Source: Candidatus Poribacteria bacterium
GTDB lineage: Bacteria > Poribacteria > WGA-4E > WGA-3G
Assembly (NCBI GenBank): GCA_012267415.1
Contig: JAAXGN010000115.1
Span: 1 to 64,000 of the forward strand
Direction of reading: 5' to 3'
Length of the DNA: 64,000 nt
In this document: in pieces, positions 1 to 64,000 of the stretch
How the letters are laid out: every line of letters starts with the position of its first letter
Numbering within the stretch: the first letter of the stretch is position 1
Program-made: the position numbers and the translations under genes
Notes under the pieces: model-generated
Seen by the model: only the letters and a program-made list of their open reading frames with translations
Told to the model about the DNA's origin: nothing
Databases searched by the model: none

Positions 1-19
1 TTACGCATGCTGCTCTTTT

Positions 20-46
20 GTAGCATAAACTGTTAGTTTGTGCTAC
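20..46. repeat. REP-like GTAG hairpin
   Basis: A short hairpin with a GTAG foot and a CTAC end; the arms GCATAAAC and GTTTGTGC pair with one mismatch. It belongs to the same sequence family as the paired hairpins near 5.85 and 51.9 kb. It lies just upstream of argC. Confidence 0.6.
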
Positions 47-132
47 CACAATGTTAAATTTACGTGAAAGATTACATTGACTTCACAGAAACTTCATGTT
101 ACAATATGCCAAAAATCTGTGAGGCAAGAAAA

Positions 133-1176
133 ATGACAAAGATCGGTATAGTTGGTGCATCTGGCTATAGTGGTAGTGAATTACTTAGGTTTCTCGTCAA
201 CCATCCAGGTGGATTCAACGTGGCACTCGCGACTTCTGAAACCTACGCAGGTCAGCACGTTGACCGTGTCTTACCTCACCTTAGAGGTTTCATAGACCTC
301 GTGTTTGAGCCATTAGATATCCTTTCGCTGAAAGAGCGAGTTGATATCGTGGTGTTGGCAGTTCCGCATAAAGTCGCGATGACCTTCGCGCCCCATATTA
401 TCAAGCAAGGTTTGCGCGTCGTAGATTTTAGTGCAGATTACAGACTATACAATGCAGAAACATATCAAGACTGGTACGATGTAGCGCATAGCAGTGCTGA
501 ACTCATTCAGAATGCCGTATACGGATTGCCAGAACGATATCGTGAAAAGATACGTGACGCACAACTCGTTGCAAATCCTGGATGTTACCCGACGAGTGCT
601 ATTCTTGCCAGCATGCCTTTACTGAATAATAGACTTGTTGAATTGGACTCCATCATCGTTGACTCAAAATCTGGCATTTCAGGTGCTGGACCGAAACCCA
701 AAGATACAACACATTTTCCTAATCGAGAATCTAATCTCGTAGCATATAACATCGGGAAACACCGGCATACACCAGAAATTGAACAAGAGATGAGTGCTGT
801 TGCAGGAGAAACTGTTACTGTCACGTTCACACCGCATCTGGTTCCAATGACTCGTGGTATCCTCAGTACAGTTTACGCCAGACTAAAACAACCACTTGAT
901 TCTGAAAGGTTATTAGAAGAGTATAGAACCTTTTATAATGACGAACCTTTCATCCGAGTGCTTGATGATGACGAATATCCACAGACGAAGTCTGTGCTTG
1001 GTAGCAATTTTTGCGATATAGGTTTAGCAGTTGACAAACGGACGCAACGCGTCGTGGTAATGGCAGCAATTGATAATCTTGGAAAAGGGGCAGCAGGGGC
1101 TGCTGTACAGAATCTGAATTTGATGTTTGACTGCAACGAAACAGATGGACTTATCACACCCGGTCTAATGCCGTAG
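133..1176 (+). CDS. argC: N-acetyl-gamma-glutamyl-phosphate reductase
   Basis: This is the cytoplasmic enzyme that reduces N-acetylglutamyl phosphate to the semialdehyde in arginine biosynthesis, using NADPH. The protein opens with a Rossmann nucleotide loop (GIVGASGYSGSELLRF) and has the catalytic cysteine in NPGCYPT at about residue 150. HRHTPEI and the C-terminal DNLGKGAAGAAVQN stretch are also family hallmarks. The ORF track begins at 64, but the ATG at 133 starts exactly at the conserved N-terminus and has a GAGG-like site upstream, so the first 23 residues are probably not translated. The length of 347 aa is normal. No other arginine gene is visible in the window, so it stands alone here. 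A REP-like hairpin sits upstream. Confidence 0.95.
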   Translation: MTKIGIVGASGYSGSELLRFLVNHPGGFNVALATSETYAGQHVDRVLPHLRGFIDLVFEPLDILSLKERVDIVVLAVPHKVAMTFAPHIIKQGLRVVDFSADYRLYNAETYQDWYDVAHSSAELIQNAVYGLPERYREKIRDAQLVANPGCYPTSAILASMPLLNNRLVELDSIIVDSKSGISGAGPKPKDTTHFPNRESNLVAYNIGKHRHTPEIEQEMSAVAGETVTVTFTPHLVPMTRGILSTVYARLKQPLDSERLLEEYRTFYNDEPFIRVLDDDEYPQTKSVLGSNFCDIGLAVDKRTQRVVVMAAIDNLGKGAAGAAVQNLNLMFDCNETDGLITPGLMP

Positions 1177-1231
1177 TAGCCTGCACACACCGCGTATACC
1201 TTAAGTCAACATGAATGTGCTACCAATACAA

Positions 1232-1255
1232 GCACAATCTAACAGAATGTGCTAC
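1232..1255. repeat. Degenerate REP-like element at lpxB start
   Basis: A 24-nt stretch ending GAATGTGCTAC closely resembles one arm of the 24-bp inverted repeat at 29767/29892. It stops only 11 nt before the lpxB start codon, so the repeat occupies the place where a ribosome binding site would be expected. Confidence 0.5.
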
Positions 1256-1266
1256 AGCAAATCTCA

Positions 1267-2421
1267 ATGAAAGTAATGATTGTCGCTGGTGAACCATCCG
1301 GAGATCTACACGCATCACATGTTGTAAACGCACTCAAAGCAATAGACCCAAACATCATCCTTACCGGTATGGGTGGAGACATGATGGCGAAAGCAGGTGT
1401 GTCTCTACAAATCCACATCCACGATTCTGCTGTGATGGGATTTGCAGATGCACTGGCTGTACTTCCGAAGTTTTTGAGAAAACTTGCAATATTAAAACAA
1501 CATATACGTCAACATCAACCTGATGCACTACTTCTCATAGATTTTGCTGAGTTTAACATGCCGTTGGCAAAATTTGCATATAGACACAACGTCCGTGTCA
1601 TCTACTACATTCCTCCGAAAGCCTGGGCGTGGCGTGGTGGTAGGGCAAAAAAACTCGCTAAGCGCACAAACGTCATCGCATCGATTTTTCCTTTTGAAAC
1701 AGAATTCTATAGAAATGCTGGCGCACCCGCGGAATTTGTTGGACATCCGCTGGTTGACTTCGCAAATTGCAAGCTTAACGTCAAAGAAGCAAGAGAGAAA
1801 CTTAACCTAAAAAATGATACGCATGTCATCGGACTCATGCCAGGGAGTCGACGTTCCGAAGTACAACGTCATCTACCTATTATGCTAAAGGCTGCTTCCA
1901 ATATTGCCAAGACTTTTCCAGATTCAGAATGGATTCTACCACTTGCACCAGGGATTTCAGAGACACTCGTAGCTAATTGTAAGGAAGGTATTGAAAAACT
2001 TCCCAATATAAAACTAATACAAGGTGAAACTTACACAGCAATGCGAGCAGCAACAGTATTGTTGATTGCATCAGGGACTGCAACCCTTGAAGCAACATGC
2101 ATTGGTACACCTATGATCATCGTGTTTCGCACTTCATGGCATAATTGGCATATCATCAGAGCATTAACGCCTTTGGAAAACAGTGGATTACCAAATCTCA
2201 TAGCAAATAAACGTATTGTCCCAGAACTCCTTCAAGAAAACCTCACGCCTGACACCCTTACAGAACACGCATTGGAGCTACTGCAAAATCTTGATAAACG
2301 CAATGAGCAGTGTGAAGCACTTCAATCGGTATATCAACAGTTAGGCACTTCTGGTGCAGCAGAAAGAACCGCGCAACTCATAGTGGAACAGATTGAATCG
2401 GCACACAATCCACACAAATGA
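1267..2421 (+). CDS. lpxB: Lipid-A-disaccharide synthase
   Basis: This is the GT19 glycosyltransferase that condenses UDP-2,3-diacylglucosamine with lipid X to form the lipid A disaccharide at the inner membrane. The N-terminus KVMIVAGEPSGDLHASHVV is diagnostic, and further family blocks are YYIPPKAWAWRGGR, FVGHPLVDF, LMPGSRRSEVQRHLP and ASGTATLEATCIGTPMI. I chose the ATG at 1267 because the family begins right before KVMIVAGE; the ORF track start at 1249 adds only six residues, inside a repeat. No clear ribosome binding site is visible. The stop overlaps the lpxK start by 4 nt (ATGA), so the two are very likely one transcript with coupled translation. About 384 aa, normal length. Its presence shows a lipid A outer membrane. 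Confidence 0.95.
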   Translation: MKVMIVAGEPSGDLHASHVVNALKAIDPNIILTGMGGDMMAKAGVSLQIHIHDSAVMGFADALAVLPKFLRKLAILKQHIRQHQPDALLLIDFAEFNMPLAKFAYRHNVRVIYYIPPKAWAWRGGRAKKLAKRTNVIASIFPFETEFYRNAGAPAEFVGHPLVDFANCKLNVKEAREKLNLKNDTHVIGLMPGSRRSEVQRHLPIMLKAASNIAKTFPDSEWILPLAPGISETLVANCKEGIEKLPNIKLIQGETYTAMRAATVLLIASGTATLEATCIGTPMIIVFRTSWHNWHIIRALTPLENSGLPNLIANKRIVPELLQENLTPDTLTEHALELLQNLDKRNEQCEALQSVYQQLGTSGAAERTAQLIVEQIESAHNPHK

Positions 2422-3509
2422 AAAGAACTCTCTACACATTCATAACTACGAAACAACGCGGTGTTTTAGCGATGCTGCTTTGCATTCTGTTGACGCCGTT
2501 ATGGTTACTCTACGGTGTCGTCATCTGGATAAGGAATTACTGCTATACATGTGGAATTATTAGGCAGAAACAATTACCTTGTCAGGTAATCAGTATTGGT
2601 AATATTGTCGCAGGTGGTACAGGTAAAACGCCGGCGGTTATTGCAATTGCTAAACTTCTTCAGGAAAATAGTTACAAGGTAGGTGTGGTTCTCAGAGGAT
2701 ATAAAGGCAAAAGCAGTAGTAAGATTACGTTTGTTTCGGACGGTGAAAAACGTCTCTGCACAAGGGATGAATGCGGTGATGAAGCAGATATGCTTGCACG
2801 GCAACTTACAGATATACCGATTGTTGTTGGAAAACAACGTTATCTTACAGGAAAAGCCATTATAGAACGTTTTGCATGTGATGTGTTGTTACTTGATGAC
2901 GGTTTTCAGCATCGACAGCTATCACGTGATCTTGATATCCTTACAATTGATGCCACACAACCTTTTGGTACTGGCAAAATGTTACCTATTGGAACATTGA
3001 GAGAACCAAAGTCATCAATACAACGCGCAGACCTAATCCTGCTGACACGGACGGATATGCCTAATATAGATATCGCTAAAATCAAAGCAGACTTGGACCG
3101 CATTGCACCGAATACACCCATCTTGGAGAGTGTGCATGAACCAACATCACTCTACTTTTTAAATCAACAAGGTGAGAACATGTCCTTGCGTGTAGACTAC
3201 CTGAAAAACAAACGTATCCTTGCAGTATGTGGTATCGGCAATCCTAATGCATTTGTTTCAACACTGCAAAAATACAACCCAGAAACAGTGGAACTTTTCG
3301 CCTTTGTTGATCATCACGTCTATACAATGTCAGATTTACAAAAAATTGAACAAAAAATGAAAGAGCATCAATCTGAATTTGTTGTGATTACACAGAAGGA
3401 TGAGCAGAAGATTGCTTCTCTTTCACCGGATCTACCGATTGTAGTCTTGGGAATTGAATTGGTCATCACCGACAATATTGAAGTCCTTATTCAGGCCTCA
3501 CAGAAGTGA
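2418..3509 (+). CDS. lpxK: Tetraacyldisaccharide 4'-kinase
   Basis: LpxK phosphorylates the 4' position of the lipid A disaccharide, the step after LpxB. The protein has an N-terminal hydrophobic segment at about residues 16-40 (membrane anchor), then the family motif SIGNIVAGGTGKTP with the P-loop near residue 65. The downstream blocks VVLRGYKG, CGDEADMLA and LLLDDGFQHRQLSRDLDI are typical, and a C-terminal DHH segment (FVDHHVYT) follows. Length 363 aa, normal for the family. The start overlaps the lpxB stop by 4 nt, which argues for translational coupling. A MITE-like element follows the gene immediately. Confidence 0.95.
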   Translation: MKRTLYTFITTKQRGVLAMLLCILLTPLWLLYGVVIWIRNYCYTCGIIRQKQLPCQVISIGNIVAGGTGKTPAVIAIAKLLQENSYKVGVVLRGYKGKSSSKITFVSDGEKRLCTRDECGDEADMLARQLTDIPIVVGKQRYLTGKAIIERFACDVLLLDDGFQHRQLSRDLDILTIDATQPFGTGKMLPIGTLREPKSSIQRADLILLTRTDMPNIDIAKIKADLDRIAPNTPILESVHEPTSLYFLNQQGENMSLRVDYLKNKRILAVCGIGNPNAFVSTLQKYNPETVELFAFVDHHVYTMSDLQKIEQKMKEHQSEFVVITQKDEQKIASLSPDLPIVVLGIELVITDNIEVLIQASQK

Positions 3510-3521
3510 TAAAGTTATAGT

Positions 3522-3713
3522 ATAACCTAAGTTGCTACCTATAAGTGTTTGACCCGGAAACCCGTCTTTTAATGAAAAAATGCTGATAATTAGTCAATAT
3601 TTGTAGCACGGGGAATGCCATAAAGGCGTTCATACCGTTGATTTCACTGCCAGTTTGCGCCCCTTATGGCACAATCTGGTAGATTGTGCTACATAGGTAG
3701 CAACTTGGGTTAT
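3522..3713. mobile_element. MITE-like element, family A copy 1
   Basis: The ends are near-perfect inverted repeats: ATAACCTAAGTTGCTACCTA on the left and TAGGTAGCAACTTGGGTTAT on the right. Inside lies a REP-like block running from GTAG (3603) to CTAC (3692) that contains several short palindromes. The same ends bracket an unrelated core at 51814-51972. There is no coding capacity, so it would depend on a transposase elsewhere. It fills the gap between lpxK and the convergent TolB-like gene. Confidence 0.75.
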
Positions 3714-3735
3714 CATACCCTTCAAAATGTAGTTT

Positions 3736-4782
3736 TTACTTTTTTATTGTTCCCCACTGGGTCTTTTTTTTTCCAGCAGGCGTAACAGACAGCACATCAT
3801 CGCTAATCCAATCAAGAACATTATCTGTACCCGGATGGTCTGTTAGCTTTGTCATTTCCCCTGTTTTGAGGTGATATTTATAGATATTACTCGGAGGCCA
3901 CACAAAATCACGCGGTATCGGTTCATTTAACGGAATTTCAGCATACGCACTGAAAACAATGGATTTGCCATCATCCATCCAGTCAAGACCGTAATAATCC
4001 CAATCCTTCGGTAGGGGTAGTTGTCTGATGTTTGTTCCGTTACGATCACAAATCATAATTCTAAACGCCTTGCGAATCATGGATGTGCCGAATCCTTCTA
4101 CTGCCTCCCAGGTATATTCATTTTGTCTAAATACAATCTGCTTACCATCAGGCGACCAACGCGGACTCCATCTGTGCTTATTTATTCTGCCTACTGCTGC
4201 CGGTATAAGTCTGCGAGGGTTCTGACCATTTTGCCCCATAATCCAGATCGTGCCACCCCCGAGGCCGAGTCTCAAAGGTTCAGTGAAGATTATATACCTA
4301 CCATCAGGTGACCAATCGCAGAAGGTCGCATGCATATCAGAAATGTCTTCCATTTTCCCAGTATGAATATTCAGCACGGTGATGTTGTAGTTTTCTATGT
4401 TGTTTTTCCGAACTGTTCTATTGAAGACAATAGATTTACTGTCCGGTGAAAATGAAACCCTACCGACAGATTGCCACTCTTCCGGTGTGAGTTGACGAAT
4501 ATTCGTGCCATCTGAATTCATCAAGGAAATAGCATAATTTTTATTGGGACGGGCACGTCTTTGAAACGCAATCAGTTTGCCATCTGGCGACCAGCTATTT
4601 GGGTGAGGTCGCAACGCTTCGGATTCGGTCAGGAGTGTTTGGTTACTACCATCATCATCCATAACATAGACTCCCTTTATCCCATTTCGATTAGAGCCAA
4701 AAACGATTTTGGCGGTTGTCCTGCTTGAAAAAAGCAGTAGTAACAGAAGACAGAGCAGACTAACATTTTTGTATCTATTCAT
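3736..4782 (-). CDS. Secreted TolB-like PD40 beta-propeller protein
   Basis: The protein begins with a signal peptide (MNRYKNVSLLCLLLLLLFSS, cleavage likely near TTA) and is followed by repeated TolB/PD40 propeller blades marked by SWSPDGKLIAF, SFSPDSKSIVF, DWSPDGRYIIF and RWSPDGKQIVF. Such domains act as periplasmic or extracellular interaction modules. It is not a bona fide TolB because there is no Tol-Pal context and no TolB N-terminal domain. The start at 4782 is preferred over the track start at 4878 because it gives a clean signal peptide and has a GGAG site just upstream. About 348 aa. It lies downstream of the frameshifted secreted gene on the same strand with a gap of roughly 55 nt, so they may share a transcript. 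Substrate or partner unknown. Confidence 0.8.
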   Translation of the reverse strand: MNRYKNVSLLCLLLLLLFSSRTTAKIVFGSNRNGIKGVYVMDDDGSNQTLLTESEALRPHPNSWSPDGKLIAFQRRARPNKNYAISLMNSDGTNIRQLTPEEWQSVGRVSFSPDSKSIVFNRTVRKNNIENYNITVLNIHTGKMEDISDMHATFCDWSPDGRYIIFTEPLRLGLGGGTIWIMGQNGQNPRRLIPAAVGRINKHRWSPRWSPDGKQIVFRQNEYTWEAVEGFGTSMIRKAFRIMICDRNGTNIRQLPLPKDWDYYGLDWMDDGKSIVFSAYAEIPLNEPIPRDFVWPPSNIYKYHLKTGEMTKLTDHPGTDNVLDWISDDVLSVTPAGKKKTQWGTIKK

Positions 4783-4837
4783 GGGTATACTCCAATAAAA
4801 GCGTGGCAGGGGAACGTGCCCCTGCCTTATAAATCGG

Positions 4838-5676
4838 TTATGGATTATCATTTTTGTCAAACGTGTTATCAAAACCATCTATGCCGTGCCAAGTGTCCGT
4901 CGTCCCGTTGCCATCTGCGTCAAGATGAATATGGACATTTAAGGTAATCTCTTCTTCCTCTCCAATCGGTCTGCCAACGTGATAATTGAGGATCGAAGAG
5001 TCGGTGTAATAAGGACCGTACGTTCTCTTTATCCCTTTGCCCTCTGGGTCAGGACCAATGTCTTCGGTAGGGGCAGAGTGTTCTTGCCTCCATCCGGTGG
5101 CGAAGTTCGAATGTCGGAACCATGCTGACATTTCACAAATATTATCGGTTGCGTTATAGGCATAGACATATCCATCCATGATGATATCTGTTCCATCAAA
5201 GTAGTGGCGTGAGAGCTCGTTATAGCCAGAGACCCCAGTGACTGTAGGCTTCTCCCAGGTAGACGGTTTTATGCCACTAATAACTATAGGTTGATACACT
5301 CTAAAATTCTTTTCGACGGTGTCCTGGGGAAAGTTCCCATCGTTATCTCGTCGCCAAACATCTACTTTAAGTTTATGTTTTATGCCTTTTACACTTCCTT
5401 CATAACTATAATCATCATACCAGAAATGGTCATCCGTTCGACCATTGCCACCGGAACGTGCCCTATCCATGTATCATCAAGGTAATAGTTAATTTCAACA
5501 TAAGGTTCACTCGTTTGGACATATACATACAGGGTAAAAGTACCGTAGGAATCTGCATAAGGAAAAACTTCTACTGACTCAATCTCAATATCAGCATAAC
5601 TATTGTTGATATACCCGATCAGAATTACAGTCCAGAACAAGATCATTGATATTAGCCCATTGCTAAATCTTAACAT
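4838..5676 (-). pseudogene. Secreted protein of unknown function, frameshifted
   Basis: Two track ORFs (5389-5739 and 4838-5470) look like halves of one gene. The upstream half has an AGGAG site, a start at 5676 and a signal peptide (MLRFSNGLISMILFWTVILI, then SYA), and reads to INYYLDDTWIGHVP. After that point its frame turns into unlikely sequence, whereas the other frame continues with plausible protein from GGNGRTDDHFWYDDY to the stop at 4838. The switch lies around 5440-5470. Together they give about 280 aa with many acidic and aromatic residues, an extracellular-looking beta-rich protein I do not recognise. The shift may be a real mutation or a sequencing error; there is no long homopolymer at the site. 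It precedes the TolB-like gene on the same strand. Confidence 0.65.
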
Positions 5677-5794
5677 TTTTTTTACTCCTTTGCAATAGAA
5701 GAATTGCATTATTGTAATCATTTGGTACGGTCTCAACATCTAACACTTTAGTAGAATGTTGAAGTGAGTACCTACTATAACGTGAGTTTGATAA

Positions 5795-5934
5795 ATATAG
5801 TGAACTTTCAAATTATTGGAGACACTTTGATAAACCTGCTTCGGTTGTAGCACAAACTTTTAGTTTGTGCCGATGAGACGCAAACTAAAAGTTTGCGCTA
5901 CAGAAGTGTCCCATTAATTGTAAATTCCACTATG
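5795..5934. mobile_element. MITE-like element, family B copy 1
   Basis: Imperfect inverted ends (ATATAGTGAACTTTCAAATT on the left; AATTGTAAATTCCACTAT on the right) enclose a 55-bp pair of facing REP-like hairpins at 5847-5901, from GTAGCACAAAC to GTTTGCGCTAC. The same pair, in reverse orientation, sits inside the family A element at 51896-51950. Similar outer ends occur at 20038-20204 around a different core. There is no coding capacity. Confidence 0.65.
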
Positions 5935-6356
5935 CTTCCAAGTCGATATGTAATACCCTCTATAATTAAAGACACAGGTTTCGACCCTAAAAGGGTGCAA
6001 GTGAAGAAAAAAATTTTCGTCATTTGATTGCATTTTTCCCTTTCATAACTTAAAGACTCATTTTTTTACCCAAATAGGTGCATAAAATGAGGCAAAAAAC
6101 GAAAAAAATGAAGTTTTTCTAAAATTTCAGTCAAAAGGGAAAAAACGAAAGAATCCGTGAATATTATTCAAGAGATCTTGGTGGGGTAATAGAGAAGTGT
6201 TAGATGTTATACTCTGGGTGTTGCAAACAGGAGCACCTTAGTAGGATTTACCAGAAAAATATCCACCCTATCAAACCTGTCATGGTCGTTTTCAGCAATA
6301 GTCCTTCGGATGGAACACTTGAGAAAGTTTAAATGAGATATGCTGTAGAAATTGTA
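5935..6356. other. Non-coding AT-rich gap
   Basis: No plausible gene was seen. The region is AT-rich with purine/pyrimidine runs (AAAAAAATTTTC, CATTTTTCCCTTTC, AAAAGGGAAAAAACG) that look loosely complementary but do not form a convincing long hairpin. A short palindrome ACCCTAAAAGGGT lies near 5984-5996. The function is unknown. Confidence 0.4.
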
Positions 6357-7262
6357 TTACATCGGTATCGGTTCACCTTGAGTTGCTGTCATCTCAGCAT
6401 AGAGTTCCTGCAGACGGCCTGTCATTGGTCCTGGTTTACCATTGCTAATTTGCCTGCCATCAACTTCTAAGACAGGACTTAACTCACCGACAGTGCCTGT
6501 TGTGAACATTTCGTCTGCGGTGTAGACCTCTGTCAAAGAGACATTCCTTTCAACCAAGGGGATGTCGTTTGCACGTGCCAGGTGAATGACATTACCCCGC
6601 GTAATCCCAGGAAGACAACTGTCTGCATGGGGTGTAAGCACTTCGCCTTTTTTGATGATAAAGATGTTTGTCGCATTTGTTTCGGAGACAAAACCGAAAA
6701 TATCCAGCATAATCGCATCGTCTACACCTGCAACGTTTGCTTCAATTTTTGCCAGAATGTTGTTAATCAGATTGTTATGATGTATTTTAGAGTCAACACA
6801 TTGTGCAGGATTTCGACGTATTGCAGATGTAATCAATCTTACACCGCTGCTTTCATAAATCGGTGCTTTCCATTCCGCCAACACGATCAAACATGTGCCG
6901 TACTGATTTACCTGCGGATTCATGCTTGACGTAACTTTCTTACCACGGCTGAGTGTTAATCGTATATGAACTTCATCGCGCATCCCATTCGCCTTAAGGG
7001 TCTCAAAGATAGCGGATTTGATTTCATCGCGTGTGGGTATTCCTTCAAACGCCATTGCATGTGCGGAGTCCAGTAATCTATCAAGGTGTGCATCTAAGGC
7101 AAAGACCTTTCCATCATAGATACGTAGTCCTTCCCAGACACCATCTCCGCCTTGTGCAAGACTGTCAAAAACGGATATTTTAGCTTCATCACGCGGCAGT
7201 AATTCTCCACCGACGTGGATCATTATGTTTTCATTTCGAGGATCGGGTAATTGTGGTTGCAT
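6357..7262 (-). CDS. Class IV PLP aminotransferase (BCAT / D-amino acid aminotransferase-like)
   Basis: A fold-type IV pyridoxal phosphate enzyme that transfers amino groups of branched-chain or D-amino acids, or acts as a lyase of the same fold. The PLP lysine is in VDSKIHHNNLINN at about residue 159, and the family signature FGFVSETNATNIFIIKKG and the phosphate-binding LPGITRGNVI block follow. The N-terminal SVFDSLAQGGDGVWEGLRIYDGKVF is typical of IlvE-like members. Length 301 aa, normal. An AAGGAAG site precedes the ATG. It stands alone, with non-coding sequence on both sides and no isoleucine/valine pathway genes nearby, so the substrate cannot be set from context. ilvE is possible but not proven. 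Confidence 0.88.
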   Translation of the reverse strand: MQPQLPDPRNENIMIHVGGELLPRDEAKISVFDSLAQGGDGVWEGLRIYDGKVFALDAHLDRLLDSAHAMAFEGIPTRDEIKSAIFETLKANGMRDEVHIRLTLSRGKKVTSSMNPQVNQYGTCLIVLAEWKAPIYESSGVRLITSAIRRNPAQCVDSKIHHNNLINNILAKIEANVAGVDDAIMLDIFGFVSETNATNIFIIKKGEVLTPHADSCLPGITRGNVIHLARANDIPLVERNVSLTEVYTADEMFTTGTVGELSPVLEVDGRQISNGKPGPMTGRLQELYAEMTATQGEPIPM

Positions 7263-7553
7263 TTATCTTCCTTTCTATTGATATTCATTTGAATTGCCAC
7301 ATCAGCATACCAGATTATAGGTACAGTGTCAATCTATATATAAGGCGTGAGTAGAGTTTTTGTTGATACACAATGTCAGTTGTCAGGATCGCGTAAAGAA
7401 ACAGTTAGTTCCAATCAGCACATGTCGCCAGTTAATATTTTAATGGCACTTCGCTCTACCCGACCTACGAAGAAGACTTGACAAGGTAATAGAGATCAGA
7501 TATTTCTATTGGAAAAGAGTTGTTAAAATGGGATTTACATACGAAAAATTTAC
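7263..7553. other. Non-coding gap between divergent transcripts
   Basis: This gap separates the minus-strand aminotransferase from the plus-strand defence island. No gene, hairpin or repeat family member was recognised. It presumably holds promoters for both sides; the best candidate for the rightward one is listed separately. Confidence 0.35.
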
Positions 7554-7582
7554 TTGACTATTTTGCAGATTTTATGTATATT
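7554..7582 (+). promoter_or_regulatory. Sigma-70-type promoter candidate
   Basis: TTGACT and TATATT are separated by 17 nt. It points to the broken ORF at 7641 and may be the leading promoter of the defence island. Confidence 0.5.
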
Positions 7583-7640
7583 TCATGCAGCATCCAAATG
7601 CGTTCTGAAAGTTCTTCTCGTTGAAGGGAATTGAAACCCG

Positions 7641-8028
7641 TTGGAGGAAGTCATCTGGAAAGCGAAAGGGATATATGACATGAAAAATCTTAAGGATGTA
7701 ATGTCCCCTGATGTACAGAAACAGTTGAAAATGTACAGAAAAGGTGTCCTGAGTATCCTGAAAGGATTGCGAAGCGGAGTTATGGACAATCAAGAAGCAG
7801 CACTAAGTCTAATTAGAATCCATGACGCTTTTGCATGGAAAATAGAAACATTGTGGTTACGGTGTCGCACACCCTTATTACATTTTTGCTTCCCGTGTTC
7901 TCCAATCAACAAAACTACTGATGGGAGAAGAATGGGTTGACTTACCACCTGTTTTGAACGGAATTGAACCGATTCATAGCAAACTCACATACCTACCTTT
8001 GCTCGTAATTCTCCACATATTTATATAA
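7641..8028 (+). pseudogene. Unrecognised small ORF broken by a frameshift
   Basis: Reading starts at TTG 7641 or ATG 7680 (MKNLKDVMSPDVQKQLKMYR) and goes to IRIHDAFAWKIETL near 7850. From there the given frame becomes poor (WLRCRTPLLHFCFPC), while the +1 frame continues with plausible protein (CGYGVAHPYYIFASRVLQ, GEEWVDLPPVLNGIEPIHSK) to a stop at 8026-8028. Joined, the product would be about 115-130 aa. I do not recognise a family. A good promoter candidate precedes it, and a TIR gene follows, so it may be a decayed partner gene in the defence island. A sequencing error is the alternative. Confidence 0.45.
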
Positions 8029-8031
8029 TAG

Positions 8032-8061
8032 TTGCCTTGTTTGCGTAATTTTGTTATACTT
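8032..8061 (+). promoter_or_regulatory. Weak promoter candidate for the TIR gene
   Basis: TTGCCT and TATACT are separated by 18 nt, about 75 nt upstream of the TIR start. This conflicts with the alternative view that the same stretch is coding sequence lost by frameshift. Confidence 0.3.
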
Positions 8062-8138
8062 TTGAACCAGTTTTGGGTGGCACTGCCACGTATACTGCCT
8101 GATATATCTGCCATCCTTCCCACGTTAGCAGCGGATAA

Positions 8139-9074
8139 ATGAGCTGGGAACTGGTAAATCTAATGGAGAAACATGAAAAATTAAAACTCCTGTTGTTGGT
8201 CGCCGAAAATAAGGAAAATACAGAATTACGTATTTCATTTAATCAAATTATTAACACACTTCGTATTCCTATACCTTTTGGTGCTGATATGGAAAAAACT
8301 GTCTTTATTGCCAACGTTAGCGAAAATAATAAATTTGCCACTGAACTTCACAGTTTTTTAGAAAGACATGGTATAAAATGTTTCCAGTATACAATTGACC
8401 TCTTGCCGGGAGACAACATAAAACAGGAAACTAAAAAAAATATAGAAGAAAGTGATCACTGCATAATTTGTTTTTCAAAAGAATTCAACGCCCGCAAAAA
8501 ATCAGATATGCATAGAGAAATATATATAGCAATAGGGGATACTTATCAAAGAAAACCCAATAGTGGATACTTAATCCCAGTAAGAGTCAACGATTGCAAT
8601 ATAGAAGATTACGAGATTAATGCAACAACCTCAATGAAAGATCTCTGGTGTCCCGATTTTAGCAAAAACAGTGACAAAGCCCGTCAAGCCTTACTCAATA
8701 AGATACTCGGTCTAAGACCAGAATCTTCTGCTAAAATAAATGCTAACGCAATAACACCTCATCTGATCAGACTTCGTCAAGATGATAAATCATCCCTAAA
8801 GTTCCCTGGCTTCCTGTTAGGTGAATGTACAAACGCTCGTCAATGGAAAATACAAGTCTATGAAACAGCAGAGGATGTAAAAGAATGTAAGTATATTATT
8901 TATGTTGATCGTACAAACGCAAAAGTAGTTGCGGGTCAACAAAAGTATACAGTGAACAAATTTGATTCATTAGATTCCATAAAAACAAGTATATATAAAG
9001 TAACAGTGGATAAGGATTGTGCCAAGGATATATTGGACATGTTAGGTATTGAAGATTATGAATATTTAGAATAG
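8139..9074 (+). CDS. TIR-domain protein, probable defence effector
   Basis: An N-terminal helical segment (about residues 1-48) is followed by a TIR_2-like domain at about residues 50-165: VFIANVSENNKFATELHSFL, GIKCFQYTIDLLPGDNIKQE, SDHCIICFSKEF, then MHREIYIAI with the glutamate expected for NADase activity, and LIPVRVND. Bacterial TIR domains commonly cleave NAD+ or make signalling nucleotides during phage defence. The C-terminal half (about 190-311) is unrecognised and could sense or regulate. The gene sits directly before a type I restriction operon, supporting a defence role. The N-terminus is uncertain: just upstream, another frame reads WVALPRILPDISAILPTLAA up to a stop at the chosen ATG, so a frameshift may have removed an N-terminal domain. 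ATG 8163 is an alternative start. Confidence 0.78.
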   Translation: MSWELVNLMEKHEKLKLLLLVAENKENTELRISFNQIINTLRIPIPFGADMEKTVFIANVSENNKFATELHSFLERHGIKCFQYTIDLLPGDNIKQETKKNIEESDHCIICFSKEFNARKKSDMHREIYIAIGDTYQRKPNSGYLIPVRVNDCNIEDYEINATTSMKDLWCPDFSKNSDKARQALLNKILGLRPESSAKINANAITPHLIRLRQDDKSSLKFPGFLLGECTNARQWKIQVYETAEDVKECKYIIYVDRTNAKVVAGQQKYTVNKFDSLDSIKTSIYKVTVDKDCAKDILDMLGIEDYEYLE

Positions 9075-9180
9075 AATATATTGAGTTCAAGTAAATTATG
9101 AAAGATTGGAAGGAATTTTCAGAGTAACGACTGTGATAGTTATCTGATAGCTTGTTGGTTTTTGCGGGTCTTTATATTCT

Positions 9181-9207
9181 GTAGGAGCGATTTCCGATTC
9201 GCGACCT
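9181..9207. repeat. REP-like GTAG hairpin (GCGATTTCCGATTCGC type)
   Basis: GTAGGAGCGATTTCC is followed by GATTCGCGACC, forming a hairpin with a GTAG foot. The same family is at 41355-41383 and, inverted, at 63724-63750. It lies about 45 nt before the HsdM-S gene. Confidence 0.6.
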
Positions 9208-9253
9208 ATTGTCGTTATACTATTACTAACACCACTTGAAAGGAACAACATAT

Positions 9254-12200
9254 ATGGCATTAAAGAAATCGCAACTCTATGCATCCTTATGGCAAAGCTG
9301 CGACGAACTCCGCGGCGGTATGGATGCCTCCCAATACAAAGACTACATCCTCACACTCCTGTTCATGAAATACGTATCCGATAAAGCAGCTAAGAACCCT
9401 GATGAAGGTATTGATGTCCCTGAAGGTGCAAGTTTCGCTGATATGGTTGCTTTGCGAAACGATAAAGAGATAGGGGAGAAAATAAACAAAATCATTGAGA
9501 AACTCACAGAAGCAAACGAACCACTTAAAGGAGTGATTGATGAGGTAGATTTCAATGACGATAACAAACTTGGCAGTGACGATGAAAAACAAGAAACTTT
9601 GTCAAACCTGATTGGTATTTTTAATGACCTTGACTTCAGCGGAAACAGAGTTGAGGGAGATGATCTGCTCGGTGATGCTTACGAGTACCTCATGCGTCAT
9701 TTTGCTACACAGTCTGGAAAAAGTAAAGGTCAGTTCTACACCCCCGCCGAAGTCTCTCGCGTCATAGCAAAAGTCATCGGTATCAATGCCAACACCACTG
9801 GAAAACATACCATCTACGACCCAACCTGTGGTTCAGGTTCACTTTTACTGAGAGCAGCAGACGTGGCACCGAATGGCTTATCCATATATGGACAGGAAAA
9901 AGACAATGCCACTTATGCACTAGCATGGATGAATATGATACTCCACGACAACGAGACTGCAATATTGAAGCGTGGCAACACACTTGCATCACCCGATTTC
10001 ACAGATGACCACGGTAACCTTACGAGATTCGACTTTGCTGTGGCAAATCCACCCTTTTCCGACAAGGGTTGGACCAGCGGTGTCAATCTTAAAAACGACC
10101 CATACAGTCGTTTTGATGGATACGACATCCCACCCGCCAAAAATGGTGATTATGCGTTCCTGCTGCACTTCATCGCATCGCTCAAAAATGCAGGTAAAGG
10201 GGCAATCATCCTTCCACACGGTGTGCTGTACCGTGGTAATAGAGAGGAGAACATCCGCAGAAAAATCATCAATCGCGGACATATCAAAGGTATCATTGGG
10301 TTACCTACCAACCTATTTTACGGTACTGGCATCCCCGCATGCATTATCGTCATTGACAAGGAAGATGCTAAACATCGCACTGGTATCTTTATGATTGACG
10401 CAAGCAAAGGATTTATGAAAGATGGCAACAAAAACCGACTTCGCGCCCAAGACATACACAAAATCGTTTCCGTTTTCAACAATCAGACCGAAATAGATGG
10501 CTATTCTCGTATGGTGCCAACCACTGAAATTACCAATACTGCAAACAACTATAACCTCAATATCCGACGTTATATTGACAACAGCGATCCTGAAATCACG
10601 CACGACGTTGACGCACACCTTAATGGTGGTATCCCTGATACTGATATTGACGCATTTAATCCCTATTGGGGAGTTTTCCCTACACTTCGGAAAGAGTTGT
10701 TTATAAGAAACGGAAGACCCGGCTATAGTGAACTGAAAGTGGAAACTCAACTGGTGAAAAACACTATCCTCTCACATTGTGAGTTTACCGCTTACCAACA
10801 ACGTGTAACAACAATTATTGACAAGTGGTGCAACAAACACAAACCCCATCTACTTGGTATTGATACAAACACCTTTCCTGGAAATATTATTCGGACACTA
10901 TCAGAAGACTTGCTGATAGAATTCGGAGATCTATCACCACTTGACAAATATGATGTGTATCAAGAACTGATGAATTATTGGGACGATGTAATGCAGGACG
11001 ATGTTTATTTAATCAGGAAACATGGTTGGGAATCTGGACGGACTATTAGAGAAGCTTATGTCAAGGAGGATCCAGATTTGAAAATTAAAATAGGACAAAA
11101 AACTATAAAGTATGTTGGAGAACTGATTCCTGCATCAATAATAATTGCCACGTTTTTTGATGATGAAAAACAAAAATTAGATGAACTCGAAGCAGAAATT
11201 GAGATGTTAACACAACATAAGGAGGCATTTGAAGAAGAACATGGAGATGGTGATGGTGCGCTCGTAGGACTTGAAGGAAGTAGGGGAAAAATAACAAAAG
11301 GTAATGTGCAAGAGCGCGTAATGGAACATAGGGAAGCCATATTGAAAAAGTACCCTAAAGAGACTCCTCAGCATATTCGAGCGAATAGTATCAAAAAGAC
11401 AACTTTTGATAATAGCCATTGGATTCAGAAGAACATTAGTTATCAAGATGGTCTATTCAAAAAACCAGAGATACCGTTTGAATATGACGAGGAAGGTTTA
11501 TTTGAGGAATTAGACGTTCTCTACGAATATCTACAATTACTAAAAGCTGAAAAGGAAAAAGTGGATGCACATAAACAAACACTAAAAAACTTATATACTT
11601 CAGTAATTGCCAAGTACGCAAAACTCACCGAAGGTGAAATAAAAAATCTTGTGGTTAAACACAAATGGTTTGGAAGTATTCAGTCCTCCATAGAATGTGC
11701 AACACAACGAATTACTCAACGTTTCACTGAACACGTGAATGAATTATACAAACGTTATGCACAAACCCTATCAGAACTGGAACGCCAAGTTGAAATGTGC
11801 TCCAACAAAGTTAAAAAACATCTGAAAAAGTTAACTATAATTGGACATAATGAAGTTACTATGGAGTCACTCCTTACAGGCAAGACTCGTCTACCGGGAT
11901 TCAGCAAAGAATGGGAAACAAAGCGGTTAGGAGATATAGCCTCGTTTTTTAAGGGTTCAAGTCTTTTCAAGAAAACGGATATGTCGCTTGATGGAAAATT
12001 GCGATGCATCCATTATGGAGAATTGTTCACAATCTATGGAGAATGTATTACAGAAGTTCTGCATGGAACTGATAGAGACAAAGCATTTTTCTGTTCTGTA
12101 AATAACGATGTCCTCATGCCAGCATCAGATGTCACACCTAATGGCCTTGCAACTGCAAGTTGTATATCTAAATCTGATATTATCCTTGGTGGTGACATTT

Positions 12201-12490
12201 TAGTTATTAGAGTTCCAGCAGAAATTCTCAATGGAATATTTCTTGCTTATACAATCAAAATCAATCGAAATCAAGTTATGCAGCTTGTTACGGGAACAAC
12301 GGTATATCACCTATATGGCCGTGATATGGCGAACTTTGAATTTGATCTACCAAGTATCCAAGAACAGAACGCAATCGTCCGTGTCCTCTCCGATATGGAT
12401 GCCGAAATCACTGCATTGGAACAGCGTAAACACAAAACCCTCGCCATCAAACAAGGGATGATGCAGCAGTTACTCACAGGCCGTGTCTGA
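9254..12490 (+). CDS. hsdM: Type I restriction-modification HsdM-HsdS (half specificity) fusion
   Basis: One 1078-aa protein joins a methyltransferase and a specificity domain. Residues 1-150 are the HsdM helical N-domain (LWQSCDELRGGMDASQYKDY), and 155-430 the N6-adenine methylase with the AdoMet motif DPTCGSGSLLLRA near 188 and the catalytic NPPF near 263. Residues about 480-860 are a long charged, coiled-coil region typical of extended HsdM proteins. From about 877 there is one HsdS target-recognition domain beginning TRLPGFSKEWETKRLGDIAS and ending in a conserved helix (LSDMDAEITALEQRK, MMQQLLTGRV). Normal HsdS has two such units, so this is a half-S. ATG 9254 is preferred over the TTG at 9236 because AAAGGA precedes it. 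HsdR and a YgjP-type peptidase follow on the same strand. Confidence 0.9.
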   Translation: MALKKSQLYASLWQSCDELRGGMDASQYKDYILTLLFMKYVSDKAAKNPDEGIDVPEGASFADMVALRNDKEIGEKINKIIEKLTEANEPLKGVIDEVDFNDDNKLGSDDEKQETLSNLIGIFNDLDFSGNRVEGDDLLGDAYEYLMRHFATQSGKSKGQFYTPAEVSRVIAKVIGINANTTGKHTIYDPTCGSGSLLLRAADVAPNGLSIYGQEKDNATYALAWMNMILHDNETAILKRGNTLASPDFTDDHGNLTRFDFAVANPPFSDKGWTSGVNLKNDPYSRFDGYDIPPAKNGDYAFLLHFIASLKNAGKGAIILPHGVLYRGNREENIRRKIINRGHIKGIIGLPTNLFYGTGIPACIIVIDKEDAKHRTGIFMIDASKGFMKDGNKNRLRAQDIHKIVSVFNNQTEIDGYSRMVPTTEITNTANNYNLNIRRYIDNSDPEITHDVDAHLNGGIPDTDIDAFNPYWGVFPTLRKELFIRNGRPGYSELKVETQLVKNTILSHCEFTAYQQRVTTIIDKWCNKHKPHLLGIDTNTFPGNIIRTLSEDLLIEFGDLSPLDKYDVYQELMNYWDDVMQDDVYLIRKHGWESGRTIREAYVKEDPDLKIKIGQKTIKYVGELIPASIIIATFFDDEKQKLDELEAEIEMLTQHKEAFEEEHGDGDGALVGLEGSRGKITKGNVQERVMEHREAILKKYPKETPQHIRANSIKKTTFDNSHWIQKNISYQDGLFKKPEIPFEYDEEGLFEELDVLYEYLQLLKAEKEKVDAHKQTLKNLYTSVIAKYAKLTEGEIKNLVVKHKWFGSIQSSIECATQRITQRFTEHVNELYKRYAQTLSELERQVEMCSNKVKKHLKKLTIIGHNEVTMESLLTGKTRLPGFSKEWETKRLGDIASFFKGSSLFKKTDMSLDGKLRCIHYGELFTIYGECITEVLHGTDRDKAFFCSVNNDVLMPASDVTPNGLATASCISKSDIILGGDILVIRVPAEILNGIFLAYTIKINRNQVMQLVTGTTVYHLYGRDMANFEFDLPSIQEQNAIVRVLSDMDAEITALEQRKHKTLAIKQGMMQQLLTGRV

Positions 12491-12652
12491 TTATTGAAAT
12501 CAAATGATACACAATAAATAAAAAACGATCCTCAGTGGTCACAAATTGTAATTATAACAGAGACATTATAGGTTACCGAGACTCCACCCAATAGATAGAA
12601 GAGCTTTGTGATGCAAATACCAGTTCATACAAACTCTAAGGGAAGAGCAAAA

Positions 12653-15600
12653 ATGAATAATATCGGTGAAAAAGAAAGACGCATACAAGGACGACTCATC
12701 ACATTCTTTCAAGACGCTTTAGGGTACGAATACCTTGGCAACTGGCAATACCGTGCTAACAATCGTAACATCGAAAAGGATTTGCTGATCAAATGGCTGA
12801 GGACACAAGGGCATAATGAAAAAATAATCAAAAAAGTGTTGGATAAACTGAAAAGGGCAGCAGATGTTGGTGGAACAAAAACACTATACAACGCAAATCG
12901 TAAAATATATGGTTTATTACGATATGGAGCAAATGTGCGACCAGATACCGGACAGAAAAATACCACCGTCAAATTGATAGATTGGAAAAACCCTCATAAA
13001 AACCACTTCGGCATTGCGGAGGAGGTAACACTCCAATCTCAATACTCCAACAAACGTCCTGACCTTGTGTTATACATCAACGGTATAGCGATCAGTGTAA
13101 TAGAGTTGAAACGTTCCTCAGCGTCTGTCTCTAAAGGAATCCGTCAGAACATTGGAAACCAAAAAGTTGAGAACATTGGTCATTTCTTTAGCACCGTGCA
13201 ACTTATAATGGCAGGAAATGAATCGCAAGGTATACGTTACAGTGTCATAAATACAGAAGAGAAATACTGGCTGCAGTGGAAAGAAATAGATGCACATCCC
13301 GATGCAGGAAACAACCTATTGCACAGAGATGTCTGCCAACTTTGCAATAAAGAACGGATACTTGAACTCATTCATGACTTCATCGTTTTTGATGTGGAAA
13401 CAAAGAAAATATGCAGACATAATCAATACTTTAGTGTAAAGGCAGCGCAAGATAAAATCAAAAAACGTGAGGGTGGTATCATCTGGAATACACAAGGTAG
13501 TGGTAAAAGTCTCACTATGGTATGGTTAGCAAAATGGATACTTGAACACAACGCAGACGCGCGCGTGCTCATTATAACAGATCGCACGGAACTTGACGAT
13601 CAGATTGAAGGTGTTTTTCATGATGTCAAAGTGAAAATAAAACGGACGAAAAAAGGGTCGCATCTGTTACAAGTCCTCGGTAATTCCACAGTTAGACTCA
13701 TCTGTTCACTCGTTCATAAATTCCGATCTTCAAGTAATGACGACAAATCAGATATTGATGATTATGTGGAAGATATTGAGGCACAAAGGAAGGATAAATT
13801 TGATCCAAAAGGTGAAATTTATATTTTCGTGGACGAATGTCATCGCACACAGTCTGGCAAACTCCACAGAGCCATGACAACACTCCTTCCCGATGCTGTG
13901 CTTATCGCGTTTACAGGTACACCGTTATTTAAAACCCATAAACAACGGAGCATTGATATTTTCGGTCCGTTCATACACACTTATAAATATGACGAAGGCG
14001 TTCACGATAATATCGTTTTAGACCTGATTTATGAAGCGCGCAACATTGACATAGATATCACATCACAGGAGATGATTGACCATTTTTTTCAAGAGAGAAC
14101 GCAAGGATTATCCAACACAGCAAAGATGCAACTGAAACAGCGATGGGGAACTATAATGAATGTAGAAAGTTCAATAGACCGCTTGGAAAAGATAGTAGCG
14201 GATATTATGATAGATATGAACACGCGCCCGCGATTAATGAGTGGAAAAGGAAATGCAATGCTGGTCGCGAATAATATCTTTTCTGCCTGTCGATTTTATG
14301 ATCTGTTTCAGAATACGGGATTAAAAGGGAAATGTGCAGTCGTTTCTTCATATAAACCCGCAGCAGATAACGACAATAGACAGCAGGAATATAACACCTA
14401 CAGAAAAATGCTCGCTGCGTATTTCAATGAACCGGAAGACACAGCAATGCATAAGGTTGAAGCATTTGAAAATGCTGCCAAAAAGGATTTCGTTGAAAAG
14501 CCAGCCGAAATGAAACTTCTCATCGTTGTGGACAAATTACTTACAGGTTTTGATGCTCCATCTGCAACCTATCTTTATAATGATAAAAAGATGCAAGATC
14601 ACGGTCTCTTTCAAGCAATCTGTCGTGTCAATCGGCTTGATGGAGATGACAAGAAATTTGGATATATTGTTGATTACAAAGACCTATTTGGTTCTCGAAA
14701 AAAGGCAATGACAGAATACACAGGTGAAGCATTTGATAAATACGACATTAAAGATGTAAAAGGATTATTGAAGAATAGACTTGAAAAAGGAAAGGAACGA
14801 TTAGATAACGCCCGCGATCAGATTAAAGGATTGTGTGAACATGTTGATCCGCCCTATGATACCCCTGACTACATGCGCCATTTCTGTTGTGAGGAGATTG
14901 GCAACGATGAACAGATAAAGGCTAATGAACCGAGACGTTTAAAACTTTATAAACTTACAACGGCATTTATGCGTTCCTATGCCAACATTGCGAATGAAAT
15001 GGAAGATGCGAGTTATTCTGATACCGAAGTAGAAAATATAGAAAACGAAGTTTCGTACTACGAAGAAGTCTGCAAAATGATAAAATTGGCGAGCGGGGAC
15101 TATATTGACCTAAAAGTTTACGAACCCGATATGCGTCAACTGCTGGATACATATATCGGTGCTGCGGATACGGAAAAAATTACAACTTTTGACGATACAC
15201 CACTCGTTGAGTTACTTGTTGAAAACAGAGAAAAAGCAATCGATGCACTGCCCGAAAGCATTCGCAACAATGAAGAGGCAATTGCAGCAACTATTGCAAA
15301 CAATGTCCGAAGAGTAATCGTTGATAAGATAAATATAAATCCAAAATATTATAAGGAATTATCAATTCTGCTGGAGGAAGTGATTGACAAACGGAGAGAG
15401 GAGGTAATAGATTACAGAGATTTCCTATCTAAAGTACTTAAATTGGGGGAACAGGCAAATGATCCTGATACTTTTCGAGACTACCCATCAGATATTAACA
15501 CTCCACCTCTCAAAGCAATATATGACAACTTAGGTGATGCATCACCTGACATCAGGCGGGCAGGTGCAATCGCTCTGGACACCGCGATCCGAGGTGTCCT

Positions 15601-15742
15601 CACTGACAATTGGAAAGGTTACGTATTCAAAGAACGTCGTGTCAAAAGTGTAATTAAGAGAGTAATTCAGGAAGAATTGGACAATCTTGACCTTGAGATT
15701 GACGAAATTTTCGAACTTGTTAAGAGGCAAGATGAATACTAA
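12653..15742 (+). CDS. hsdR: Type I restriction endonuclease subunit R
   Basis: HsdR is the motor-nuclease subunit that translocates and cuts unmodified DNA. The PD-(D/E)xK nuclease is at about residues 134-153 (RPDLVLYINGIAISVIELKR). The SF2 motor follows, with Walker A TQGSGKS near 280, DECH in VDECHRTQSGKLH near 394, TGTP near 420 and the arginine-finger motif QAICRVNRLDG near 656. The C-terminal third is helical and charged and probably docks on the HsdM-S core. The ATG at 12653 fits the family N-terminus and has a GGAAGAG site; the track start at 12608 adds 15 unlikely residues. About 1029 aa, normal. A 160-nt gap separates it from the M-S gene, and its 3' end overlaps the next gene by 11 nt. 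Confidence 0.94.
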   Translation: MNNIGEKERRIQGRLITFFQDALGYEYLGNWQYRANNRNIEKDLLIKWLRTQGHNEKIIKKVLDKLKRAADVGGTKTLYNANRKIYGLLRYGANVRPDTGQKNTTVKLIDWKNPHKNHFGIAEEVTLQSQYSNKRPDLVLYINGIAISVIELKRSSASVSKGIRQNIGNQKVENIGHFFSTVQLIMAGNESQGIRYSVINTEEKYWLQWKEIDAHPDAGNNLLHRDVCQLCNKERILELIHDFIVFDVETKKICRHNQYFSVKAAQDKIKKREGGIIWNTQGSGKSLTMVWLAKWILEHNADARVLIITDRTELDDQIEGVFHDVKVKIKRTKKGSHLLQVLGNSTVRLICSLVHKFRSSSNDDKSDIDDYVEDIEAQRKDKFDPKGEIYIFVDECHRTQSGKLHRAMTTLLPDAVLIAFTGTPLFKTHKQRSIDIFGPFIHTYKYDEGVHDNIVLDLIYEARNIDIDITSQEMIDHFFQERTQGLSNTAKMQLKQRWGTIMNVESSIDRLEKIVADIMIDMNTRPRLMSGKGNAMLVANNIFSACRFYDLFQNTGLKGKCAVVSSYKPAADNDNRQQEYNTYRKMLAAYFNEPEDTAMHKVEAFENAAKKDFVEKPAEMKLLIVVDKLLTGFDAPSATYLYNDKKMQDHGLFQAICRVNRLDGDDKKFGYIVDYKDLFGSRKKAMTEYTGEAFDKYDIKDVKGLLKNRLEKGKERLDNARDQIKGLCEHVDPPYDTPDYMRHFCCEEIGNDEQIKANEPRRLKLYKLTTAFMRSYANIANEMEDASYSDTEVENIENEVSYYEEVCKMIKLASGDYIDLKVYEPDMRQLLDTYIGAADTEKITTFDDTPLVELLVENREKAIDALPESIRNNEEAIAATIANNVRRVIVDKININPKYYKELSILLEEVIDKRREEVIDYRDFLSKVLKLGEQANDPDTFRDYPSDINTPPLKAIYDNLGDASPDIRRAGAIALDTAIRGVLTDNWKGYVFKERRVKSVIKRVIQEELDNLDLEIDEIFELVKRQDEY

Positions 15743-16466
15743 ATCAAATGTTTACAACATTGAAGTACGTGATCTCTCCATAGAAGTAGTCCGAAAAGAC
15801 ATCAAGCATTTCTACATCGGTGTTCATCCACCAAACGGACAGGTACGCGTATCTGCACCGCTGCGACTTGACGATGATGCTGTGCGGATGGCTATTATTT
15901 CACGTTTAGGATGGATTAAACGGAGACAAGCATCATTTGCCAAACAGCAACGCCAATCACAACGTGAATATGTGTCTGGTGAAAGCCACTATTTTGCGGG
16001 AAAACGTTACAGACTAAAAGTCAATGAACAGGATTGCCCACCTAATGTTAAACTACTGAACAACACCAGAATTGGACTGACCGTGCGTCCGGGGACAGAT
16101 CGGGATAAACGTGAGGCGGTATTCTATGAGTGGTATCGCGAACATCTCCAATCACAACTGCCGCCACTTCTTGAAAAATGGGAACCGAAACTGGGGGTGT
16201 CTGTCAACGAGGTACGTATCAAGAGAATGAAAACACTCTGGGGTTCCTGTAATATTGAGGCAAAACGTATCTGGCTCAATCTTGAACTAGCAAAGAAACC
16301 ACAATCCTGTTTGATATATGTATTGGTTCACGAGATGACACATCTACTTGAACGGCATCACAATGATCATTTTCGAGAGTTGATGGACACTTTTTTACCG
16401 AAGTGGCGTTCCTACCAAGATGAACTGAACAGAGCACCGTTAGCACACGAAAACTGGCGTTATTGA
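15732..16466 (+). CDS. YgjP/SprT-like zinc metallopeptidase (DUF45)
   Basis: A predicted cytosolic zinc-dependent peptidase-like protein. The family core includes RIKRMKTLWGSCNIEAKRIWLN, then the zinc motif HEMTH in VLVHEMTHLLERHHNDHF, and WRSYQDELN near the end. Genes of this family are often the last member of type I restriction operons, though their role there is unclear. ATG 15732 is chosen because AAGAGG lies just upstream and it overlaps the hsdR stop by 11 nt, implying coupling; the track start at 15687 lies well inside hsdR. About 244 aa, normal length. All metal-binding residues appear present, so it should be active. Confidence 0.88.
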   Translation: MNTKSNVYNIEVRDLSIEVVRKDIKHFYIGVHPPNGQVRVSAPLRLDDDAVRMAIISRLGWIKRRQASFAKQQRQSQREYVSGESHYFAGKRYRLKVNEQDCPPNVKLLNNTRIGLTVRPGTDRDKREAVFYEWYREHLQSQLPPLLEKWEPKLGVSVNEVRIKRMKTLWGSCNIEAKRIWLNLELAKKPQSCLIYVLVHEMTHLLERHHNDHFRELMDTFLPKWRSYQDELNRAPLAHENWRY

Positions 16467-16664
16467 ACCTTGTAGTTGCTCACCAGCGACTATTTTTTTT
16501 ACATCTGTCCTTGTCCAGTAAGTTCAAGCGGAATATACTCTTGATATTGATTGTAATTGGAATGAACAACCGTACTGCCAACGGAGGCTATGCTACATAG
16601 CGCAAGCGTCCAGCAAAGCACAAAAACACCGACACACCGACCACTCTTTTGCTTTTTTTATTTT
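16467..16664. other. Non-coding gap after the restriction operon
   Basis: No gene was seen. The segment contains a T-rich run near 16490 that could end transcription from the restriction operon but no clear hairpin. A strong promoter candidate follows. Confidence 0.3.
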
Positions 16665-16693
16665 GACATTTTACATCTGATAGTTTATACTTG
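16665..16693 (+). promoter_or_regulatory. Strong sigma-70-type promoter
   Basis: A consensus TTGACA and TATACT are separated by exactly 17 nt, about 80 nt upstream of the T5orf172-XRE gene. The XRE domain of that protein could bind here (autoregulation), but no clear operator palindrome was identified. Confidence 0.65.
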
Positions 16694-16774
16694 ATGTATA
16701 CACACTCTGTTACGAATCTTCAGAAATGTCAGCAGGATATACTATGGTGTCCACCCTCATAGGAATAATTAATC

Positions 16775-17710
16775 ATGTCGAATGATAATCAAGATGAAAA
16801 GCAGCCTTTAGCATACTTTTTCGCGAAGAGCAATTTCGGGGATAATCAACCAGATTTTATTAAAATTGGTCACACTATCACGGATATTTCAAAACCTCAA
16901 ACCAATCTAAAACGACTAAAGACCTTACAAACAGGAAATGAAGCCAAAATATGGGACATAGGAGTTATTCCTTTTGATACACCGGATGACGCTTCCAGAG
17001 AAGAAAAGCGACTGCAATCTCAGTTTGGAGCATTTCGAGCTGAAGGAGAATGGTTTATTGCGACGCCCCGAATATTAAAGTTTATCAAGAATTATGCAGT
17101 ACAGCATACCGATCTATTTACTGAGGAAGAACCAACAGAAATAGAAAAACCGACAGAAACAGAAGAACCAACAAAAACAGAAGAAACTAAAGAAATGTCA
17201 TTTGGTGATAGACTTGCTGAAGCAAGGAAATCGGCAGGTATGTCCAGTCAAAAGGATTTGGCAGAAAAAGTTGGTTACTCTCGTTCACACATTGCTCTCA
17301 TTGAACAAGACAGAGGTAAACCCGGAAAAAGTCTATATAAAAAATTAGTTGAGTTATTCGGTGATTCTTTAGAACCTCCCACTGAAACAATATCTGGAAA
17401 TATTCTAGCCGTTAAAATGGAAGATGGAAGTTGGATTTCAGAATATAAAGAGATAGACACATTTATTGAGGTGATTAAGACAATAGGTATCGAAAGGGTA
17501 AAAGAACTCAATAAAAAAGAAGCAGGTATACCTTTGATAGCGGATAAACAGTATCCTGATAAACGACAAAAAAAGGTAGAAACAGAGACAGGAACATATT
17601 ACATATTTGCAGGTCTCGCTAATGTAAGAAAGAAGAAAATTTTGGATAACATCGCAGTTCGTCTAAAGCGTGATATAAAAGTCTTTATCAATCAAGTCAA
17701 GAGCATATAG
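16775..17710 (+). CDS. T5orf172 (GIY-YIG-like) and XRE DNA-binding fusion protein
   Basis: Residues about 10-110 resemble the T5orf172/MUG113 domain of the GIY-YIG nuclease superfamily: LAYFFAKSNF, IKIGHTITD, LKTLQTGNEAKIWDIGVIPF, and EKRLQSQFGAFRAEGEWF with the expected glutamate. A low-complexity acidic linker of TEEP/TETE repeats follows (about 115-140). Residues about 142-195 are an XRE helix-turn-helix (FGDRLAEARKSAGMSSQKDL, AEKVGYSRSHIALIEQ). The remaining 115 residues are unrecognised. The parts suggest a nuclease-like domain delivered or controlled by sequence-specific DNA binding, or a regulator of the neighbouring restriction system. AGGA precedes the ATG and a strong promoter lies upstream, so it is transcribed on its own. 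I do not know a characterised homologue with this domain order. Confidence 0.75.
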   Translation: MSNDNQDEKQPLAYFFAKSNFGDNQPDFIKIGHTITDISKPQTNLKRLKTLQTGNEAKIWDIGVIPFDTPDDASREEKRLQSQFGAFRAEGEWFIATPRILKFIKNYAVQHTDLFTEEEPTEIEKPTETEEPTKTEETKEMSFGDRLAEARKSAGMSSQKDLAEKVGYSRSHIALIEQDRGKPGKSLYKKLVELFGDSLEPPTETISGNILAVKMEDGSWISEYKEIDTFIEVIKTIGIERVKELNKKEAGIPLIADKQYPDKRQKKVETETGTYYIFAGLANVRKKKILDNIAVRLKRDIKVFINQVKSI

Positions 17711-17821
17711 TCATGTCACTTACCCCATTTTTATTTTGTTCTGTTCTATTGCAATGTTTCTCTGCTTTTCAAAACGAAGTCTTTGAAGTTAAAACACGAC
17801 TTGATGTTTCTGAACCTATGT

Positions 17822-18040
17822 TCAATCTGCATCCCACGTTCCTTCCGGTAAATCGGTCTCACCTATCAAAACGAGTGCTTGTTTCTTTGCACGTTTTGAA
17901 CGCCACAGATGCTGTGCCATATAAGCCAACTATGCTTGCATCACATCTTGATATGGAAAAGGTGTGTCAAGGAAACGCAGCAGCCGTTTTTGTTTAGATT
18001 TTTCTTTCTGAACATCTATCGGTAAACGATAAGCGGCGTT
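17822..18040 (-). pseudogene. Decayed transposase-like fragment
   Basis: On the minus strand, directly beyond the stop of the DUF6785-type gene, one frame reads NAAYRLPIDVQKEKSKQKRL and LRFLDTPFPYQDVMQA, then an in-frame stop (17930-17932), then LWRSKRAKKQALVLIGETDL before a second stop. The RSKR..LVLI-ETDLPEG pattern recalls the first acidic strand of IS4-like DDE transposases. No inverted ends or target duplication were found. The plus-strand ORF 17713-17997 is the shadow of this remnant. It marks the right edge of the defence island. Confidence 0.45.
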
Positions 18041-19970
18041 AAATCCAGCTATAAACAGCGGAACGGAATATTAGACTCAGCAGAGGCCAAAAACAACCCA
18101 TCAGTGCCTCACCTAATACCAGCCCGATGAAAAAGGGAATTGCTTTACGATATGCGTTTATACCCCCATTTCGCAGTATAATCCACTTTGTCACCATCGC
18201 GATTAACAATGGAAACCAAATTACATCCGTAGTGCCAGGTGCTACACCGATAACATAGCCAGCCGGATGTAGTGGACACCAGACGAAGCGAGAACGTAAC
18301 ATCATGATACCCAAATTCGCAACAAAAGTACCGCCCAACACAGTAGTAGCAATCCAGTCCATCGGTTTGGGGTTTACCAACCAAGATGAAAGAAAATTAT
18401 ACGTATCCGCACCACCTGCATGAATCTGTTCTGAACCTGCTGCAACACCTTCCCGGTATATTGCATAAGGGTAGAGTATCAGACTTGACAATATGCCAAT
18501 AAGGCTTGCGATGATTAGAACTGTGAACATTGTTCTATTTCGGATATTCGTTCTCTCCGCAAGTTTGAATGCTTCCAATTGGTCCGGCATAGGATGTGTG
18601 CGGAATGATGCATAACTGGCTCCGCTAAGCCAATTCAACAGCGATAGCATTGTTAGATTTCCTGCCCGAAGTCTTCGCGTGCCGAGAAGCGAAATCATCA
18701 TGTATTGCGGTGTAAGATAACCGATAGCATGGATTGGCGGACCGAGTTCCGCACGCATCCGAGTTAAACCGACAACAATCAATAAGTATATACCGATAAA
18801 AACAAAAAATGCCCATAAAGACATACCGCCACGTATGCAGAGTATAGCAAGCAAAAATAGTGATACTCCCAGTGTAATCAATGTGCTGCGATATGAAATA
18901 CCTTCATTCTGCGTTCCTGAACGCGTCGGACGAATTGACTGAGAAAAAACGAAGGCAAAGTGTTTACGACCATGCCAACATGCAATAGCAAGTAACGCAA
19001 GTAACGCACCCGCTCCCTGTTCACCTAAAAACGGATAACCCGCAACCTTAGACATACCTGATGCACTGCCAAAAACCAACTGCACCTTCTTCATCAGATA
19101 GAAAAACGTACATGAAAACGCTAAATCCAACGGGAGGATAAATGAGAAACCTATAAGGTAAGGATGGAACCTCAGTGGTGTATTGCCTATCGCATTCCAA
19201 GGCTTTTGTGTAAAATAGATATTGAGATTATATTCTCTAACGGGAATAGTCGGCAAGACAGGAAAAAAATACTGTAATCCATTCAGTAGATTTATCCCCA
19301 TGGCTATGCCAAAACCTATCCAAAGTAGTCGACTCTTGAAAATGCGACGATTCGAGACGACCTCAAGCGGAATCTGGATAATTGGATAAGCGAGTTTTTC
19401 ATTTTCTATCCACTGTTTGCGAATGAGCGATGTCAAACAGAGGAATATCAGCATCAACAGGAAGATCACGGCAGACCAAGAAAGAATCGGAACTATCCAA
19501 AACTGTAAATACCCGCCTGTAAAAAAGTTCGTGTTTCCTTCATAGAAATCATTAACTGTTCTCGGATCCTTGACAACAAGCCAGTCCGGCAGATGGTGAA
19601 AAAGGAGTGCTTCCCAATCATTTTCCGCTGTAGCAAAGCGATAAGCATACGGTATAAGTCCCATGAGCCGAGGTATACAGTCATGTCCAGAAAAGGCACT
19701 CCCTACCGCAAGCATACTATAGACAACAACCAGATCACGTTTTGTCAGTGCAGCAAACGGAGCAAAACTTCTTATCCACAAATTCAGAACCGTTATAACA
19801 AAAATGCCAAACATGACATTTACTGACATCGCTACTGTCGTTAGATGCGCTGTGTGCCAGATCATCTCAATATAAGCAATCCAGTAACTGTTGGCAATGA
19901 TAAGAATAATACCAATAAATACAGCGCGTTTTGTTATAGACTGTGAAGTCTTCAGGTCTGTTTGATTCAT
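18039..19970 (-). CDS. Large polytopic membrane protein (DUF6785-like)
   Basis: A 643-aa protein with roughly a dozen or more hydrophobic segments spread along its length, for example AVFIGIILIIANSYWIAYIE, FWIVPILSWSAVIFLLMLIF, ALLALLAIACW and LLAILCIRGGMSLWAFFVFI. Conserved-looking loops include WIENEKLAYPIIQIPLEVV and LTRMRAELGPPIHAIGYLTP. The pattern matches the DUF6784/DUF6785 membrane proteins that are abundant in Poribacteria and Planctomycetes, distantly reminiscent of oligopeptide transporters; the substrate is unknown. The ATG has only a weak ribosome binding site. No operon partner is evident: a repeat element lies upstream and the decayed transposase downstream. Confidence 0.75.
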   Translation of the reverse strand: MNQTDLKTSQSITKRAVFIGIILIIANSYWIAYIEMIWHTAHLTTVAMSVNVMFGIFVITVLNLWIRSFAPFAALTKRDLVVVYSMLAVGSAFSGHDCIPRLMGLIPYAYRFATAENDWEALLFHHLPDWLVVKDPRTVNDFYEGNTNFFTGGYLQFWIVPILSWSAVIFLLMLIFLCLTSLIRKQWIENEKLAYPIIQIPLEVVSNRRIFKSRLLWIGFGIAMGINLLNGLQYFFPVLPTIPVREYNLNIYFTQKPWNAIGNTPLRFHPYLIGFSFILPLDLAFSCTFFYLMKKVQLVFGSASGMSKVAGYPFLGEQGAGALLALLAIACWHGRKHFAFVFSQSIRPTRSGTQNEGISYRSTLITLGVSLFLLAILCIRGGMSLWAFFVFIGIYLLIVVGLTRMRAELGPPIHAIGYLTPQYMMISLLGTRRLRAGNLTMLSLLNWLSGASYASFRTHPMPDQLEAFKLAERTNIRNRTMFTVLIIASLIGILSSLILYPYAIYREGVAAGSEQIHAGGADTYNFLSSWLVNPKPMDWIATTVLGGTFVANLGIMMLRSRFVWCPLHPAGYVIGVAPGTTDVIWFPLLIAMVTKWIILRNGGINAYRKAIPFFIGLVLGEALMGCFWPLLSLIFRSAVYSWI

Positions 19971-20037
19971 TATTGTAGGCGGGTTTGGTCAGATTGCTGA
20001 CGCAGTTGTTCTGAGGGACTGAAATTGACGATATTCA

Positions 20038-20204
20038 ATATATAGTGAACTTTAGAATTAATGCCCGTTAAAATATTGACTGACTTCATAACGGGCGAGG
20101 AGACCTCGCCCCTACGCTGGGTGTTGCGAGGGGACCTCGCCTCTACGCTAGGTGTTCTTGGTAAACGGCGAGATGTTTCATGATATATTCACTTTACTAT
20201 AAAT
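20038..20204. mobile_element. MITE-like element, family B copy 2
   Basis: Ends similar to the 5795 element (TATAGTGAACTTTAGAATTA on the left; ATATTCACTTTACTATAAA on the right) enclose two tandem palindromes with CTAC ends, GGGCGAGGAGACCTCGCCC and GCGAGGGGACCTCGC. The inner hairpins therefore differ from those of copy 1 while the shell is similar. Confidence 0.6.
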
Positions 20205-20231
20205 GGACAAAGTGAAATTGCCAAAATAAAA

Positions 20232-20260
20232 TGGACATATACTCTATGATATGTTATACT
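20232..20260 (+). promoter_or_regulatory. Promoter candidate for dnaN pair
   Basis: TGGACA and TATACT are separated by 17 nt, about 120 nt upstream of the first dnaN. It starts just outside the family B repeat element. Confidence 0.5.
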
Positions 20261-20379
20261 AAACAATCAATTGTCTGTCAAGTTCAAATTCACGGTAACC
20301 CTCAGAGAACACAGTATTGCATTACCGTATTCAGTCATATTAGATTGCAGACATAAATGTAAAGTAGGAGTTCTTACGA

Positions 20380-21480
20380 ATGAAACTTGCTTTTGAGAAA
20401 GATGAATTACTATATGCACTACAAATCGTTCAAGGAGTGGCAAGTGGACGGACTACCTTGCCGATACTTTCAAACCTGCTTATACGTGCTGAGGATGGGA
20501 ATATAGAATGTGCATCAACAGATTTAGAAGTTAGTATTAAGATAAGCGTATTGGGTACTATCATTGAAGAGGGTGCCATTACAGTCTCAGCAAAAAAGTT
20601 AGCAGACATCGTAAGAGAATTACCCGATAGCATGATTGAACTTTCAACAACAGCAAATTATAGACTTGACCTGATTTGTGGCGATGGTATATTTAAAATA
20701 TACGGACTTTCCGATGAAGATTTTCCTCAACTACCGTCTATTGATGAAAACGTTATTACTGTTGATGGTGACACGCTCAGAAATGTAATCTATAGAACAG
20801 AATTCGCCGCATCAACAGAAGAGGTGCGATATTTATTGAATGGCTTACACTTTAATTTCAATCAGGAAAAGACAGAGGTAGTTGCAACGGACGGGATTAG
20901 ACAGTTAGCATTGACATACTGCGATTTTTTAGAGAGGACTGAAGAAACCGATAGTTTCACGGTTCCTTTGAAGGCAATTAAGGAAATATCAAGAACATTC
21001 GCAAATTCACAGGAGATAAAGGTAGCACTCGGTAAGAATCAGCTCATACTTTCAGACAATAACGCGACACTTTCATCACGTTTGGTTGAAGGTGAATATC
21101 CAAAATATCATGAAATTATTCCCAGTTCCTTTGAAGGACGAGTGGTCGTTTCAAGAGAAGCTATCTTACAGGCAATACGTCGTGTTGCTTTACTTTCAGA
21201 CCCTAAGCAGTTTGCTGTTTGTTTAGAGATAGAACCGGATGGAATTCGTGTCTCGGCGAAAGCACCTGAAGTTGGGGAAGCGTATGAAATAGTTGCTGTG
21301 GAATCCGGATCCGGTTCTGTACGGATCGGTTCAGAAGCCAGAGCATTAATAGATACATTGGCACACATTGTCGCGGAATCTGTCGTTATAGAATTTTCTG
21401 GAGAGTTCTCACAGTTTACAATAAAACCCATAGGCGATGATCAACAACTTCACGTTATAATGCCTATACGCTTGGAATAA
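20380..21480 (+). CDS. dnaN: DNA polymerase III beta subunit (sliding clamp), first copy
   Basis: The sliding clamp encircles DNA and tethers polymerase III and many repair proteins. All three clamp domains are present in 366 aa: an N-terminal MKLAFEKDELLYALQIVQGV, LPILSNLLIRAEDGNIECAS and TDLEV; a middle domain with TEFAASTEEVRYLLNGLHF; and the C-terminal end HVIMPIRLE resembling the conserved PMRL terminus. The normally invariant ATDGHRLAL block reads VATDGIRQLAL, with one extra residue. A second clamp gene follows 23 nt downstream on the same strand. There is no dnaA, recF or gyrB around it, so this is not the usual origin context. A GGAG-like site (AGTAGGAG) precedes the ATG. Confidence 0.93.
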   Translation: MKLAFEKDELLYALQIVQGVASGRTTLPILSNLLIRAEDGNIECASTDLEVSIKISVLGTIIEEGAITVSAKKLADIVRELPDSMIELSTTANYRLDLICGDGIFKIYGLSDEDFPQLPSIDENVITVDGDTLRNVIYRTEFAASTEEVRYLLNGLHFNFNQEKTEVVATDGIRQLALTYCDFLERTEETDSFTVPLKAIKEISRTFANSQEIKVALGKNQLILSDNNATLSSRLVEGEYPKYHEIIPSSFEGRVVVSREAILQAIRRVALLSDPKQFAVCLEIEPDGIRVSAKAPEVGEAYEIVAVESGSGSVRIGSEARALIDTLAHIVAESVVIEFSGEFSQFTIKPIGDDQQLHVIMPIRLE

Positions 21481-21503
21481 TCATAAAACTAAAGGAGCAA
21501 TGC

Positions 21504-22607
21504 ATGGAACTTATATTTGAAAAAGATGATCTATTACATTCACTACAATTAGTACAAAGTGTTGCAGGAGGACGGAATACGCTTCCAATATTGGCAAATG
21601 TCCTCATTCGCGCACAAGATGGGGAAATAGAATGTTCAGCGACCGATTTAGAGGTCGGAATAAAGGTTAAAGTAGATGGCACGATCAATGAAGAAGGATC
21701 AATCACCGTAGCTGCAAAAAAGATGACTGACATCGTCAGGGAATTACCCTCGGACATGCAGGTAAAATTGGTAACAACTGCAAATGATCGTGTTGAACTC
21801 ACATGTGGAACAGGTGTCTATAAGATTATTGGACTTCCCGATGATGATTTTCCAGAGCTACCATCAGCTGAAGGAGAAGGTACTACAATAGATGGTGAAA
21901 CGCTATGTGCAGTTATCCATAAAACAGAATTCGCAGCATCCACCGAGGAATTTAGGTATCAATTAAACGGTCTGTATTTCAATCTGCTTGAAGATAAGAC
22001 AGAGGTAGTCGCAACGGATATGCATTATCTTGCACTCACGCACTGTACACTCATCAAAGCACCCGAAGAAGTTGATGGTTTTATTGTACCTTTGAAGGCA
22101 GTCAAAGAGATCTCGCGCACATTTGCCAATTCACCCCATGTAAAAATTATACCCCTCAAAAATCAGCTCCTCTTGTCAGACGAAAATGCAACCTTGACAA
22201 CTCGCTTAGTTGAGGGTGAATACCAATCCTATCAGACACTCATACGGGAAACTTCACCAGGTCGGGTTGTTGTCTCAAGGGAAGCAATATTGCGAGCAAC
22301 CCGTAGGGTAGCACTGCTTTCAAACCCAAAGAGTTTCGCAATTCGTTTAGAAATAGACCCTGAGAACATACAAATCTCAACTGAAACTCCCGAAGTTGGT
22401 GAAGCTCACGAAACTGTAAAGGTAGAATCTGGCATAGGCAATGTGAAAATTGGGTTGGATGCAAACAGACTCACAGAGATCTTTGCACATATTGAATCAG
22501 AATCTGTGATCCTTGAGTTTTCAGGTGAATTTGAGTTCTTTATCGTCAAACCAGAGAGTGAAGATGGACATACATGTTTCATCGCGCCAATGCGTTTGAA
22601 GTCATAG
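21504..22607 (+). CDS. dnaN: DNA polymerase III beta subunit (sliding clamp), second copy
   Basis: A paralogue of the preceding gene, clearly homologous over the full 367 aa (shared FEKD-LL--LQ-VQ, GR-TLPIL-N, TDLEV, DIVRELP, TEFAASTEE, KTEVVATD) but diverged at many positions. The ATDGHRLAL block reads VATDMHYLAL, so the conserved Gly and Arg are missing, and the C-terminus is FIAPMRLKS, close to consensus. It is preceded by AAAGGAG and lies 23 nt after the first copy, so both are probably co-transcribed. The two clamps might form hetero- or homodimers with different partner preferences, or one may serve repair. Which one is the replicative clamp cannot be decided here. Confidence 0.93.
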   Translation: MELIFEKDDLLHSLQLVQSVAGGRNTLPILANVLIRAQDGEIECSATDLEVGIKVKVDGTINEEGSITVAAKKMTDIVRELPSDMQVKLVTTANDRVELTCGTGVYKIIGLPDDDFPELPSAEGEGTTIDGETLCAVIHKTEFAASTEEFRYQLNGLYFNLLEDKTEVVATDMHYLALTHCTLIKAPEEVDGFIVPLKAVKEISRTFANSPHVKIIPLKNQLLLSDENATLTTRLVEGEYQSYQTLIRETSPGRVVVSREAILRATRRVALLSNPKSFAIRLEIDPENIQISTETPEVGEAHETVKVESGIGNVKIGLDANRLTEIFAHIESESVILEFSGEFEFFIVKPESEDGHTCFIAPMRLKS

Positions 22608-22618
22608 AATTGGCGTTC

Positions 22619-22766
22619 AGGTGCGCTTTCCTTGAATGAAGATTTATAAATTGGGTAATATGCGGGCGGGGAAACCCCGCCCCTACGAAGTCTTACTCCT
22701 ACGATGAGTCTTATTCGTAGAATTACCTGATTATTTATTTAATCTTCATATAAGGAAAGCGCACCT
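22619..22766. mobile_element. MITE-like element, family C copy 1
   Basis: Long inverted ends (AGGTGCGCTTTCCTT with its exact complement AAGGAAAGCGCACCT, continuing as ATGAAGATTTATAAA and TATTTAATCTTCAT) enclose a GGGCGGGGAAACCCCGCCC hairpin with a CTAC end. The right end shares about 29 of 30 nt with 57979-58008. The same inner hairpin occurs alone at 35322-35344. Confidence 0.75.
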
Positions 22767-22777
22767 ACCGCAGTTCA

Positions 22778-23920
22778 TTAATACCGTTGAGGAGCAGGTT
22801 GAGCAACCCGTATCCCTCTGTCATGTGTGAACGGAAACTTAAAATTTATCGTTTGGTAACGCTGTGCACCTTCAGGCGGTGGTGCTTTTTCAATTTCAAG
22901 AATGACAGTAAGTTCTGTTGCGTTCGGTTTTACTTGAATGAACGGCACAAACCCTTCCGTGCTTTCGCCAGCATTTATACCAACCCGATGCGTCCCAACC
23001 TGTTTTTCAACAATCGGCATACGTTTTTCCAGCAAGACTTCTCGCGCTGTTTGAAGTCCGTTGGTTACATATAAACCTGAGACACGTCTATTAGAGACGA
23101 ATCGATCCTCAAGGTCTCTATAGTAGAGACCTTCGTAGACACTTTCACCTTGGTCAATTATTCTACACTTCTTAACATCAATGATGATGTGCTGCTGACG
23201 ATTGTTGGTAATTTTTACATAAAACACATCAGTGTTTTCTCCTTGATTTCCAGCGGCAGCATTTTCATAGAAAGGTGAATATGAATTTCCACGATTGTAT
23301 TTGTAATCAAGATCCGCACGACGCCAATAACAGATGGATACAGTTATGTCGTCAAGAGTCTTTGTTAGAATAGATTGCTTTGCCGGGATTTCAAAAGCCT
23401 GTGGATAGTTTGAAACTAAAATAACATCAACAATCTTTGAGTCTTGATCTGCCTTTGGTAGTTCAATCTGTGGTTCTACCTCTGCCCATTCTGTTAAGAA
23501 ATTATCCCAATTCTCCAAAGTATATCCATAGTCATCAAACGCCAATACATAAGTTAAGGCATCTGTATTTGCAATGTCTGCATCCGCGATCTTGAGTCCG
23601 ACTGTCTGTAAACCGTGTTTATCAAAGACAGGTTCAGACAATTCCTTTTCAGGATTCGCAGGAACGACAACATTCGCAGATGGATCCTTGGCTAATGTCA
23701 TTTCCGCATCTGCAATATTTTTGATAGGTTGGATTGGTGATAAAGTTTTCAGCGATTGTCCGCAACCTGATATCACCAAAACCAATAAAAAGAACATTCC
23801 AACATTATACAGTTGAGTGATTTGCCGTCGAGATTGCCTGTGTTTAGTCCGGTATTGAGTCGTCCTAGTACACCTCGGTGCTTTTTGGGATGATTCTGTC
23901 TGATGATTAAACCATTTCAT
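22778..23920 (-). CDS. Predicted lipoprotein of unknown function
   Basis: The chosen start (MKWFNHQTESSQ) has an AAGGAGG site about 12 nt upstream. A basic region is followed by a hydrophobic stretch and lipobox (FFLLVLVISGC, Cys about 54 residues in), so the mature protein is probably lipid-anchored. The N-region is unusually long; a later ATG at 23797 (MFFLLVLVISGC) would give a normal lipoprotein signal but has a weaker site. The mature part, about 330 aa, has no family I recognise. It contains a segment DIIIDVKK-like beta strands and ends in FTHDRGIRVAQPAPQRY, suggesting an envelope-exposed beta-rich protein. It stands alone between the family C element and the PhyH gene. Confidence 0.72.
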   Translation of the reverse strand: MKWFNHQTESSQKAPRCTRTTQYRTKHRQSRRQITQLYNVGMFFLLVLVISGCGQSLKTLSPIQPIKNIADAEMTLAKDPSANVVVPANPEKELSEPVFDKHGLQTVGLKIADADIANTDALTYVLAFDDYGYTLENWDNFLTEWAEVEPQIELPKADQDSKIVDVILVSNYPQAFEIPAKQSILTKTLDDITVSICYWRRADLDYKYNRGNSYSPFYENAAAGNQGENTDVFYVKITNNRQQHIIIDVKKCRIIDQGESVYEGLYYRDLEDRFVSNRRVSGLYVTNGLQTAREVLLEKRMPIVEKQVGTHRVGINAGESTEGFVPFIQVKPNATELTVILEIEKAPPPEGAQRYQTINFKFPFTHDRGIRVAQPAPQRY

Positions 23921-24078
23921 TGATAATATTGCCTCCTTAGATACCACTTTAATAATTATAACGCAGTTAGATATTTTTCATAAGACCTAAATATACAATA
24001 GCATATCTGCTTTTTTTAGTCAACAAGATTAAGCTGACATACTCTCCGTCCTGAAGGGTGGCGAGTATGTCAGTCTTT

Positions 24079-24981
24079 TTACTCTAATCCCCATTCTTTC
24101 TTTGCCTCCTCAAACGAGATTTTCTGACCACCCGTGTGTGATATAGGATTCTTACCGACCCACCTTTCGTCAATCGGATCTTCAGCAGGTTGAAACCTTA
24201 TGTCACAACTGATACGCCATTTATCCGACAGGTTTTTCGTTGAGGTGTGCAGTGTATGCATCGTGAAGACGATGATATCACCCATTTCAAAATCTGCAGT
24301 CTTCCATTTTCCTCCGTATTTTTCACTAATTGCCATCGGATCACGCCCAAAATGTCCTGGTGTCCCATCTCTATCCACATCCGTCTTGCCATAAGTATCG
24401 CGCATCCGAGCAAAACTATCCAGATTGTGTGAACCAACGAGCACAGTCAAGGTACCCATCGTTGCTGGATTATCTCCGAACGGAATCCAACATGTATGTA
24501 GTTGCTGAGACCCTCTACCCATATAGACGAAATCAAAATGGGGTCCTGACCATCCATCAGGCCGGACAAAACGTAACCATTTATAATCAAAGGTCCGCGT
24601 TTCACCACCAAAGAAGTTTCTGAAGAACTTAAAGAGTTCCTCTCCCTCCAAGACAGACAGAACATCTGGGTGATGCGTAACGGCTGGTGCCCCCATCGTT
24701 CGTCCTGGACTCCCTGTGCCTGCAACAGCATCCATCATTTCTGTTCCCGGTTTGAACACTTCATCCTTTCCATTCCCTTGAGCGTATTCAAGAATAGCGC
24801 GGCGTGCTGCGAGAATCTTGTCCTTGTCTATTAGACCGCGAGCGAGCAGGTATCCATCTTCCGCTATCTGTTGATGTAAACCTTCTGCTGAATTTAGCAT
24901 ATCATTACAGTCACGTAGCACCCCGATATTGGGTCCGGGGTATGTCAGTTCATGATCACCTAAATAAACGGTTTCTGCCAT
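24079..24981 (-). CDS. Phytanoyl-CoA dioxygenase family protein
   Basis: A non-haem Fe(II)/2-oxoglutarate oxygenase. The facial triad is visible as HFD in GPHFDFVYMGRG (about residues 148-150) and a distal His in TMHTLHTSTKN (about 243), with a downstream Arg in WRISCDIRFQP for 2-oxoglutarate. Members hydroxylate diverse small molecules, so the substrate is unknown. ATG 24981 has a clear GGAGG site; the track start adds eight unlikely residues. Length 300 aa, normal. It lies 36 nt after the Gfo/Idh/MocA gene on the same strand, so the two are likely an operon acting on a common sugar- or lipid-like substrate. Confidence 0.9.
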   Translation of the reverse strand: MAETVYLGDHELTYPGPNIGVLRDCNDMLNSAEGLHQQIAEDGYLLARGLIDKDKILAARRAILEYAQGNGKDEVFKPGTEMMDAVAGTGSPGRTMGAPAVTHHPDVLSVLEGEELFKFFRNFFGGETRTFDYKWLRFVRPDGWSGPHFDFVYMGRGSQQLHTCWIPFGDNPATMGTLTVLVGSHNLDSFARMRDTYGKTDVDRDGTPGHFGRDPMAISEKYGGKWKTADFEMGDIIVFTMHTLHTSTKNLSDKWRISCDIRFQPAEDPIDERWVGKNPISHTGGQKISFEEAKKEWGLE

Positions 24982-25017
24982 TTTTGTCCTCCATATAAGA
25001 CACAATTCGTAAGAATA

Positions 25018-26070
25018 CTAAAACGCATTAAACACTTTTACAGGTTTCCCTGTCTCAATAGATTCCCATGCTGCAACCCCTACTGCAATAGACTTTGCAC
25101 CATCAATTACATTTGGTGAAGGTTCAGTATCCTCCTCAAGACACTGCTGAAAATGACGCATGTATCTGATGACCGTCTGTCCGTGTCCGTAGACACTGGA
25201 GTCAACTTCTGGTGGACATGTCATCTCAAACGGTTCCCTTGCAGACATCTTATCAAACATCAATTTGACCTGACCCCCTTTGTTATCCGTGAAATCGCCT
25301 ATCATAGTACCTTTACTGCCGTAGATAGAGACTTGCATCATTGGCATCGGTGGATGAACAACGTCGTAAAGTCCCATTGCCCGTGCTATCTGTCCACTCT
25401 TAAACTTCAAATTTAGAAAAAAGTTGTTCCTTATTGGATACGCAGGTGTTAACAACCCTTTAGAACCGTAAGCATGCACCTCTTCTACATCACCGAGAAA
25501 ACTACGTAATATATCAACAGGATGAACAACGCCACCATACATAAGGTCTTGAGGCACTTCAAGCCTCCACGGGGTAAAATCATAGACATCGCGTAGATCA
25601 TGGACATAATAGGCATCAGCGACCATGATGTCTCCTAAATCACCGTCGTCAAACAAACGTTTCATCGTGAGGAACTGTAGGTCAAACCGCATCGTCTGTC
25701 CAACAAGAAACTTGACACCGTGTCGTCTGACTAAATCAACTAACCGTTGTGCATCCTCTAATGATGTCACCATCGGTTTTGTACAGACCACATGTTTTCC
25801 AGCTTCAATCGCTGCGATACAGTGTTCAGCGTGAAGATGATCGGGTGAATACACAGCAATGACAGAGATGTCATCTCGTTGAACCAATTCACGATAATCT
25901 GTCGTCCAATAACCGACTCCGATGTGATTTGCATAGTCTTCAAGTATATCAGGACGTTTAGCACATATCCCGCGGAGTTCATAGTTGAGATCAGGAACAT
26001 CTTTAAGTAGGGATGCTGTTGAACCCATATTCGTAGGGTTAATACCGATAACACCTAAACCTATTGCCAT
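25018..26070 (-). CDS. Gfo/Idh/MocA family NAD(P)-dependent oxidoreductase
   Basis: A Rossmann oxidoreductase acting on sugars or cyclitols. The N-terminal MAIGLGVIGINPTNMGSTAS is a variant dinucleotide-binding loop (normally GxGxxG), and the family motif appears as EAGKHVVCTKPMVTSLEDAQ, where the usual EKP is TKP. The C-terminal domain has GGVVHPVDILRSFLGDVEEV with the conserved His-Asp pair. ATG 26070 is preferred because AGGAGG lies upstream and it matches the family start; the track start at 26151 does not. About 350 aa. It is upstream of the PhyH gene on the same strand. The atypical nucleotide loop may change cofactor preference. Confidence 0.9.
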   Translation of the reverse strand: MAIGLGVIGINPTNMGSTASLLKDVPDLNYELRGICAKRPDILEDYANHIGVGYWTTDYRELVQRDDISVIAVYSPDHLHAEHCIAAIEAGKHVVCTKPMVTSLEDAQRLVDLVRRHGVKFLVGQTMRFDLQFLTMKRLFDDGDLGDIMVADAYYVHDLRDVYDFTPWRLEVPQDLMYGGVVHPVDILRSFLGDVEEVHAYGSKGLLTPAYPIRNNFFLNLKFKSGQIARAMGLYDVVHPPMPMMQVSIYGSKGTMIGDFTDNKGGQVKLMFDKMSAREPFEMTCPPEVDSSVYGHGQTVIRYMRHFQQCLEEDTEPSPNVIDGAKSIAVGVAAWESIETGKPVKVFNAF

Positions 26071-26161
26071 TCTTTTCCTCCTTTGATTGTAAAATGTTAT
26101 CACATATTGTCTCGATTGACAAGGATATTGTAGAATCAACATGGGTAGCATTGGATTAGAG

Positions 26162-26190
26162 TTGTATTGCTGATAGAAACATGCTATACT
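26162..26190 (+). promoter_or_regulatory. Promoter candidate for cyclase-glycosyltransferase pair
   Basis: TTGTAT and TATACT are separated by 17 nt; the -10 ends about 28 nt before the cyclase-like start. Confidence 0.5.
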
Positions 26191-26217
26191 TCACTCACAT
26201 TTTTAAAATGAAGAAAC

Positions 26218-27924
26218 ATGGTAAAACTTACGGAAATGACACAGCAAGTAACCTCCGCCTTAGCACGCGGCATCAATTATCTACTAACACTTCAGCAAGA
26301 CGATGGGAGATTTGAGGGACAACTATCCGCAAGCACTTTTCCCTCCTGTGCTTACGCATGGATTCAACTTGCTCAAGGTGAAACACCATCATCGGAACAG
26401 ATAGCATGGTTCATCAATACACAGAACGAAGAGGGGGCATGGGGATTGGATACTTCAAAACAGTCCAATCCAAATGCCACGTTATTCTCAAAGTTGATTT
26501 TAGAGCAGATATCAGAAGCATCATCCCAATCGCAACTTCAAGATACGTTGTCAAAGATTCCGCATCATCCCCTTGACCTGGCACTACTAAAACTTGCTTA
26601 TGCAACATTCAATAGATTTGACTGGCGCAAACTGTCTATCTCAAAAAAAGCACTTCCATTGATGCATGTCATGAAATTCTTGAAAAGTATACCCATATTT
26701 CGTTCATTACTAAAACCTCCAAGACATAAACTCCCGCCAGTTGACCTATTCAACACCCCTTTATTTCAAGACCTGTTTATTGCCGAACAACATACATTGG
26801 TACCAGTTTTCATTTTAATCGAGCTAAATACCAGCAATCGACAGGATATATTAGAATCATTGGTAACTTGGTTAAAGCTGAAAGTATTGAGTGATGGAAG
26901 TTGGTTTCGGGTGAATTACATTACTGCATTATCCGTGTTAGCACTAATTGAAGTGAAAAAGCGTGGGGGTTCAAATCCGGAAATTAATCAACTCATCCAT
27001 AACGGTATTGAATGGTTAAAATTGACACAGAATCCAGATGGCGGATATCGCGAAGCACTTAACCTTAATGTGTGGGACACAGCATTAAGTGTTATCGCTT
27101 TATCAGAAGTAGATCCAGATTACATAACGCATACAGATGCGATAGAGAATGCTGCACAATGGCTTGTGGATCAACAGAATGAAGATGGGGGTTGGGCATT
27201 TTCCGGTATGCAGGATAGTGCATTACCCAGTGATGCGGATGACACGGCATTAGCGACACTTGCAATCATCAGATCAGAACAGAAGTCAAGAAAGACAAAT
27301 AGTGCTATAGATCAAGGGATTGCATGGCTCAAACAGAACCATGCGGAAGATGGAAGTTGGAGCACATACCAACCGGGACAGGGTGATGTTGGATGTGTTA
27401 GTATCACAGCACATGCTATTGAAACATTATTGACATATCCTGAGAATGGTGAGAACACTCCACAGGTTGCGGATGGTGTTGCATGGCTTCGCGCTGCAAT
27501 ACATAACGACGGATACTGGGACGACCTCTGGTTAGCAAAGCGAACTTATGGAACAGCATCCGCTCTTATTGCACTGGTAAAATCGGATACTGGTGACGTG
27601 CCGGAGATGAGAGAAGGTGTCAGGTGGTTAGAAAACTCACAGAACCCAGACGGTGGATGGGGTGAAGACATGTTTGGTAATCCGACACATAGCACCGTTG
27701 AACAAACTGCCTGGAGCACTTACGCGTTATTGCTTTCAGGTGCTGTTAATCCGACTATCCAGAAAGGCATTGACTATTTCATCAGACAGCAGCGAGGGAA
27801 CGGTTCTTGGCAAGAGAGTTGTGTCGGTATCTATTGGGAGATTATTGGGGGATACAGCGACCCAATTTATGCCTCGGTTTTTCCAATTTTAGCATTGAAT
27901 CAGTATCTCAAACAAACCCAATAA
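26218..27924 (+). CDS. Squalene/hopene cyclase-like protein (prenyltransferase/squalene oxidase repeats)
   Basis: A 568-aa alpha-barrel protein of the terpene cyclase superfamily. QW-type repeats are spread along it: LLTLQQDDGRFEG, LKLTQNPDGGYREAL, VDQQNEDGGWAFSG, LKQNHAEDGSWSTY, ENSQNPDGGWGEDMF and IRQQRGNGSWQESC. A DxDDTA motif (SDADDTALATLAI, near residue 340) is the catalytic acid motif of class II cyclases such as squalene-hopene cyclase. It is somewhat shorter than classical hopene cyclases (about 630 aa), so the substrate may differ. A glycosyltransferase starts about 30 nt downstream; together they could make a modified cyclic terpenoid, but this is inference. A promoter candidate lies just upstream. 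Confidence 0.85.
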   Translation: MVKLTEMTQQVTSALARGINYLLTLQQDDGRFEGQLSASTFPSCAYAWIQLAQGETPSSEQIAWFINTQNEEGAWGLDTSKQSNPNATLFSKLILEQISEASSQSQLQDTLSKIPHHPLDLALLKLAYATFNRFDWRKLSISKKALPLMHVMKFLKSIPIFRSLLKPPRHKLPPVDLFNTPLFQDLFIAEQHTLVPVFILIELNTSNRQDILESLVTWLKLKVLSDGSWFRVNYITALSVLALIEVKKRGGSNPEINQLIHNGIEWLKLTQNPDGGYREALNLNVWDTALSVIALSEVDPDYITHTDAIENAAQWLVDQQNEDGGWAFSGMQDSALPSDADDTALATLAIIRSEQKSRKTNSAIDQGIAWLKQNHAEDGSWSTYQPGQGDVGCVSITAHAIETLLTYPENGENTPQVADGVAWLRAAIHNDGYWDDLWLAKRTYGTASALIALVKSDTGDVPEMREGVRWLENSQNPDGGWGEDMFGNPTHSTVEQTAWSTYALLLSGAVNPTIQKGIDYFIRQQRGNGSWQESCVGIYWEIIGGYSDPIYASVFPILALNQYLKQTQ

Positions 27925-27955
27925 TGAGATTTTCTATTAGATGTGGCTTTTTTAT

Positions 27956-28627
27956 ATGATATCGGTCATTATGCCAATATTGAACGAAGCAAAGATATTG
28001 GATAGAACACTTGCCAAACTCCAAGATGAACTGAAGAATCATGAATTGATTGTCGTAGACGGTGGGAGTACTGACGGTTCAATAGAAATTGCTGAGAAGT
28101 ATGGTAGGGTTGTAAAATCTGATCGCGGTAGAGCAAAACAACTCAATGCAGGTGCAAAGGCGGCTTCAGGTTCAATTCTGGTTTTTTTACACGCTGATGT
28201 CGGGCTTGAACAAGGAGCATTATGTGCTATCAAGCGAACATTGTCCTTAGGATATGTTGGTGGCGGGTTCCTTCAAAAGATCAACGGGAAGAGTCCCCTA
28301 TACCGCATCATTGAGCTTACAGCCAATCTGCGTGGGAAATATCAGAAAATTTTCTACGGTGACAGTGGCATATTCTTGTCAAAGAAGGACTTTGAGAGAC
28401 TTGGCGGATTCCCAGATGTTCCGATTATGGAGGAGATAGCGTTTTCCAAGAATTTGCGGAAACTCGGTAAAACCAAAATGATAGAACCCCGAATTCATAT
28501 TTCTCCTCGTAGATGGCAGGCGAAGGGTATTATCCGGACAACAATAACAAACTGGTTTATCACGTTCCTTTATAATTGCGGGTATCCTTTGGAACGACTC
28601 GCAAAACTATACCAAGATATCCGATAG
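27956..28627 (+). CDS. Family 2 glycosyltransferase (TIGR04283-like)
   Basis: A GT-A fold glycosyltransferase. MISVIMPILNEAKILDRTLA opens the nucleotide-sugar domain, VVDGGSTDGSIEIAEKY and SDRGRAKQLNAGAKAASG follow, and FLHADV supplies the DxD-like metal site. GDSGIFLSKKDFERLGGFP and IMEEIAFSKNLRKLGK are typical of the small TIGR04283 group. About 224 aa, normal for that group, with no membrane anchor at the N-terminus. ATG 27956 is chosen because the conserved sequence begins there. It is 31 nt downstream of the cyclase-like gene and ends before a bidirectional terminator. The acceptor is unknown. Confidence 0.85.
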   Translation: MISVIMPILNEAKILDRTLAKLQDELKNHELIVVDGGSTDGSIEIAEKYGRVVKSDRGRAKQLNAGAKAASGSILVFLHADVGLEQGALCAIKRTLSLGYVGGGFLQKINGKSPLYRIIELTANLRGKYQKIFYGDSGIFLSKKDFERLGGFPDVPIMEEIAFSKNLRKLGKTKMIEPRIHISPRRWQAKGIIRTTITNWFITFLYNCGYPLERLAKLYQDIR

Positions 28628-28635
28628 AATTGAAA

Positions 28636-28669
28636 AAAGCGGGAACAGCAGAATAACTGTACCCGCTTT
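28636..28669. terminator. Bidirectional terminator
   Basis: A strong hairpin, AAAGCGGG/CCCGCTTT extended by ACAG/CTGT, lies between two convergent genes. The stem is flanked by A and T runs suitable for termination in both directions. Confidence 0.75.
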
Positions 28670-28685
28670 AGGTCATTGATTGAGA

Positions 28686-29552
28686 TTAACGATTTACTTT
28701 AAGATGTCCCCACGTGGTTGACAACTTGCCATCCGCATGGACGTCTAATGTAGCGTTTTCCGATAACCAATTTTCAATAAATTCAGCGACCCCAATACCG
28801 CGTGGGTCGGTACCCGTCCAATTTGGGATAGTAGCTTGCCACATAGCGGCGATCATACCATTGCCATCTTCACCTGCTTCTTTACTAATGGCTACTGCCG
28901 GATCGGCATTATTTGCGTCTTCCTGTGCGAAAATAACGACATCCCAATTAGAGTTGGCGAGTTGGTCCACATGCCAAGGACGAATTGAGCGAAATGGTTT
29001 AAGCGATGGAATATATTTCTCACCAAGTGCTGTTGGTGTCTGATTTCCGGTTCCGCGCTCATTAAAGTCCAAACCTGGTATGTCAAAAACATTCGCAGCA
29101 CCACCAGCTCCATTTTCCGCGCTTCGGACACCACCTTCATAACTCATGTAGAAGATCCAGTCAGCAACATTTATCACTATATTACCGGCTTCTATAAAGT
29201 TCTCGACATTGGACCCGTCTGGTTTCGCGTTCGGAAATGGATAAAGTGAACTGGGAGCAGTACCACAGGCAAGAAGGATAACGTCTTGTCGTCCATTACC
29301 TGTGTGTGCTTTACACCACTCAGCAAGCGGAGAATCATCTCCCACTTCATCTCCATCCCCAAAATCTTGTATAGAATTAAAGAGAGCCTTAACACCCTCA
29401 TGGTTCATCACAAGTTCTGTGTTGGCTTCTACAGCAGCCGCAGAAATCCAACCAGGATTTGAAGGACCAGAGTAAATTGCCAGGTCACCAGCATAAATCA
29501 TTGTCACACTTAAGAAAAATGTGACGGTTAGTATACAAAAATAACGTTTCAT
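28686..29552 (-). CDS. Secreted protein of unknown function, GATase-like fold suspected
   Basis: The start MKRYFCILTVTFFLSVTMIY gives a signal peptide cleaved near YAG, with AGGAGG about 14 nt upstream; the track start at 29627 is rejected. The mature part begins DLAIYSGPSNPGWISAAAVE and contains VILLACGTAPSSLYPFPNAK and NIVINVADWIFYMSYEGG, an alternating beta-alpha pattern reminiscent of ThuA or glutamine-amidotransferase-like domains. The catalytic triad is not evident beyond a lone Cys (LACGTAP), so activity is uncertain. I do not recognise a named family with confidence. It converges with the glycosyltransferase gene and has no operon partner. Confidence 0.7.
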   Translation of the reverse strand: MKRYFCILTVTFFLSVTMIYAGDLAIYSGPSNPGWISAAAVEANTELVMNHEGVKALFNSIQDFGDGDEVGDDSPLAEWCKAHTGNGRQDVILLACGTAPSSLYPFPNAKPDGSNVENFIEAGNIVINVADWIFYMSYEGGVRSAENGAGGAANVFDIPGLDFNERGTGNQTPTALGEKYIPSLKPFRSIRPWHVDQLANSNWDVVIFAQEDANNADPAVAISKEAGEDGNGMIAAMWQATIPNWTGTDPRGIGVAEFIENWLSENATLDVHADGKLSTTWGHLKVNR

Positions 29553-29766
29553 TATTGGCAAATACCTCCTATAGAATATATAAAACTGAATATTAAAGGA
29601 CATCGTATTGTCCTCTTCCTTAGGCAACCTATCAAATTTGACAAATTAAGTCAAGAAAAATTTTTTGTCAATGAACGAACGGGTGCGTACAGTTTTTGGC
29701 ATGACGTCATGATGAATGTCATACTGCACAAAAAAGTATCTGCTCAGAATTTGGCGTTATCAAACC

Positions 29767-29915
29767 GTAGCACATTCATCTTGATTGTGCAACGAACCAC
29801 GTCAAACCACGCGATAATGTATCTGCTACGGATTGGGTCTTATCAATGTTGGGCAGAGAGGGGCATTGAAAGATGGTTGTTATCCAAAGAAGCACAATCA
29901 AGATGAATGTGCTAC
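29767..29915. repeat. Perfect 24-bp inverted repeat pair with GTAG/CTAC ends
   Basis: The left arm 29767-29790 (beginning GTAGCACATTCATCTTG) is exactly complementary to the right arm 29892-29915 (ending GATGAATGTGCTAC), with a 101-nt unrelated middle. A related half copy lies at 1232-1255. The track ORFs here (29709-29906, 29907-30116) are read-throughs of the repeat and not genes. The rest of the 29628-30033 gap shows nothing else clear. Confidence 0.75.
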
Positions 29916-30033
29916 AGCTGTCCGACGCTGTTTGTTGAGTGGAGAGGGATAATGATGGGAAAATGTTTTAGAAAGAAGCACAATTACATGCCAAAAACTT
30001 TACACACTCATGTTGTGTCTATGAACGACACTA

Positions 30034-30062
30034 TTGACTTCAATCTCTTGATCTGCTATACT
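30034..30062 (+). promoter_or_regulatory. Promoter of the MNT-HEPN gene
   Basis: TTGACT and TATACT are separated by 17 nt; the -10 ends about 20 nt before the start codon, so the leader would be very short. Confidence 0.65.
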
Positions 30063-30081
30063 GATTGTATGGAGAAATATT

Positions 30082-30855
30082 ATGGTTACCAAGAAAGACA
30101 TTCAGGCGACATGTGATGACATTGTTCGTGAATTTGCTCCGTTACAGGTTATTCTGTTTGGTTCTCACGCGTATGGAACACCGACAGAAGACTCGGATGT
30201 AGATTTATTGGTTGTGATGGATATACCGGAGTCGGAAACGACTCGTCAAGCGGGAGAGATTTGGCAGCGCATCCCTCGACGCTTTAACATGGATCTGTTA
30301 GTGCGTTCTCCAAAGGAGATTGCATATCGGGTTTCTCATAACGACTGGTTCTTGCGTCAAATCACAGAAAAAGGTGAAGTGCTTTATGAATCTGTTGCGA
30401 GCGCGTACAATGTGGAAGGCAAAGCAGATGGACATATCAAGGAAGAAACTCTCATGAATCCATTAACCATTGAGTGGACAGAGAAAGCTGAAAAAGACTA
30501 TGCTGCGATATTGTTGCATCAACAGGTTGAATCACCAGACTTGGACTTTATCTGTTTCCATGCACAACAGTGTATTGAAAAATACTTAAAAGCTTGGATT
30601 CAAGAGGCAAATATTAATCTTCTGAAATCACATGATTTGATAGGTCTGTTAGGACTGATACTTCCTACTATACCGGACTGGCAAACTTGGCGAACCGATT
30701 TTGAGATTATCTCCCCTTATGCCGTGGAGTTTCGCTATCCCGGTAAATCAGCAGCAACTGCTGAGAATGCGGAACATGCTGTGAAAACTTGTAAAATAGT
30801 TCGCTATGAAGTGAGAAGATCGTTGAAATTGCCTCAAGTAGATTCAATCAATTAG
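30082..30855 (+). CDS. Fused MNT nucleotidyltransferase - HEPN domain protein
   Basis: One 257-aa protein carries both halves of what is usually a two-gene toxin-antitoxin pair. Residues about 1-110 are a minimal nucleotidyltransferase: VILFGSHAYGTPTEDSDVDL has the GS and DxD catalytic motifs. Residues about 130-250 are a HEPN domain (YAAILLHQQVESPDLDFICF, HAQQCIEKYLKAWIQEA, SHDLIGLLGL, EFRYPG, AVKTCKIVRYEVRR). In split systems MNT modifies or silences the HEPN RNase. A clear R-x4-6-H ribonuclease motif was not found in the HEPN half, so it may be inactive or of the non-nucleolytic sort. A GGAG site and a strong promoter with a very short leader precede it. It is a single-gene unit with a REP-like hairpin pair downstream. 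Confidence 0.82.
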   Translation: MVTKKDIQATCDDIVREFAPLQVILFGSHAYGTPTEDSDVDLLVVMDIPESETTRQAGEIWQRIPRRFNMDLLVRSPKEIAYRVSHNDWFLRQITEKGEVLYESVASAYNVEGKADGHIKEETLMNPLTIEWTEKAEKDYAAILLHQQVESPDLDFICFHAQQCIEKYLKAWIQEANINLLKSHDLIGLLGLILPTIPDWQTWRTDFEIISPYAVEFRYPGKSAATAENAEHAVKTCKIVRYEVRRSLKLPQVDSIN

Positions 30856-30933
30856 GACAGATTCTGGGTAAAAATTAGAGAAAACAATAATACCTATTGT
30901 TCTGTCCAGTTTAATACTGCAGTAACCCCGTTC

Positions 30934-30994
30934 GTAGTAGGGCAATTCATTGCCCGTTCTCTTTTCAAAAACGGGCAATGAATTGCCCTACTAC
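30934..30994. repeat. Inverted pair of REP-like hairpins (GGGCAATTCATTGCCC type)
   Basis: GTAGTAGGGCAATTCATTGC and its exact complement are separated by 11 nt, giving a long perfect cruciform with 25-nt arms (28 nt including the outer bases). A single arm recurs inside the secretion operon at 38679-38700. It lies between convergent genes and could serve as a terminator. Confidence 0.75.
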
Positions 30995-31032
30995 GAACTA
31001 ATTCACAATGTAATTTAAAGGTAGACAGTCTA

Positions 31033-34026
31033 CTATTCAGTTGCATCTTTTAATTCTTCCATACCATTCTTCAACCAATCCTCATTTTTTTCTTTCAACT
31101 TTTCAAGGTCGGCAGGATTCTTTATGTCAATGATATGAGGTGTTATTAAGAATACAATCTCTGTATCTTGCACTTCAGTTTCAGTACTCTTGAAGAGTCT
31201 TCCGAGTAAAGGAATGTCACCAAGAATAGGCACTTTGTTCTCTACCTGCTTCTGCTTCTTACGTATAATACCACCCACGATCAACTGCTGTCCATCTTCT
31301 ACATCAATATAGACACTAAGGCTATTGTCATCGGTTATTGGGGCATTAAAATCAGTAAACTCAATAAAATTACTTGCACTGATGTTTGTTATATCTAACC
31401 CAATTGTCCGCTTCCCATCTTCTCCTGCTTGCGATTTTGCGATGTATGGTGTCAGACTGATATTGATACCTACTGGCGGATCAATAAAGTCGTAGTTGAA
31501 TAGCGGTTGCGTTGCAGTATCACCAAGAATACTGTTCGTGTCAACACTCTGGAGATATGGAATTCTGCGACCACTGCTCCATGTGGCAGGACGACTATCA
31601 CGGGTCGTAATTGTAGGCGTGGACAATGTCTTTACTTTATTCTCACGAATCAGTGTGTGAAGAAGTGCCATGTATTCTCTGGTTACCAGACTGTAATTGA
31701 AACCAGATATTTCTTGTGTGAGACCGAGTTGTGCATCTGCTTCACCAATCAATGGATTATCCGGTGCAAGTTCAAGACCCCCCAACCTTCTTTCATTCGC
31801 AGTAACTTCAATACCCAGTTTAGTTGCTTCATCAAGTGTTACTTCAAGGATCTTAATGTCAATTCGAACCTGTCCTCGGACAAAATCGAGCTGCTTTATG
31901 AGGAGTTTCACCTGTTCCATATAGCGGCGTCGCGTGGTTACGACAAGCGAGTTCGTATCTGGATCAGCATAGACAGTTACCTTACCATACAACGAGTTGA
32001 TGTCGGTCGGTTCGTCAGCAGTAGTCGCTTGCCTGAAGAATCTTCCAAAACCGAACCCGTCATCTTCAGACTGTTGGTCTTGCCACACCTGTGAAAGCAG
32101 TGTCGCAATCGCATCTGCTGTGGCGTATTCCAGACGAATTGTCTCTGTAATCTCTACCTGATCCTCTGGGGTAGGGACGTCAATCTGTTTGATGAATGCT
32201 TCAATCATGTCAAAGTTTCGTTTTGTTCCTGTTGATACAATGACAGCATTCAGATTTACAAAAGGTTCGGCGGAAACATTTCCTGCCAATGAACCTTGCG
32301 TCTGTGATTGTGTAGATGTCTGACCTCGGTTGCGAATCCACCACCAGTCATCATCCCATCTATTGCTCGTACCACCAGTGTTTCCACCATAATGGGAATT
32401 GAGTAAATTTGCAACGTTTTCCGCATCAGCATATTTCAGACGAAATATCTTGGTCCCCCACTCCTGCTCAGGCATGCTAACATCAAGCTCTTCAATAAGA
32501 CCGTCTATCATTTCAAAATTTTGCTTAGCAGTTGAGATAATAAGTGCATTCAACCTTGCATCAAAAACAATATTCACTTGTCCTTGGACGCCAAATCCAC
32601 CTTCAGATGAAGAATCATCACCTCTACCTCTTTCCCACCATGGTCGATCCTCGTCATCACCGGCACCCGCTTCGAATAGGTCATCTAAAAGGGTCTTGAG
32701 ACCTTCAGCGTTGGCATTTTTTAGCAAGTACTTCTTATATTCTTGCTGTGACTGTTCCTGATCCAATTCGTTGATAATCTTATCTATGAGCACAAAATTA
32801 CGCGAGTCTGACGAAACAATGACCAAGTTTAAACGGTCATCCCTTGTGATATTGACCAAACCGACAATGCCTTGGAAGATATTTTCAGGATTTCTTCTAT
32901 CCCGTCTATAGGTAAGCATTTCCAAAATATCTTCTCTGTCAAAAGACCTTCTACCGTTACGTATATTCTCACCAGTGATAAGTTCTTCAAGCGTGGTAGC
33001 AACATCTTCTGCTGAAGCATACTGAAGGCGATAGGTTTTGATTTCTGTACTCAGTTCAGGTGCGGTATCAAGGTGTCGAATTATTTCTTGAACAATAACA
33101 AGGTTATCCTCAGATGCTTTTATAATCACAGAGTTTGAGTTTTCATCTGCAAACACCTTAATATAGCCTTCAACTATTTCTATACCTAATCCTTCTTCTA
33201 ATGCTTGCTTAATCTCCTCAGGATCAACACCTATGGGCACGCTTGCTTTTATATCTTCCTCATCATCATTTTCATCAAACAGGTTATCCATTGTATTCTC
33301 TATTGATGTCGCATCTGCATACGCTAACGGCATAATAGCGATTTTTAAAGACGAAGGGTCTCCTGCATCCGCGAACTGTAATATGTTAACGGCTCTCCGG
33401 ACAGTTGAGGATACATCCGTTATTACCAAAGCGTTGTTTGTAGCATCCGCAAAAATATTCGCTTGTTTATTCAACAAAGGTTTCAGAGCATTGACTTGTT
33501 CAGTAGCATCAGCATTTTGAAGTTGGATGATATAGGTCTGAATCTCATCAGTCATATCAACTAATTCTGGATTAGCTTCAATGATCTTTACTGGAACATT
33601 CATTGCAGTTGCTTTCTCAAATGTCGTTACAAGCAACGTGCTATCAACTCGGACAAATGTGAGGTCGTACTGTGCAAGTACGGTCTTAATTTTCTCTATC
33701 ACTTCATCAAGTGTAACATTGTTCAGATTTATCAAAGCAAATGGTTTGCCTGAAATATCTCCTTCGTTGGCGATAATGGTTAGATCGGTTTGTTGAGATA
33801 ACCATTCAAGTACCGTTTTCAGATCTCGACTTGTAAAGTTGAACGTAAACGTAAGCGGTTCTCCAGTTTCTTCATCCCGTGTAGTAACTTCCATCTGTCC
33901 CTGGTTCTGTGCATGTCCATCATCTGGCAATCCAGCTATCAAGCAGAAACCTATCAGCACAACTAAGCAGATTCTCATTTTTTGTTCAAACATCAAGCAA
34001 ACTAAATCCTTGCATATTTTCATCAT
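31033..34026 (-). CDS. gspD: Type II secretion secretin with expanded N1-like repeats
   Basis: GspD forms the outer membrane channel. A signal peptide (MRICLVVLIGFCLIAGL..GHA) leads to an N0-like domain at about residues 45-135. Then come about six N1/secretin-N-like repeats, each ending in a D..N..V(I/V)(S/T)....F..I..(L/I)D pattern: FADATNNALVITD, FADENSNSVIIKA, TRDDRLNLVIVSS, FDARLNALIIST, FVNLNAVIVST and YADPDTNSLVVTT. Standard GspD has three N domains. The secretin core has VDIKILEVTLDEATKLGIEV-like strands, WSSGRRIPYL and VGGIIRKKQ..VPILGDIPLLGRLFK. 997 aa is much longer than the usual 650-750. The start overlaps the preceding stop by 4 nt. A Gly/Asp/Trp-rich spacer in repeats 4-5 adds bulk. 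It is the last gene of the operon. Confidence 0.92.
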   Translation of the reverse strand: MMKICKDLVCLMFEQKMRICLVVLIGFCLIAGLPDDGHAQNQGQMEVTTRDEETGEPLTFTFNFTSRDLKTVLEWLSQQTDLTIIANEGDISGKPFALINLNNVTLDEVIEKIKTVLAQYDLTFVRVDSTLLVTTFEKATAMNVPVKIIEANPELVDMTDEIQTYIIQLQNADATEQVNALKPLLNKQANIFADATNNALVITDVSSTVRRAVNILQFADAGDPSSLKIAIMPLAYADATSIENTMDNLFDENDDEEDIKASVPIGVDPEEIKQALEEGLGIEIVEGYIKVFADENSNSVIIKASEDNLVIVQEIIRHLDTAPELSTEIKTYRLQYASAEDVATTLEELITGENIRNGRRSFDREDILEMLTYRRDRRNPENIFQGIVGLVNITRDDRLNLVIVSSDSRNFVLIDKIINELDQEQSQQEYKKYLLKNANAEGLKTLLDDLFEAGAGDDEDRPWWERGRGDDSSSEGGFGVQGQVNIVFDARLNALIISTAKQNFEMIDGLIEELDVSMPEQEWGTKIFRLKYADAENVANLLNSHYGGNTGGTSNRWDDDWWWIRNRGQTSTQSQTQGSLAGNVSAEPFVNLNAVIVSTGTKRNFDMIEAFIKQIDVPTPEDQVEITETIRLEYATADAIATLLSQVWQDQQSEDDGFGFGRFFRQATTADEPTDINSLYGKVTVYADPDTNSLVVTTRRRYMEQVKLLIKQLDFVRGQVRIDIKILEVTLDEATKLGIEVTANERRLGGLELAPDNPLIGEADAQLGLTQEISGFNYSLVTREYMALLHTLIRENKVKTLSTPTITTRDSRPATWSSGRRIPYLQSVDTNSILGDTATQPLFNYDFIDPPVGINISLTPYIAKSQAGEDGKRTIGLDITNISASNFIEFTDFNAPITDDNSLSVYIDVEDGQQLIVGGIIRKKQKQVENKVPILGDIPLLGRLFKSTETEVQDTEIVFLITPHIIDIKNPADLEKLKEKNEDWLKNGMEELKDATE

Positions 34027-35276
34027 TGATAAACCCTCGCAATCATAAGTACATCTACGTTTATTTTATTATCTCTATCGGTGGAAACTTTTAGGTCTCT
34101 TACCATCAACCACTTTGTTTTCGTTTCAATTAAACGATTTAACTTAACAAGCTTATCTAATTCAGTTTTAAACTTCACTTTAATCGTATAACTATCTGGT
34201 GAATAAGTGGTAGGAGCCAATTGCAGCTTCTGGGTAAGATCGGTGATCTGATATTGAATCTGTTCAAGATATACAAGTAGATCCGATGTCAGTTGATCCC
34301 TATTCAGTTCCACTACATCATTATCTATTAGATTTGTTAATTTCATTAAAATATCACTATTCGGACGAAAGTTATAGGTAACGGTAGGTTTCTTGGCACC
34401 AATACCGAAGAAACCTGGCGTAGCCACAGTTTCTGTCTTAAAATATTCACTTTCAAAAAGACCTGTGTCTGCACCGACAAGATGCTGTTCTACCTTCGTT
34501 AACAGTAGTTCTATGAGTTCAATCCTTATAGAACTTGGTATAGATTCCGGGAGAGAAGCAAACTCCCATTTTGATGCATCATCTTCCTGTGCATCAGATC
34601 CCATCTGTTCCTTCTCTGTAGCATCGGAAGTTTGAGTAGCCTCAGACTCTTCGTTCTCTTCCTGTTCAACATTATCCTGAACGTCATGTTCTGCTTCTTC
34701 AGTATCCTCTGTTTCTTCTGCTTCTTCAAGGTCCTCTTCACCTAACCATGCATTCATCAACGTATCCATCATATCCTCTTCAGTGTATGATTCATCTGCT
34801 ATTTCAGCTTCCATTTCAGATGTTAGTATTTCACGTTCTGCTTCTAATTTGTTCTGGTAAAGAAGGACAATCAGGTTGCGTCTGGCTTGCGTTGTGAGTG
34901 GTTCAGATTTCTTTCCTGGCACAGGTTCTATATTCAATTGATAGTTACGTGGGATGCCAGCCTCTCTAATAATCCCATTGATCTTTTTTCGAACAACTGT
35001 ATTCGGAAAATCATCCGTAAAAATATTAGTGCCTTCACTATTATCTGCAAGACCGACTTTTTGATATAGTCCTGACTGAATAGGTTTAAGTAATTCAGAT
35101 GCCATTACCAAGTCTTTAGTAGATTGTAGGTTTATCTGCTTAGACTCAAACTCAGGATTGGAAACTAATTTATACATGTCTGGTCCCCATTGCGTCGCTA
35201 CAGCGATAATAAGGACGACACCTAAGATTCCTATTAATAATTTTGTCGTATTTGTAAGTTGAAGATTCAAGTTCAT
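34023..35276 (-). CDS. Type II secretion inner-membrane protein, GspM-like position
   Basis: A bitopic protein: a short cytoplasmic N-terminus (MNLNLQLTNTTK), one membrane segment (LLIGILGVVLIIAVA) and a periplasmic part of about 390 aa. The middle holds an extremely acidic low-complexity stretch (EEDLEEAEETEDTEEAEHD and onward, about residues 175-235). The C-terminal 100 residues have the alpha-beta character of PilO/GspM-like ferredoxin folds (QIQYQITDLTQKLQLA, YTIKVKFKTELDKLVKLNRL, WLMVRDLKVSTD). Position after the GspL-like gene and 4-nt overlap with gspD support a GspM role, though the length is about twice the usual. AGGA lies upstream of the ATG. Confidence 0.65.
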   Translation of the reverse strand: MNLNLQLTNTTKLLIGILGVVLIIAVATQWGPDMYKLVSNPEFESKQINLQSTKDLVMASELLKPIQSGLYQKVGLADNSEGTNIFTDDFPNTVVRKKINGIIREAGIPRNYQLNIEPVPGKKSEPLTTQARRNLIVLLYQNKLEAEREILTSEMEAEIADESYTEEDMMDTLMNAWLGEEDLEEAEETEDTEEAEHDVQDNVEQEENEESEATQTSDATEKEQMGSDAQEDDASKWEFASLPESIPSSIRIELIELLLTKVEQHLVGADTGLFESEYFKTETVATPGFFGIGAKKPTVTYNFRPNSDILMKLTNLIDNDVVELNRDQLTSDLLVYLEQIQYQITDLTQKLQLAPTTYSPDSYTIKVKFKTELDKLVKLNRLIETKTKWLMVRDLKVSTDRDNKINVDVLMIARVYQ

Positions 35277-35321
35277 TTCTGTTGTATCCTTCTATATGCA
35301 TTATCGTTGGAGCCAGGTTTC

Positions 35322-35344
35322 GTAGGGGCGGGGTTTCCCCGCCC
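35322..35344. repeat. REP-like hairpin inside the secretion operon
   Basis: GTAGGGGCGGGG-TTT-CCCCGCCC is a perfect hairpin with a GTAG foot in the 111-nt gap between the gspL-like and gspM-like genes. The same hairpin, reversed, is the core of the family C element at 22664-22686. Confidence 0.7.
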
Positions 35345-35387
35345 GTGTATTATTGGGTTTCCCGACCGCGTATTGCTTAGTTCTGCA

Positions 35388-37103
35388 TTATTTATCTTGC
35401 ATTTCCATCTCTCGTTCTTTATCCTCATCTGAGAAATCTGTATTCTGATCTGGTGGAGACATATCAACATCCTCCTCAACCTGTTCAATCAACTCTACCT
35501 CAGGTTTTGGGTAACGCATCTGTGCAATTTTCTGAGCGGCATCTGTTGCCAATTTACAATTGATCTTCACCTCAAATGTGGGTCTACGTTCATCTCCGGT
35601 TGTCGTTACCTCACCCGCATCTATATCACTGAAGATTTCTGAGTTTCTCATGACACCGATCATTGAATCAATGGAATCATGAGCATTCGCTTGTAGACTA
35701 AATGTGATACGCGTTTTGGTAAAATCGTCAAGGTTGTTTGCTTCAAAAGTCTTCCAAGCGACCTTCGTGCGATCATTAAAGAGTTTACTTAGGACATGCA
35801 AGACATCAATAGGTGTAACACTGTGTCTCAGTTTATTAGCCAAAACCAATTCAAGAGAAAGCTGTTTCTTCGCATCCGCTTCTAACCCTCGGTATGTAGC
35901 GATCATGTTATCTAAGTTCAACTCTTTGGACTTTTGCGCTCTACTCCACGTAACACCACATACAGCAATAATTACGATAATAACCGCCGCAAAACCCGCT
36001 GCAATCAGTTGCTGATGTTTACGAGAGGACTCTTCACGTTTGACTCCTATTTCTGTCGGTAAAAGAGATACCGGTTTTTCTGCCTCTATTACATGTAGAC
36101 CGATCCCTAACGGAACAGCGAAAGTGCCACCGTAACTATCAGGATTACTTGCAAGATTACTTGTATCTAAAACACCTGTATTTAGTGGGTTCCAAAGACG
36201 AGTAGGTATCTGAAAGTGATCTTGACATGTTTCAGCTAATTCAGGCACTCGTGCACCGCCACCACATAACAGTATTTCGGAAATCGCTTCAGGTTCAGAC
36301 ATAGTGGTCTCGCGTTCTGCGGCACCGATGGACCGTTCCAATTCAGCAATGAAACGTCTTGTCCAGGTACGCGTTGGAGGTTGATTAGCAGGAATCTGTT
36401 GCTTTTCCTCTTCTGCTGACTCAGCATCAATATCCATTTCTGTCATCAATGTTCTCGTCAAATGGTTACCACTTACAGTGAAACCACGCGAAAACTGGAG
36501 GGACTCACCTTGCATAATACAGAAGTCTGTAAGTCCGGCTCCAATATCAACGATTATAGTGCGACCAGTGGTATCTGAGAGACTCTGACGAGCAATTGTG
36601 GCGATCGCTAACATTGAAGGCACAACCGCAGAGGGTGTAATTCCCATCTCTTTTAAAGCATCCATATACCGGGATACTGTATCTCGACGGGTAGAAAGCA
36701 ACTCCACAGATAGTGAATCCGGAGTACGTCTTATATCATGGTATGTAAAAACAGAATTCTCCTTCTGAAACGGTAGTTCTGTTTCTGCAGCCATATCAAT
36801 CATCGTCGGGAGTTGTGCATCTGTTGTACCTGGTGGTAAATTCGCTAAAGTCTTGGTTACGACATATAAACGCGGAATTGAAATTGCAACATCTATTTTG
36901 TGTTTGTTAAAAAAGTTCCTTTTGATGTTAAGTTGATTCCACAAACTACGCACTGTTTCTGATACGTGAGTTGGATCATCAGGATCAGTGAACGTTTCTG
37001 TCCCCGAATTCAGGATATGTAACCCATCGGGGGTTTTTTCTATGTGGACTATTTTTGCTGTAGCAGTACCGATATCAATTGCTACGACTTGTGTGTTTGC
37101 CAT
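35388..37103 (-). CDS. gspL: Type II secretion GspL-like protein (PilM-PilN fusion)
   Basis: An inner-membrane assembly platform protein that links the cytoplasmic ATPase to the periplasm. Residues about 1-330 are an actin-like PilM domain: VVAIDIGTATAKIVHIE at the N-terminus, TIIVDIGAGLTDFCIMQGES (phosphate loops) and ISEILLCGGGARVPELAE. A membrane helix at about 364-390 (LIAAGFAAVIIVIIAVCGV) is followed by a PilN-like periplasmic part with a coiled region and a ferredoxin-like fold, then an acidic tail (MSPPDQNTDFSDEDKERE). This layout equals GspL in function and PilM+PilN in sequence. ATG 37103 (MANTQVVAID) is the natural start. It sits between gspK and the gspM-like gene. Confidence 0.85.
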   Translation of the reverse strand: MANTQVVAIDIGTATAKIVHIEKTPDGLHILNSGTETFTDPDDPTHVSETVRSLWNQLNIKRNFFNKHKIDVAISIPRLYVVTKTLANLPPGTTDAQLPTMIDMAAETELPFQKENSVFTYHDIRRTPDSLSVELLSTRRDTVSRYMDALKEMGITPSAVVPSMLAIATIARQSLSDTTGRTIIVDIGAGLTDFCIMQGESLQFSRGFTVSGNHLTRTLMTEMDIDAESAEEEKQQIPANQPPTRTWTRRFIAELERSIGAAERETTMSEPEAISEILLCGGGARVPELAETCQDHFQIPTRLWNPLNTGVLDTSNLASNPDSYGGTFAVPLGIGLHVIEAEKPVSLLPTEIGVKREESSRKHQQLIAAGFAAVIIVIIAVCGVTWSRAQKSKELNLDNMIATYRGLEADAKKQLSLELVLANKLRHSVTPIDVLHVLSKLFNDRTKVAWKTFEANNLDDFTKTRITFSLQANAHDSIDSMIGVMRNSEIFSDIDAGEVTTTGDERRPTFEVKINCKLATDAAQKIAQMRYPKPEVELIEQVEEDVDMSPPDQNTDFSDEDKEREMEMQDK

Positions 37104-37137
37104 CTTTAACCTCATACTATGATGTTATACTTCCCAC

Positions 37138-38655
37138 TTAATCTTGTCGCCAGTAAGGGACATTCAGTTGATTTTCTTCTCTGATAACCACGCCAACGCA
37201 CCTTGCAAGCGTCTTACCGGTTGCATCAACTCCCATAGATTCAATTCGGTAACCGCGTGTGCGATATGTAACATAATCTACAACTTGTCTGAAAGTTTGG
37301 TTGTCAATCTCATCAAGTTGCAGGAGTTGTGAAATGTTACTGAATGGATTTCCGGTGACATTATCTTCTGGGTTGTTGTTCTGTTGGTTTTCGCTTTCCT
37401 CTTCACGGCGAGTTTTGATCGCTTGTGCTTTTGCCTGATCCATACCCGGCAGCAACTGTAATATTTCAACGGGTGCAGTATTAATATTGACCAGTCCTTC
37501 AACAGTCTGTCCATCTTCTGTGGTAATCCTATCAACAATACCTGCAAACTCTTGCATCGTCAGAACTCTCACATCTCTGATAGCATCTATGGATTGAAAA
37601 TCACCTTGTGCATCACGATGTGCAACAATTCGTTGTGCGATTCCTTGATCTATACCGGGTAATTCTTCCAATTCATCCTCGTCAGCGTTGTTTATATTAA
37701 CTTGGTTGTTATTGCCGCCACCTTGATTTCCTGGCCCAAAACCGTTATCGTCTTCATTACCCGTATCTATTTCCTGAATTGTGATGCGGCCACTAATGTT
37801 ATTGAAAACTTGATTTGAGACTGCCGGTACATCTAAGAGTGCAGCTAAACCACTAAATTCCCGTGCTTGTATAATTGCTTGTGCTTCCCCTTGTGAGAAT
37901 ACATTTTGATTATTATTACCTCTAATGCCTGATATTTGTTGTGCATTAGCAGAATTGATATTTACCCTCGCTTGTCCATTTGTATCCGTATTCGCGTCAA
38001 GCGAGTGAACGGTTGTTAAGGTTACAATTCCACCAGAACTCGGTTGAATCTGTGCTAACTGCGGCAATTGTGCTAATTCAGTCTGCGGTACCTGTTCTTC
38101 TGACCCACTTGTGGGGGCAGCTTGTACCTGTATCCCATACAGAATCTGTTCTGTCATGCCTTCAATACGTGCAACGTCACGGACAGTGCGAAAGGGACGA
38201 CCTTCAACAATCCGAGCTGCAAGGTCCGTGGATAAATCTGTTTCTGCTTGGGCACCTGATAGCAGGAGCAGATTCCGAATTGTTTCTACTGGGGCAGTAT
38301 TTAGATTTATCCTTGAGGATTCATCAGTGATAGCAGTACGAAACGTAAGGAATCCACCTACCTGAATGCCATCGTCTATCACCTCTTCAATTGGTGCCGC
38401 CCAAGTTTCACCGAGTGAGTCAAAACTTGTTTCATCATTACGTAGTTTTGCTAACCCCAATTCAAATCCTGCTTTAGCAGCATAATGATACTTCACTCTT
38501 TCGGAAAAGTTGCTCTGTGCTTTATTCTCAAGATTAAATGAATATAGCAGCTGCATCGCTACGACTGAAAGGATTGTCAATATCCATAGCGTCGAGACAA
38601 GTGACAAGCCATCTGAATCAGAGATAAAGTTAGTTTTTAGACAAAATCTTTTCAT
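37138..38655 (-). CDS. gspK: Type II secretion minor pseudopilin GspK with extra HhH modules
   Basis: The N-terminus SDGLSLVSTLWILTILSVVA is a type IV prepilin-like segment with cleavage after Gly, as in GspK. The body contains several helix-hairpin-helix/ComEA-like modules: SSRINLNTAPVETIRNLLLL, ARVNINSANAQQISGIRG, VNINNADEDELEELPGID with IAQRIVAHRDAQGDF, and LVNINTAPVEILQLLPGM with AQAIKTRREE. Classical GspK has one SAM-like pair and about 330 aa; this is 505 aa, so the tip protein is enlarged by inserted N/Q-rich and HhH units. It would cap the pseudopilus with GspI and GspJ. The ribosome site is weak; a REP-like hairpin lies between it and gspJ. Confidence 0.85.
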   Translation of the reverse strand: MKRFCLKTNFISDSDGLSLVSTLWILTILSVVAMQLLYSFNLENKAQSNFSERVKYHYAAKAGFELGLAKLRNDETSFDSLGETWAAPIEEVIDDGIQVGGFLTFRTAITDESSRINLNTAPVETIRNLLLLSGAQAETDLSTDLAARIVEGRPFRTVRDVARIEGMTEQILYGIQVQAAPTSGSEEQVPQTELAQLPQLAQIQPSSGGIVTLTTVHSLDANTDTNGQARVNINSANAQQISGIRGNNNQNVFSQGEAQAIIQAREFSGLAALLDVPAVSNQVFNNISGRITIQEIDTGNEDDNGFGPGNQGGGNNNQVNINNADEDELEELPGIDQGIAQRIVAHRDAQGDFQSIDAIRDVRVLTMQEFAGIVDRITTEDGQTVEGLVNINTAPVEILQLLPGMDQAKAQAIKTRREEESENQQNNNPEDNVTGNPFSNISQLLQLDEIDNQTFRQVVDYVTYRTRGYRIESMGVDATGKTLARCVGVVIREENQLNVPYWRQD

Positions 38656-38678
38656 TATTTAACCATGTTTGGCACGAC

Positions 38679-38700
38679 GGGCAATGAATTGCCCTACTAC
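38679..38700. repeat. REP-like hairpin between gspJ and gspK
   Basis: GGGCAATGAATTGCCC followed by CTAC, the same sequence as the arm of the pair at 30970-30994, lies in a 75-nt gap within the operon. Confidence 0.65.
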
Positions 38701-38730
38701 AAGCCAGTTTCAATAGGAATTGACAAAGCA

Positions 38731-39612
38731 CTATTGTGCAGTATCGGTGGCACCAGCAGGTATATATACCATCGTAGACTGCGTTAATGCACCTTGTCCT
38801 ATGACACCAGGGTTCTGTGCTGCAGGTTGAACAGACGTTCTGTTCTGTCTGTTCTCATCAATGACGCTTACAAGTACTTGGACACCAACAGGGATAACAT
38901 CTGTCTGTTCCCAAGATTCAAACATCCCACCCGATTCAGCATCTATATAATTAAGGTCAAAGTTTATGATGCCATCTATCAAAGATTCTACGGTAAACGC
39001 AATCGGCATCCCATTTTCATCTACAGTAGGCTTTACACCAGCATCCATTATCGTCGCGACAATAAACTCTGGGTTTAATGCTGTGGAAACGACACGATAT
39101 AGGGTAAGTCTCTCTTCCTGCTGTTGTACGTTACTACTGTTTGACCCTTGTGATTCGTTAATCGGTGGCGGAACTGATCCGCTTTCAATTTCTTCATACG
39201 GAATCTTCGGTCCAATATAATATACGACACGCCGCACATCACTCAAAGGAGGCATAGGTACAGGACGCGGCCCCTCTAACTGCACAGCAAATACATCTGG
39301 ATCTGTCTTAACTAATGTGACAAAACTGACAATGTCTCTATTCCCGGAAGATGTAGGGACATCTTGAGAGAAGATCGTTAGCAATTCGTCAGATGTATCC
39401 GTCTGAATTTGACTTAGATCGGTGACAAAACGATCTAAAGCAACACGACAACGTTGTCCCTGGATCAATTTCGCCTGCGTGCGATTGTAAGCATCCATCG
39501 CTGTGTTAAAGACTGCGTAGGTGGAACCTCCCATGATTATAATGATGGTAACGGATGTTAACAATTCTACCAACGTAAGTCCGCTTTGACTTTTAGGGTT
39601 TACATATCGCAT
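38731..39612 (-). CDS. gspJ: Type II secretion minor pseudopilin GspJ
   Basis: A prepilin-like protein with leader MRYVNPKSQSG and the hydrophobic helix LTLVELLTSVTIIIIMGGST, cleaved after Gly with Leu at +1 and Glu at +5. ALDRFVTDLSQIQTDTSDEL and the following beta-rich region match GspJ. ATG 39612 is used, since the track start at 39729 would put 50 residues before the cleavage site and run into gspI. About 293 aa, longer than typical (about 200), with an extended C-terminal part (VDENGMPIAFTVESLIDGII, VIPVGVQVLVSVIDENR). It would form the pseudopilus tip together with GspI and GspK. It lies 46 nt after gspI. Confidence 0.85.
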   Translation of the reverse strand: MRYVNPKSQSGLTLVELLTSVTIIIIMGGSTYAVFNTAMDAYNRTQAKLIQGQRCRVALDRFVTDLSQIQTDTSDELLTIFSQDVPTSSGNRDIVSFVTLVKTDPDVFAVQLEGPRPVPMPPLSDVRRVVYYIGPKIPYEEIESGSVPPPINESQGSNSSNVQQQEERLTLYRVVSTALNPEFIVATIMDAGVKPTVDENGMPIAFTVESLIDGIINFDLNYIDAESGGMFESWEQTDVIPVGVQVLVSVIDENRQNRTSVQPAAQNPGVIGQGALTQSTMVYIPAGATDTAQ

Positions 39613-39658
39613 ACTTAAATTCCCAATGAGAGAAGTCTGGGGTATTAGATTCAATACC

Positions 39659-40066
39659 TTAGTTCTGTGTTTGCTGTAATGATCTGTCTGCAATAAAGGA
39701 ATATGTACTGATAGATCTCGGTTGACCAAAATGGTCCCACATAATTGTTAATTGAATTCGCCGCAATCCATCAAATTCTTCAGATTGAACATCTTGGACA
39801 GCAGACTGCCACTGAAAGATGGAACCTTCACCAAATTCTCCACCACTTTCACCGGTTTCTGGGAACCCGTTCATCTCAATTTCCGCCATTTTAAACTTCA
39901 TCAGATAGAGAGCGGTCATTCTGTTATCAGTCAGACGCTGGTTCCGTGAGACATCGTTAAATACTTTCAGCAGTGCTGGAAACACTGCAGCCATAATCGT
40001 AATCGTTACAAGGATTTCTGCAAATGTGAAACCGTCTGTGCTGGGTGAAATTCTAAGAAACCGCAT
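39659..40066 (-). CDS. gspI: Type II secretion minor pseudopilin GspI
   Basis: A 135-aa prepilin-like protein with leader MRFLRISPSTDG and helix FTFAEILVTITIMAAVFPAL (Phe +1, Glu +5). TALYLMKFKMAEIEMNGFPE is the GspI-type region, followed by a compact C-terminal domain (LRRIQLTIMWDHFGQPRSIS). Length and position between gspH and gspJ fit GspI. AAGGAA precedes the ATG, and the gene begins 6 nt after the gspH stop. Confidence 0.85.
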   Translation of the reverse strand: MRFLRISPSTDGFTFAEILVTITIMAAVFPALLKVFNDVSRNQRLTDNRMTALYLMKFKMAEIEMNGFPETGESGGEFGEGSIFQWQSAVQDVQSEEFDGLRRIQLTIMWDHFGQPRSISTYSFIADRSLQQTQN

Positions 40067-40072
40067 AGTATT

Positions 40073-40798
40073 TTAATTCCTTATTCCTGCCGCTTGTAAC
40101 TGTTCCGCTGACATATCCTGTATACTCGCACGACCCGTAACGCCTTCAACTGTAATTGCTACCACCTGTTCTCTAAGGTTTTGAAGGTAGATTACGGTGT
40201 CTTGTGATGTAGAAGTCGGCGTAAAATATACGAACCCTGCACCTGTCGTTACTTCCTGGGTTGTCCCACCGAAAGTCGTAGTCATTGAAGGTATAGTTAT
40301 CCTTTCAGTGAGTGATTGCGGGACACCCATGACACCGCCTGTTCGGGAAACGGGGGCCTGTTGATTGTTTGTAGTAGGTGTGTTTGCCGTTCTCCCCGCA
40401 GAAGCCATCGGATTTTGCGTATTGAAAGTTTCGCTTGAAGCTAACCAGTATCTGTTCCCTGTTAGATCAAATACGACAAGGTGTGTATGCCGTTCTGTAA
40501 TCGCCATGTCACGAGCAAATGTGAAAGTATCAACGATTTTCTGTGCAGCAGTCCGGAGTCTTCTTGATGCTGCAAATCCGCGCAAGGCAGGCATTGAAAT
40601 AGTCGTCAAGATGGAGATGATGATTAAAACCAGCATGATCTCCATCATGCTAAAACCGGACGCACCACTTAATCCTCTCCGCTTACATATCTGTGTGATA
40701 TGACACCAGATCCCTGTGCGGGTTTTTATCAGGGATGAATGTGTGTATTGGGTTTTAATCTGTCGCTCCCTCTGCGATAAAGTTAGTAATATCCGCAT
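40073..40798 (-). CDS. gspH: Type II secretion minor pseudopilin GspH
   Basis: The prepilin helix GFSMMEIMLVLIIISILTTI with Phe +1 and Glu +5 is followed by ALRGFAASRRLRTAAQKIVD and TFARDMAITERHTHLVVFDL, which are typical of GspH. The start is uncertain. ATG 40798 has GGGAGG upstream but overlaps the end of gspG by 44 nt and yields a leader of almost 50 residues, long for the family; the track start at 40825 is even longer. A non-ATG start closer to the cleavage site is possible. About 241 aa. A glutamine/alanine-rich loop (NTPTTNNQQAPVSRT) interrupts the C-terminal domain. Confidence 0.82.
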   Translation of the reverse strand: MRILLTLSQRERQIKTQYTHSSLIKTRTGIWCHITQICKRRGLSGASGFSMMEIMLVLIIISILTTISMPALRGFAASRRLRTAAQKIVDTFTFARDMAITERHTHLVVFDLTGNRYWLASSETFNTQNPMASAGRTANTPTTNNQQAPVSRTGGVMGVPQSLTERITIPSMTTTFGGTTQEVTTGAGFVYFTPTSTSQDTVIYLQNLREQVVAITVEGVTGRASIQDMSAEQLQAAGIRN

Positions 40799-41207
40799 CA
40801 AAGTCAACACCTCCCAGTTTACCATCTCTACCGTAGGAGATCAGGTCAAAATCGTATCCATAATTGTTGCTTGGTGTCACATAGACGTAAGCATTTCCCC
40901 ACGGATCATTTGTAATCTCTTGTGTTAAATAGGGACCACTCCAGTTCGGTGGTTCAGGATTCGGAGCACGCCACAACGCATTTAAACCCTGTTCCGTCGT
41001 AGGATACTGGCCAACTTCAGTTGCATAGAGCTGTAGTGCTGTGGATAGATTACTTATTTCTATTTTTGCTTTTGAGACATTTGCTTTTTGAGGTGCATTG
41101 ATAATCCTTGGCGCAATAAATGCCGCCAAAATACCCAAAATAACGATAACAATCGTCAATTCAATCAGTGTTAATCCTGATTCGTCCTTTTTAAACTGCT
41201 TTAACAT
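40755..41207 (-). CDS. gspG: Type II secretion major pseudopilin GspG
   Basis: The main pseudopilus subunit. The leader MLKQFKKDESG and helix LTLIELTIVIVILGILAAFI are canonical, with cleavage after Gly. VGQYPTTEQGLNALWRAP, TNDPWGNAYVYVTPS and DFDLISYGRDGKLGG are diagnostic, and the last includes the calcium-binding loop. 150 aa is standard. AAGGAG precedes the ATG. It follows gspF after a 287-nt gap full of repeats, so transcription may be attenuated or restarted there. Confidence 0.95.
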   Translation of the reverse strand: MLKQFKKDESGLTLIELTIVIVILGILAAFIAPRIINAPQKANVSKAKIEISNLSTALQLYATEVGQYPTTEQGLNALWRAPNPEPPNWSGPYLTQEITNDPWGNAYVYVTPSNNYGYDFDLISYGRDGKLGGVDFDADITNFIAEGATD

Positions 41208-41312
41208 TTTGATTAACTCCTTTTAGTATCTGTCAATTTTATGTCTAGTGCTTAGTCAAGTGTTATTTGATGGAACTAAAAAGTCGGGAATCGGAGTTCA
41301 AATCAACGGTAT

Positions 41313-41383
41313 GAATGCCATTTAGGCATTCACCGCCTACAATAAACAGATTCTGTAGGAGCGATCTCCGAATCGCGACCTAC
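41313..41383. repeat. Two REP-like hairpins between gspF and gspG
   Basis: GAATGCCATTTAGGCATTC with a CTAC end (to 41340) is followed by GTAGGAGCGATCTCC with GAATCGCGACCTAC (41355-41383). The upstream flank CGGGAATCGGAGTTCAAATC and both hairpin types recur, rearranged and inverted, at 63631-63750. Nothing else was seen in the 41208-41494 gap. Confidence 0.7.
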
Positions 41384-41494
41384 AATAGTCTTTTTACCAA
41401 ATAGACACTTCTCATTTCTATAATTAGACAAGCAACTAATCTAATAGTTTAAAGAACTTCGTATATACTGCCTTCATACATACCGGGAAATGTC

Positions 41495-42718
41495 CTAACT
41501 ACCTATAACATTTTGTGCTTCAAATATCGGCAGAATCATCGCTACAGCAATAAACCCGATGAGCAAACCCATAATCAGAATAACTAATGGACTTATAGAA
41601 CTGGTTAACCTTTCAAGACTCTTCTTGATCTCCATATCATAATACTCGGATAACTTTGACAACATGGTGACAGGTTCTCCAGATTCCTCACCAACTGCAA
41701 TCATGTGTGTCACAAGTGAAGGAAAATCTTTACTTTCTCCTAATTCCCGTGAAAGTGTTGACCCTTGTTCCACCTCTCTTTCAGCATTGGCTACGATATT
41801 ACTGTAGACTCTGTTCCCAATAGTATCTTTTACCACTTGTAAGGCGGGTAGCATACGTACACCGTTCTCTAAGAGTGTTGCCATGGTCCGTGTAAAACGG
41901 ACAATAGCAAATGTACTAAAGACCGGACCAACAAGTGGTATTTTGAGTTTGATGCGATCTAACATTATCTTCCCAGTTTCTGTTTTAAGATACTGTCTCA
42001 GTGCTGTTCCTATAACAGCAGCTCCCAGCAATCCAACCCACCAATACGCAGCAAATGTATCTGAAATACCAATTAAAATCAGTGTGGGTAAAGGGAGTTC
42101 ACTATCAAACTCAAGAAACATCTCCGTGAACTTCGGGATAACAAGGATCATGAGTACGATAATAGCTGTAATCATCAGACCAAAGAGTATGGCAGGATAG
42201 AAAAGTGCTGAAACAACCTGGTTTTTGAGGACCCGTTGTCGTTCAGCAAACTCGGCAAGTCGTTCTAAAACTTCTCCCAGGACACCACCTGCTTCACCAG
42301 CCTTTACCATATTGACATAGAGCTCAGAAAATACTTTAGGGTGTTGTGCCAATGCATCATTAAAGGTCGCCCCGTGTTCAACGTCATGTTTAACCTGCGC
42401 GACGATCTTATGCAACTCTGGATTGCTTATCTGTTCTAATGTAACCTCTAAAGAACGGGGGAGTGCGACGTGTGCATTTACTAGGGCTGCTAATTGATAG
42501 GTAAAAAACTCAACCTCAGCAGATTTAATTCGGCGCGTGCCGACACTGAAAATACGTTTCGCTTTCGTTTCAAGTGCTTCACCCTCTTCTACAACGTCTG
42601 TTGCCCAATACCCCATCTGTTGCAAATTCGCGATAAGTTCCGCACGGGAATCCGCTTCTAATGTACTATTGATCCTTTGACCAGTCTGGGTTACGGCTTC
42701 ATACTGATATCTCGGCAT
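41495..42718 (-). CDS. gspF: Type II secretion inner-membrane platform protein
   Basis: GspF is the polytopic platform that receives the ATPase and extends the pseudopilus. MPRYQYEAVTQTGQ begins the cytoplasmic domain. The two T2SSF domains are marked by VKAGEAGGVLGEVLERLAEF and AVGEESGEPVTMLSKLSEYY, and three membrane segments are visible (SALFYPAILFGLMITAIIVL, WWVGLLGAAVIGTAL, LVILIMGLLIGFIAVAMILP). 407 aa is standard. It lies 53 nt after gspE, with a weak GAGAG site. Confidence 0.94.
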   Translation of the reverse strand: MPRYQYEAVTQTGQRINSTLEADSRAELIANLQQMGYWATDVVEEGEALETKAKRIFSVGTRRIKSAEVEFFTYQLAALVNAHVALPRSLEVTLEQISNPELHKIVAQVKHDVEHGATFNDALAQHPKVFSELYVNMVKAGEAGGVLGEVLERLAEFAERQRVLKNQVVSALFYPAILFGLMITAIIVLMILVIPKFTEMFLEFDSELPLPTLILIGISDTFAAYWWVGLLGAAVIGTALRQYLKTETGKIMLDRIKLKIPLVGPVFSTFAIVRFTRTMATLLENGVRMLPALQVVKDTIGNRVYSNIVANAEREVEQGSTLSRELGESKDFPSLVTHMIAVGEESGEPVTMLSKLSEYYDMEIKKSLERLTSSISPLVILIMGLLIGFIAVAMILPIFEAQNVIGS

Positions 42719-42771
42719 GTCTTTTCTCTCATTGTAAGTCTACTCTGTTTATGGTGAATTGATGCCTTCAA

Positions 42772-44679
42772 CTATTGTGCACTGATGCTACTATCCGTCC
42801 CAAACTCAGAACCGGTTCGCAAATGCCCAGTGTTCTCATCTTCATAGTCGTAAGCATCTTCCTGAGTCAACCGTAGAACTTCATCAACGGTTGTATGTCC
42901 AGCAACTACCTTTTGCCATCCATCTTCACGTAGGCTCTTCATTCCTAACTTGACAGCAAGTTGTCTGAGTTCACTGGTTGAGGCTTGCTTGAGTGCTAAA
43001 GCTCGCATCTCCTCGGTCATAAATAAGACTTCAAATATTCCAATCCTACCTCTATAACCGCGTCCACGACACTCTTTACATCCATCATCGTTTGCGCGGG
43101 GGATCCTAAGATCTGTAGGTATGTTGACACCGTTAGATCTAAACAGAACACTGATTTCCTCTGCCGATGGTGTATACATTGTGCAGCATGCTTTACAGAC
43201 TCGACGTGCTAAACGTTGTGCAATGATACCTTCAACTGTTGACGTAACTAAGTACGGTTCAACACCCATATCAATAAGACGTGTTATAGCACCGGGAGCA
43301 TCGTTCGTGTGCAACGTACTGAATACAAGGTGTCCTGTAAGGGATGTGTGTATCGCCATTTCTGCTGTTTCTTCATCACGAATCTCTCCGACTAATACCT
43401 TATCAGGGTCCTGTCGTAATATGTGCCGTAAACCGTTGGCAAATGTAAAACCAATCTCAGGGTTGACCTGGATTTGATTGATACCTTCCAGTTCATATTC
43501 CACAGGATCCTCAAGCGTAATGATTTTGACTTCAGGTGTATTGATCTCTTTCAAACATGCATACAGAGATGTCGTCTTACCACTTCCAGTGGGACCTGTC
43601 GCAAGGATAATCCCGTGAGGTTTATGTATCATCCGTTGAAATAGGTCATAGTTTTCATCGGTAAGTCCAAGCTGTGTCAAACCGAATTCAATAGACTGTC
43701 TGTCAAGAATACGCAGCACGACACTTTCACTATGCTGTGTAGCAACGGTAGGTACAGTAGATACACGTAGGTCAATTTGACGTCTCCCTAAACTACCAAT
43801 CTCCGTGTTGATTTTACCATCCTGTGGTAAACGACGTTCTGCCACATCCATATCTGCCATAATCTTAATACGTGATGTAATCGCAGACTGCAGGTATGCG
43901 GGGGGTTGCTCTTGGTCTTCCAAAACACCATCAACGCGGAAACGAATCTTCAATTCTTCTGGATAAGGTTCAATGTGTATATCACTTGCTCCTGCCCGCA
44001 CAGCATCAATAATCATCTGTGATACCGCATCAACGACTGTCGGGTCTTCGGTTAAGTCCCTTTCATCAATTCCGAAGTCTTCAATGCTTGCACGTTCAAT
44101 TGTAGAGGCTGCACCAACAGGACCTTTAATACCGGCACTCAGAAGTGATGCTGCATCCCTACCGTAAGACCTTACAATCGCTTCTGAAATATCATCTTCG
44201 TCTGCAATTCGAAGATCAATTTCGCACTCCGTCACATAACCTATCTCATCAATCAGCACAATGTCGTTAATATCTGCGATGGCTACAGTCAAGACATTAC
44301 CATCCAACCTAACAGGAACGACTTTATTTCTATATGCAAAACTCGGAGGCACTTTATTGAGGGCATCCTCCTCTGGATTCAGGTCCTCAAGATGCATGAT
44401 AGACGTGCCAGATTCACGACCCTTTTTAGCAAGTTCCAATACCTTAGGAGAGACATACTCATTAAGGATTTCTTCCTCAGATTCACCTGCCTGTTCAATC
44501 TCTTCCAAAATCTGTCTATAACTTTCCGAATCGGAATCAGCAGATTGATCTGATTGGATCGGTTTTTTGACCCATCCTTCAAGGATCTTTTCATGGATTT
44601 CTTGGTAAACTTCATCAGAAATTAGGTTAGCATCTCTCAATACATCGACCAACGATTTTTTCGGTGCTGCTCCATACAT
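42772..44679 (-). CDS. gspE: Type II secretion traffic ATPase
   Basis: A hexameric cytoplasmic ATPase that powers pseudopilus assembly. The N-terminal part (about 60-190) is a GspE/MshE-type N-domain (YRNKVVPVRLDGNVLTVAIA). The catalytic core has ASDIHIEPYPEELKIRFRVD, Walker A GPTGSGKTTSLY near residue 362, the Asp box ITLEDPVEYELEGINQIQVN, Walker B LRQDPDKVLVGEIRD and the His box LTGHLVFSTLHTND. A tetracysteine zinc motif (CKACC..CKECRGRGYRGR) follows. 635 aa is longer than standard because of an acidic N-terminal extension. AAGGGA precedes the ATG. First gene of the operon. Confidence 0.95.
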   Translation of the reverse strand: MYGAAPKKSLVDVLRDANLISDEVYQEIHEKILEGWVKKPIQSDQSADSDSESYRQILEEIEQAGESEEEILNEYVSPKVLELAKKGRESGTSIMHLEDLNPEEDALNKVPPSFAYRNKVVPVRLDGNVLTVAIADINDIVLIDEIGYVTECEIDLRIADEDDISEAIVRSYGRDAASLLSAGIKGPVGAASTIERASIEDFGIDERDLTEDPTVVDAVSQMIIDAVRAGASDIHIEPYPEELKIRFRVDGVLEDQEQPPAYLQSAITSRIKIMADMDVAERRLPQDGKINTEIGSLGRRQIDLRVSTVPTVATQHSESVVLRILDRQSIEFGLTQLGLTDENYDLFQRMIHKPHGIILATGPTGSGKTTSLYACLKEINTPEVKIITLEDPVEYELEGINQIQVNPEIGFTFANGLRHILRQDPDKVLVGEIRDEETAEMAIHTSLTGHLVFSTLHTNDAPGAITRLIDMGVEPYLVTSTVEGIIAQRLARRVCKACCTMYTPSAEEISVLFRSNGVNIPTDLRIPRANDDGCKECRGRGYRGRIGIFEVLFMTEEMRALALKQASTSELRQLAVKLGMKSLREDGWQKVVAGHTTVDEVLRLTQEDAYDYEDENTGHLRTGSEFGTDSSISAQ

Positions 44680-45051
44680 ACTATTTTATTCCCTTGTATA
44701 ACGTTTAGATTGCTTTTGTACGTAATAAAACCAAACTCTAAAATCAGAATCGCATTTGTTATATCATTCATACAGTCATGGTAGGTGCGATTTCCTAATC
44801 CACATCATCCACGGTAGGTGCGATTTCCTAATCGCACTGAACATTTTGCTGTTACTTGACACTTTTTGACGATAAAAGTAGCAAATTAGTTTATTCAAAC
44901 CGTCTATGTGACTTAAGACAATACTAATAGATAATAGTTCGTTTCTAAACAAAAAAGCCGTCTCAAAACCGTTTTTCACAGACTAATTCGGATATATGAA
45001 ATTAAATCTTCATTTTTTTTACAAATTTATGCTTTTTTTTAAACTATTTGC
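44680..45051. other. Divergent intergenic region gspE / sigma factor
   Basis: No gene was seen. It contains the tandem hairpin repeats listed at 44781-44837 and a T-rich tract near 45010-45045. It should hold the promoter of the secretion operon on the minus strand, but I found no clear match to a consensus. Confidence 0.4.
44781..44837. repeat. Tandem REP-like hairpins (GCGATTTCCTAATCGC type)
   Basis: GTAGGTGCGATTTCCTAATC occurs twice in the same orientation, at 44781 and 44814; only the second is followed by the GCAC that completes the stem. The same unit is found at 57844 and, inverted, at 57937-57961. Confidence 0.7.
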
Positions 45052-45081
45052 TTGACAAAACGTTATAGTATAATGTATTAT
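45052..45081 (+). promoter_or_regulatory. Promoter of the sigma factor gene
   Basis: TTGACA and TATTAT are separated by 18 nt, about 50 nt upstream of the start codon. An overlapping TATAAT (45069-45074) lies only 11 nt from the -35 and would need another upstream element. Confidence 0.6.
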
Positions 45082-45130
45082 AACTTTTTGGCAGATTATT
45101 ACGAAATTTTATCACAAGGAGAGGAGAAGA

Positions 45131-46093
45131 ATGGAAACCGAGTTTTTCGGTGACAGTGAAGACATCAATGAAGCCGGCACATACATAGATGAAGTATATC
45201 CGGAGGATACCGAAGATGCAAACGACTATAAGAGTAGTGATAGAACTGCTCTTACCAGTTGGCTAAGAAGTGTAGCGGGACACCGACTGCTAACACGCGA
45301 AGAAGAAGTTGAATTGGCTAAACGAATTGAAACCGGTGATACCACCGCACGAGATGAATTAGTGCAAGCAAATTTGCGCCTCGTCATCTCTATCGCTGTA
45401 AGGTATCAGGGAAACAAGGTACCTCTTGAAGACCTAATACAAGAAGGAAATATCGGTCTTATCAAGGCTGCTGGCAAATTCGATTATCGGAAGGGTTTTA
45501 AGTTTAGCACTTACGCTATCTGGTGGATTAAACAATCTATCATGCGAACGCTTGATAATTTCGCACGTTCAATCCGCTTGCCTGCTTATGTCGTCGCAAA
45601 GATGAATAAGTTTGACGCTACCCACGCAACTTTGTGTCAAGAATTGCAGCGGGAACCCACGCGGGCTGAGATCGCTGAGGCACTTGATCTAACAATTCAA
45701 CAAGTGGAAGAGATCCTTGCATTCAATGCTGATACCATCTCAATGGATCTACCGCTTGGGGATGATCGCTCTCGGTCAGCCGCAACATTAGGTGATCTCA
45801 TTGAAGACCCTGCTTCCTCATCTGAAGATGGGGAAATAGAGAAAATAATCACACACGATCTGGTAGAGCAATTTCTTAGCAAACTCTCGGAACGCGAACA
45901 ACAAGTATTGATAATGCGTTACGGACTCGACGATGGCGAACGAAAAACGCTCCGTGAAATCGGAGATGCACTCGACGTCACACGTGAACGAATCCGACAA
46001 CTAGAAATCTACGCAATTTCGCAGCTAAGCAACCTTTACAACGAAATGGGTGAATTCCGGGCTGAGTATACGGCTGATAAAACAGCTGCTTAG
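45131..46093 (+). CDS. rpoD: RNA polymerase sigma-70 family factor (primary-type)
   Basis: A group 1/2 sigma factor. It has no region 1.1 of the long kind but an acidic 50-residue N-terminus, then region 1.2 (TSWLRSVAGHRLLTREEEVE), region 2 (NLRLVISIAVRYQGNKVPLE, DLIQEGNIGLIKAAGKFDY, FSTYAIWWIKQSIMRTLDNF), region 3 (IRLPAYVVAKMNK) and region 4 (LSEREQQVLIMRYGLDDGER and DVTRERIRQLEIYAISQL). RpoD-box residues are intact, so it should recognise TTGACA/TATAAT-type promoters, which fits the promoters seen in this window. 320 aa is shorter than E. coli RpoD but normal for SigA-like or group 2 factors, and I cannot tell these apart. AAGGAGAGGAG precedes the ATG; nfuA follows after 38 nt. Confidence 0.92.
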   Translation: METEFFGDSEDINEAGTYIDEVYPEDTEDANDYKSSDRTALTSWLRSVAGHRLLTREEEVELAKRIETGDTTARDELVQANLRLVISIAVRYQGNKVPLEDLIQEGNIGLIKAAGKFDYRKGFKFSTYAIWWIKQSIMRTLDNFARSIRLPAYVVAKMNKFDATHATLCQELQREPTRAEIAEALDLTIQQVEEILAFNADTISMDLPLGDDRSRSAATLGDLIEDPASSSEDGEIEKIITHDLVEQFLSKLSEREQQVLIMRYGLDDGERKTLREIGDALDVTRERIRQLEIYAISQLSNLYNEMGEFRAEYTADKTAA

Positions 46094-46131
46094 TTCCATA
46101 CACCCTAAGGACCTATTCACAAAGGGGAACT

Positions 46132-46746
46132 ATGAAGAACCTATTCAAGAAAATCGCACGATCTGATACGTCTATTTTGGACATAACAGATACTGCGAAG
46201 GAAAAAATTCAATCTGTCATTGAAGCTGAAGAAGTTCATGTTGAAGGATTGCGCATTAGCATTGAAGGACGATCTGCTACTGCTTTTCAATATAGCCTCG
46301 GTTTGGCTACTGAACCAGAACCAGATGACATTGTCATGGATACAGGCTCTTTTAAGGTTCTCATTGATGCCAAAAGTGCAGATGACCTTAAAGGAGCTGT
46401 GATCGACTATGTCGAAGACCTGAACTCAAGCGGATTCAAAATTGACAACCCGAATACACCAACATGGGACAATCCGAAAGCACAGAAAATTCAAGAACTG
46501 ATTGATGAACGGATTAACCCCGCTGTCGCAGCACACGGGGGACAGATTGAACTGTTAAACGTGGAAGATGATGCTATCTATATACACATGGGCGGCGGAT
46601 GTCAGGGATGCGGCATGGCAAATGCTACATTAAAACATGGTATAGAAGCAATGATTCAAGAAGAATTTCCTGAAATCAAACACGTCATTGATACAACTGA
46701 CCATGCATCCGGAACAAATCCATACTACGCACCCGCTCAAGGGTAA
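46132..46746 (+). CDS. nfuA: Fe-S cluster carrier NfuA-like protein
   Basis: NfuA delivers [4Fe-4S] clusters to target enzymes. The N-terminal half (ILDITDTAKEKIQSVIEAEE, GLRISIEGRSATAFQYSLGL) is a degenerate A-type/HesB domain lacking its cysteines. The C-terminal half is a NifU domain (RINPAVAAHGGQIELLNVED) with the cluster motif CQGC at residues 157-160 in GGGCQGCGMANATLKHGIEA. The two-domain order and 204 aa length match NfuA rather than a single NifU-C protein. It lies 38 nt after the sigma factor with GGGGA upstream, so they are probably co-transcribed, and ends at a terminator. Confidence 0.9.
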   Translation: MKNLFKKIARSDTSILDITDTAKEKIQSVIEAEEVHVEGLRISIEGRSATAFQYSLGLATEPEPDDIVMDTGSFKVLIDAKSADDLKGAVIDYVEDLNSSGFKIDNPNTPTWDNPKAQKIQELIDERINPAVAAHGGQIELLNVEDDAIYIHMGGGCQGCGMANATLKHGIEAMIQEEFPEIKHVIDTTDHASGTNPYYAPAQG

Positions 46747-46756
46747 AAGAAAGATC

Positions 46757-46786
46757 GTTGGCTTAAACAATCCTGTTTTAGCCAAC
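46757..46786. terminator. Terminator between convergent genes
   Basis: GTTGGCTTAAAC pairs with GTTTTAGCCAAC with one mismatch and a 6-nt loop, followed by TTTTCTAATTT. It sits after nfuA and overlaps the 3' end of the convergent GHMP gene. Confidence 0.7.
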
Positions 46787-47773
46787 TTTTCTAATTTCTG
46801 CCCCAGTGTTGTTAGCACTTGCCACGAAACAATTACCACCATTCGGTAATGAAGAAAGAAAGTTCTCAGTTTTTCGTTTCAACTTTCCAATATCCTCGCT
46901 GAGAGCACAAATTGCGGGACCCCAACTACTCACACCCGCACCTAAGGCACCATTCTCCTTCAAAAAATCAACCGTGTGTTGTAATTCTACACCCTGGGCA
47001 TCAATCTCTACTCTTTTCCAACCAAACGTCTGAATCTCGTTTAATACCTTCCCAAAACTAAGCATATCTTTATCAATCACTGCAGGTAGTATCTGTAGTA
47101 ACAACAGATGTGACAACCTCGGTGCTACTGATGCAGGTTGCGGACATAACCTTCGGAACAGGTCCAGTTCTGCCTCCCCATAGATACGAGAACAGTTCGG
47201 CAAGACGATGAGAAGAGGAACATCTGGAAAATCGTATCGCAACAAGATAGGGGGAGGCGCAATGTTTCCTGCCGCAGAAGATGGTAGAAAAGACGACTTC
47301 TCTTCAGGATACTTGTGCCCACCATCAACGATAAAACCACCACGTTCAAACGCCGCTATACCAATGCCAGATGTACCACCACGACCGACAGCAATAGCAA
47401 GTTCAGTGACACTTAGATTAAGATCGTATAGCATGTTAACAGCAGACGCAATTCCGAGAGAAAGTTGTGTCCCGGAACCGAAACCGCAATGCGTAGGAAC
47501 CTCGGAGGTGAATCGTAGTTTGAGACCGGGAAATCGGTAGGTTGTCTGTAGGTTTTTTAGGATGGATGTTGCGCGTTCACGATAGTTTTTTGACTCTACA
47601 AGAATGTCATCGGCAGGTTCTGCTAAAATCTCAAACTTAGGTTCATTGATCGCTAAGCCGAATCCACCATCAATACGGCCCAGTTGACCATTTAGGTCAA
47701 TCAGCGAGAAGTGTAACCGAGAAGGAGTCGTAATATGGATACGTTCTCTGGATGGATTAGTTTCGCCTTTCAT
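46778..47773 (-). CDS. Beta-RFAP synthase-like GHMP superfamily protein
   Basis: The sequence [20 protein letters not shown] is the GHMP ATP/phosphate loop, and [20 protein letters not shown] with [10 protein letters not shown] is typical of the beta-ribofuranosylaminobenzene 5'-phosphate synthase family, which makes the first committed intermediate of (tetrahydro)methanopterin from PRPP and p-aminobenzoate. [20 protein letters not shown] and [14 protein letters not shown] also match this family. About 331 aa, normal. Methanopterin-type C1 carriers occur in some bacteria, but no other pathway gene is in view, so a different GHMP substrate is possible. The start overlaps the ABC ATPase 3' end by 17 nt, so it belongs to the TolC/MacA operon at least transcriptionally. 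Confidence 0.8.
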
Positions 47774-48437
47774 CTCGCTCTATGAGACCATCACGTATAT
47801 GAAGCACGCGGTGTGCATGTTCAGCAACCTCGGGTTCATGCGTAACCATAATGATCGTATTACCTTCATCATTTAGACGGTCAAAGATAGCCAAGATCTC
47901 AGCACCTGAACGTGTATCTAAGTTACCCGTCGGTTCATCGGCAAATACGAGAGACGGATTATTCACAAGTGCACGCGCAATCGCAACACGTTGAACCTGT
48001 CCACCAGAAAGCTCTGTAGATTTATGGTCCACTCGGTCCGCCAAACCGACTGCTTCCAAAGACTCAAATGCCCTACGTTTCCGTTCTTTACGTCCTAATC
48101 CTGAGTAAATGAGCGGAAGTTCAACATTATGGAGCGCGCTCGTTCTCGGTAATAAGTTAAACGATTGAAACACAAAACCGATCTTCTTATTGCGGATGTC
48201 TGCTAAACGATTGTCCGACAGTTTTCCTACCTCTTCTCCTTCAAGAAAGTATTCACCTGCAGTCGGTGTTGCCAAACATCCTAAGATATCCATCATAGTG
48301 GATTTACCAGAACCAGACGGTCCCATTATTGCGATAAACTCACCCGGTTCAACTGTGAAAGTCACCCCACGCAGCGCATGAACCTGTACATCACCCATCT
48401 CATAAATTTTTGTTATGTCTTTGACATCAATTAACAT
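47757..48437 (-). CDS. MacB/LolD-type ABC transporter ATP-binding protein
   Basis: A stand-alone ATPase of the MacB/LolD/FtsE class. Walker A is GPSGSGKST near residue 39, the Q-loop [20 protein letters not shown], the signature [15 protein letters not shown] (normally SGGQQQR), Walker [12 protein letters not shown] and the switch [11 protein letters not shown]. 226 aa, standard. It is 11 nt downstream of the MacA-like gene. The expected FtsX-type permease is absent from the operon, so the membrane partner must be encoded elsewhere or not exist. The likely role is to power export through the adaptor and TolC-type channel upstream. Confidence 0.92.
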
Positions 48438-48448
48438 ATTAGTATCTC

Positions 48449-50416
48449 TTATTTCTTATTCTCACCTTCACCTTTGGTTAATTCCATCATAGAAGGAACA
48501 AATACACGATCCCCCTCTTTTAATCCAGCTAAAACTTGAAAATGTGTATTGTTTCTTCTCCCTACGGTTATATGCGTTTTGACACCCCTCTCCTCACCTT
48601 TTTTCTTTGATGATTCTCCAGTGTCGAGTTTTACAAAATGCTTACGTTGACTCGCTATCTCTGCTTCTATACCTGAAATTTGTTTGCCATTAGATAGAAC
48701 AAGTGAAATCTCAGTTGGACCAGGACGCATACCTTTAGGGGTTTCGTCAAAAAGCAGTTCAAGGTTCCGACGGGTCTCCTTCGGTAGTACTTTCGTCACT
48801 TGTGCGGAAAACTGGGTACCAATCAGATTCTGGATTTTCAACTTCTGTCCTTGTTGAAACTGTCCAAGACCAGTCTGTTCCAATGTAGCCTTAACAGTAA
48901 ACACCTCTGGACTTAATACCGCTGCTATCGGAATTTGAAGTATATCAGGTTCTTCAAAGACGATTATATCTATATCCGCTGACATACCGGGCTTCAGTTC
49001 ATATTCTTCGTCTGGTTGCTCTACCTCTATTTCCACTTCAAATGTAATCACAGCATTTCCACCGGATTGACCGCGTTGTGTGGAACTTGGAGAGATGTCA
49101 CTCACTTTACCTTGGAAGACTTTATTCCGATAACTATCCACCCTAATTTCAACCCGTTGTCCCTCTGTAATTCTGCCAATCTCAACCTGATTGATCTGGG
49201 TTCTAACAATCATCTGCGTTAGGTCAGCAATACGCATGATTGCCTCTCCCCGGGAAAACGCCGATCTACCTGAAGTGATAATCTCCCCCTCTTCAACGGA
49301 AAGACGTGTAACAGTGCCAGACATTGGTGCAGTTACAGTTGTCCATTCATACCGCTCCTGCTGAGATTTGAGGCGACTTTCTGCTTGAAGTAGATTCGCT
49401 TGCGCGCTGACTTTAGAGTGTTTAGTTAAGGCTTTCTCTTCCTCAGTCGTTTCCTCTGTCTGTTTCAGGCGTGTCCGTGCGTTTTCTAAATCCGCTTTTA
49501 ACTGCTTCTCCTGCGCATCTTGTGATGCTTTGACTGTCTCTACATTCTTTTTGTTTAAGGCAAGTGTCGCTTCTCTACTCTTAATCGCTTCACGCATGGC
49601 ATTGATGCTTTCTCCCCGTGATTTAATGGTTTCTTTCTGTGATTCTACCTCTTTCTGTGAAGTCTCATATTGCGTTTTAGTCGAAGCAAACTGTTTCTCT
49701 GATTGTTCTAAAGTCTGTTTAGATATCAACTCTTGTTCAAATAACTCAGTATTGCGCTCATGTTCTGACTTCGCCGTCTGAAATGATATTTGAGTTGATT
49801 CAACACTTGCCTTAGCACGATCCAGGGTAAGGTTTGCCTGTGTTAATGAAATTTCTTCTTGTTTCAATGATATTTGATCACGGTTCAGTAGGTTCTGTGT
49901 CGTTGCAACAAGTGTTTCTGCCTCATTGATGCGTTGCTGTCTGTTAACAGCGAAAGATTGTAGAGACGCTTCAGCTTTGGCTACTGCGTTCTGTGCTTGA
50001 AGTAGATCACTTTGTTCTCGCTGATCCGCAATTTTTATGCGAAGGTCCGCTTGTTCAAGCTCCGCCAAGCGAGCGTCACGGTACGCTTCCGCTTGTCGTT
50101 TGTCTTCTAATATCTGTTTAGCATCAATTTTCATCAAGGGTTGTCCCTCCTCGACCAAATCACTTTCCTCAACCATGATATCTGTGATCTCTCCCTCTAC
50201 ATTTGACCTAACATCTACTTCAATGCGTGAACGGAGACTACCAGATTCCTGTATTTTTACACGAAAAGGTCCACGATGAACAACTTCTCTTTCGACCTCG
50301 TCATCATCCTTGTTGTTACTTCCATTGATACGGGTTGCACCAATAACCACTGCAGCGATAAGCAGGATCGCAACAGAACTTATCAGCACCCATTTTTTTC
50401 GGAATAATTTCATCAT
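48449..50416 (-). CDS. MacA/HlyD-like periplasmic adaptor with very long coiled coil
   Basis: A membrane-anchored adaptor bridging an inner-membrane transporter and a TolC-type channel. The N-terminal helix [20 protein letters not shown] is followed by a lipoyl/biotinyl-like half ([20 protein letters not shown]) and about 250 residues of heptad-rich helical hairpin ([20 protein letters not shown] through [20 protein letters not shown]). The second lipoyl half ([20 protein letters not shown]), a beta-barrel ([20 protein letters not shown]) and a membrane-proximal domain follow. At 655 aa it is far longer than MacA (about 370), mostly because of the coiled coil. The ATG overlaps the TolC-like stop by 4 nt. 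The ABC ATPase follows after 11 nt. Confidence 0.88.
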
Positions 50417-51741
50417 TGTAGAATCCCCATGGCGTCCTCTAAGCGCACTTTCGCCACTTTGTAATCATAAAAGGCGTTCACTTGATTATTCAAGGCTTGT
50501 GCATAACTTGTTTGTGCATCAAGCACTTCGAGCAGAATTGCTTTGCCCACTTTATATCTACCTTCAATTACCTCAAAACTCTTCTGAGCATTTACCACCT
50601 GTGTATTTGAAATTTCTACAGCGGTTTCACTCCGTTTCAAATTCAGATAACTTTGCCGGACGCCAAGTGCCACAGAACGTTCTAAGTCACTTGCATTTTC
50701 TCGTGCCTGTTCTAATTGCATATTCTGTTCTCTGACCCTATTTCCCAAGACACCACCATCAAAGAGTGTAAAGTTAAGGGATGCCCCTACACTCCAACTA
50801 CGAAAATCGGAGAAGTTCTGACGTTCGCGAAGATAATCATCAAGGTTGACATTGTAGTTTGCATTTGCACTCAGCCGGGGCCAACGTTGCAGTTTCGAAA
50901 GTGTAAGACTCCATTCTTGCTGTTTTATCTGCGCTTCATTCTCCTTAAACTCAGGTCGATTTTCAAACGCAATTTCTATCGCTTCCTCAACTGTGATTTC
51001 TATCTTTTCAATAGTCCCCCGCTCAATGTATTGCTGAAAGGATTCATCAACAGCAACGTTAATGAGTAGACCAGGATCCAATCCCATCAGTCTCGGTAGT
51101 GTAGCCTGAGAAATCTGCAGTGAATTCCTATTATTCAGCAAACTCAGTTCGCTCTGTGCCTCACGAACACGAGCAGTAGCAACATCTGCAGGGATCAGTA
51201 TACCCGCCTTCTCTAAGGCAACGGTCTGTGCTGTATTCTCTTTTGAACGTTCTAATACATCCTCACTTACTTTCACTAATTCTGAGTCTTTAAGAACATC
51301 GTAATACGCTTGCGTTATTTGAAGAATTAGATTCTGTTTAATTCCCTCGTTCCTGTTCGTGGTAATTGTCAATCCTTCCTTAGTTTGAGCATAACTTACC
51401 TCGCGTTGACCATTATCCCATAGTGTATATTGTCCTGTCAAACCTAAATCGTAGTTTTCTGGTTCAAATCCGAAATCCAGACGATCAGAAAAATCGTAAC
51501 GACCAGAGGATGTAATCCTTGGAAAGTAGTTCGCACGAGCGTTGTTCACACGCAATTCCTGAATAGCCAAACTCAGCCGTGCATTCCGCATGCTGGTGGC
51601 TCTTTCTAAACCTAATTGGATACACTGTTCTAACGTCAGGGGTTGAGATAGGTCAACTTCTTCTGGTACCTGCGCCCCAATATTTGAAATTACAAAAAAC
51701 TGTAATACTGTCAAGACAAACCCAATTCTCCATTGAAGCAT
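50413..51741 (-). CDS. TolC-family outer membrane efflux protein
   Basis: A trimeric outer membrane channel protein. The signal peptide MLQWRIGFVLTVLQFFVISN ends near IGA. The outer membrane efflux repeats follow: PLTLEQCIQLGLERATSMRN with NARANYFPRITSSGRYDFSD, and ITVEEAIEIAFENRPEFKEN with LQRWPRLSANANYNV, then SVGASLNFTLFDGG. Helical hairpins and beta strands alternate as in TolC. About 443 aa, standard. ATG 51741 has AAGGAG 6 nt upstream, better than the track start at 51762. It is the first gene of an operon with a MacA-like adaptor, ABC ATPase and GHMP gene; the family A MITE lies just upstream. Confidence 0.9.
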   Translation of the reverse strand: MLQWRIGFVLTVLQFFVISNIGAQVPEEVDLSQPLTLEQCIQLGLERATSMRNARLSLAIQELRVNNARANYFPRITSSGRYDFSDRLDFGFEPENYDLGLTGQYTLWDNGQREVSYAQTKEGLTITTNRNEGIKQNLILQITQAYYDVLKDSELVKVSEDVLERSKENTAQTVALEKAGILIPADVATARVREAQSELSLLNNRNSLQISQATLPRLMGLDPGLLINVAVDESFQQYIERGTIEKIEITVEEAIEIAFENRPEFKENEAQIKQQEWSLTLSKLQRWPRLSANANYNVNLDDYLRERQNFSDFRSWSVGASLNFTLFDGGVLGNRVREQNMQLEQARENASDLERSVALGVRQSYLNLKRSETAVEISNTQVVNAQKSFEVIEGRYKVGKAILLEVLDAQTSYAQALNNQVNAFYDYKVAKVRLEDAMGILQ

Positions 51742-51813
51742 TAGCCACTCCTTAAAATGCAAAATATGTTATTTAGTATAAATCCTCTGTTATTTTGAGA
51801 TAGAACATTTATA

Positions 51814-51972
51814 ATAACCTAAATTGCTACCTATAAATTTTTAGGCAGACAAATGCTGTTTTTATGCAAGAAAAGTTCATAATTCCCGAAATATCGTAGC
51901 GTAAACTTTCAGTTTGCGCCGTTCTGACACAAACTAAAAGTTTGTGCTACATAGGTAGCAACTTGGGTTATA
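51814..51972. mobile_element. MITE-like element, family A copy 2
   Basis: Inverted ends ATAACCTAAATTGCTACCTA and ATAGGTAGCAACTTGGGTTA match copy 1 at 3522-3713, but the core is different: a 55-bp facing pair of REP-like hairpins (51896-51950) of the GTAAACTTTCAGTTTGC/CACAAACT type that is also found in the family B element at 5847-5901. No coding capacity. The remaining 51742-52069 gap shows nothing else clear. Confidence 0.75.
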
Positions 51973-52069
51973 ATAGTTCAACACTTATTTGAATTAAATC
52001 TGTAGATGAAATCTGCTATTGGATAAGACGCATACTTAGGTATTAAGTTTATAGTGTTCTAAAGGACTG

Positions 52070-53416
52070 TCAATCTTCCAAGGTGATATGTTGAATGTGT
52101 TTGGCAAGTGTATCACGAAAAGTTGAAGGCTTCATAGAGAGCAAACGCGCCGCTTGTGTCTTGTTGCCTTTTGTCTTCCGCATTGCCCAAGCAATCAATT
52201 CTCTCTCTGTCGTCTTAATTATCTCATGAAAAGAGGTCAGACTTGGCGTGTCATCAAATTTCTGAGAAGTCGGCAACTTATATTCAATAGGAATCTCTTC
52301 AACCGTAATGTCAGTACCACTGTTAACCGCAACTAACCTTTCAATGATATTCTCAAGTTCGCTGACATTACCGGGCCATGAATACTCTGTGAGGACCCTA
52401 ACCGCTTCAGGTTGGATACGGACAGGTTGGTTAGATGAGAATATATCAATAAAATGGTTGATGAGCATCGGGATATCCCCTTTCCTTTCACGAAGCGGAG
52501 GTAAATACAGAGGAATGACATTCAATTGATAATAGAGATCCTCAAGGAATTCACCACTTCTGGTCCGATCCTTAAGATTCTCACGACTCGTTGAAATCAT
52601 ACGTACATCAATTGCAAGAGGCTCTTCCTCAGATTGCACTGCTAACGATTTATCCTCTAAAGCAGCTAAGAGTTTCGCTTGTAAAGAAATGGGAATTGTG
52701 TCTACATTCGCGATAAAAAGTGTACCATCCGTTGATAACTGTAGTTTTCCTTGCCGAGAATCATCTCCAAACAATTCTGATTCAACAGCATCAGCATTGA
52801 GACCGTAGCAATTCAGACTTACATAAGGCGCATGCTTTCGTGAACTCTGAAGATGTATCGTTTTTGCTAATAGGGATTTGCCTGTACCCTCTTCTCCGTA
52901 AATCATTACGTTGCTGTCTGCAGCTGCTATTTTCGGTACCTGATCAAATATCTCCTGTATCTGTTGACTCTTTCCGATGAGTGTATGGTAAAGTGAGGAC
53001 TCAGGATTTCTTACACTCGCTTTTACAGACGATTTTGACATCTCTAATGAGGTCTTCCCCTTCAAGGCTTTCAGTTTTTCCAGCATAGAGATCAACGCAT
53101 CACTTGAAAATGGTTTTCTGATATAATTATATGCCCCGAATCTGAGTGCTTCAACCGCTGTCTCAACGCTGGCATAAGCTGTCATTACGATTACAGTAAT
53201 ATGTGGGTGTTCTTTCTTTACGTTTTTCAGGAAGTCAATGCCATGCATCTGAGGCATTCGCAAATCGGTCACTAACACATCAAATGCTTCCTGTTGTAAG
53301 AGTTGGAGACCTATCAGAGGCGATTCTACCGCTATGACATCATATCCAGATTCGCGCAGATCATCTCTTAACGTCATGCGTTTCAATTTTTCATCATCAA
53401 CAACAAGCACTTTCAT
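52070..53416 (-). CDS. NtrC-like response regulator with degenerate AAA+ domain, no GAFTGA
   Basis: The receiver domain (MKVLVVDDEKLKRMTLRDDL) has the phospho-acceptor Asp51 in VLVTDLRMP and Lys in YIRKPFSS. The AAA+ domain has an intact Walker A (GEEGTGKS near 175) and ESELFG, but GAFTGA, the loop that contacts sigma-54, is missing (ELFGDDSRQGKLQLSTDG), and Walker B FLDEI is replaced by FIANVD. The sensor/arginine part (LPPLRERKGDIPMLINHFI, YSWPGNVSELENIIERLV) is kept, followed by a Fis-type helix-turn-helix (TKGNKTQAARLLSMKPSTFR). It therefore probably does not act as a normal sigma-54 activator, and ATPase activity is doubtful. It starts 1 nt after the kinase gene stop, with AGGAGG upstream. 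Confidence 0.9.
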   Translation of the reverse strand: MKVLVVDDEKLKRMTLRDDLRESGYDVIAVESPLIGLQLLQQEAFDVLVTDLRMPQMHGIDFLKNVKKEHPHITVIVMTAYASVETAVEALRFGAYNYIRKPFSSDALISMLEKLKALKGKTSLEMSKSSVKASVRNPESSLYHTLIGKSQQIQEIFDQVPKIAAADSNVMIYGEEGTGKSLLAKTIHLQSSRKHAPYVSLNCYGLNADAVESELFGDDSRQGKLQLSTDGTLFIANVDTIPISLQAKLLAALEDKSLAVQSEEEPLAIDVRMISTSRENLKDRTRSGEFLEDLYYQLNVIPLYLPPLRERKGDIPMLINHFIDIFSSNQPVRIQPEAVRVLTEYSWPGNVSELENIIERLVAVNSGTDITVEEIPIEYKLPTSQKFDDTPSLTSFHEIIKTTERELIAWAMRKTKGNKTQAARLLSMKPSTFRDTLAKHIQHITLED

Positions 53417-53417
53417 G

Positions 53418-54791
53418 TCACACCTCCTGTTTATGCTCACGTGCAATTGGCAATTTTACCGTAAATGTCGACCCTTTACCTTCTTCACTCTCTACTTCAA
53501 TGACACCTTGATGCTGTCGTACAATTCTGTCAGAAACTGACAGGCCCAATCCAGTACCTTTCTCCATGATCTGTGTCGTATAAAATGGATCAAAAATCCT
53601 GTCTTGAACAGATGCAGAGATACCGATACCTGTATCAATAACCTTCACAAACACAATCGGTTGTCTTATCAACGGGTCTAAACTCATCTCCCCCGTCTCA
53701 AATCGGAGCGTTCCCCCTTTAGGCATTGCCGTAATTGCGTTCAACGAAAGATTGAGGATGACCTGTTCCAATAGATGCTTGTCACCGTGCAGTCGTGCGA
53801 TCTGTTCCTGAAAGCCTGTCTCAATGTGTATGCCTTTCTCCAAGGCACCGTATTCAAGCAACCCAATTGTTTCATTAACAACTTCGTTAATATTGACAGC
53901 TGTGAGTAAAAGTTCATGCGGTCTCGAAAAATCTAATAGTTTACCTATCGTTGCCTCAATACGTCTAATTGCTTCTTCCATCAAATCGAGGTATTCCTGT
54001 GTCTGTTTTACATTTGCAGGATCCCGTTGTATACGGAGAATACAGTTTAAGAGACCATCAAGAGGATTGTTTATCTCATGTGCAACCCCGGCAGCCAATT
54101 CACCAATAGTTGCCATCTTTTCTGAAAAGATAAGCTGCTGTTCCATCCGCTTTCTATCTGCTTCGCGTTCTCTCGCTGTCTGTGTGATGGTCGTTGCCAA
54201 ATATACAGAAAAGAAAAGTGTACTGGTAAAGACGAAAAGCACACCAAATATATAAACAGGATTCCGCCATAAACCATCGAGTAGAAAGCCCTTTAGAGAG
54301 TAATGGGGTATGATCTCAAAATACTCAAGAAAAATGAGTGAACTGAGGAGAACTGTATTCAACGCCGCTAAGATATAACTGACGCGTTTTGATAGGATTA
54401 TGCTCGCAATAATTAAGTGAAATACGAAATAGAATATAAAAGGATTCTCAACACCACCGCTGAAGTGGATGAGTGCAGTTAATGAAAACAGATCAAGGAT
54501 AATGTGAATACAGGCTTGACGTCTAATTGAACTCAGCCGTTGCTGCTCAGGTGCTTTACGATACATCTGAGGTTCAAAGTTATACAGCACCATCAGTGCA
54601 GCAATGATATATAACGGAATGGGGCGCGAAATTATATCCCCAACTAAATTCGCAATCGTCACAGTGAAAAAAACACCACCGATTGCAATCCAGCGAAGTC
54701 GCACCAACCATCCTATCTGCTTGATTAACTCCAGTTTAAACGGCAGTTCATCATCGACTGCTTTTTCCCGGAACAATTGCGTCTGTTCCAT
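53418..54791 (-). CDS. Membrane sensor histidine kinase
   Basis: Partner kinase of the NtrC-like regulator. The N-terminal half has about five to six membrane segments (LRWIAIGGVFFTVTIANLVG, LYIIAALMVLYNFE, PFIFYFVFHLIIASIIL, ILAALNTVLLSSLIFLEY, PVYIFGVLFVFTSTLFFSVY), with no periplasmic sensor domain. The phospho-acceptor His is in AAGVAHEINNPLDGLLNC (about residue 237). The HATPase_c domain has N (LNLSLNAITAMPKGG), G1 (DTGIGI) and G2 (TGLGLSVSD) boxes. ATG 54791 follows the BMC gene stop by 14 nt; the longer track start would overlap it. It probably senses a membrane-associated signal. Confidence 0.9.
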   Translation of the reverse strand: MEQTQLFREKAVDDELPFKLELIKQIGWLVRLRWIAIGGVFFTVTIANLVGDIISRPIPLYIIAALMVLYNFEPQMYRKAPEQQRLSSIRRQACIHIILDLFSLTALIHFSGGVENPFIFYFVFHLIIASIILSKRVSYILAALNTVLLSSLIFLEYFEIIPHYSLKGFLLDGLWRNPVYIFGVLFVFTSTLFFSVYLATTITQTAREREADRKRMEQQLIFSEKMATIGELAAGVAHEINNPLDGLLNCILRIQRDPANVKQTQEYLDLMEEAIRRIEATIGKLLDFSRPHELLLTAVNINEVVNETIGLLEYGALEKGIHIETGFQEQIARLHGDKHLLEQVILNLSLNAITAMPKGGTLRFETGEMSLDPLIRQPIVFVKVIDTGIGISASVQDRIFDPFYTTQIMEKGTGLGLSVSDRIVRQHQGVIEVESEEGKGSTFTVKLPIAREHKQEV

Positions 54792-54805
54792 TTCAGCCGT
54801 TCTCT

Positions 54806-55093
54806 CTATTTCATGTAGCGAACCTCGCCACAAACCTCTATGGTATCAACGATTGCCATCACAACACCATCAACCGGTTTGTTGCTGGTTACATGTGTCT
54901 GACGCGCTGAACTACCAGTCGCAACCAACACGATCTCACCTATACCCGCACCAACAGCATCCACTGCAACTGTGTATTTGCGATCTAATTCACCATCTAA
55001 ATTTACATCTTGGACAATCAGTAGTTTACTACCAACAAGCTTCTCATCCTTTTGTGTTGCTACGACTGTCCCAGTAACCTTTCCAAGTGTCAT
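54806..55093 (-). CDS. EutN/CcmL-family bacterial microcompartment vertex protein
   Basis: A pentameric BMC-P protein that caps the vertices of proteinaceous microcompartments. MTLGKVTGTVVATQKDEKLV, GSKLLIVQDVN, YTVAVDAVGAGIGEIVLVAT and GSSAR are diagnostic of EutN/CcmL. 95 aa, typical. AAGGT-like sequence precedes the ATG. No BMC-H shell protein or encapsulated enzyme lies within the window; instead the gene is first in an apparent operon with a histidine kinase and a response regulator, a neighbourhood I would not expect for a shell gene. Confidence 0.9.
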   Translation of the reverse strand: MTLGKVTGTVVATQKDEKLVGSKLLIVQDVNLDGELDRKYTVAVDAVGAGIGEIVLVATGSSARQTHVTSNKPVDGVVMAIVDTIEVCGEVRYMK

Positions 55094-55141
55094 TCAAAAA
55101 CCTTTACCTTTTGTCTATCATTTTACTTTTATACGGATACT

Positions 55142-55284
55142 TATACCATTTCTAATTGATAATACTTGTTTATTAATGCAGAATACCAAACGCGTATTCT
55201 GCCACAATCTGCCAGATTGTGTCGTCCTCCATTTCAGTTCCCGAAAGTCGGTAATAATGGAAAATCTAATAGAAATGGTATTAT
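55142..55284. mobile_element. MITE-like element, family D
   Basis: Inverted ends (TATACCATTTCTAATT; TAATAGAAATGGTATTATA) enclose GCAGAATACCAAACGCGTAT-TCTGC, a hairpin of 25 nt, followed by ACAATCTGCCAGATTGTGTC. The 25-nt hairpin recurs exactly at 57867-57891 within a different shell. No coding capacity. Confidence 0.6.
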
Positions 55285-55364
55285 AACGTCAAATTGACAA
55301 ATTACATACATCATGATAAACTATTCAATTGAAGAAAGTCAAGTATAAAAGATGGAGCAGATGA

Positions 55365-56471
55365 TTGAAACAGAATCGTGCAGATGTAGCAGTTATCGGT
55401 GGCGGTATAATAGGATGTGCAATTGCATATCAACTCTCAAAAAGGCATGTTGATGTAATCTTAATTGAAAAAGCAGCACGAGTCGGTACAGAAGCATCCT
55501 GGGCTGGGGCTGGTATACTCACATCTCACGCATCAACGCATGAACCTTATCCTATGTTATGTCGAGAAAGTCTTGCATTGTATCCATCACTGTCTGCGGA
55601 ACTAAAGTCAGAAACGAATATTGACATAGAATTCATTCGCTCCGGTACACTCTCAGTCTTTTTTGACGAAACTGAAGCAGCAGGTCTGATTGGATTAGCA
55701 GAACGGAGAGTTAACCGGGGTTTCTCTGCGGAAGTTCTTACTTCAAAACAAGCACGGGAGTTAGAACCTGCTATTTCAGAATCAATTGTAGGTGCTGTGC
55801 TGTTCCCAGAAGATGGACATGTTCGCAATCCAAAAATGGTCACTGCATTAGCAAGTGCTGCAGCCAAACACGATGCGAAATTCGTGTTAGGAAATCCCGT
55901 CACTGGATTCGTCAGAGAAAATGGAAAAGTTGTAGCAACGATTGTCAACGGTGATATGATACATGCCGATACATTCGTCATCGCTGCAGGATGTTGGACA
56001 GGTAACCTGACATCTCAGCTTGACCTACACATGTCAGTCTTGCCAGTCAAGGGACAAATTGTTCTTCTTGAAACGATACCGCCACTATTTCAACACACAA
56101 TAGATGGCCTCGGTATTTATATCGTACCACGCACAGATGGTAAGATACTACTCGGCGCGACAGTAGAATACGTCGGTTACGATAAAACGACTACGGTTGA
56201 TGGTGTCAAACAGATGATTGATGCCGCTGTATTGATCGCACCTGAACTGACAGATAGTGCTTTTGTACAGACTTGGTCTGGGTTACGTCCATATTACAAA
56301 AAAGGTCCATGTCTCGGTTATCTACCCGGACATGAAAACGTTATCATTGCAACGGGACATTTTAAAAACGGTATCTTGCTTGCACCGATAACAGGAAAAC
56401 TTATCACTGAATTGATTACGACAGGAGAAACTTCAATTTCATTACGTCCTTTCACGCCAGTTTGTGATTAG
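55365..56471 (+). CDS. thiO: Glycine oxidase-like FAD-dependent amino acid oxidase
   Basis: A DAO-family flavoenzyme, most like ThiO, which oxidises glycine to dehydroglycine for thiazole synthesis in thiamine biosynthesis. The FAD loop DVAVIGGGIIGCAIAYQL is at the N-terminus, followed by EASWAGAGIL, PEDGHVRNPKMVTALASAA, VKGQIVLLE, YIVPRTDGKILLGATVE and the C-terminal HFKNGILLAPITGKLITELI. 368 aa, normal. The start is TTG at 55365 with GGAG upstream; no ATG in frame fits the conserved N-terminus. No other thiamine gene is in the window, so sarcosine or another amine could also be the substrate. A small membrane protein gene follows after 22 nt. Confidence 0.85.
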   Translation: MKQNRADVAVIGGGIIGCAIAYQLSKRHVDVILIEKAARVGTEASWAGAGILTSHASTHEPYPMLCRESLALYPSLSAELKSETNIDIEFIRSGTLSVFFDETEAAGLIGLAERRVNRGFSAEVLTSKQARELEPAISESIVGAVLFPEDGHVRNPKMVTALASAAAKHDAKFVLGNPVTGFVRENGKVVATIVNGDMIHADTFVIAAGCWTGNLTSQLDLHMSVLPVKGQIVLLETIPPLFQHTIDGLGIYIVPRTDGKILLGATVEYVGYDKTTTVDGVKQMIDAAVLIAPELTDSAFVQTWSGLRPYYKKGPCLGYLPGHENVIIATGHFKNGILLAPITGKLITELITTGETSISLRPFTPVCD

Positions 56472-56493
56472 GACATTATATTAAAAGGAGAAA

Positions 56494-56685
56494 ATGATGG
56501 GACCAGGAATAGGCGGATTAGCCACATTTATGTTTCTGATTGGTATTGTTACATCAATTTTATGGTTAGTCATCGGTTGGCGAGCAATGCGTGCACATGA
56601 AAAGATCGCAGATTATATTGAAGTGATGGTACGCAGACAGCTGAATCAACGCGAGACGCAGTCCAATGTTTCAACGGATGATTAG
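56494..56685 (+). CDS. Small single-pass membrane protein
   Basis: A 63-aa protein with one hydrophobic helix (GLATFMFLIGIVTSILWLVI) and a charged, helical C-terminal tail (RAMRAHEKIADYIEVMVRRQ). It is preceded by a strong AAAAGGAG site and lies 22 nt after thiO and about 40 nt before a Gfo/Idh/MocA gene, so it is probably in one operon with them. The family is unknown to me. Strong translation signals and position argue it is a real gene. Confidence 0.65.
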   Translation: MMGPGIGGLATFMFLIGIVTSILWLVIGWRAMRAHEKIADYIEVMVRRQLNQRETQSNVSTDD

Positions 56686-56727
56686 CAGGTTCAGGAAGAA
56701 GAAAACACTTATTTGGAGTATTATATA

Positions 56728-57747
56728 ATGGATAAAATTAGAGTTGCTTTTATCGGATGTGGTTCAATGTCATCTATTTTACAACAGTGTATACCACATA
56801 TCCCTGAGTTTGAATTTATCGCCACATGCGATCTTGTAGAAGAAAAAGCAAAGGCAAACGCTCGAAAATTCGGGGCACTACGTCATTACACCGACTACAA
56901 TGAGATGTTCAAGAATGAAGACCTTAATGCCGTTGCCGTTGTCGGTAGACCAGAAGATAAACTACATCGTGACATCGGCATTGCGTGTTTAAAGAACGGA
57001 TACCATATTTATACCGAGAAACCACCAGCAACCACTTCAGAAGGAGCAAAAATGTTGGTCGATGCGTCTGCTGAAACTGGGAAGACAGGTATGGTCGGAA
57101 CAATGTGGCGGCATGCACCCGCACATCAGATTGCAAAACGTCTTATTGACGAAGACGAATTCGGTACAGCTTGTCAATATCATACACGTTACCTTGCCCC
57201 GGGACCACGCGTCAATCAAGCAGGATCACCTTTTGCATGGCATTTCATGCTGGATCAAGTCATTCATCCAACAGATTGTATGCGATTCTTTATGGGACAG
57301 GTCAGTGAAGTCTATGCGACAGGTGAAGTTGACCCACCTACGGGTTCTGTATCCATGTCAGTAAATCTACGTTACGAAAGTGGTGGGATTGGCACAATGA
57401 CACTCGGTACCGGTCCTGTCTTGGAAGCGATGGTATTTATTAAGGGGACAAATAATCAAGCACTTCAAGTGTTTGAAACACGAAAGTTACGTCGTTACCG
57501 TGTGCCAACATGGCTTGGTCACGGCGGCGGATATGCAGATACACCCACTGAAGAATGGAATCTCAACACAGCATATCACGGTATCAATAGACCCGGTTAC
57601 CTTGAAGAGATGCGACATTGGGCAGCATCATTACAGGCAGGAACACAACCGCATTCAAGTCTTGAAGATGCATATCAAAACATGCGCGTTTTAGAAGCAA
57701 TAAGCCAGAGTATACTCAGTCGTGAAGTGATTCAAATTCCAGCTTAG
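56728..57747 (+). CDS. Gfo/Idh/MocA family NAD(P)-dependent oxidoreductase
   Basis: A Rossmann-fold dehydrogenase of sugars or cyclitols. The nucleotide loop RVAFIGCGSMSSILQQCI has the expected GxGxx, and the catalytic-site motif is YHIYTEKPPATTSEGAKMLV with intact EKP. The C-terminal domain has LDQVIHPTDCMRFFMGQVSE with His-x-x-Asp, and RHWAASLQAG-like segment near the end. ATG 56728 (MDKIRVAFIG) is preferred over the track start at 56713, with GGAG upstream. 339 aa, normal. The substrate is unknown; it may belong to the thiO operon. Confidence 0.9.
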   Translation: MDKIRVAFIGCGSMSSILQQCIPHIPEFEFIATCDLVEEKAKANARKFGALRHYTDYNEMFKNEDLNAVAVVGRPEDKLHRDIGIACLKNGYHIYTEKPPATTSEGAKMLVDASAETGKTGMVGTMWRHAPAHQIAKRLIDEDEFGTACQYHTRYLAPGPRVNQAGSPFAWHFMLDQVIHPTDCMRFFMGQVSEVYATGEVDPPTGSVSMSVNLRYESGGIGTMTLGTGPVLEAMVFIKGTNNQALQVFETRKLRRYRVPTWLGHGGGYADTPTEEWNLNTAYHGINRPGYLEEMRHWAASLQAGTQPHSSLEDAYQNMRVLEAISQSILSREVIQIPA

Positions 57748-57796
57748 TTTGTTAATGTATTTCGTCCATTATATTTCTATAAACATTGCGTCCCTA

Positions 57797-58007
57797 ATGA
57801 AGATTAAGAAATTAATAGGGTGAAACCGATTTTTCCCAGGCCGGTAGGTGCGATTTCCTAATCAATGCAGAATACCAAACGCGTATTCTGCCGGGTTTAT
57901 CCCAACCCTTTCGTTGAAGGTTTCCTCGTAGGATCCGGTGCGATTAGGAAATCGCACCTACCGGCCTGGTGAAATCAAAATTACCTGACTATTTATTTAA
58001 TCTTCAT
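57797..58007. mobile_element. MITE-like element, family C copy 2, with nested hairpins
   Basis: The ends ATGAAGATTAAGAAATTAAT and TATTTATTTAATCTTCAT match the family C shell at 22619-22766; the last 30 nt differ by one base. The core is different: GTAGGTGCGATTTCCTAATC (57844) is cut short and joined to the 25-nt GCAGAATAC hairpin (57867-57891), and a full inverted hairpin of the GCGATTAGGAAATCGC type ends the core at 57961. It fills the 302-nt gap before the methyltransferase gene. Confidence 0.7.
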
Positions 58008-58049
58008 ACGAGACTAAAGAGAGTATAAATAAGGAATAAAACCAAAGAC

Positions 58050-59060
58050 ATGAAATTAGAAAAGATGCGAATCATCGATTTAAAGAAAGAACTAAAAAGA
58101 CTTGGTTTAAAAGGATATTCATCTTTAAACAAAGCACACTTGATTCAGTATCTATCAACTGGAATTCATCCACTTAAAACCGATACCGAATCGCAGACTT
58201 TGCAAGAGAATGAAATACAGGATTCCCCAATTGAAGGTTCAACGTATTCACAAACCATACTATCAGGAAAAGAGGAAAATCTACCCGTAAATCAGATTGT
58301 CAAAGGTGATTGTCTAACGGTCCTACCAACATTACCAGATGGGATCATTGACTGCTGCATTACCGATCCACCTTTCAATATGTCAAAAACGAAGGGTTTA
58401 GGATGGGCTTTTAGTTCACATGTAACAATGCAAGAACAGTGGGACATCTTTTCTAAGGATGACTATTTTCAGTTCACGGTCGATTGGATTAGAGAAGTTA
58501 TTAGAGTACTAAAGACCAACGGAAATCTATTCATCTTTGGTTCATACCACTGTATCTTTACAATTGGTTTTATTCTTCAGAACCTTTTTGATAGACGGAT
58601 TATCTCTCAGATTGTCTGGTATAAACCGAATGCTCAACCGAATATTACTTGTCGCATGTTCACAGAATCCACCGAGTTCATCATTTGGGCAGTAAACAAC
58701 GAAAGCAAAAAGGCGAAAAATTGGACTTTTAATTATGAGGTGATGAAGGAGATGAACAGTGGTAAGCAGATGCGTAATATGTGGGAAATACCCCTTACAC
58801 CGCGATCAGAACGTAAGCACGGTAAACATCCATCGCAGAAACCACTTTCAGTCGTCAGTCGAATCTTACTTGCAGGAACAAATGAGAACGATCTGATTCT
58901 TGACCCATTTTCAGGAACTGCAACAACAGCAGTCGTCGCGGAACAGCATAACCGAAAATGGATAATGATTGAAAAAAATGAATCATACAATCAAATTGCT
59001 CAAATGCGTATTGATGAGTTATCAAGTCGGTTATTTGAGAAGGATGAAGATAACAATTGA
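58050..59060 (+). CDS. Beta-class DNA methyltransferase with N-terminal SAP-like domain
   Basis: A DNA N4-cytosine or N6-adenine methyltransferase. The first 45 residues (MRIIDLKKELKRLGLKGYSS, LNKAHLIQYLSTG) resemble a SAP/Rho-N DNA-binding module. The methylase has motif IV DPPFNMSKTKGLGW near residue 106 before motif I (LILDPFSGTATTAVVAEQHN, near 285), the beta-class order. DPPF favours adenine N6. The target-recognition region lies between (TCRMFTESTEFIIWAVNNES). 336 aa. Six nt downstream lies a frameshifted MutH-like nuclease gene, so this was a type II restriction pair, and the methylase may now be an orphan. The MITE-like element just upstream may carry its promoter. Confidence 0.88.
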   Translation: MKLEKMRIIDLKKELKRLGLKGYSSLNKAHLIQYLSTGIHPLKTDTESQTLQENEIQDSPIEGSTYSQTILSGKEENLPVNQIVKGDCLTVLPTLPDGIIDCCITDPPFNMSKTKGLGWAFSSHVTMQEQWDIFSKDDYFQFTVDWIREVIRVLKTNGNLFIFGSYHCIFTIGFILQNLFDRRIISQIVWYKPNAQPNITCRMFTESTEFIIWAVNNESKKAKNWTFNYEVMKEMNSGKQMRNMWEIPLTPRSERKHGKHPSQKPLSVVSRILLAGTNENDLILDPFSGTATTAVVAEQHNRKWIMIEKNESYNQIAQMRIDELSSRLFEKDEDNN

Positions 59061-59066
59061 TAGGAA

Positions 59067-59698
59067 GTGAAACATTTGGAAAGACAAGAAGGGATTAGTG
59101 AATTAACTAAAATTATTGGTCAGGATCTTTGCGTACTTGCTGAAAAATATGAAATACCAATATTTAAAGAGGTGGTGGAAAGAATAAAGGTTGGGCAGGA
59201 CAGGTTATTGAAAGTCATATTGGCTTACCAATTAATTCCTTGCAACAACCTAATGCGGGTTCTTGGGAGTTAAAGTTGATTTCCTTAAGATACCTAAAAA
59301 ATGGGAAATTGACATTCAAAGAGACAATGCAAGTAACAATGATCAGAGCTGATGATATTTTGATAACAGAATTTGCTGAAAGTCACTTGCTGGCTAAGTT
59401 AGAAAGGTTGGTAGTTGGAGCCAGGATTTGGGAAAGCAAACAGGAAGAACGGTCTATTTTTCATTGTGTGTCCGCTTTTGACTTGGATGATCAAGATATG
59501 TATGATCAAGTTAAGGAAGATTATGAATTGGTTAGAAATACAATCAAAACTAAAGGATTTTCTGCACTCAGTGGTAGATTAGGTGTATATATTCAACCAA
59601 GAACAAAGGGACGAGGACATGGTTCTAAGACAAGAGCATTCTATGCCAAAAAGCCTTTCTTAAAATTGATCTTTCCAGAAATATATTATAAACAATGA
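59067..59698 (+). pseudogene. MutH/Sau3AI-like restriction endonuclease, frameshifted
   Basis: Two overlapping ORFs (59067-59273 and 59240-59698) are halves of one gene. Frame 1 reads from GTG 59067 (MKHLERQEGISELTKIIGQD) to FKEVVERIK near 59190; after the shift the other frame gives GWAGQVIESHIGLPINSLQQ and AGSWELKLISLRYLKNGKLT, then FKETMQVTMIRADDI to the stop. The G-W-x-G...E...ELK...G....KET pattern is that of MutH/Sau3AI-type nucleases. The catalytic Asp before ELK appears as Asn (PNAGSWELK). Intact length would be about 210 aa. It follows the methyltransferase by 6 nt as its probable restriction partner. The shift near AAAGGTTGGG may be real or a sequencing error. Confidence 0.65.
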
Positions 59699-59859
59699 GA
59701 TACTTATTAGAAAGAACTAATGCTCTGTCAAGTCTTCTTTCAAAAGCACACGATGTTTACCTAAATTGATGACATCTGAACCAGGATTTACAGGATTATA
59801 GGATTTTCAGGATAAAAGGTCTTTGGAGCATGATTAGATGCTTTAGGTGGATTTTTGGA

Positions 59860-60072
59860 TTATTGGGTTAAGAGGGGAAATTGTAGAAGCGTGGGTAAAA
59901 CACGATTCTCCTGTTCATATAATTCAGCAACAGAACAAAATGCATCAATGGCATTAACTATTGCGTCATCTAACGTATCGCATTCAGTTATTAATTCAGG
60001 TAATTGCTCACACGTAATCGTGAACCCTCCCTCTGGCTGTTTTTCAAGTATAAGGGTTAACCTGTGTTTCAT
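59860..60072 (-). CDS. HicB-like antitoxin family protein
   Basis: MKHRLTLILEKQPEGGFTIT and CEQLPELITECDTLDDAIVN are characteristic of the HicB partial RNase H fold, and AIDAFCSVAELYEQ continues the helix. 70 aa, typical of the short, HTH-less group. GGGGAG precedes the ATG and an extended -10 (TGATATAAT) lies about 70 nt upstream on the minus strand. No HicA toxin is visible on either side, so it is either solitary or the partner has been lost. Confidence 0.78.
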   Translation of the reverse strand: MKHRLTLILEKQPEGGFTITCEQLPELITECDTLDDAIVNAIDAFCSVAELYEQENRVLPTLLQFPLLTQ

Positions 60073-60256
60073 GATATCTCCCCTGTGTGGTAATTGGTAG
60101 GTAATTTTTACAATTTGTGCAAATTATCATACTACAGTATACATTATATCATAAAAAGTTAATAAGAATGAGATAATTTTCAAAAAATCAATAAACGTAA
60201 GGTGTTGGTTGGAAGAATTCGGTGCAATATTTGACTGGACAGTCCACTAAAGAATG

Positions 60257-60285
60257 TTGTAAAATGCGTTTAGTCAATGTATACT
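60257..60285 (+). promoter_or_regulatory. Promoter candidate for the second PhyH gene
   Basis: TTGTAA and TATACT are separated by 17 nt, about 45 nt upstream of the ATG at 60329. Confidence 0.45.
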
Positions 60286-60328
60286 CAAATACTTCATTAA
60301 ATATGCAAACGTTAAGGCAAGAAAACAC

Positions 60329-61375
60329 ATGGAAAAACTAAAAGAACTACACATCTCAAACGACGCAATGAATGATCCTGAGGAGCTCCGCACAAGGATG
60401 GCAGAATCAGGCTACCTCTTCTTCAAGAAACTGCAGGATCCAGATAAACTCTGGGAATTGCGACGAGAAATGCTAACAACAATGCAAAAGGGTGGTTGGC
60501 TCGTAGCAGATACTGACCCAATGGACGGCATCGCTGATATATCTACACAATGCACCGAAGGTGACCCCGAATATACCGATGTATACCACGAAGTATATAA
60601 GTTAGAAACATTCCACCACTCAGGACATTGGCACGAAGTCGTCAATATGGTAGAAAAGATTATTGGCAAAGAAGTGCTACCCCATCCACAAAAAATCGCG
60701 CGTCTATGGTATCCGAAATATACTGAACATACAACACCGATACATCAAGACTTCGTACACTTTCAAGGAAACTTCCAGACCTATACATGCTGGGCACCCG
60801 TTGGTGATTGTCCAATAGAGTTGGGTGGATTAGCGGTTCTCCCCGGTTCCCATAAGATCAATGAAGTCATGGAACATCACTTCTCGCTTGGGGCAGGAGG
60901 TCTTTGTGTCAACACAGACGAGTTATCAGGTGAATGGCATACGACAAACTATGAAATAGGGGATACGCTGATATTCCCCGCATTAACTATCCATAAAGCA
61001 TTACCTAATTTGACCGAAGATAGACTCCGAGTTTCATTAGATAACCGTTACCAAGCCATTGATGATCCAATTGCTGAACACATGCTTGAACCGCATCTCA
61101 ACATATTCAACTCACTACAATGGGAGGATGTCTATCAAAATTGGGAATCCGATGAACTAAAATATTATTGGGAAGACTTTGACTTAACAGTAATTCCAAA
61201 AGATTTTAGCTATACAATGAAAGGATTTGAGGAAGCATTGGAACTGGCAAAAGATGGTGATGATCGTGCTGTATATCAGTTAAAACGTATCATAAAACGC
61301 GACCCAACAGCAGACATGGCAATACAGGCTACAAAAGTTCTGCAGGATGTGAGTATTGAAAGTACAGTCAATTAA
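60329..61375 (+). CDS. Phytanoyl-CoA dioxygenase family protein
   Basis: A second Fe(II)/2-oxoglutarate oxygenase, only distantly similar to the one at 24079. The iron ligands are HQD in TPIHQDFVHFQGNFQTYTCW and a distal His in ALTIHKALPNLTEDRLRVSL, with Arg nearby for 2-oxoglutarate. The N-terminal GYLFFKKLQDPDKLWELRRE is typical. At 348 aa it is longer than the other, with a C-terminal helical extension that looks like a HEAT-type unit (ALELAKDGDDRAVYQLKRII). It has its own promoter candidate and no operon partner; the substrate is unknown. Confidence 0.88.
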   Translation: MEKLKELHISNDAMNDPEELRTRMAESGYLFFKKLQDPDKLWELRREMLTTMQKGGWLVADTDPMDGIADISTQCTEGDPEYTDVYHEVYKLETFHHSGHWHEVVNMVEKIIGKEVLPHPQKIARLWYPKYTEHTTPIHQDFVHFQGNFQTYTCWAPVGDCPIELGGLAVLPGSHKINEVMEHHFSLGAGGLCVNTDELSGEWHTTNYEIGDTLIFPALTIHKALPNLTEDRLRVSLDNRYQAIDDPIAEHMLEPHLNIFNSLQWEDVYQNWESDELKYYWEDFDLTVIPKDFSYTMKGFEEALELAKDGDDRAVYQLKRIIKRDPTADMAIQATKVLQDVSIESTVN

Positions 61376-61599
61376 TCAACTTTATTTTCATTTTCGTCAA
61401 TTTCATGTTATAATACATGTATAGAATAAGAAAGGGATACTGAAAGAAAATAGATGACAAATAGACAGAATAAGAATATCTGGTGCTAAGTTAAATTCGA
61501 CAGAAAGATCATTTTATCATGATTTTCCAACCGTTATTTTACGTAGCATCAGATTTCTGTTTTAAACAAACATAACCTACACATAAATGAGGACAATAA

Positions 61600-63585
61600 A
61601 TGCCATACTCTAACACATTTCGAACTATCTGTTTTAGTTTCATTGTCTCATCGTTCTTATTGTGCTTAAACACACAGGCACAGACGATAGAAGCACAGAA
61701 ACTCCAAACCGCACCAGTGATTGATGGAAAACTCGATGACATTACATGGCAACAGTTAACACCCATTGAAGAGTTCATAATTGCCGAATTTGAGACGACC
61801 GTACCTGATAGAACACAGGTATATATAGGTTATGATGATGTTGCGATCTATTTCGGTTTCCAGTGCTTTCAACCGAAATCAACCATAATCACAACGCAGA
61901 CACGTAGAGACGGCAGCTTTCAGTTTGAAGATCATGTTGCGGCATATCTTGATACGTATCATGACCGACGTAGAACTTACTGTTTTGCAGTAAACCCTCT
62001 TGGCACGCAACGAGACGAGAAACAAGGCGACCTCGGCTGGGATAGCGAATGGATTGCCGCCGCAAACATAGAGGATTCTGTCTGGACTGTCGAAATGAAA
62101 ATTCCATATCAGTTACTTGACCTACCCCGCACCGCAAAGCAAACATGGGGTTTAAACTTAGTTCGTCGTCATCAGAGCATTGATCGCACCAGTACTTGGG
62201 CTGATACAGGCATCAACGTTACGGACGCAAATGAATTCGGCAGTCTGACAAACCTTGAATTCAATCCAAAGAACATTAGGAAGAAAATTGAACTTGGGGG
62301 ATATTTTTCTACAAAACTGGAAGATACATCTGAAACTGATGTCTTGATGGATAGATTAGAACCCGCATTAGGATTTGATGCTTCATATAAGATTACCACA
62401 AGTACCTCCCTCATAGGGACAATCAATCCCGACTTTAGCCACATTGAGTCTGAAGTGCAAGGGATTGTCCTATCAGACCTTGAACAACGGTTAACTGATC
62501 GAAGACCATTCTTTCAAGAAGATGGTCGGATATTTAGATCACCTATTTCTCTTTTTTATAGTCGTCGTATCGGAGAAATTGACTACGGTGCAAAACTAAT
62601 CGGTGAGACTGGTAGAGCTACCTATGGTCTGATGAATGTCATTGAATCGAAAGATGGAAGCTATAACACATTAGCACGAGGATCGTGGGATGTTGGAGAA
62701 TCATCCTCCGTTGGTGTTTTCTTTGCTTCAAAAGAGTTAGAAGAAAACTATAACAGAGCTGCTTCAGTAGACACCAGAATTCGCTTGCCAATGGCATTCA
62801 ATTTTATCGCCAATTATGCTGGCAGCTGGGAACCCGATCACCCCAATCAACGCGCTATATTGACAGAAATCAATCGCAGAGGAAACCCCATTTTTAGCCT
62901 TGCATATCGAGACATTACTGATCACTTTAACCCAATCAACGGATTTGTCCGCCTTAAAGGTGTTAGACAACCCAGTTTCTGGGGGGTATATAATTGGCAT
63001 TTTGAGAATAACTTTCTGCAGACGATTAAGTTTGAAACCGTTCAGAAAACATCATGGAACCATGCAGGTGAAAGGATTAGAGGTGACCACTTTCAACTTG
63101 TCGGATTTGATTTAGGTGAAAAAGTCCAGACCGGTGTTTTCTACAGAAACTGGTTCTTTGATGATTATGAAAATTGGGTCGTAGCAGCCCAAGCTACCTA
63201 CAACCGTCAGAATCCTGACCGAATCTTAGTTGTATGTCAATACGGACAATTTGAGGACGCCAAAGCAACATTCGTTACAACCGCAATGAATATCATACCT
63301 TTCCAATTCTTATCTATCGGCATTAAAGGTGAGAACCTTTGGCAGACATTTTCTGATGGAGGATCGAGCTACAAATTCTCTTTACGATCAAGTGCCAACT
63401 TAGAGTTAGGCAATGAGAAATGGGTTACATTCAGATTACGCTCAGGTGGTAATCACAAACCAAATTTCAATGCGGTCTTCAAATACATGTTCCTTTATGA
63501 CTTCACCTTTTATCTTGTTTACGGTGATCAGGAAGCAGATGAGACCGTCAACCAAATGTTTGCAAAGTTAGCATATATTTGGTAA
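61600..63585 (+). CDS. Outer membrane protein with CBM9-like and DUF5916-like domains
   Basis: A signal peptide (ICFSFIVSSFLLCLNTQAQ) leads to a carbohydrate-binding family 9-like domain at about residues 30-200 (APVIDGKLDDITWQQLTPIE, VYIGYDDVAIYFGFQCF, EMKIPYQLLDLP, WGLNLVRRH). The remaining 450 residues resemble DUF5916, predicted to form a beta-barrel with repeated amphipathic strands and aromatic girdles (FFQEDGRIFRSPISLFYSRR, IGEIDYGAKLIGETGRATYG). It ends in the aromatic residues YIW, as outer membrane barrels do. 661 aa, slightly shorter than the usual. Likely binds or imports polysaccharide-like ligands; no partner genes are adjacent. An extended -10 (TGTTATAAT) lies about 185 nt upstream. 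Confidence 0.82.
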   Translation: MPYSNTFRTICFSFIVSSFLLCLNTQAQTIEAQKLQTAPVIDGKLDDITWQQLTPIEEFIIAEFETTVPDRTQVYIGYDDVAIYFGFQCFQPKSTIITTQTRRDGSFQFEDHVAAYLDTYHDRRRTYCFAVNPLGTQRDEKQGDLGWDSEWIAAANIEDSVWTVEMKIPYQLLDLPRTAKQTWGLNLVRRHQSIDRTSTWADTGINVTDANEFGSLTNLEFNPKNIRKKIELGGYFSTKLEDTSETDVLMDRLEPALGFDASYKITTSTSLIGTINPDFSHIESEVQGIVLSDLEQRLTDRRPFFQEDGRIFRSPISLFYSRRIGEIDYGAKLIGETGRATYGLMNVIESKDGSYNTLARGSWDVGESSSVGVFFASKELEENYNRAASVDTRIRLPMAFNFIANYAGSWEPDHPNQRAILTEINRRGNPIFSLAYRDITDHFNPINGFVRLKGVRQPSFWGVYNWHFENNFLQTIKFETVQKTSWNHAGERIRGDHFQLVGFDLGEKVQTGVFYRNWFFDDYENWVVAAQATYNRQNPDRILVVCQYGQFEDAKATFVTTAMNIIPFQFLSIGIKGENLWQTFSDGGSSYKFSLRSSANLELGNEKWVTFRLRSGGNHKPNFNAVFKYMFLYDFTFYLVYGDQEADETVNQMFAKLAYIW

Positions 63586-63630
63586 TTCTATGTGGGTGTA
63601 GAGTTTTGGTCATTAATCCCAAAGTACTTT

Positions 63631-63750
63631 GTAGGCGGTGAATGCCTAAATGGCATTCATACCCGGGGAATGCTAAAAGGCATTCATACCGTTGATTTCT
63701 TGATTTGAACTCCGATTCCCGACAGGTCGCGATTCGGAGATCGCTCCTAC
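63631..63750. repeat. Composite of REP-like hairpins
   Basis: GTAGGCGGTGAATGCC-TAAATGGCATTC is followed by GAATGCTAAAAGGCATTC, the linker GATTTGAACTCCGATTCCC and AGGTCGCGATTCGGAGATCG-CTCCTAC. The same modules, in inverted order, are at 41281-41383 between gspF and gspG. Confidence 0.65.
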
Positions 63751-63780
63751 AAGTTTTATCTGCCAATTTCTACAAAGACA

Positions 63781-64000
63781 TTACCTAATAGTCTTCCCAT
63801 ATTCATACGACCAATCAGCAACCTTATATCCGAGATTACTATAAAACAGAATCGCTCTATAATTGGATAAATCAGTACTTATAGATGCATGACGATATCC
63901 TGCCTTTTTCATCTCTCTTAGAGAATACTGAAGTAAGAACTTCCCAAATCCTTTTCCTTGAAAACCATTCTCAATACCAAGCCATTTAGTATAAGTCCAG
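63781..64000 (-). CDS. GNAT family N-acetyltransferase, partial
   Basis: The ORF track does not list this frame because it runs off the window. The minus strand from 63999 down to a TAA at 63781 reads WTYTKWLGIENGFQGKGFGK, FLLQYSLREMKKAGYRHASI, STDLSNYRAILFYSNLGYKV and ends KTIR. QGKGFGKFLL is the acetyl-CoA pyrophosphate loop (motif A, Q/RxxGxG/A) and N-RA--FYSNLGY is motif B of GNAT acetyltransferases. The N-terminal half lies beyond the right edge. The substrate cannot be told from this part. Confidence 0.8.
   Translation of the reverse strand, partial: WTYTKWLGIENGFQGKGFGKFLLQYSLREMKKAGYRHASISTDLSNYRAILFYSNLGYKVADWSYEYGKTIR

Follow-up and report, generated by a model that had tools for sequence, protein, structure and literature searches.

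The sliding clamp of bacteria is a homodimer, and polymerases and repair proteins vie for its two identical clefts, which hardly vary; its gene, dnaN, is normally present in one copy with a near-invariant pocket. In the 64-kb window (the whole stretch of Poribacteria DNA analysed here) two dnaN genes lie side by side, and the question this locus raises is what a bacterium does with two different clamps. An earlier note on this DNA had suggested that they are specialised clamps, perhaps with separate partner sets or forming heterodimers. A lineage with no single canonical clamp and two differently built clefts would be a natural experiment on the need for equal clefts; the pair could be informative on how partner traffic at the clamp is sorted, and it has a bearing on the possible escape of bacteria from clamp-targeting antibiotics. 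Poribacteria of this group are sponge-associated.

Two sliding clamp genes in tandem

We find that the first copy (T1) and the second (T2) are co-directional, full-length and 23 nt apart (Table 1), a claim of the earlier note that the open reading frames, Pfam domains and TIGR00663 scores bear out. Each product contains the three DNA_pol3_beta domains (PF00712, PF02767 and PF02768) above Pfam cut-offs and exceeds the TIGR00663 cut-off of 137.65 bits (T1, 275; T2, 247), and the AlphaFold2 models (pLDDT 91.5 for T1 and 90.8 for T2) match solved DnaN folds with TM scores of 0.87-0.94. Membership of the β sliding clamp DnaN family is not in doubt, the pocket being a typical and not a defining feature of it. 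The two copies share 61% identity. T1 carries the loop ATDGIRQLAL, with one residue inserted at E. coli positions 174-176, and has the C-terminus IMPIRLE; T2 carries ATDMHYLAL and ends in IAPMRLKS. Both loop deviations are as first described. A GGAG upstream of the T2 start (region 21494-21497) may be read as a ribosome-binding site. The promoter candidate that the genes were said to share did not hold up, as consensus matches occur at chance frequency (9 found against 7.2 ± 2.7 expected). Clamps 96% identical to T1 are present in the Candidatus Poribacteria metagenome-assembled genomes VXOP01 (SB0662_bin_35) and JAJEJA01 (p16x63bins.62).

We also note that similar G+C-rich, palindrome-like intergenic sequences, recognised by eye, flank the pair (examples are GGGCGAGGAGACCTCGCCCCTACG and GGGCGGGGAAACCCCGCCCCTACG). 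Elsewhere in the window a gene for a TIR-domain protein lies upstream of a type I restriction-modification set, which is followed by a gene for a YgjP-like metallopeptidase.

Table 1. Locations of the features discussed; coordinates without a locus or contig prefix are those of the window
Feature	Location	Strand	Basis
dnaN copy T1, β sliding clamp, 366 aa	20380..21480	+	Pfam, TIGR00663, AlphaFold2
T1-T2 spacer, 23 nt	21481..21503	+	from sequence
dnaN copy T2, β sliding clamp, 367 aa	21504..22607	+	Pfam, TIGR00663, AlphaFold2
DUF6785/DUF6784 membrane protein, 643 aa, divergent dnaN neighbour	18039..19970	-	Pfam, synteny
Palindrome-like flanking sequences	20080-20160; 22660-22695		by eye
TIR-domain protein	8139-9074	+	
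HsdM + specificity domains, one ORF	9236-12490	+	
HsdR	12608-15742	+	
YgjP-like metallopeptidase	15687-16466	+	
Second clamp-loader delta gene, G000 (L276)	G000:C38:106600-108900		
Sigma::clamp ORF	L105:4054-5784	+	
Sigma::clamp ORF	L082:5251-7002	-	
Sigma::clamp ORF	L083:4321-6078	+	
Sigma::clamp ORF	L086:3845-5578	+	
Sigma::FtsZ::DnaE ORF	L254:9-4208	+	Pfam
Sigma::FtsZ::DnaE ORF	L251:3-3869	+	Pfam
Sigma::FtsZ::DnaE ORF	L252:1603-5643	-	Pfam
DnaN::FtsZ fusion, 693 aa, G019	L089:3926-6007	-	
Sigma fusion, FtsZ/tubulin (cut by locus end)	L086:8906-10001	+	
Sigma fusion, C-type lectin	L072:9364-11445	-	
Sigma fusion, peptidase-S9/propeller	L083:7579-10001	+	
Sigma fusion, HTH-like part	L094:6721-7944	+	
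Divergent clamp, G019:C1	L090:4963-6075	-	
DnaE with QVNLF motif, G019:C1	L256:1005-4463	-	
Shorter DnaA-like protein	G044:C1:1336512-1337564		
Shorter DnaA-like protein	G038:C35:168258-169331		

The only clamps in the assembly

The assembly that contains the window (G000; 5.46 Mb in 170 contigs, 97.6% complete, 5.29% estimated contamination) was searched for a canonical third dnaN, as the earlier note had proposed, and none was found in it even at E≤1. The pair is located away from dnaA, as had been claimed, dnaA being on another contig. Among the sister species G000, G012 and G015, T1 has a dN/dS of 0.10-0.13 and T2 one of 0.06-0.12, and in other within-genus pairs it is 0.05-0.12; both copies are under purifying selection. 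A canonical dnaN elsewhere together with decay of both copies had been named as evidence against specialisation and, because both copies are under purifying selection and the assembly holds no other dnaN, this is not what we find.

We think it very unlikely that the pair has no functional meaning and is an ordinary recent or neutral duplication, a decaying locus or an artefact of assembly. G000 is a metagenome-assembled genome with some estimated contamination; over 2255 nt its contig C38 is identical to contig C183 of G006, and the second clamp-loader delta gene that lies in this DNA is probably contamination of the bin. However, the two dnaN copies are well diverged from each other, their locus is common across the genus, and it is collinear in G012 and G015 at 93-96% nucleotide identity. 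Decay is ruled out by a dN/dS of about 0.1 in each copy, and an artefact by the presence of the pair in other genomes, including G009, which is a single 5.34-Mb contig.

A tandem pair or triplet is present in 14 of the 18 members of the window's genus (g1), G000 included, with triplets in G001 and G003, and at all 14 loci the genes are on the same strand with gaps of 3-381 nt. G011 carries one clamp, of the T1 type, at the same relocated locus (see below), which means that the T1/T2 pair is not an absolute requirement. A standard clamp was not found in G004, G007 and G008 (g1; assemblies 81-95% complete) or in G045 (same order): G004 and G045 have no clamp, G007 only a divergent one and G008 only a sigma fusion, absences that may be assembly gaps. 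Divergent clamps are also seen in G007 and G011 (L080, L081). We found no tandem dnaN in bacteria described in the open-access literature.

Relocation of dnaN and its later duplication

The outgroup families keep the order dnaA-dnaN-recF-gyrB. In the window's family (f1) recF directly follows dnaA, with no dnaN between them, at all 19 dnaA loci examined; in G000 (C60, L079) the order is dnaA, recF, a 221-aa ORF and gyrB. The dnaN of f1 adjoins the gene for a DUF6785/DUF6784 membrane protein and has, in most genomes, the same metabolic genes on its opposite side. This relocated locus holds a single dnaN in genera g2 (where we call the copy g2B), g3 and g4, and the tandem pair in g1. A further clamp of g2, g2A, is found at a different locus and is itself tandem in six of the sampled g2 genomes. 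Since the dnaA loci of f1 lack dnaN and the relocated locus is common across the family, we place the move of dnaN out of the origin operon in the ancestor of the family, before f1 radiated; the duplication came later, in g1. A test of T1 monophyly gave a p-AU of 0.33, so there may have been more than one duplication, or some gene conversion.

Most order-level relatives (families f2-f4) encode a second, shorter DnaA-like protein (open frame of about 385-440 aa) that matches positions 63/99-437 of the DnaA model, the N-terminal part thus being absent. In G019 (g3) a 143.9-kb contig, C1, separate from the 5.0-Mb contig, has a divergent clamp and a DnaE of its own, and is possibly a plasmid or phage-like element.

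The clamp-binding-motif pocket

We compared 18 pocket residues, taken from a review (PMC11139829), by phylogeny-aware site rates expressed relative to the mean; these are a safer measure than entropy tests, which make the pocket effect look larger than it is, since they treat related sequences as independent. In single-copy order-level relatives (n=11) the pocket evolves at 0.37 of the mean (P<0.00002); the g2B pocket is slow as well (0.50, P=0.0007). The rate is average for T1 (0.92) and somewhat fast for T2 (1.29, P=0.044), with loop 174-176 of T2 at 1.89 (P=0.028). The g2A pocket as a whole, at 1.23, does not depart significantly from the mean (P=0.19), but its loop evolves fast (2.74, P=0.005). 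Entropy, in which kinship is ignored, shows a sharper contrast for T2 (1.24 versus 0.69, P=0.0003). Only two of 366 sites, 174 and 175, have no residue common to the T1s and the T2s, and both belong to the pocket. Here the labels follow gene order, except that the first copy of G017 was put with T2 and the lone G011 clamp with T1; a tree made without the pocket columns supports the placement of the G017 copy and leaves the G011 clamp unplaced.

In the window, 8 of the 16 outgroup-invariant pocket residues are changed in T2 (p=0.006) and 5 of the 16 in T1 (p=0.20), which has the inserted residue in addition. The T1 cleft retains most of the canonical residues (L155, T172, G174, L177, P242, M362, P363 and R365); that of T2 shows the changes G174M, R176Y, P242Q and M362A and keeps R365 and L177. 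Neither copy has the near-invariant pocket typical of DnaN. The residue comparison that the earlier note had called for thus points to a pocket altered in both copies relative to single-copy relatives, and differently in T1 and T2. Its description of the genes as strongly diverged is apt for this pocket, but not for the dimer interface and the overall fold, both of which are conserved.

By phylogeny-aware rates the excess in the T2 pocket is modest and could reflect relaxed constraint; the rates would fit a new specificity of T2 and a relaxed or silenced T2 cleft alike. It is conceivable, if rather unlikely, that the T2 cleft has lost its function and that the protein is kept only for ring closure with T1 or for dose. 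M362, P242 and G174 have been lost while the interface stays conserved, the pocket evolves at about the average rate of the protein or slightly faster, and E. coli heterodimers with a single cleft are viable without Pol IV (PMC3022782); the loop signatures that recur in most species ([HN]Y before LA) nevertheless suggest some remaining constraint, and R365 and L177 have been retained.

It has also to be considered that altered-pocket duplicates might keep replication going when an inhibitor blocks one clamp, the inhibitors being phage proteins or natural products in the sponge that resemble griselimycin, with a parallel in griR/mypR of the producers. We regard this as rather unlikely, though a live alternative. 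Although the pocket is the site of griselimycin and mycoplanecin, whose producers carry a second dnaN (PMC10817943), although species differ in the pocket residues of their T2 and g2A copies, and although relatives carry fusions of a sigma factor to a clamp, one of them adjoining ABC transporter genes, the loop signatures are fairly stable inside the T1 and T2 subclades, below expectation for a fast arms race, and no inhibitor is known in this system. G000 has no NRPS condensation domain, which makes self-resistance to an NRPS product of its own unlikely; self-resistance of the GriR/MypR type is not supported, as G000 has neither such a domain nor another dnaN.

Ring surfaces and the replicative polymerase

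The dimer interface evolves slowly in both copies (site rates; T1, P=0.007; T2, P=0.014) and, in terms of sequence conservation, its residues are near-identical between them. R24 is kept in 28 of 31 sequences and lysines 73-74 in all 31. T1/T2 heterodimers would be compatible with these data because the interface is conserved in both copies, a conservation that equally allows homodimers. G000 encodes a single DnaE (Pol III α), with the canonical QLNLFG at the usual place, which speaks against a matching second polymerase, nor did we find any partner whose motif is altered to match. The proposal of specialised clamps thus finds support in the divergence of the pocket, in which T1 and T2 are unlike, but not on the partner side, where the one Pol III α keeps its canonical QLNLF. 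In relatives there are extra DnaE matches, and Pfam identified the three long ones to which it was applied as sigma::FtsZ::DnaE fusions; the co-occurrence of such matches with tandem g2A clamps may merely reflect phylogeny.

Fusion proteins in relatives

Nearly all g2 and some g1 genomes have a single ORF, of about 575-605 aa, in which a whole clamp is joined to an ECF-type sigma factor (regions 2 and 4); none was found in G000. About 15 further loci exist besides the four in Table 1, identification being by Pfam for three ORFs and otherwise by open-frame lengths and blastp offset. Because interface residues 272, 273 and 106 and the central-channel basic residues 24 and 73 are often lost from the clamp part, these proteins, unlike T1 and T2, may be unable to form rings. 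At L086 the fusion gene is surrounded by genes for ABC transporters, MacB/FtsX-type and others, together with a sigma::FtsZ ORF. A phage source of the fusion was rejected, no phage record covering 80% of it, and we found no report of a sigma-clamp fusion in the open-access literature.

Other ORFs, of about 1,290-1,400 aa, combine sigma regions with a full FtsZ and the PHP, NTPase and finger domains of Pol III α, and similar long open frames are present in other genomes. The 5.0-Mb contig of G019 encodes a DnaN::FtsZ fusion. Further sigma fusions are given in Table 1, with partners that range from a C-type lectin to an HTH-like part; fusion of sigma factors to unrelated proteins seems to be common in f1. 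We speculate that whatever is joined to the sigma factor (clamp, FtsZ or DnaE) could be a decoy target that senses inhibitors.

A working model

On present evidence we see an even balance for and against the view that a relocated dnaN was duplicated to yield two selected, ring-competent clamps with unequal clefts that are co-expressed and form T1/T2 heterodimers. The synteny shows that dnaN was already outside the origin operon when it was duplicated in tandem; judged by predicted fold, interface and purifying selection, both copies are selected, ring-competent β clamps, and it is the peptide-docking cleft that has changed. T1 and T2 would be co-expressed, with heterodimers forming alongside or instead of homodimers, and the cell would thereby hold clamps with two unequal clefts. 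T1 could serve Pol III α through QLNLF, and T2 might either dock other clients or lower competition as a cleft-poor partner. Going by their conserved and altered residues, we read T1 and T2 as ring-forming clamps whose clefts are unequal and which can probably form heterodimers. We are more tentative about a further step, possible though doubtful, in which the chromosome would be replicated with an asymmetric T1/T2 ring that has one replicative cleft and one that is either remodelled for particular clients or silenced. That T1, too, departs from the canonical loop counts against the model.

Comparison with known systems

T1 and T2 are like other bacterial β clamps in their three domains, conserved dimer interface and predicted fold, but unlike the usual DnaN they are encoded by two co-directional genes, outside the dnaA operon and the typical dnaA-dnaN-recF-gyrB placement, and have diverged clamp-binding-motif pockets. 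In producers of griselimycin and mycoplanecin a self-resistance dnaN (GriR/MypR) sits in an NRPS cluster (PMC10817943). The likeness lies in an extra dnaN in the genome and a pocket that is the drug site; T1 and T2 differ in being tandem, in that both depart from the canonical pocket loop, and in the lack of an NRPS condensation domain in G000. In Crenarchaeota such as Metallosphaera sedula, PCNA1, PCNA2 and PCNA3 have been shown to form a hetero-oligomer (PMC4894655). There, as here, one organism has paralogous clamp subunits, and the asymmetric ring that we propose for T1 and T2 would be a further likeness, but PCNA1/2/3 is a trimer with another ring architecture and from an unrelated lineage. 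Lastly, the E. coli β/β-C heterodimer, with one working cleft, is a laboratory mutant that is viable only without Pol IV (PMC3022782), and this viability makes an unequal pair mechanically plausible. A ring with two unequal clefts is our working model for T1 and T2 as well, with the difference that here the unequal clefts are natural and inherited.
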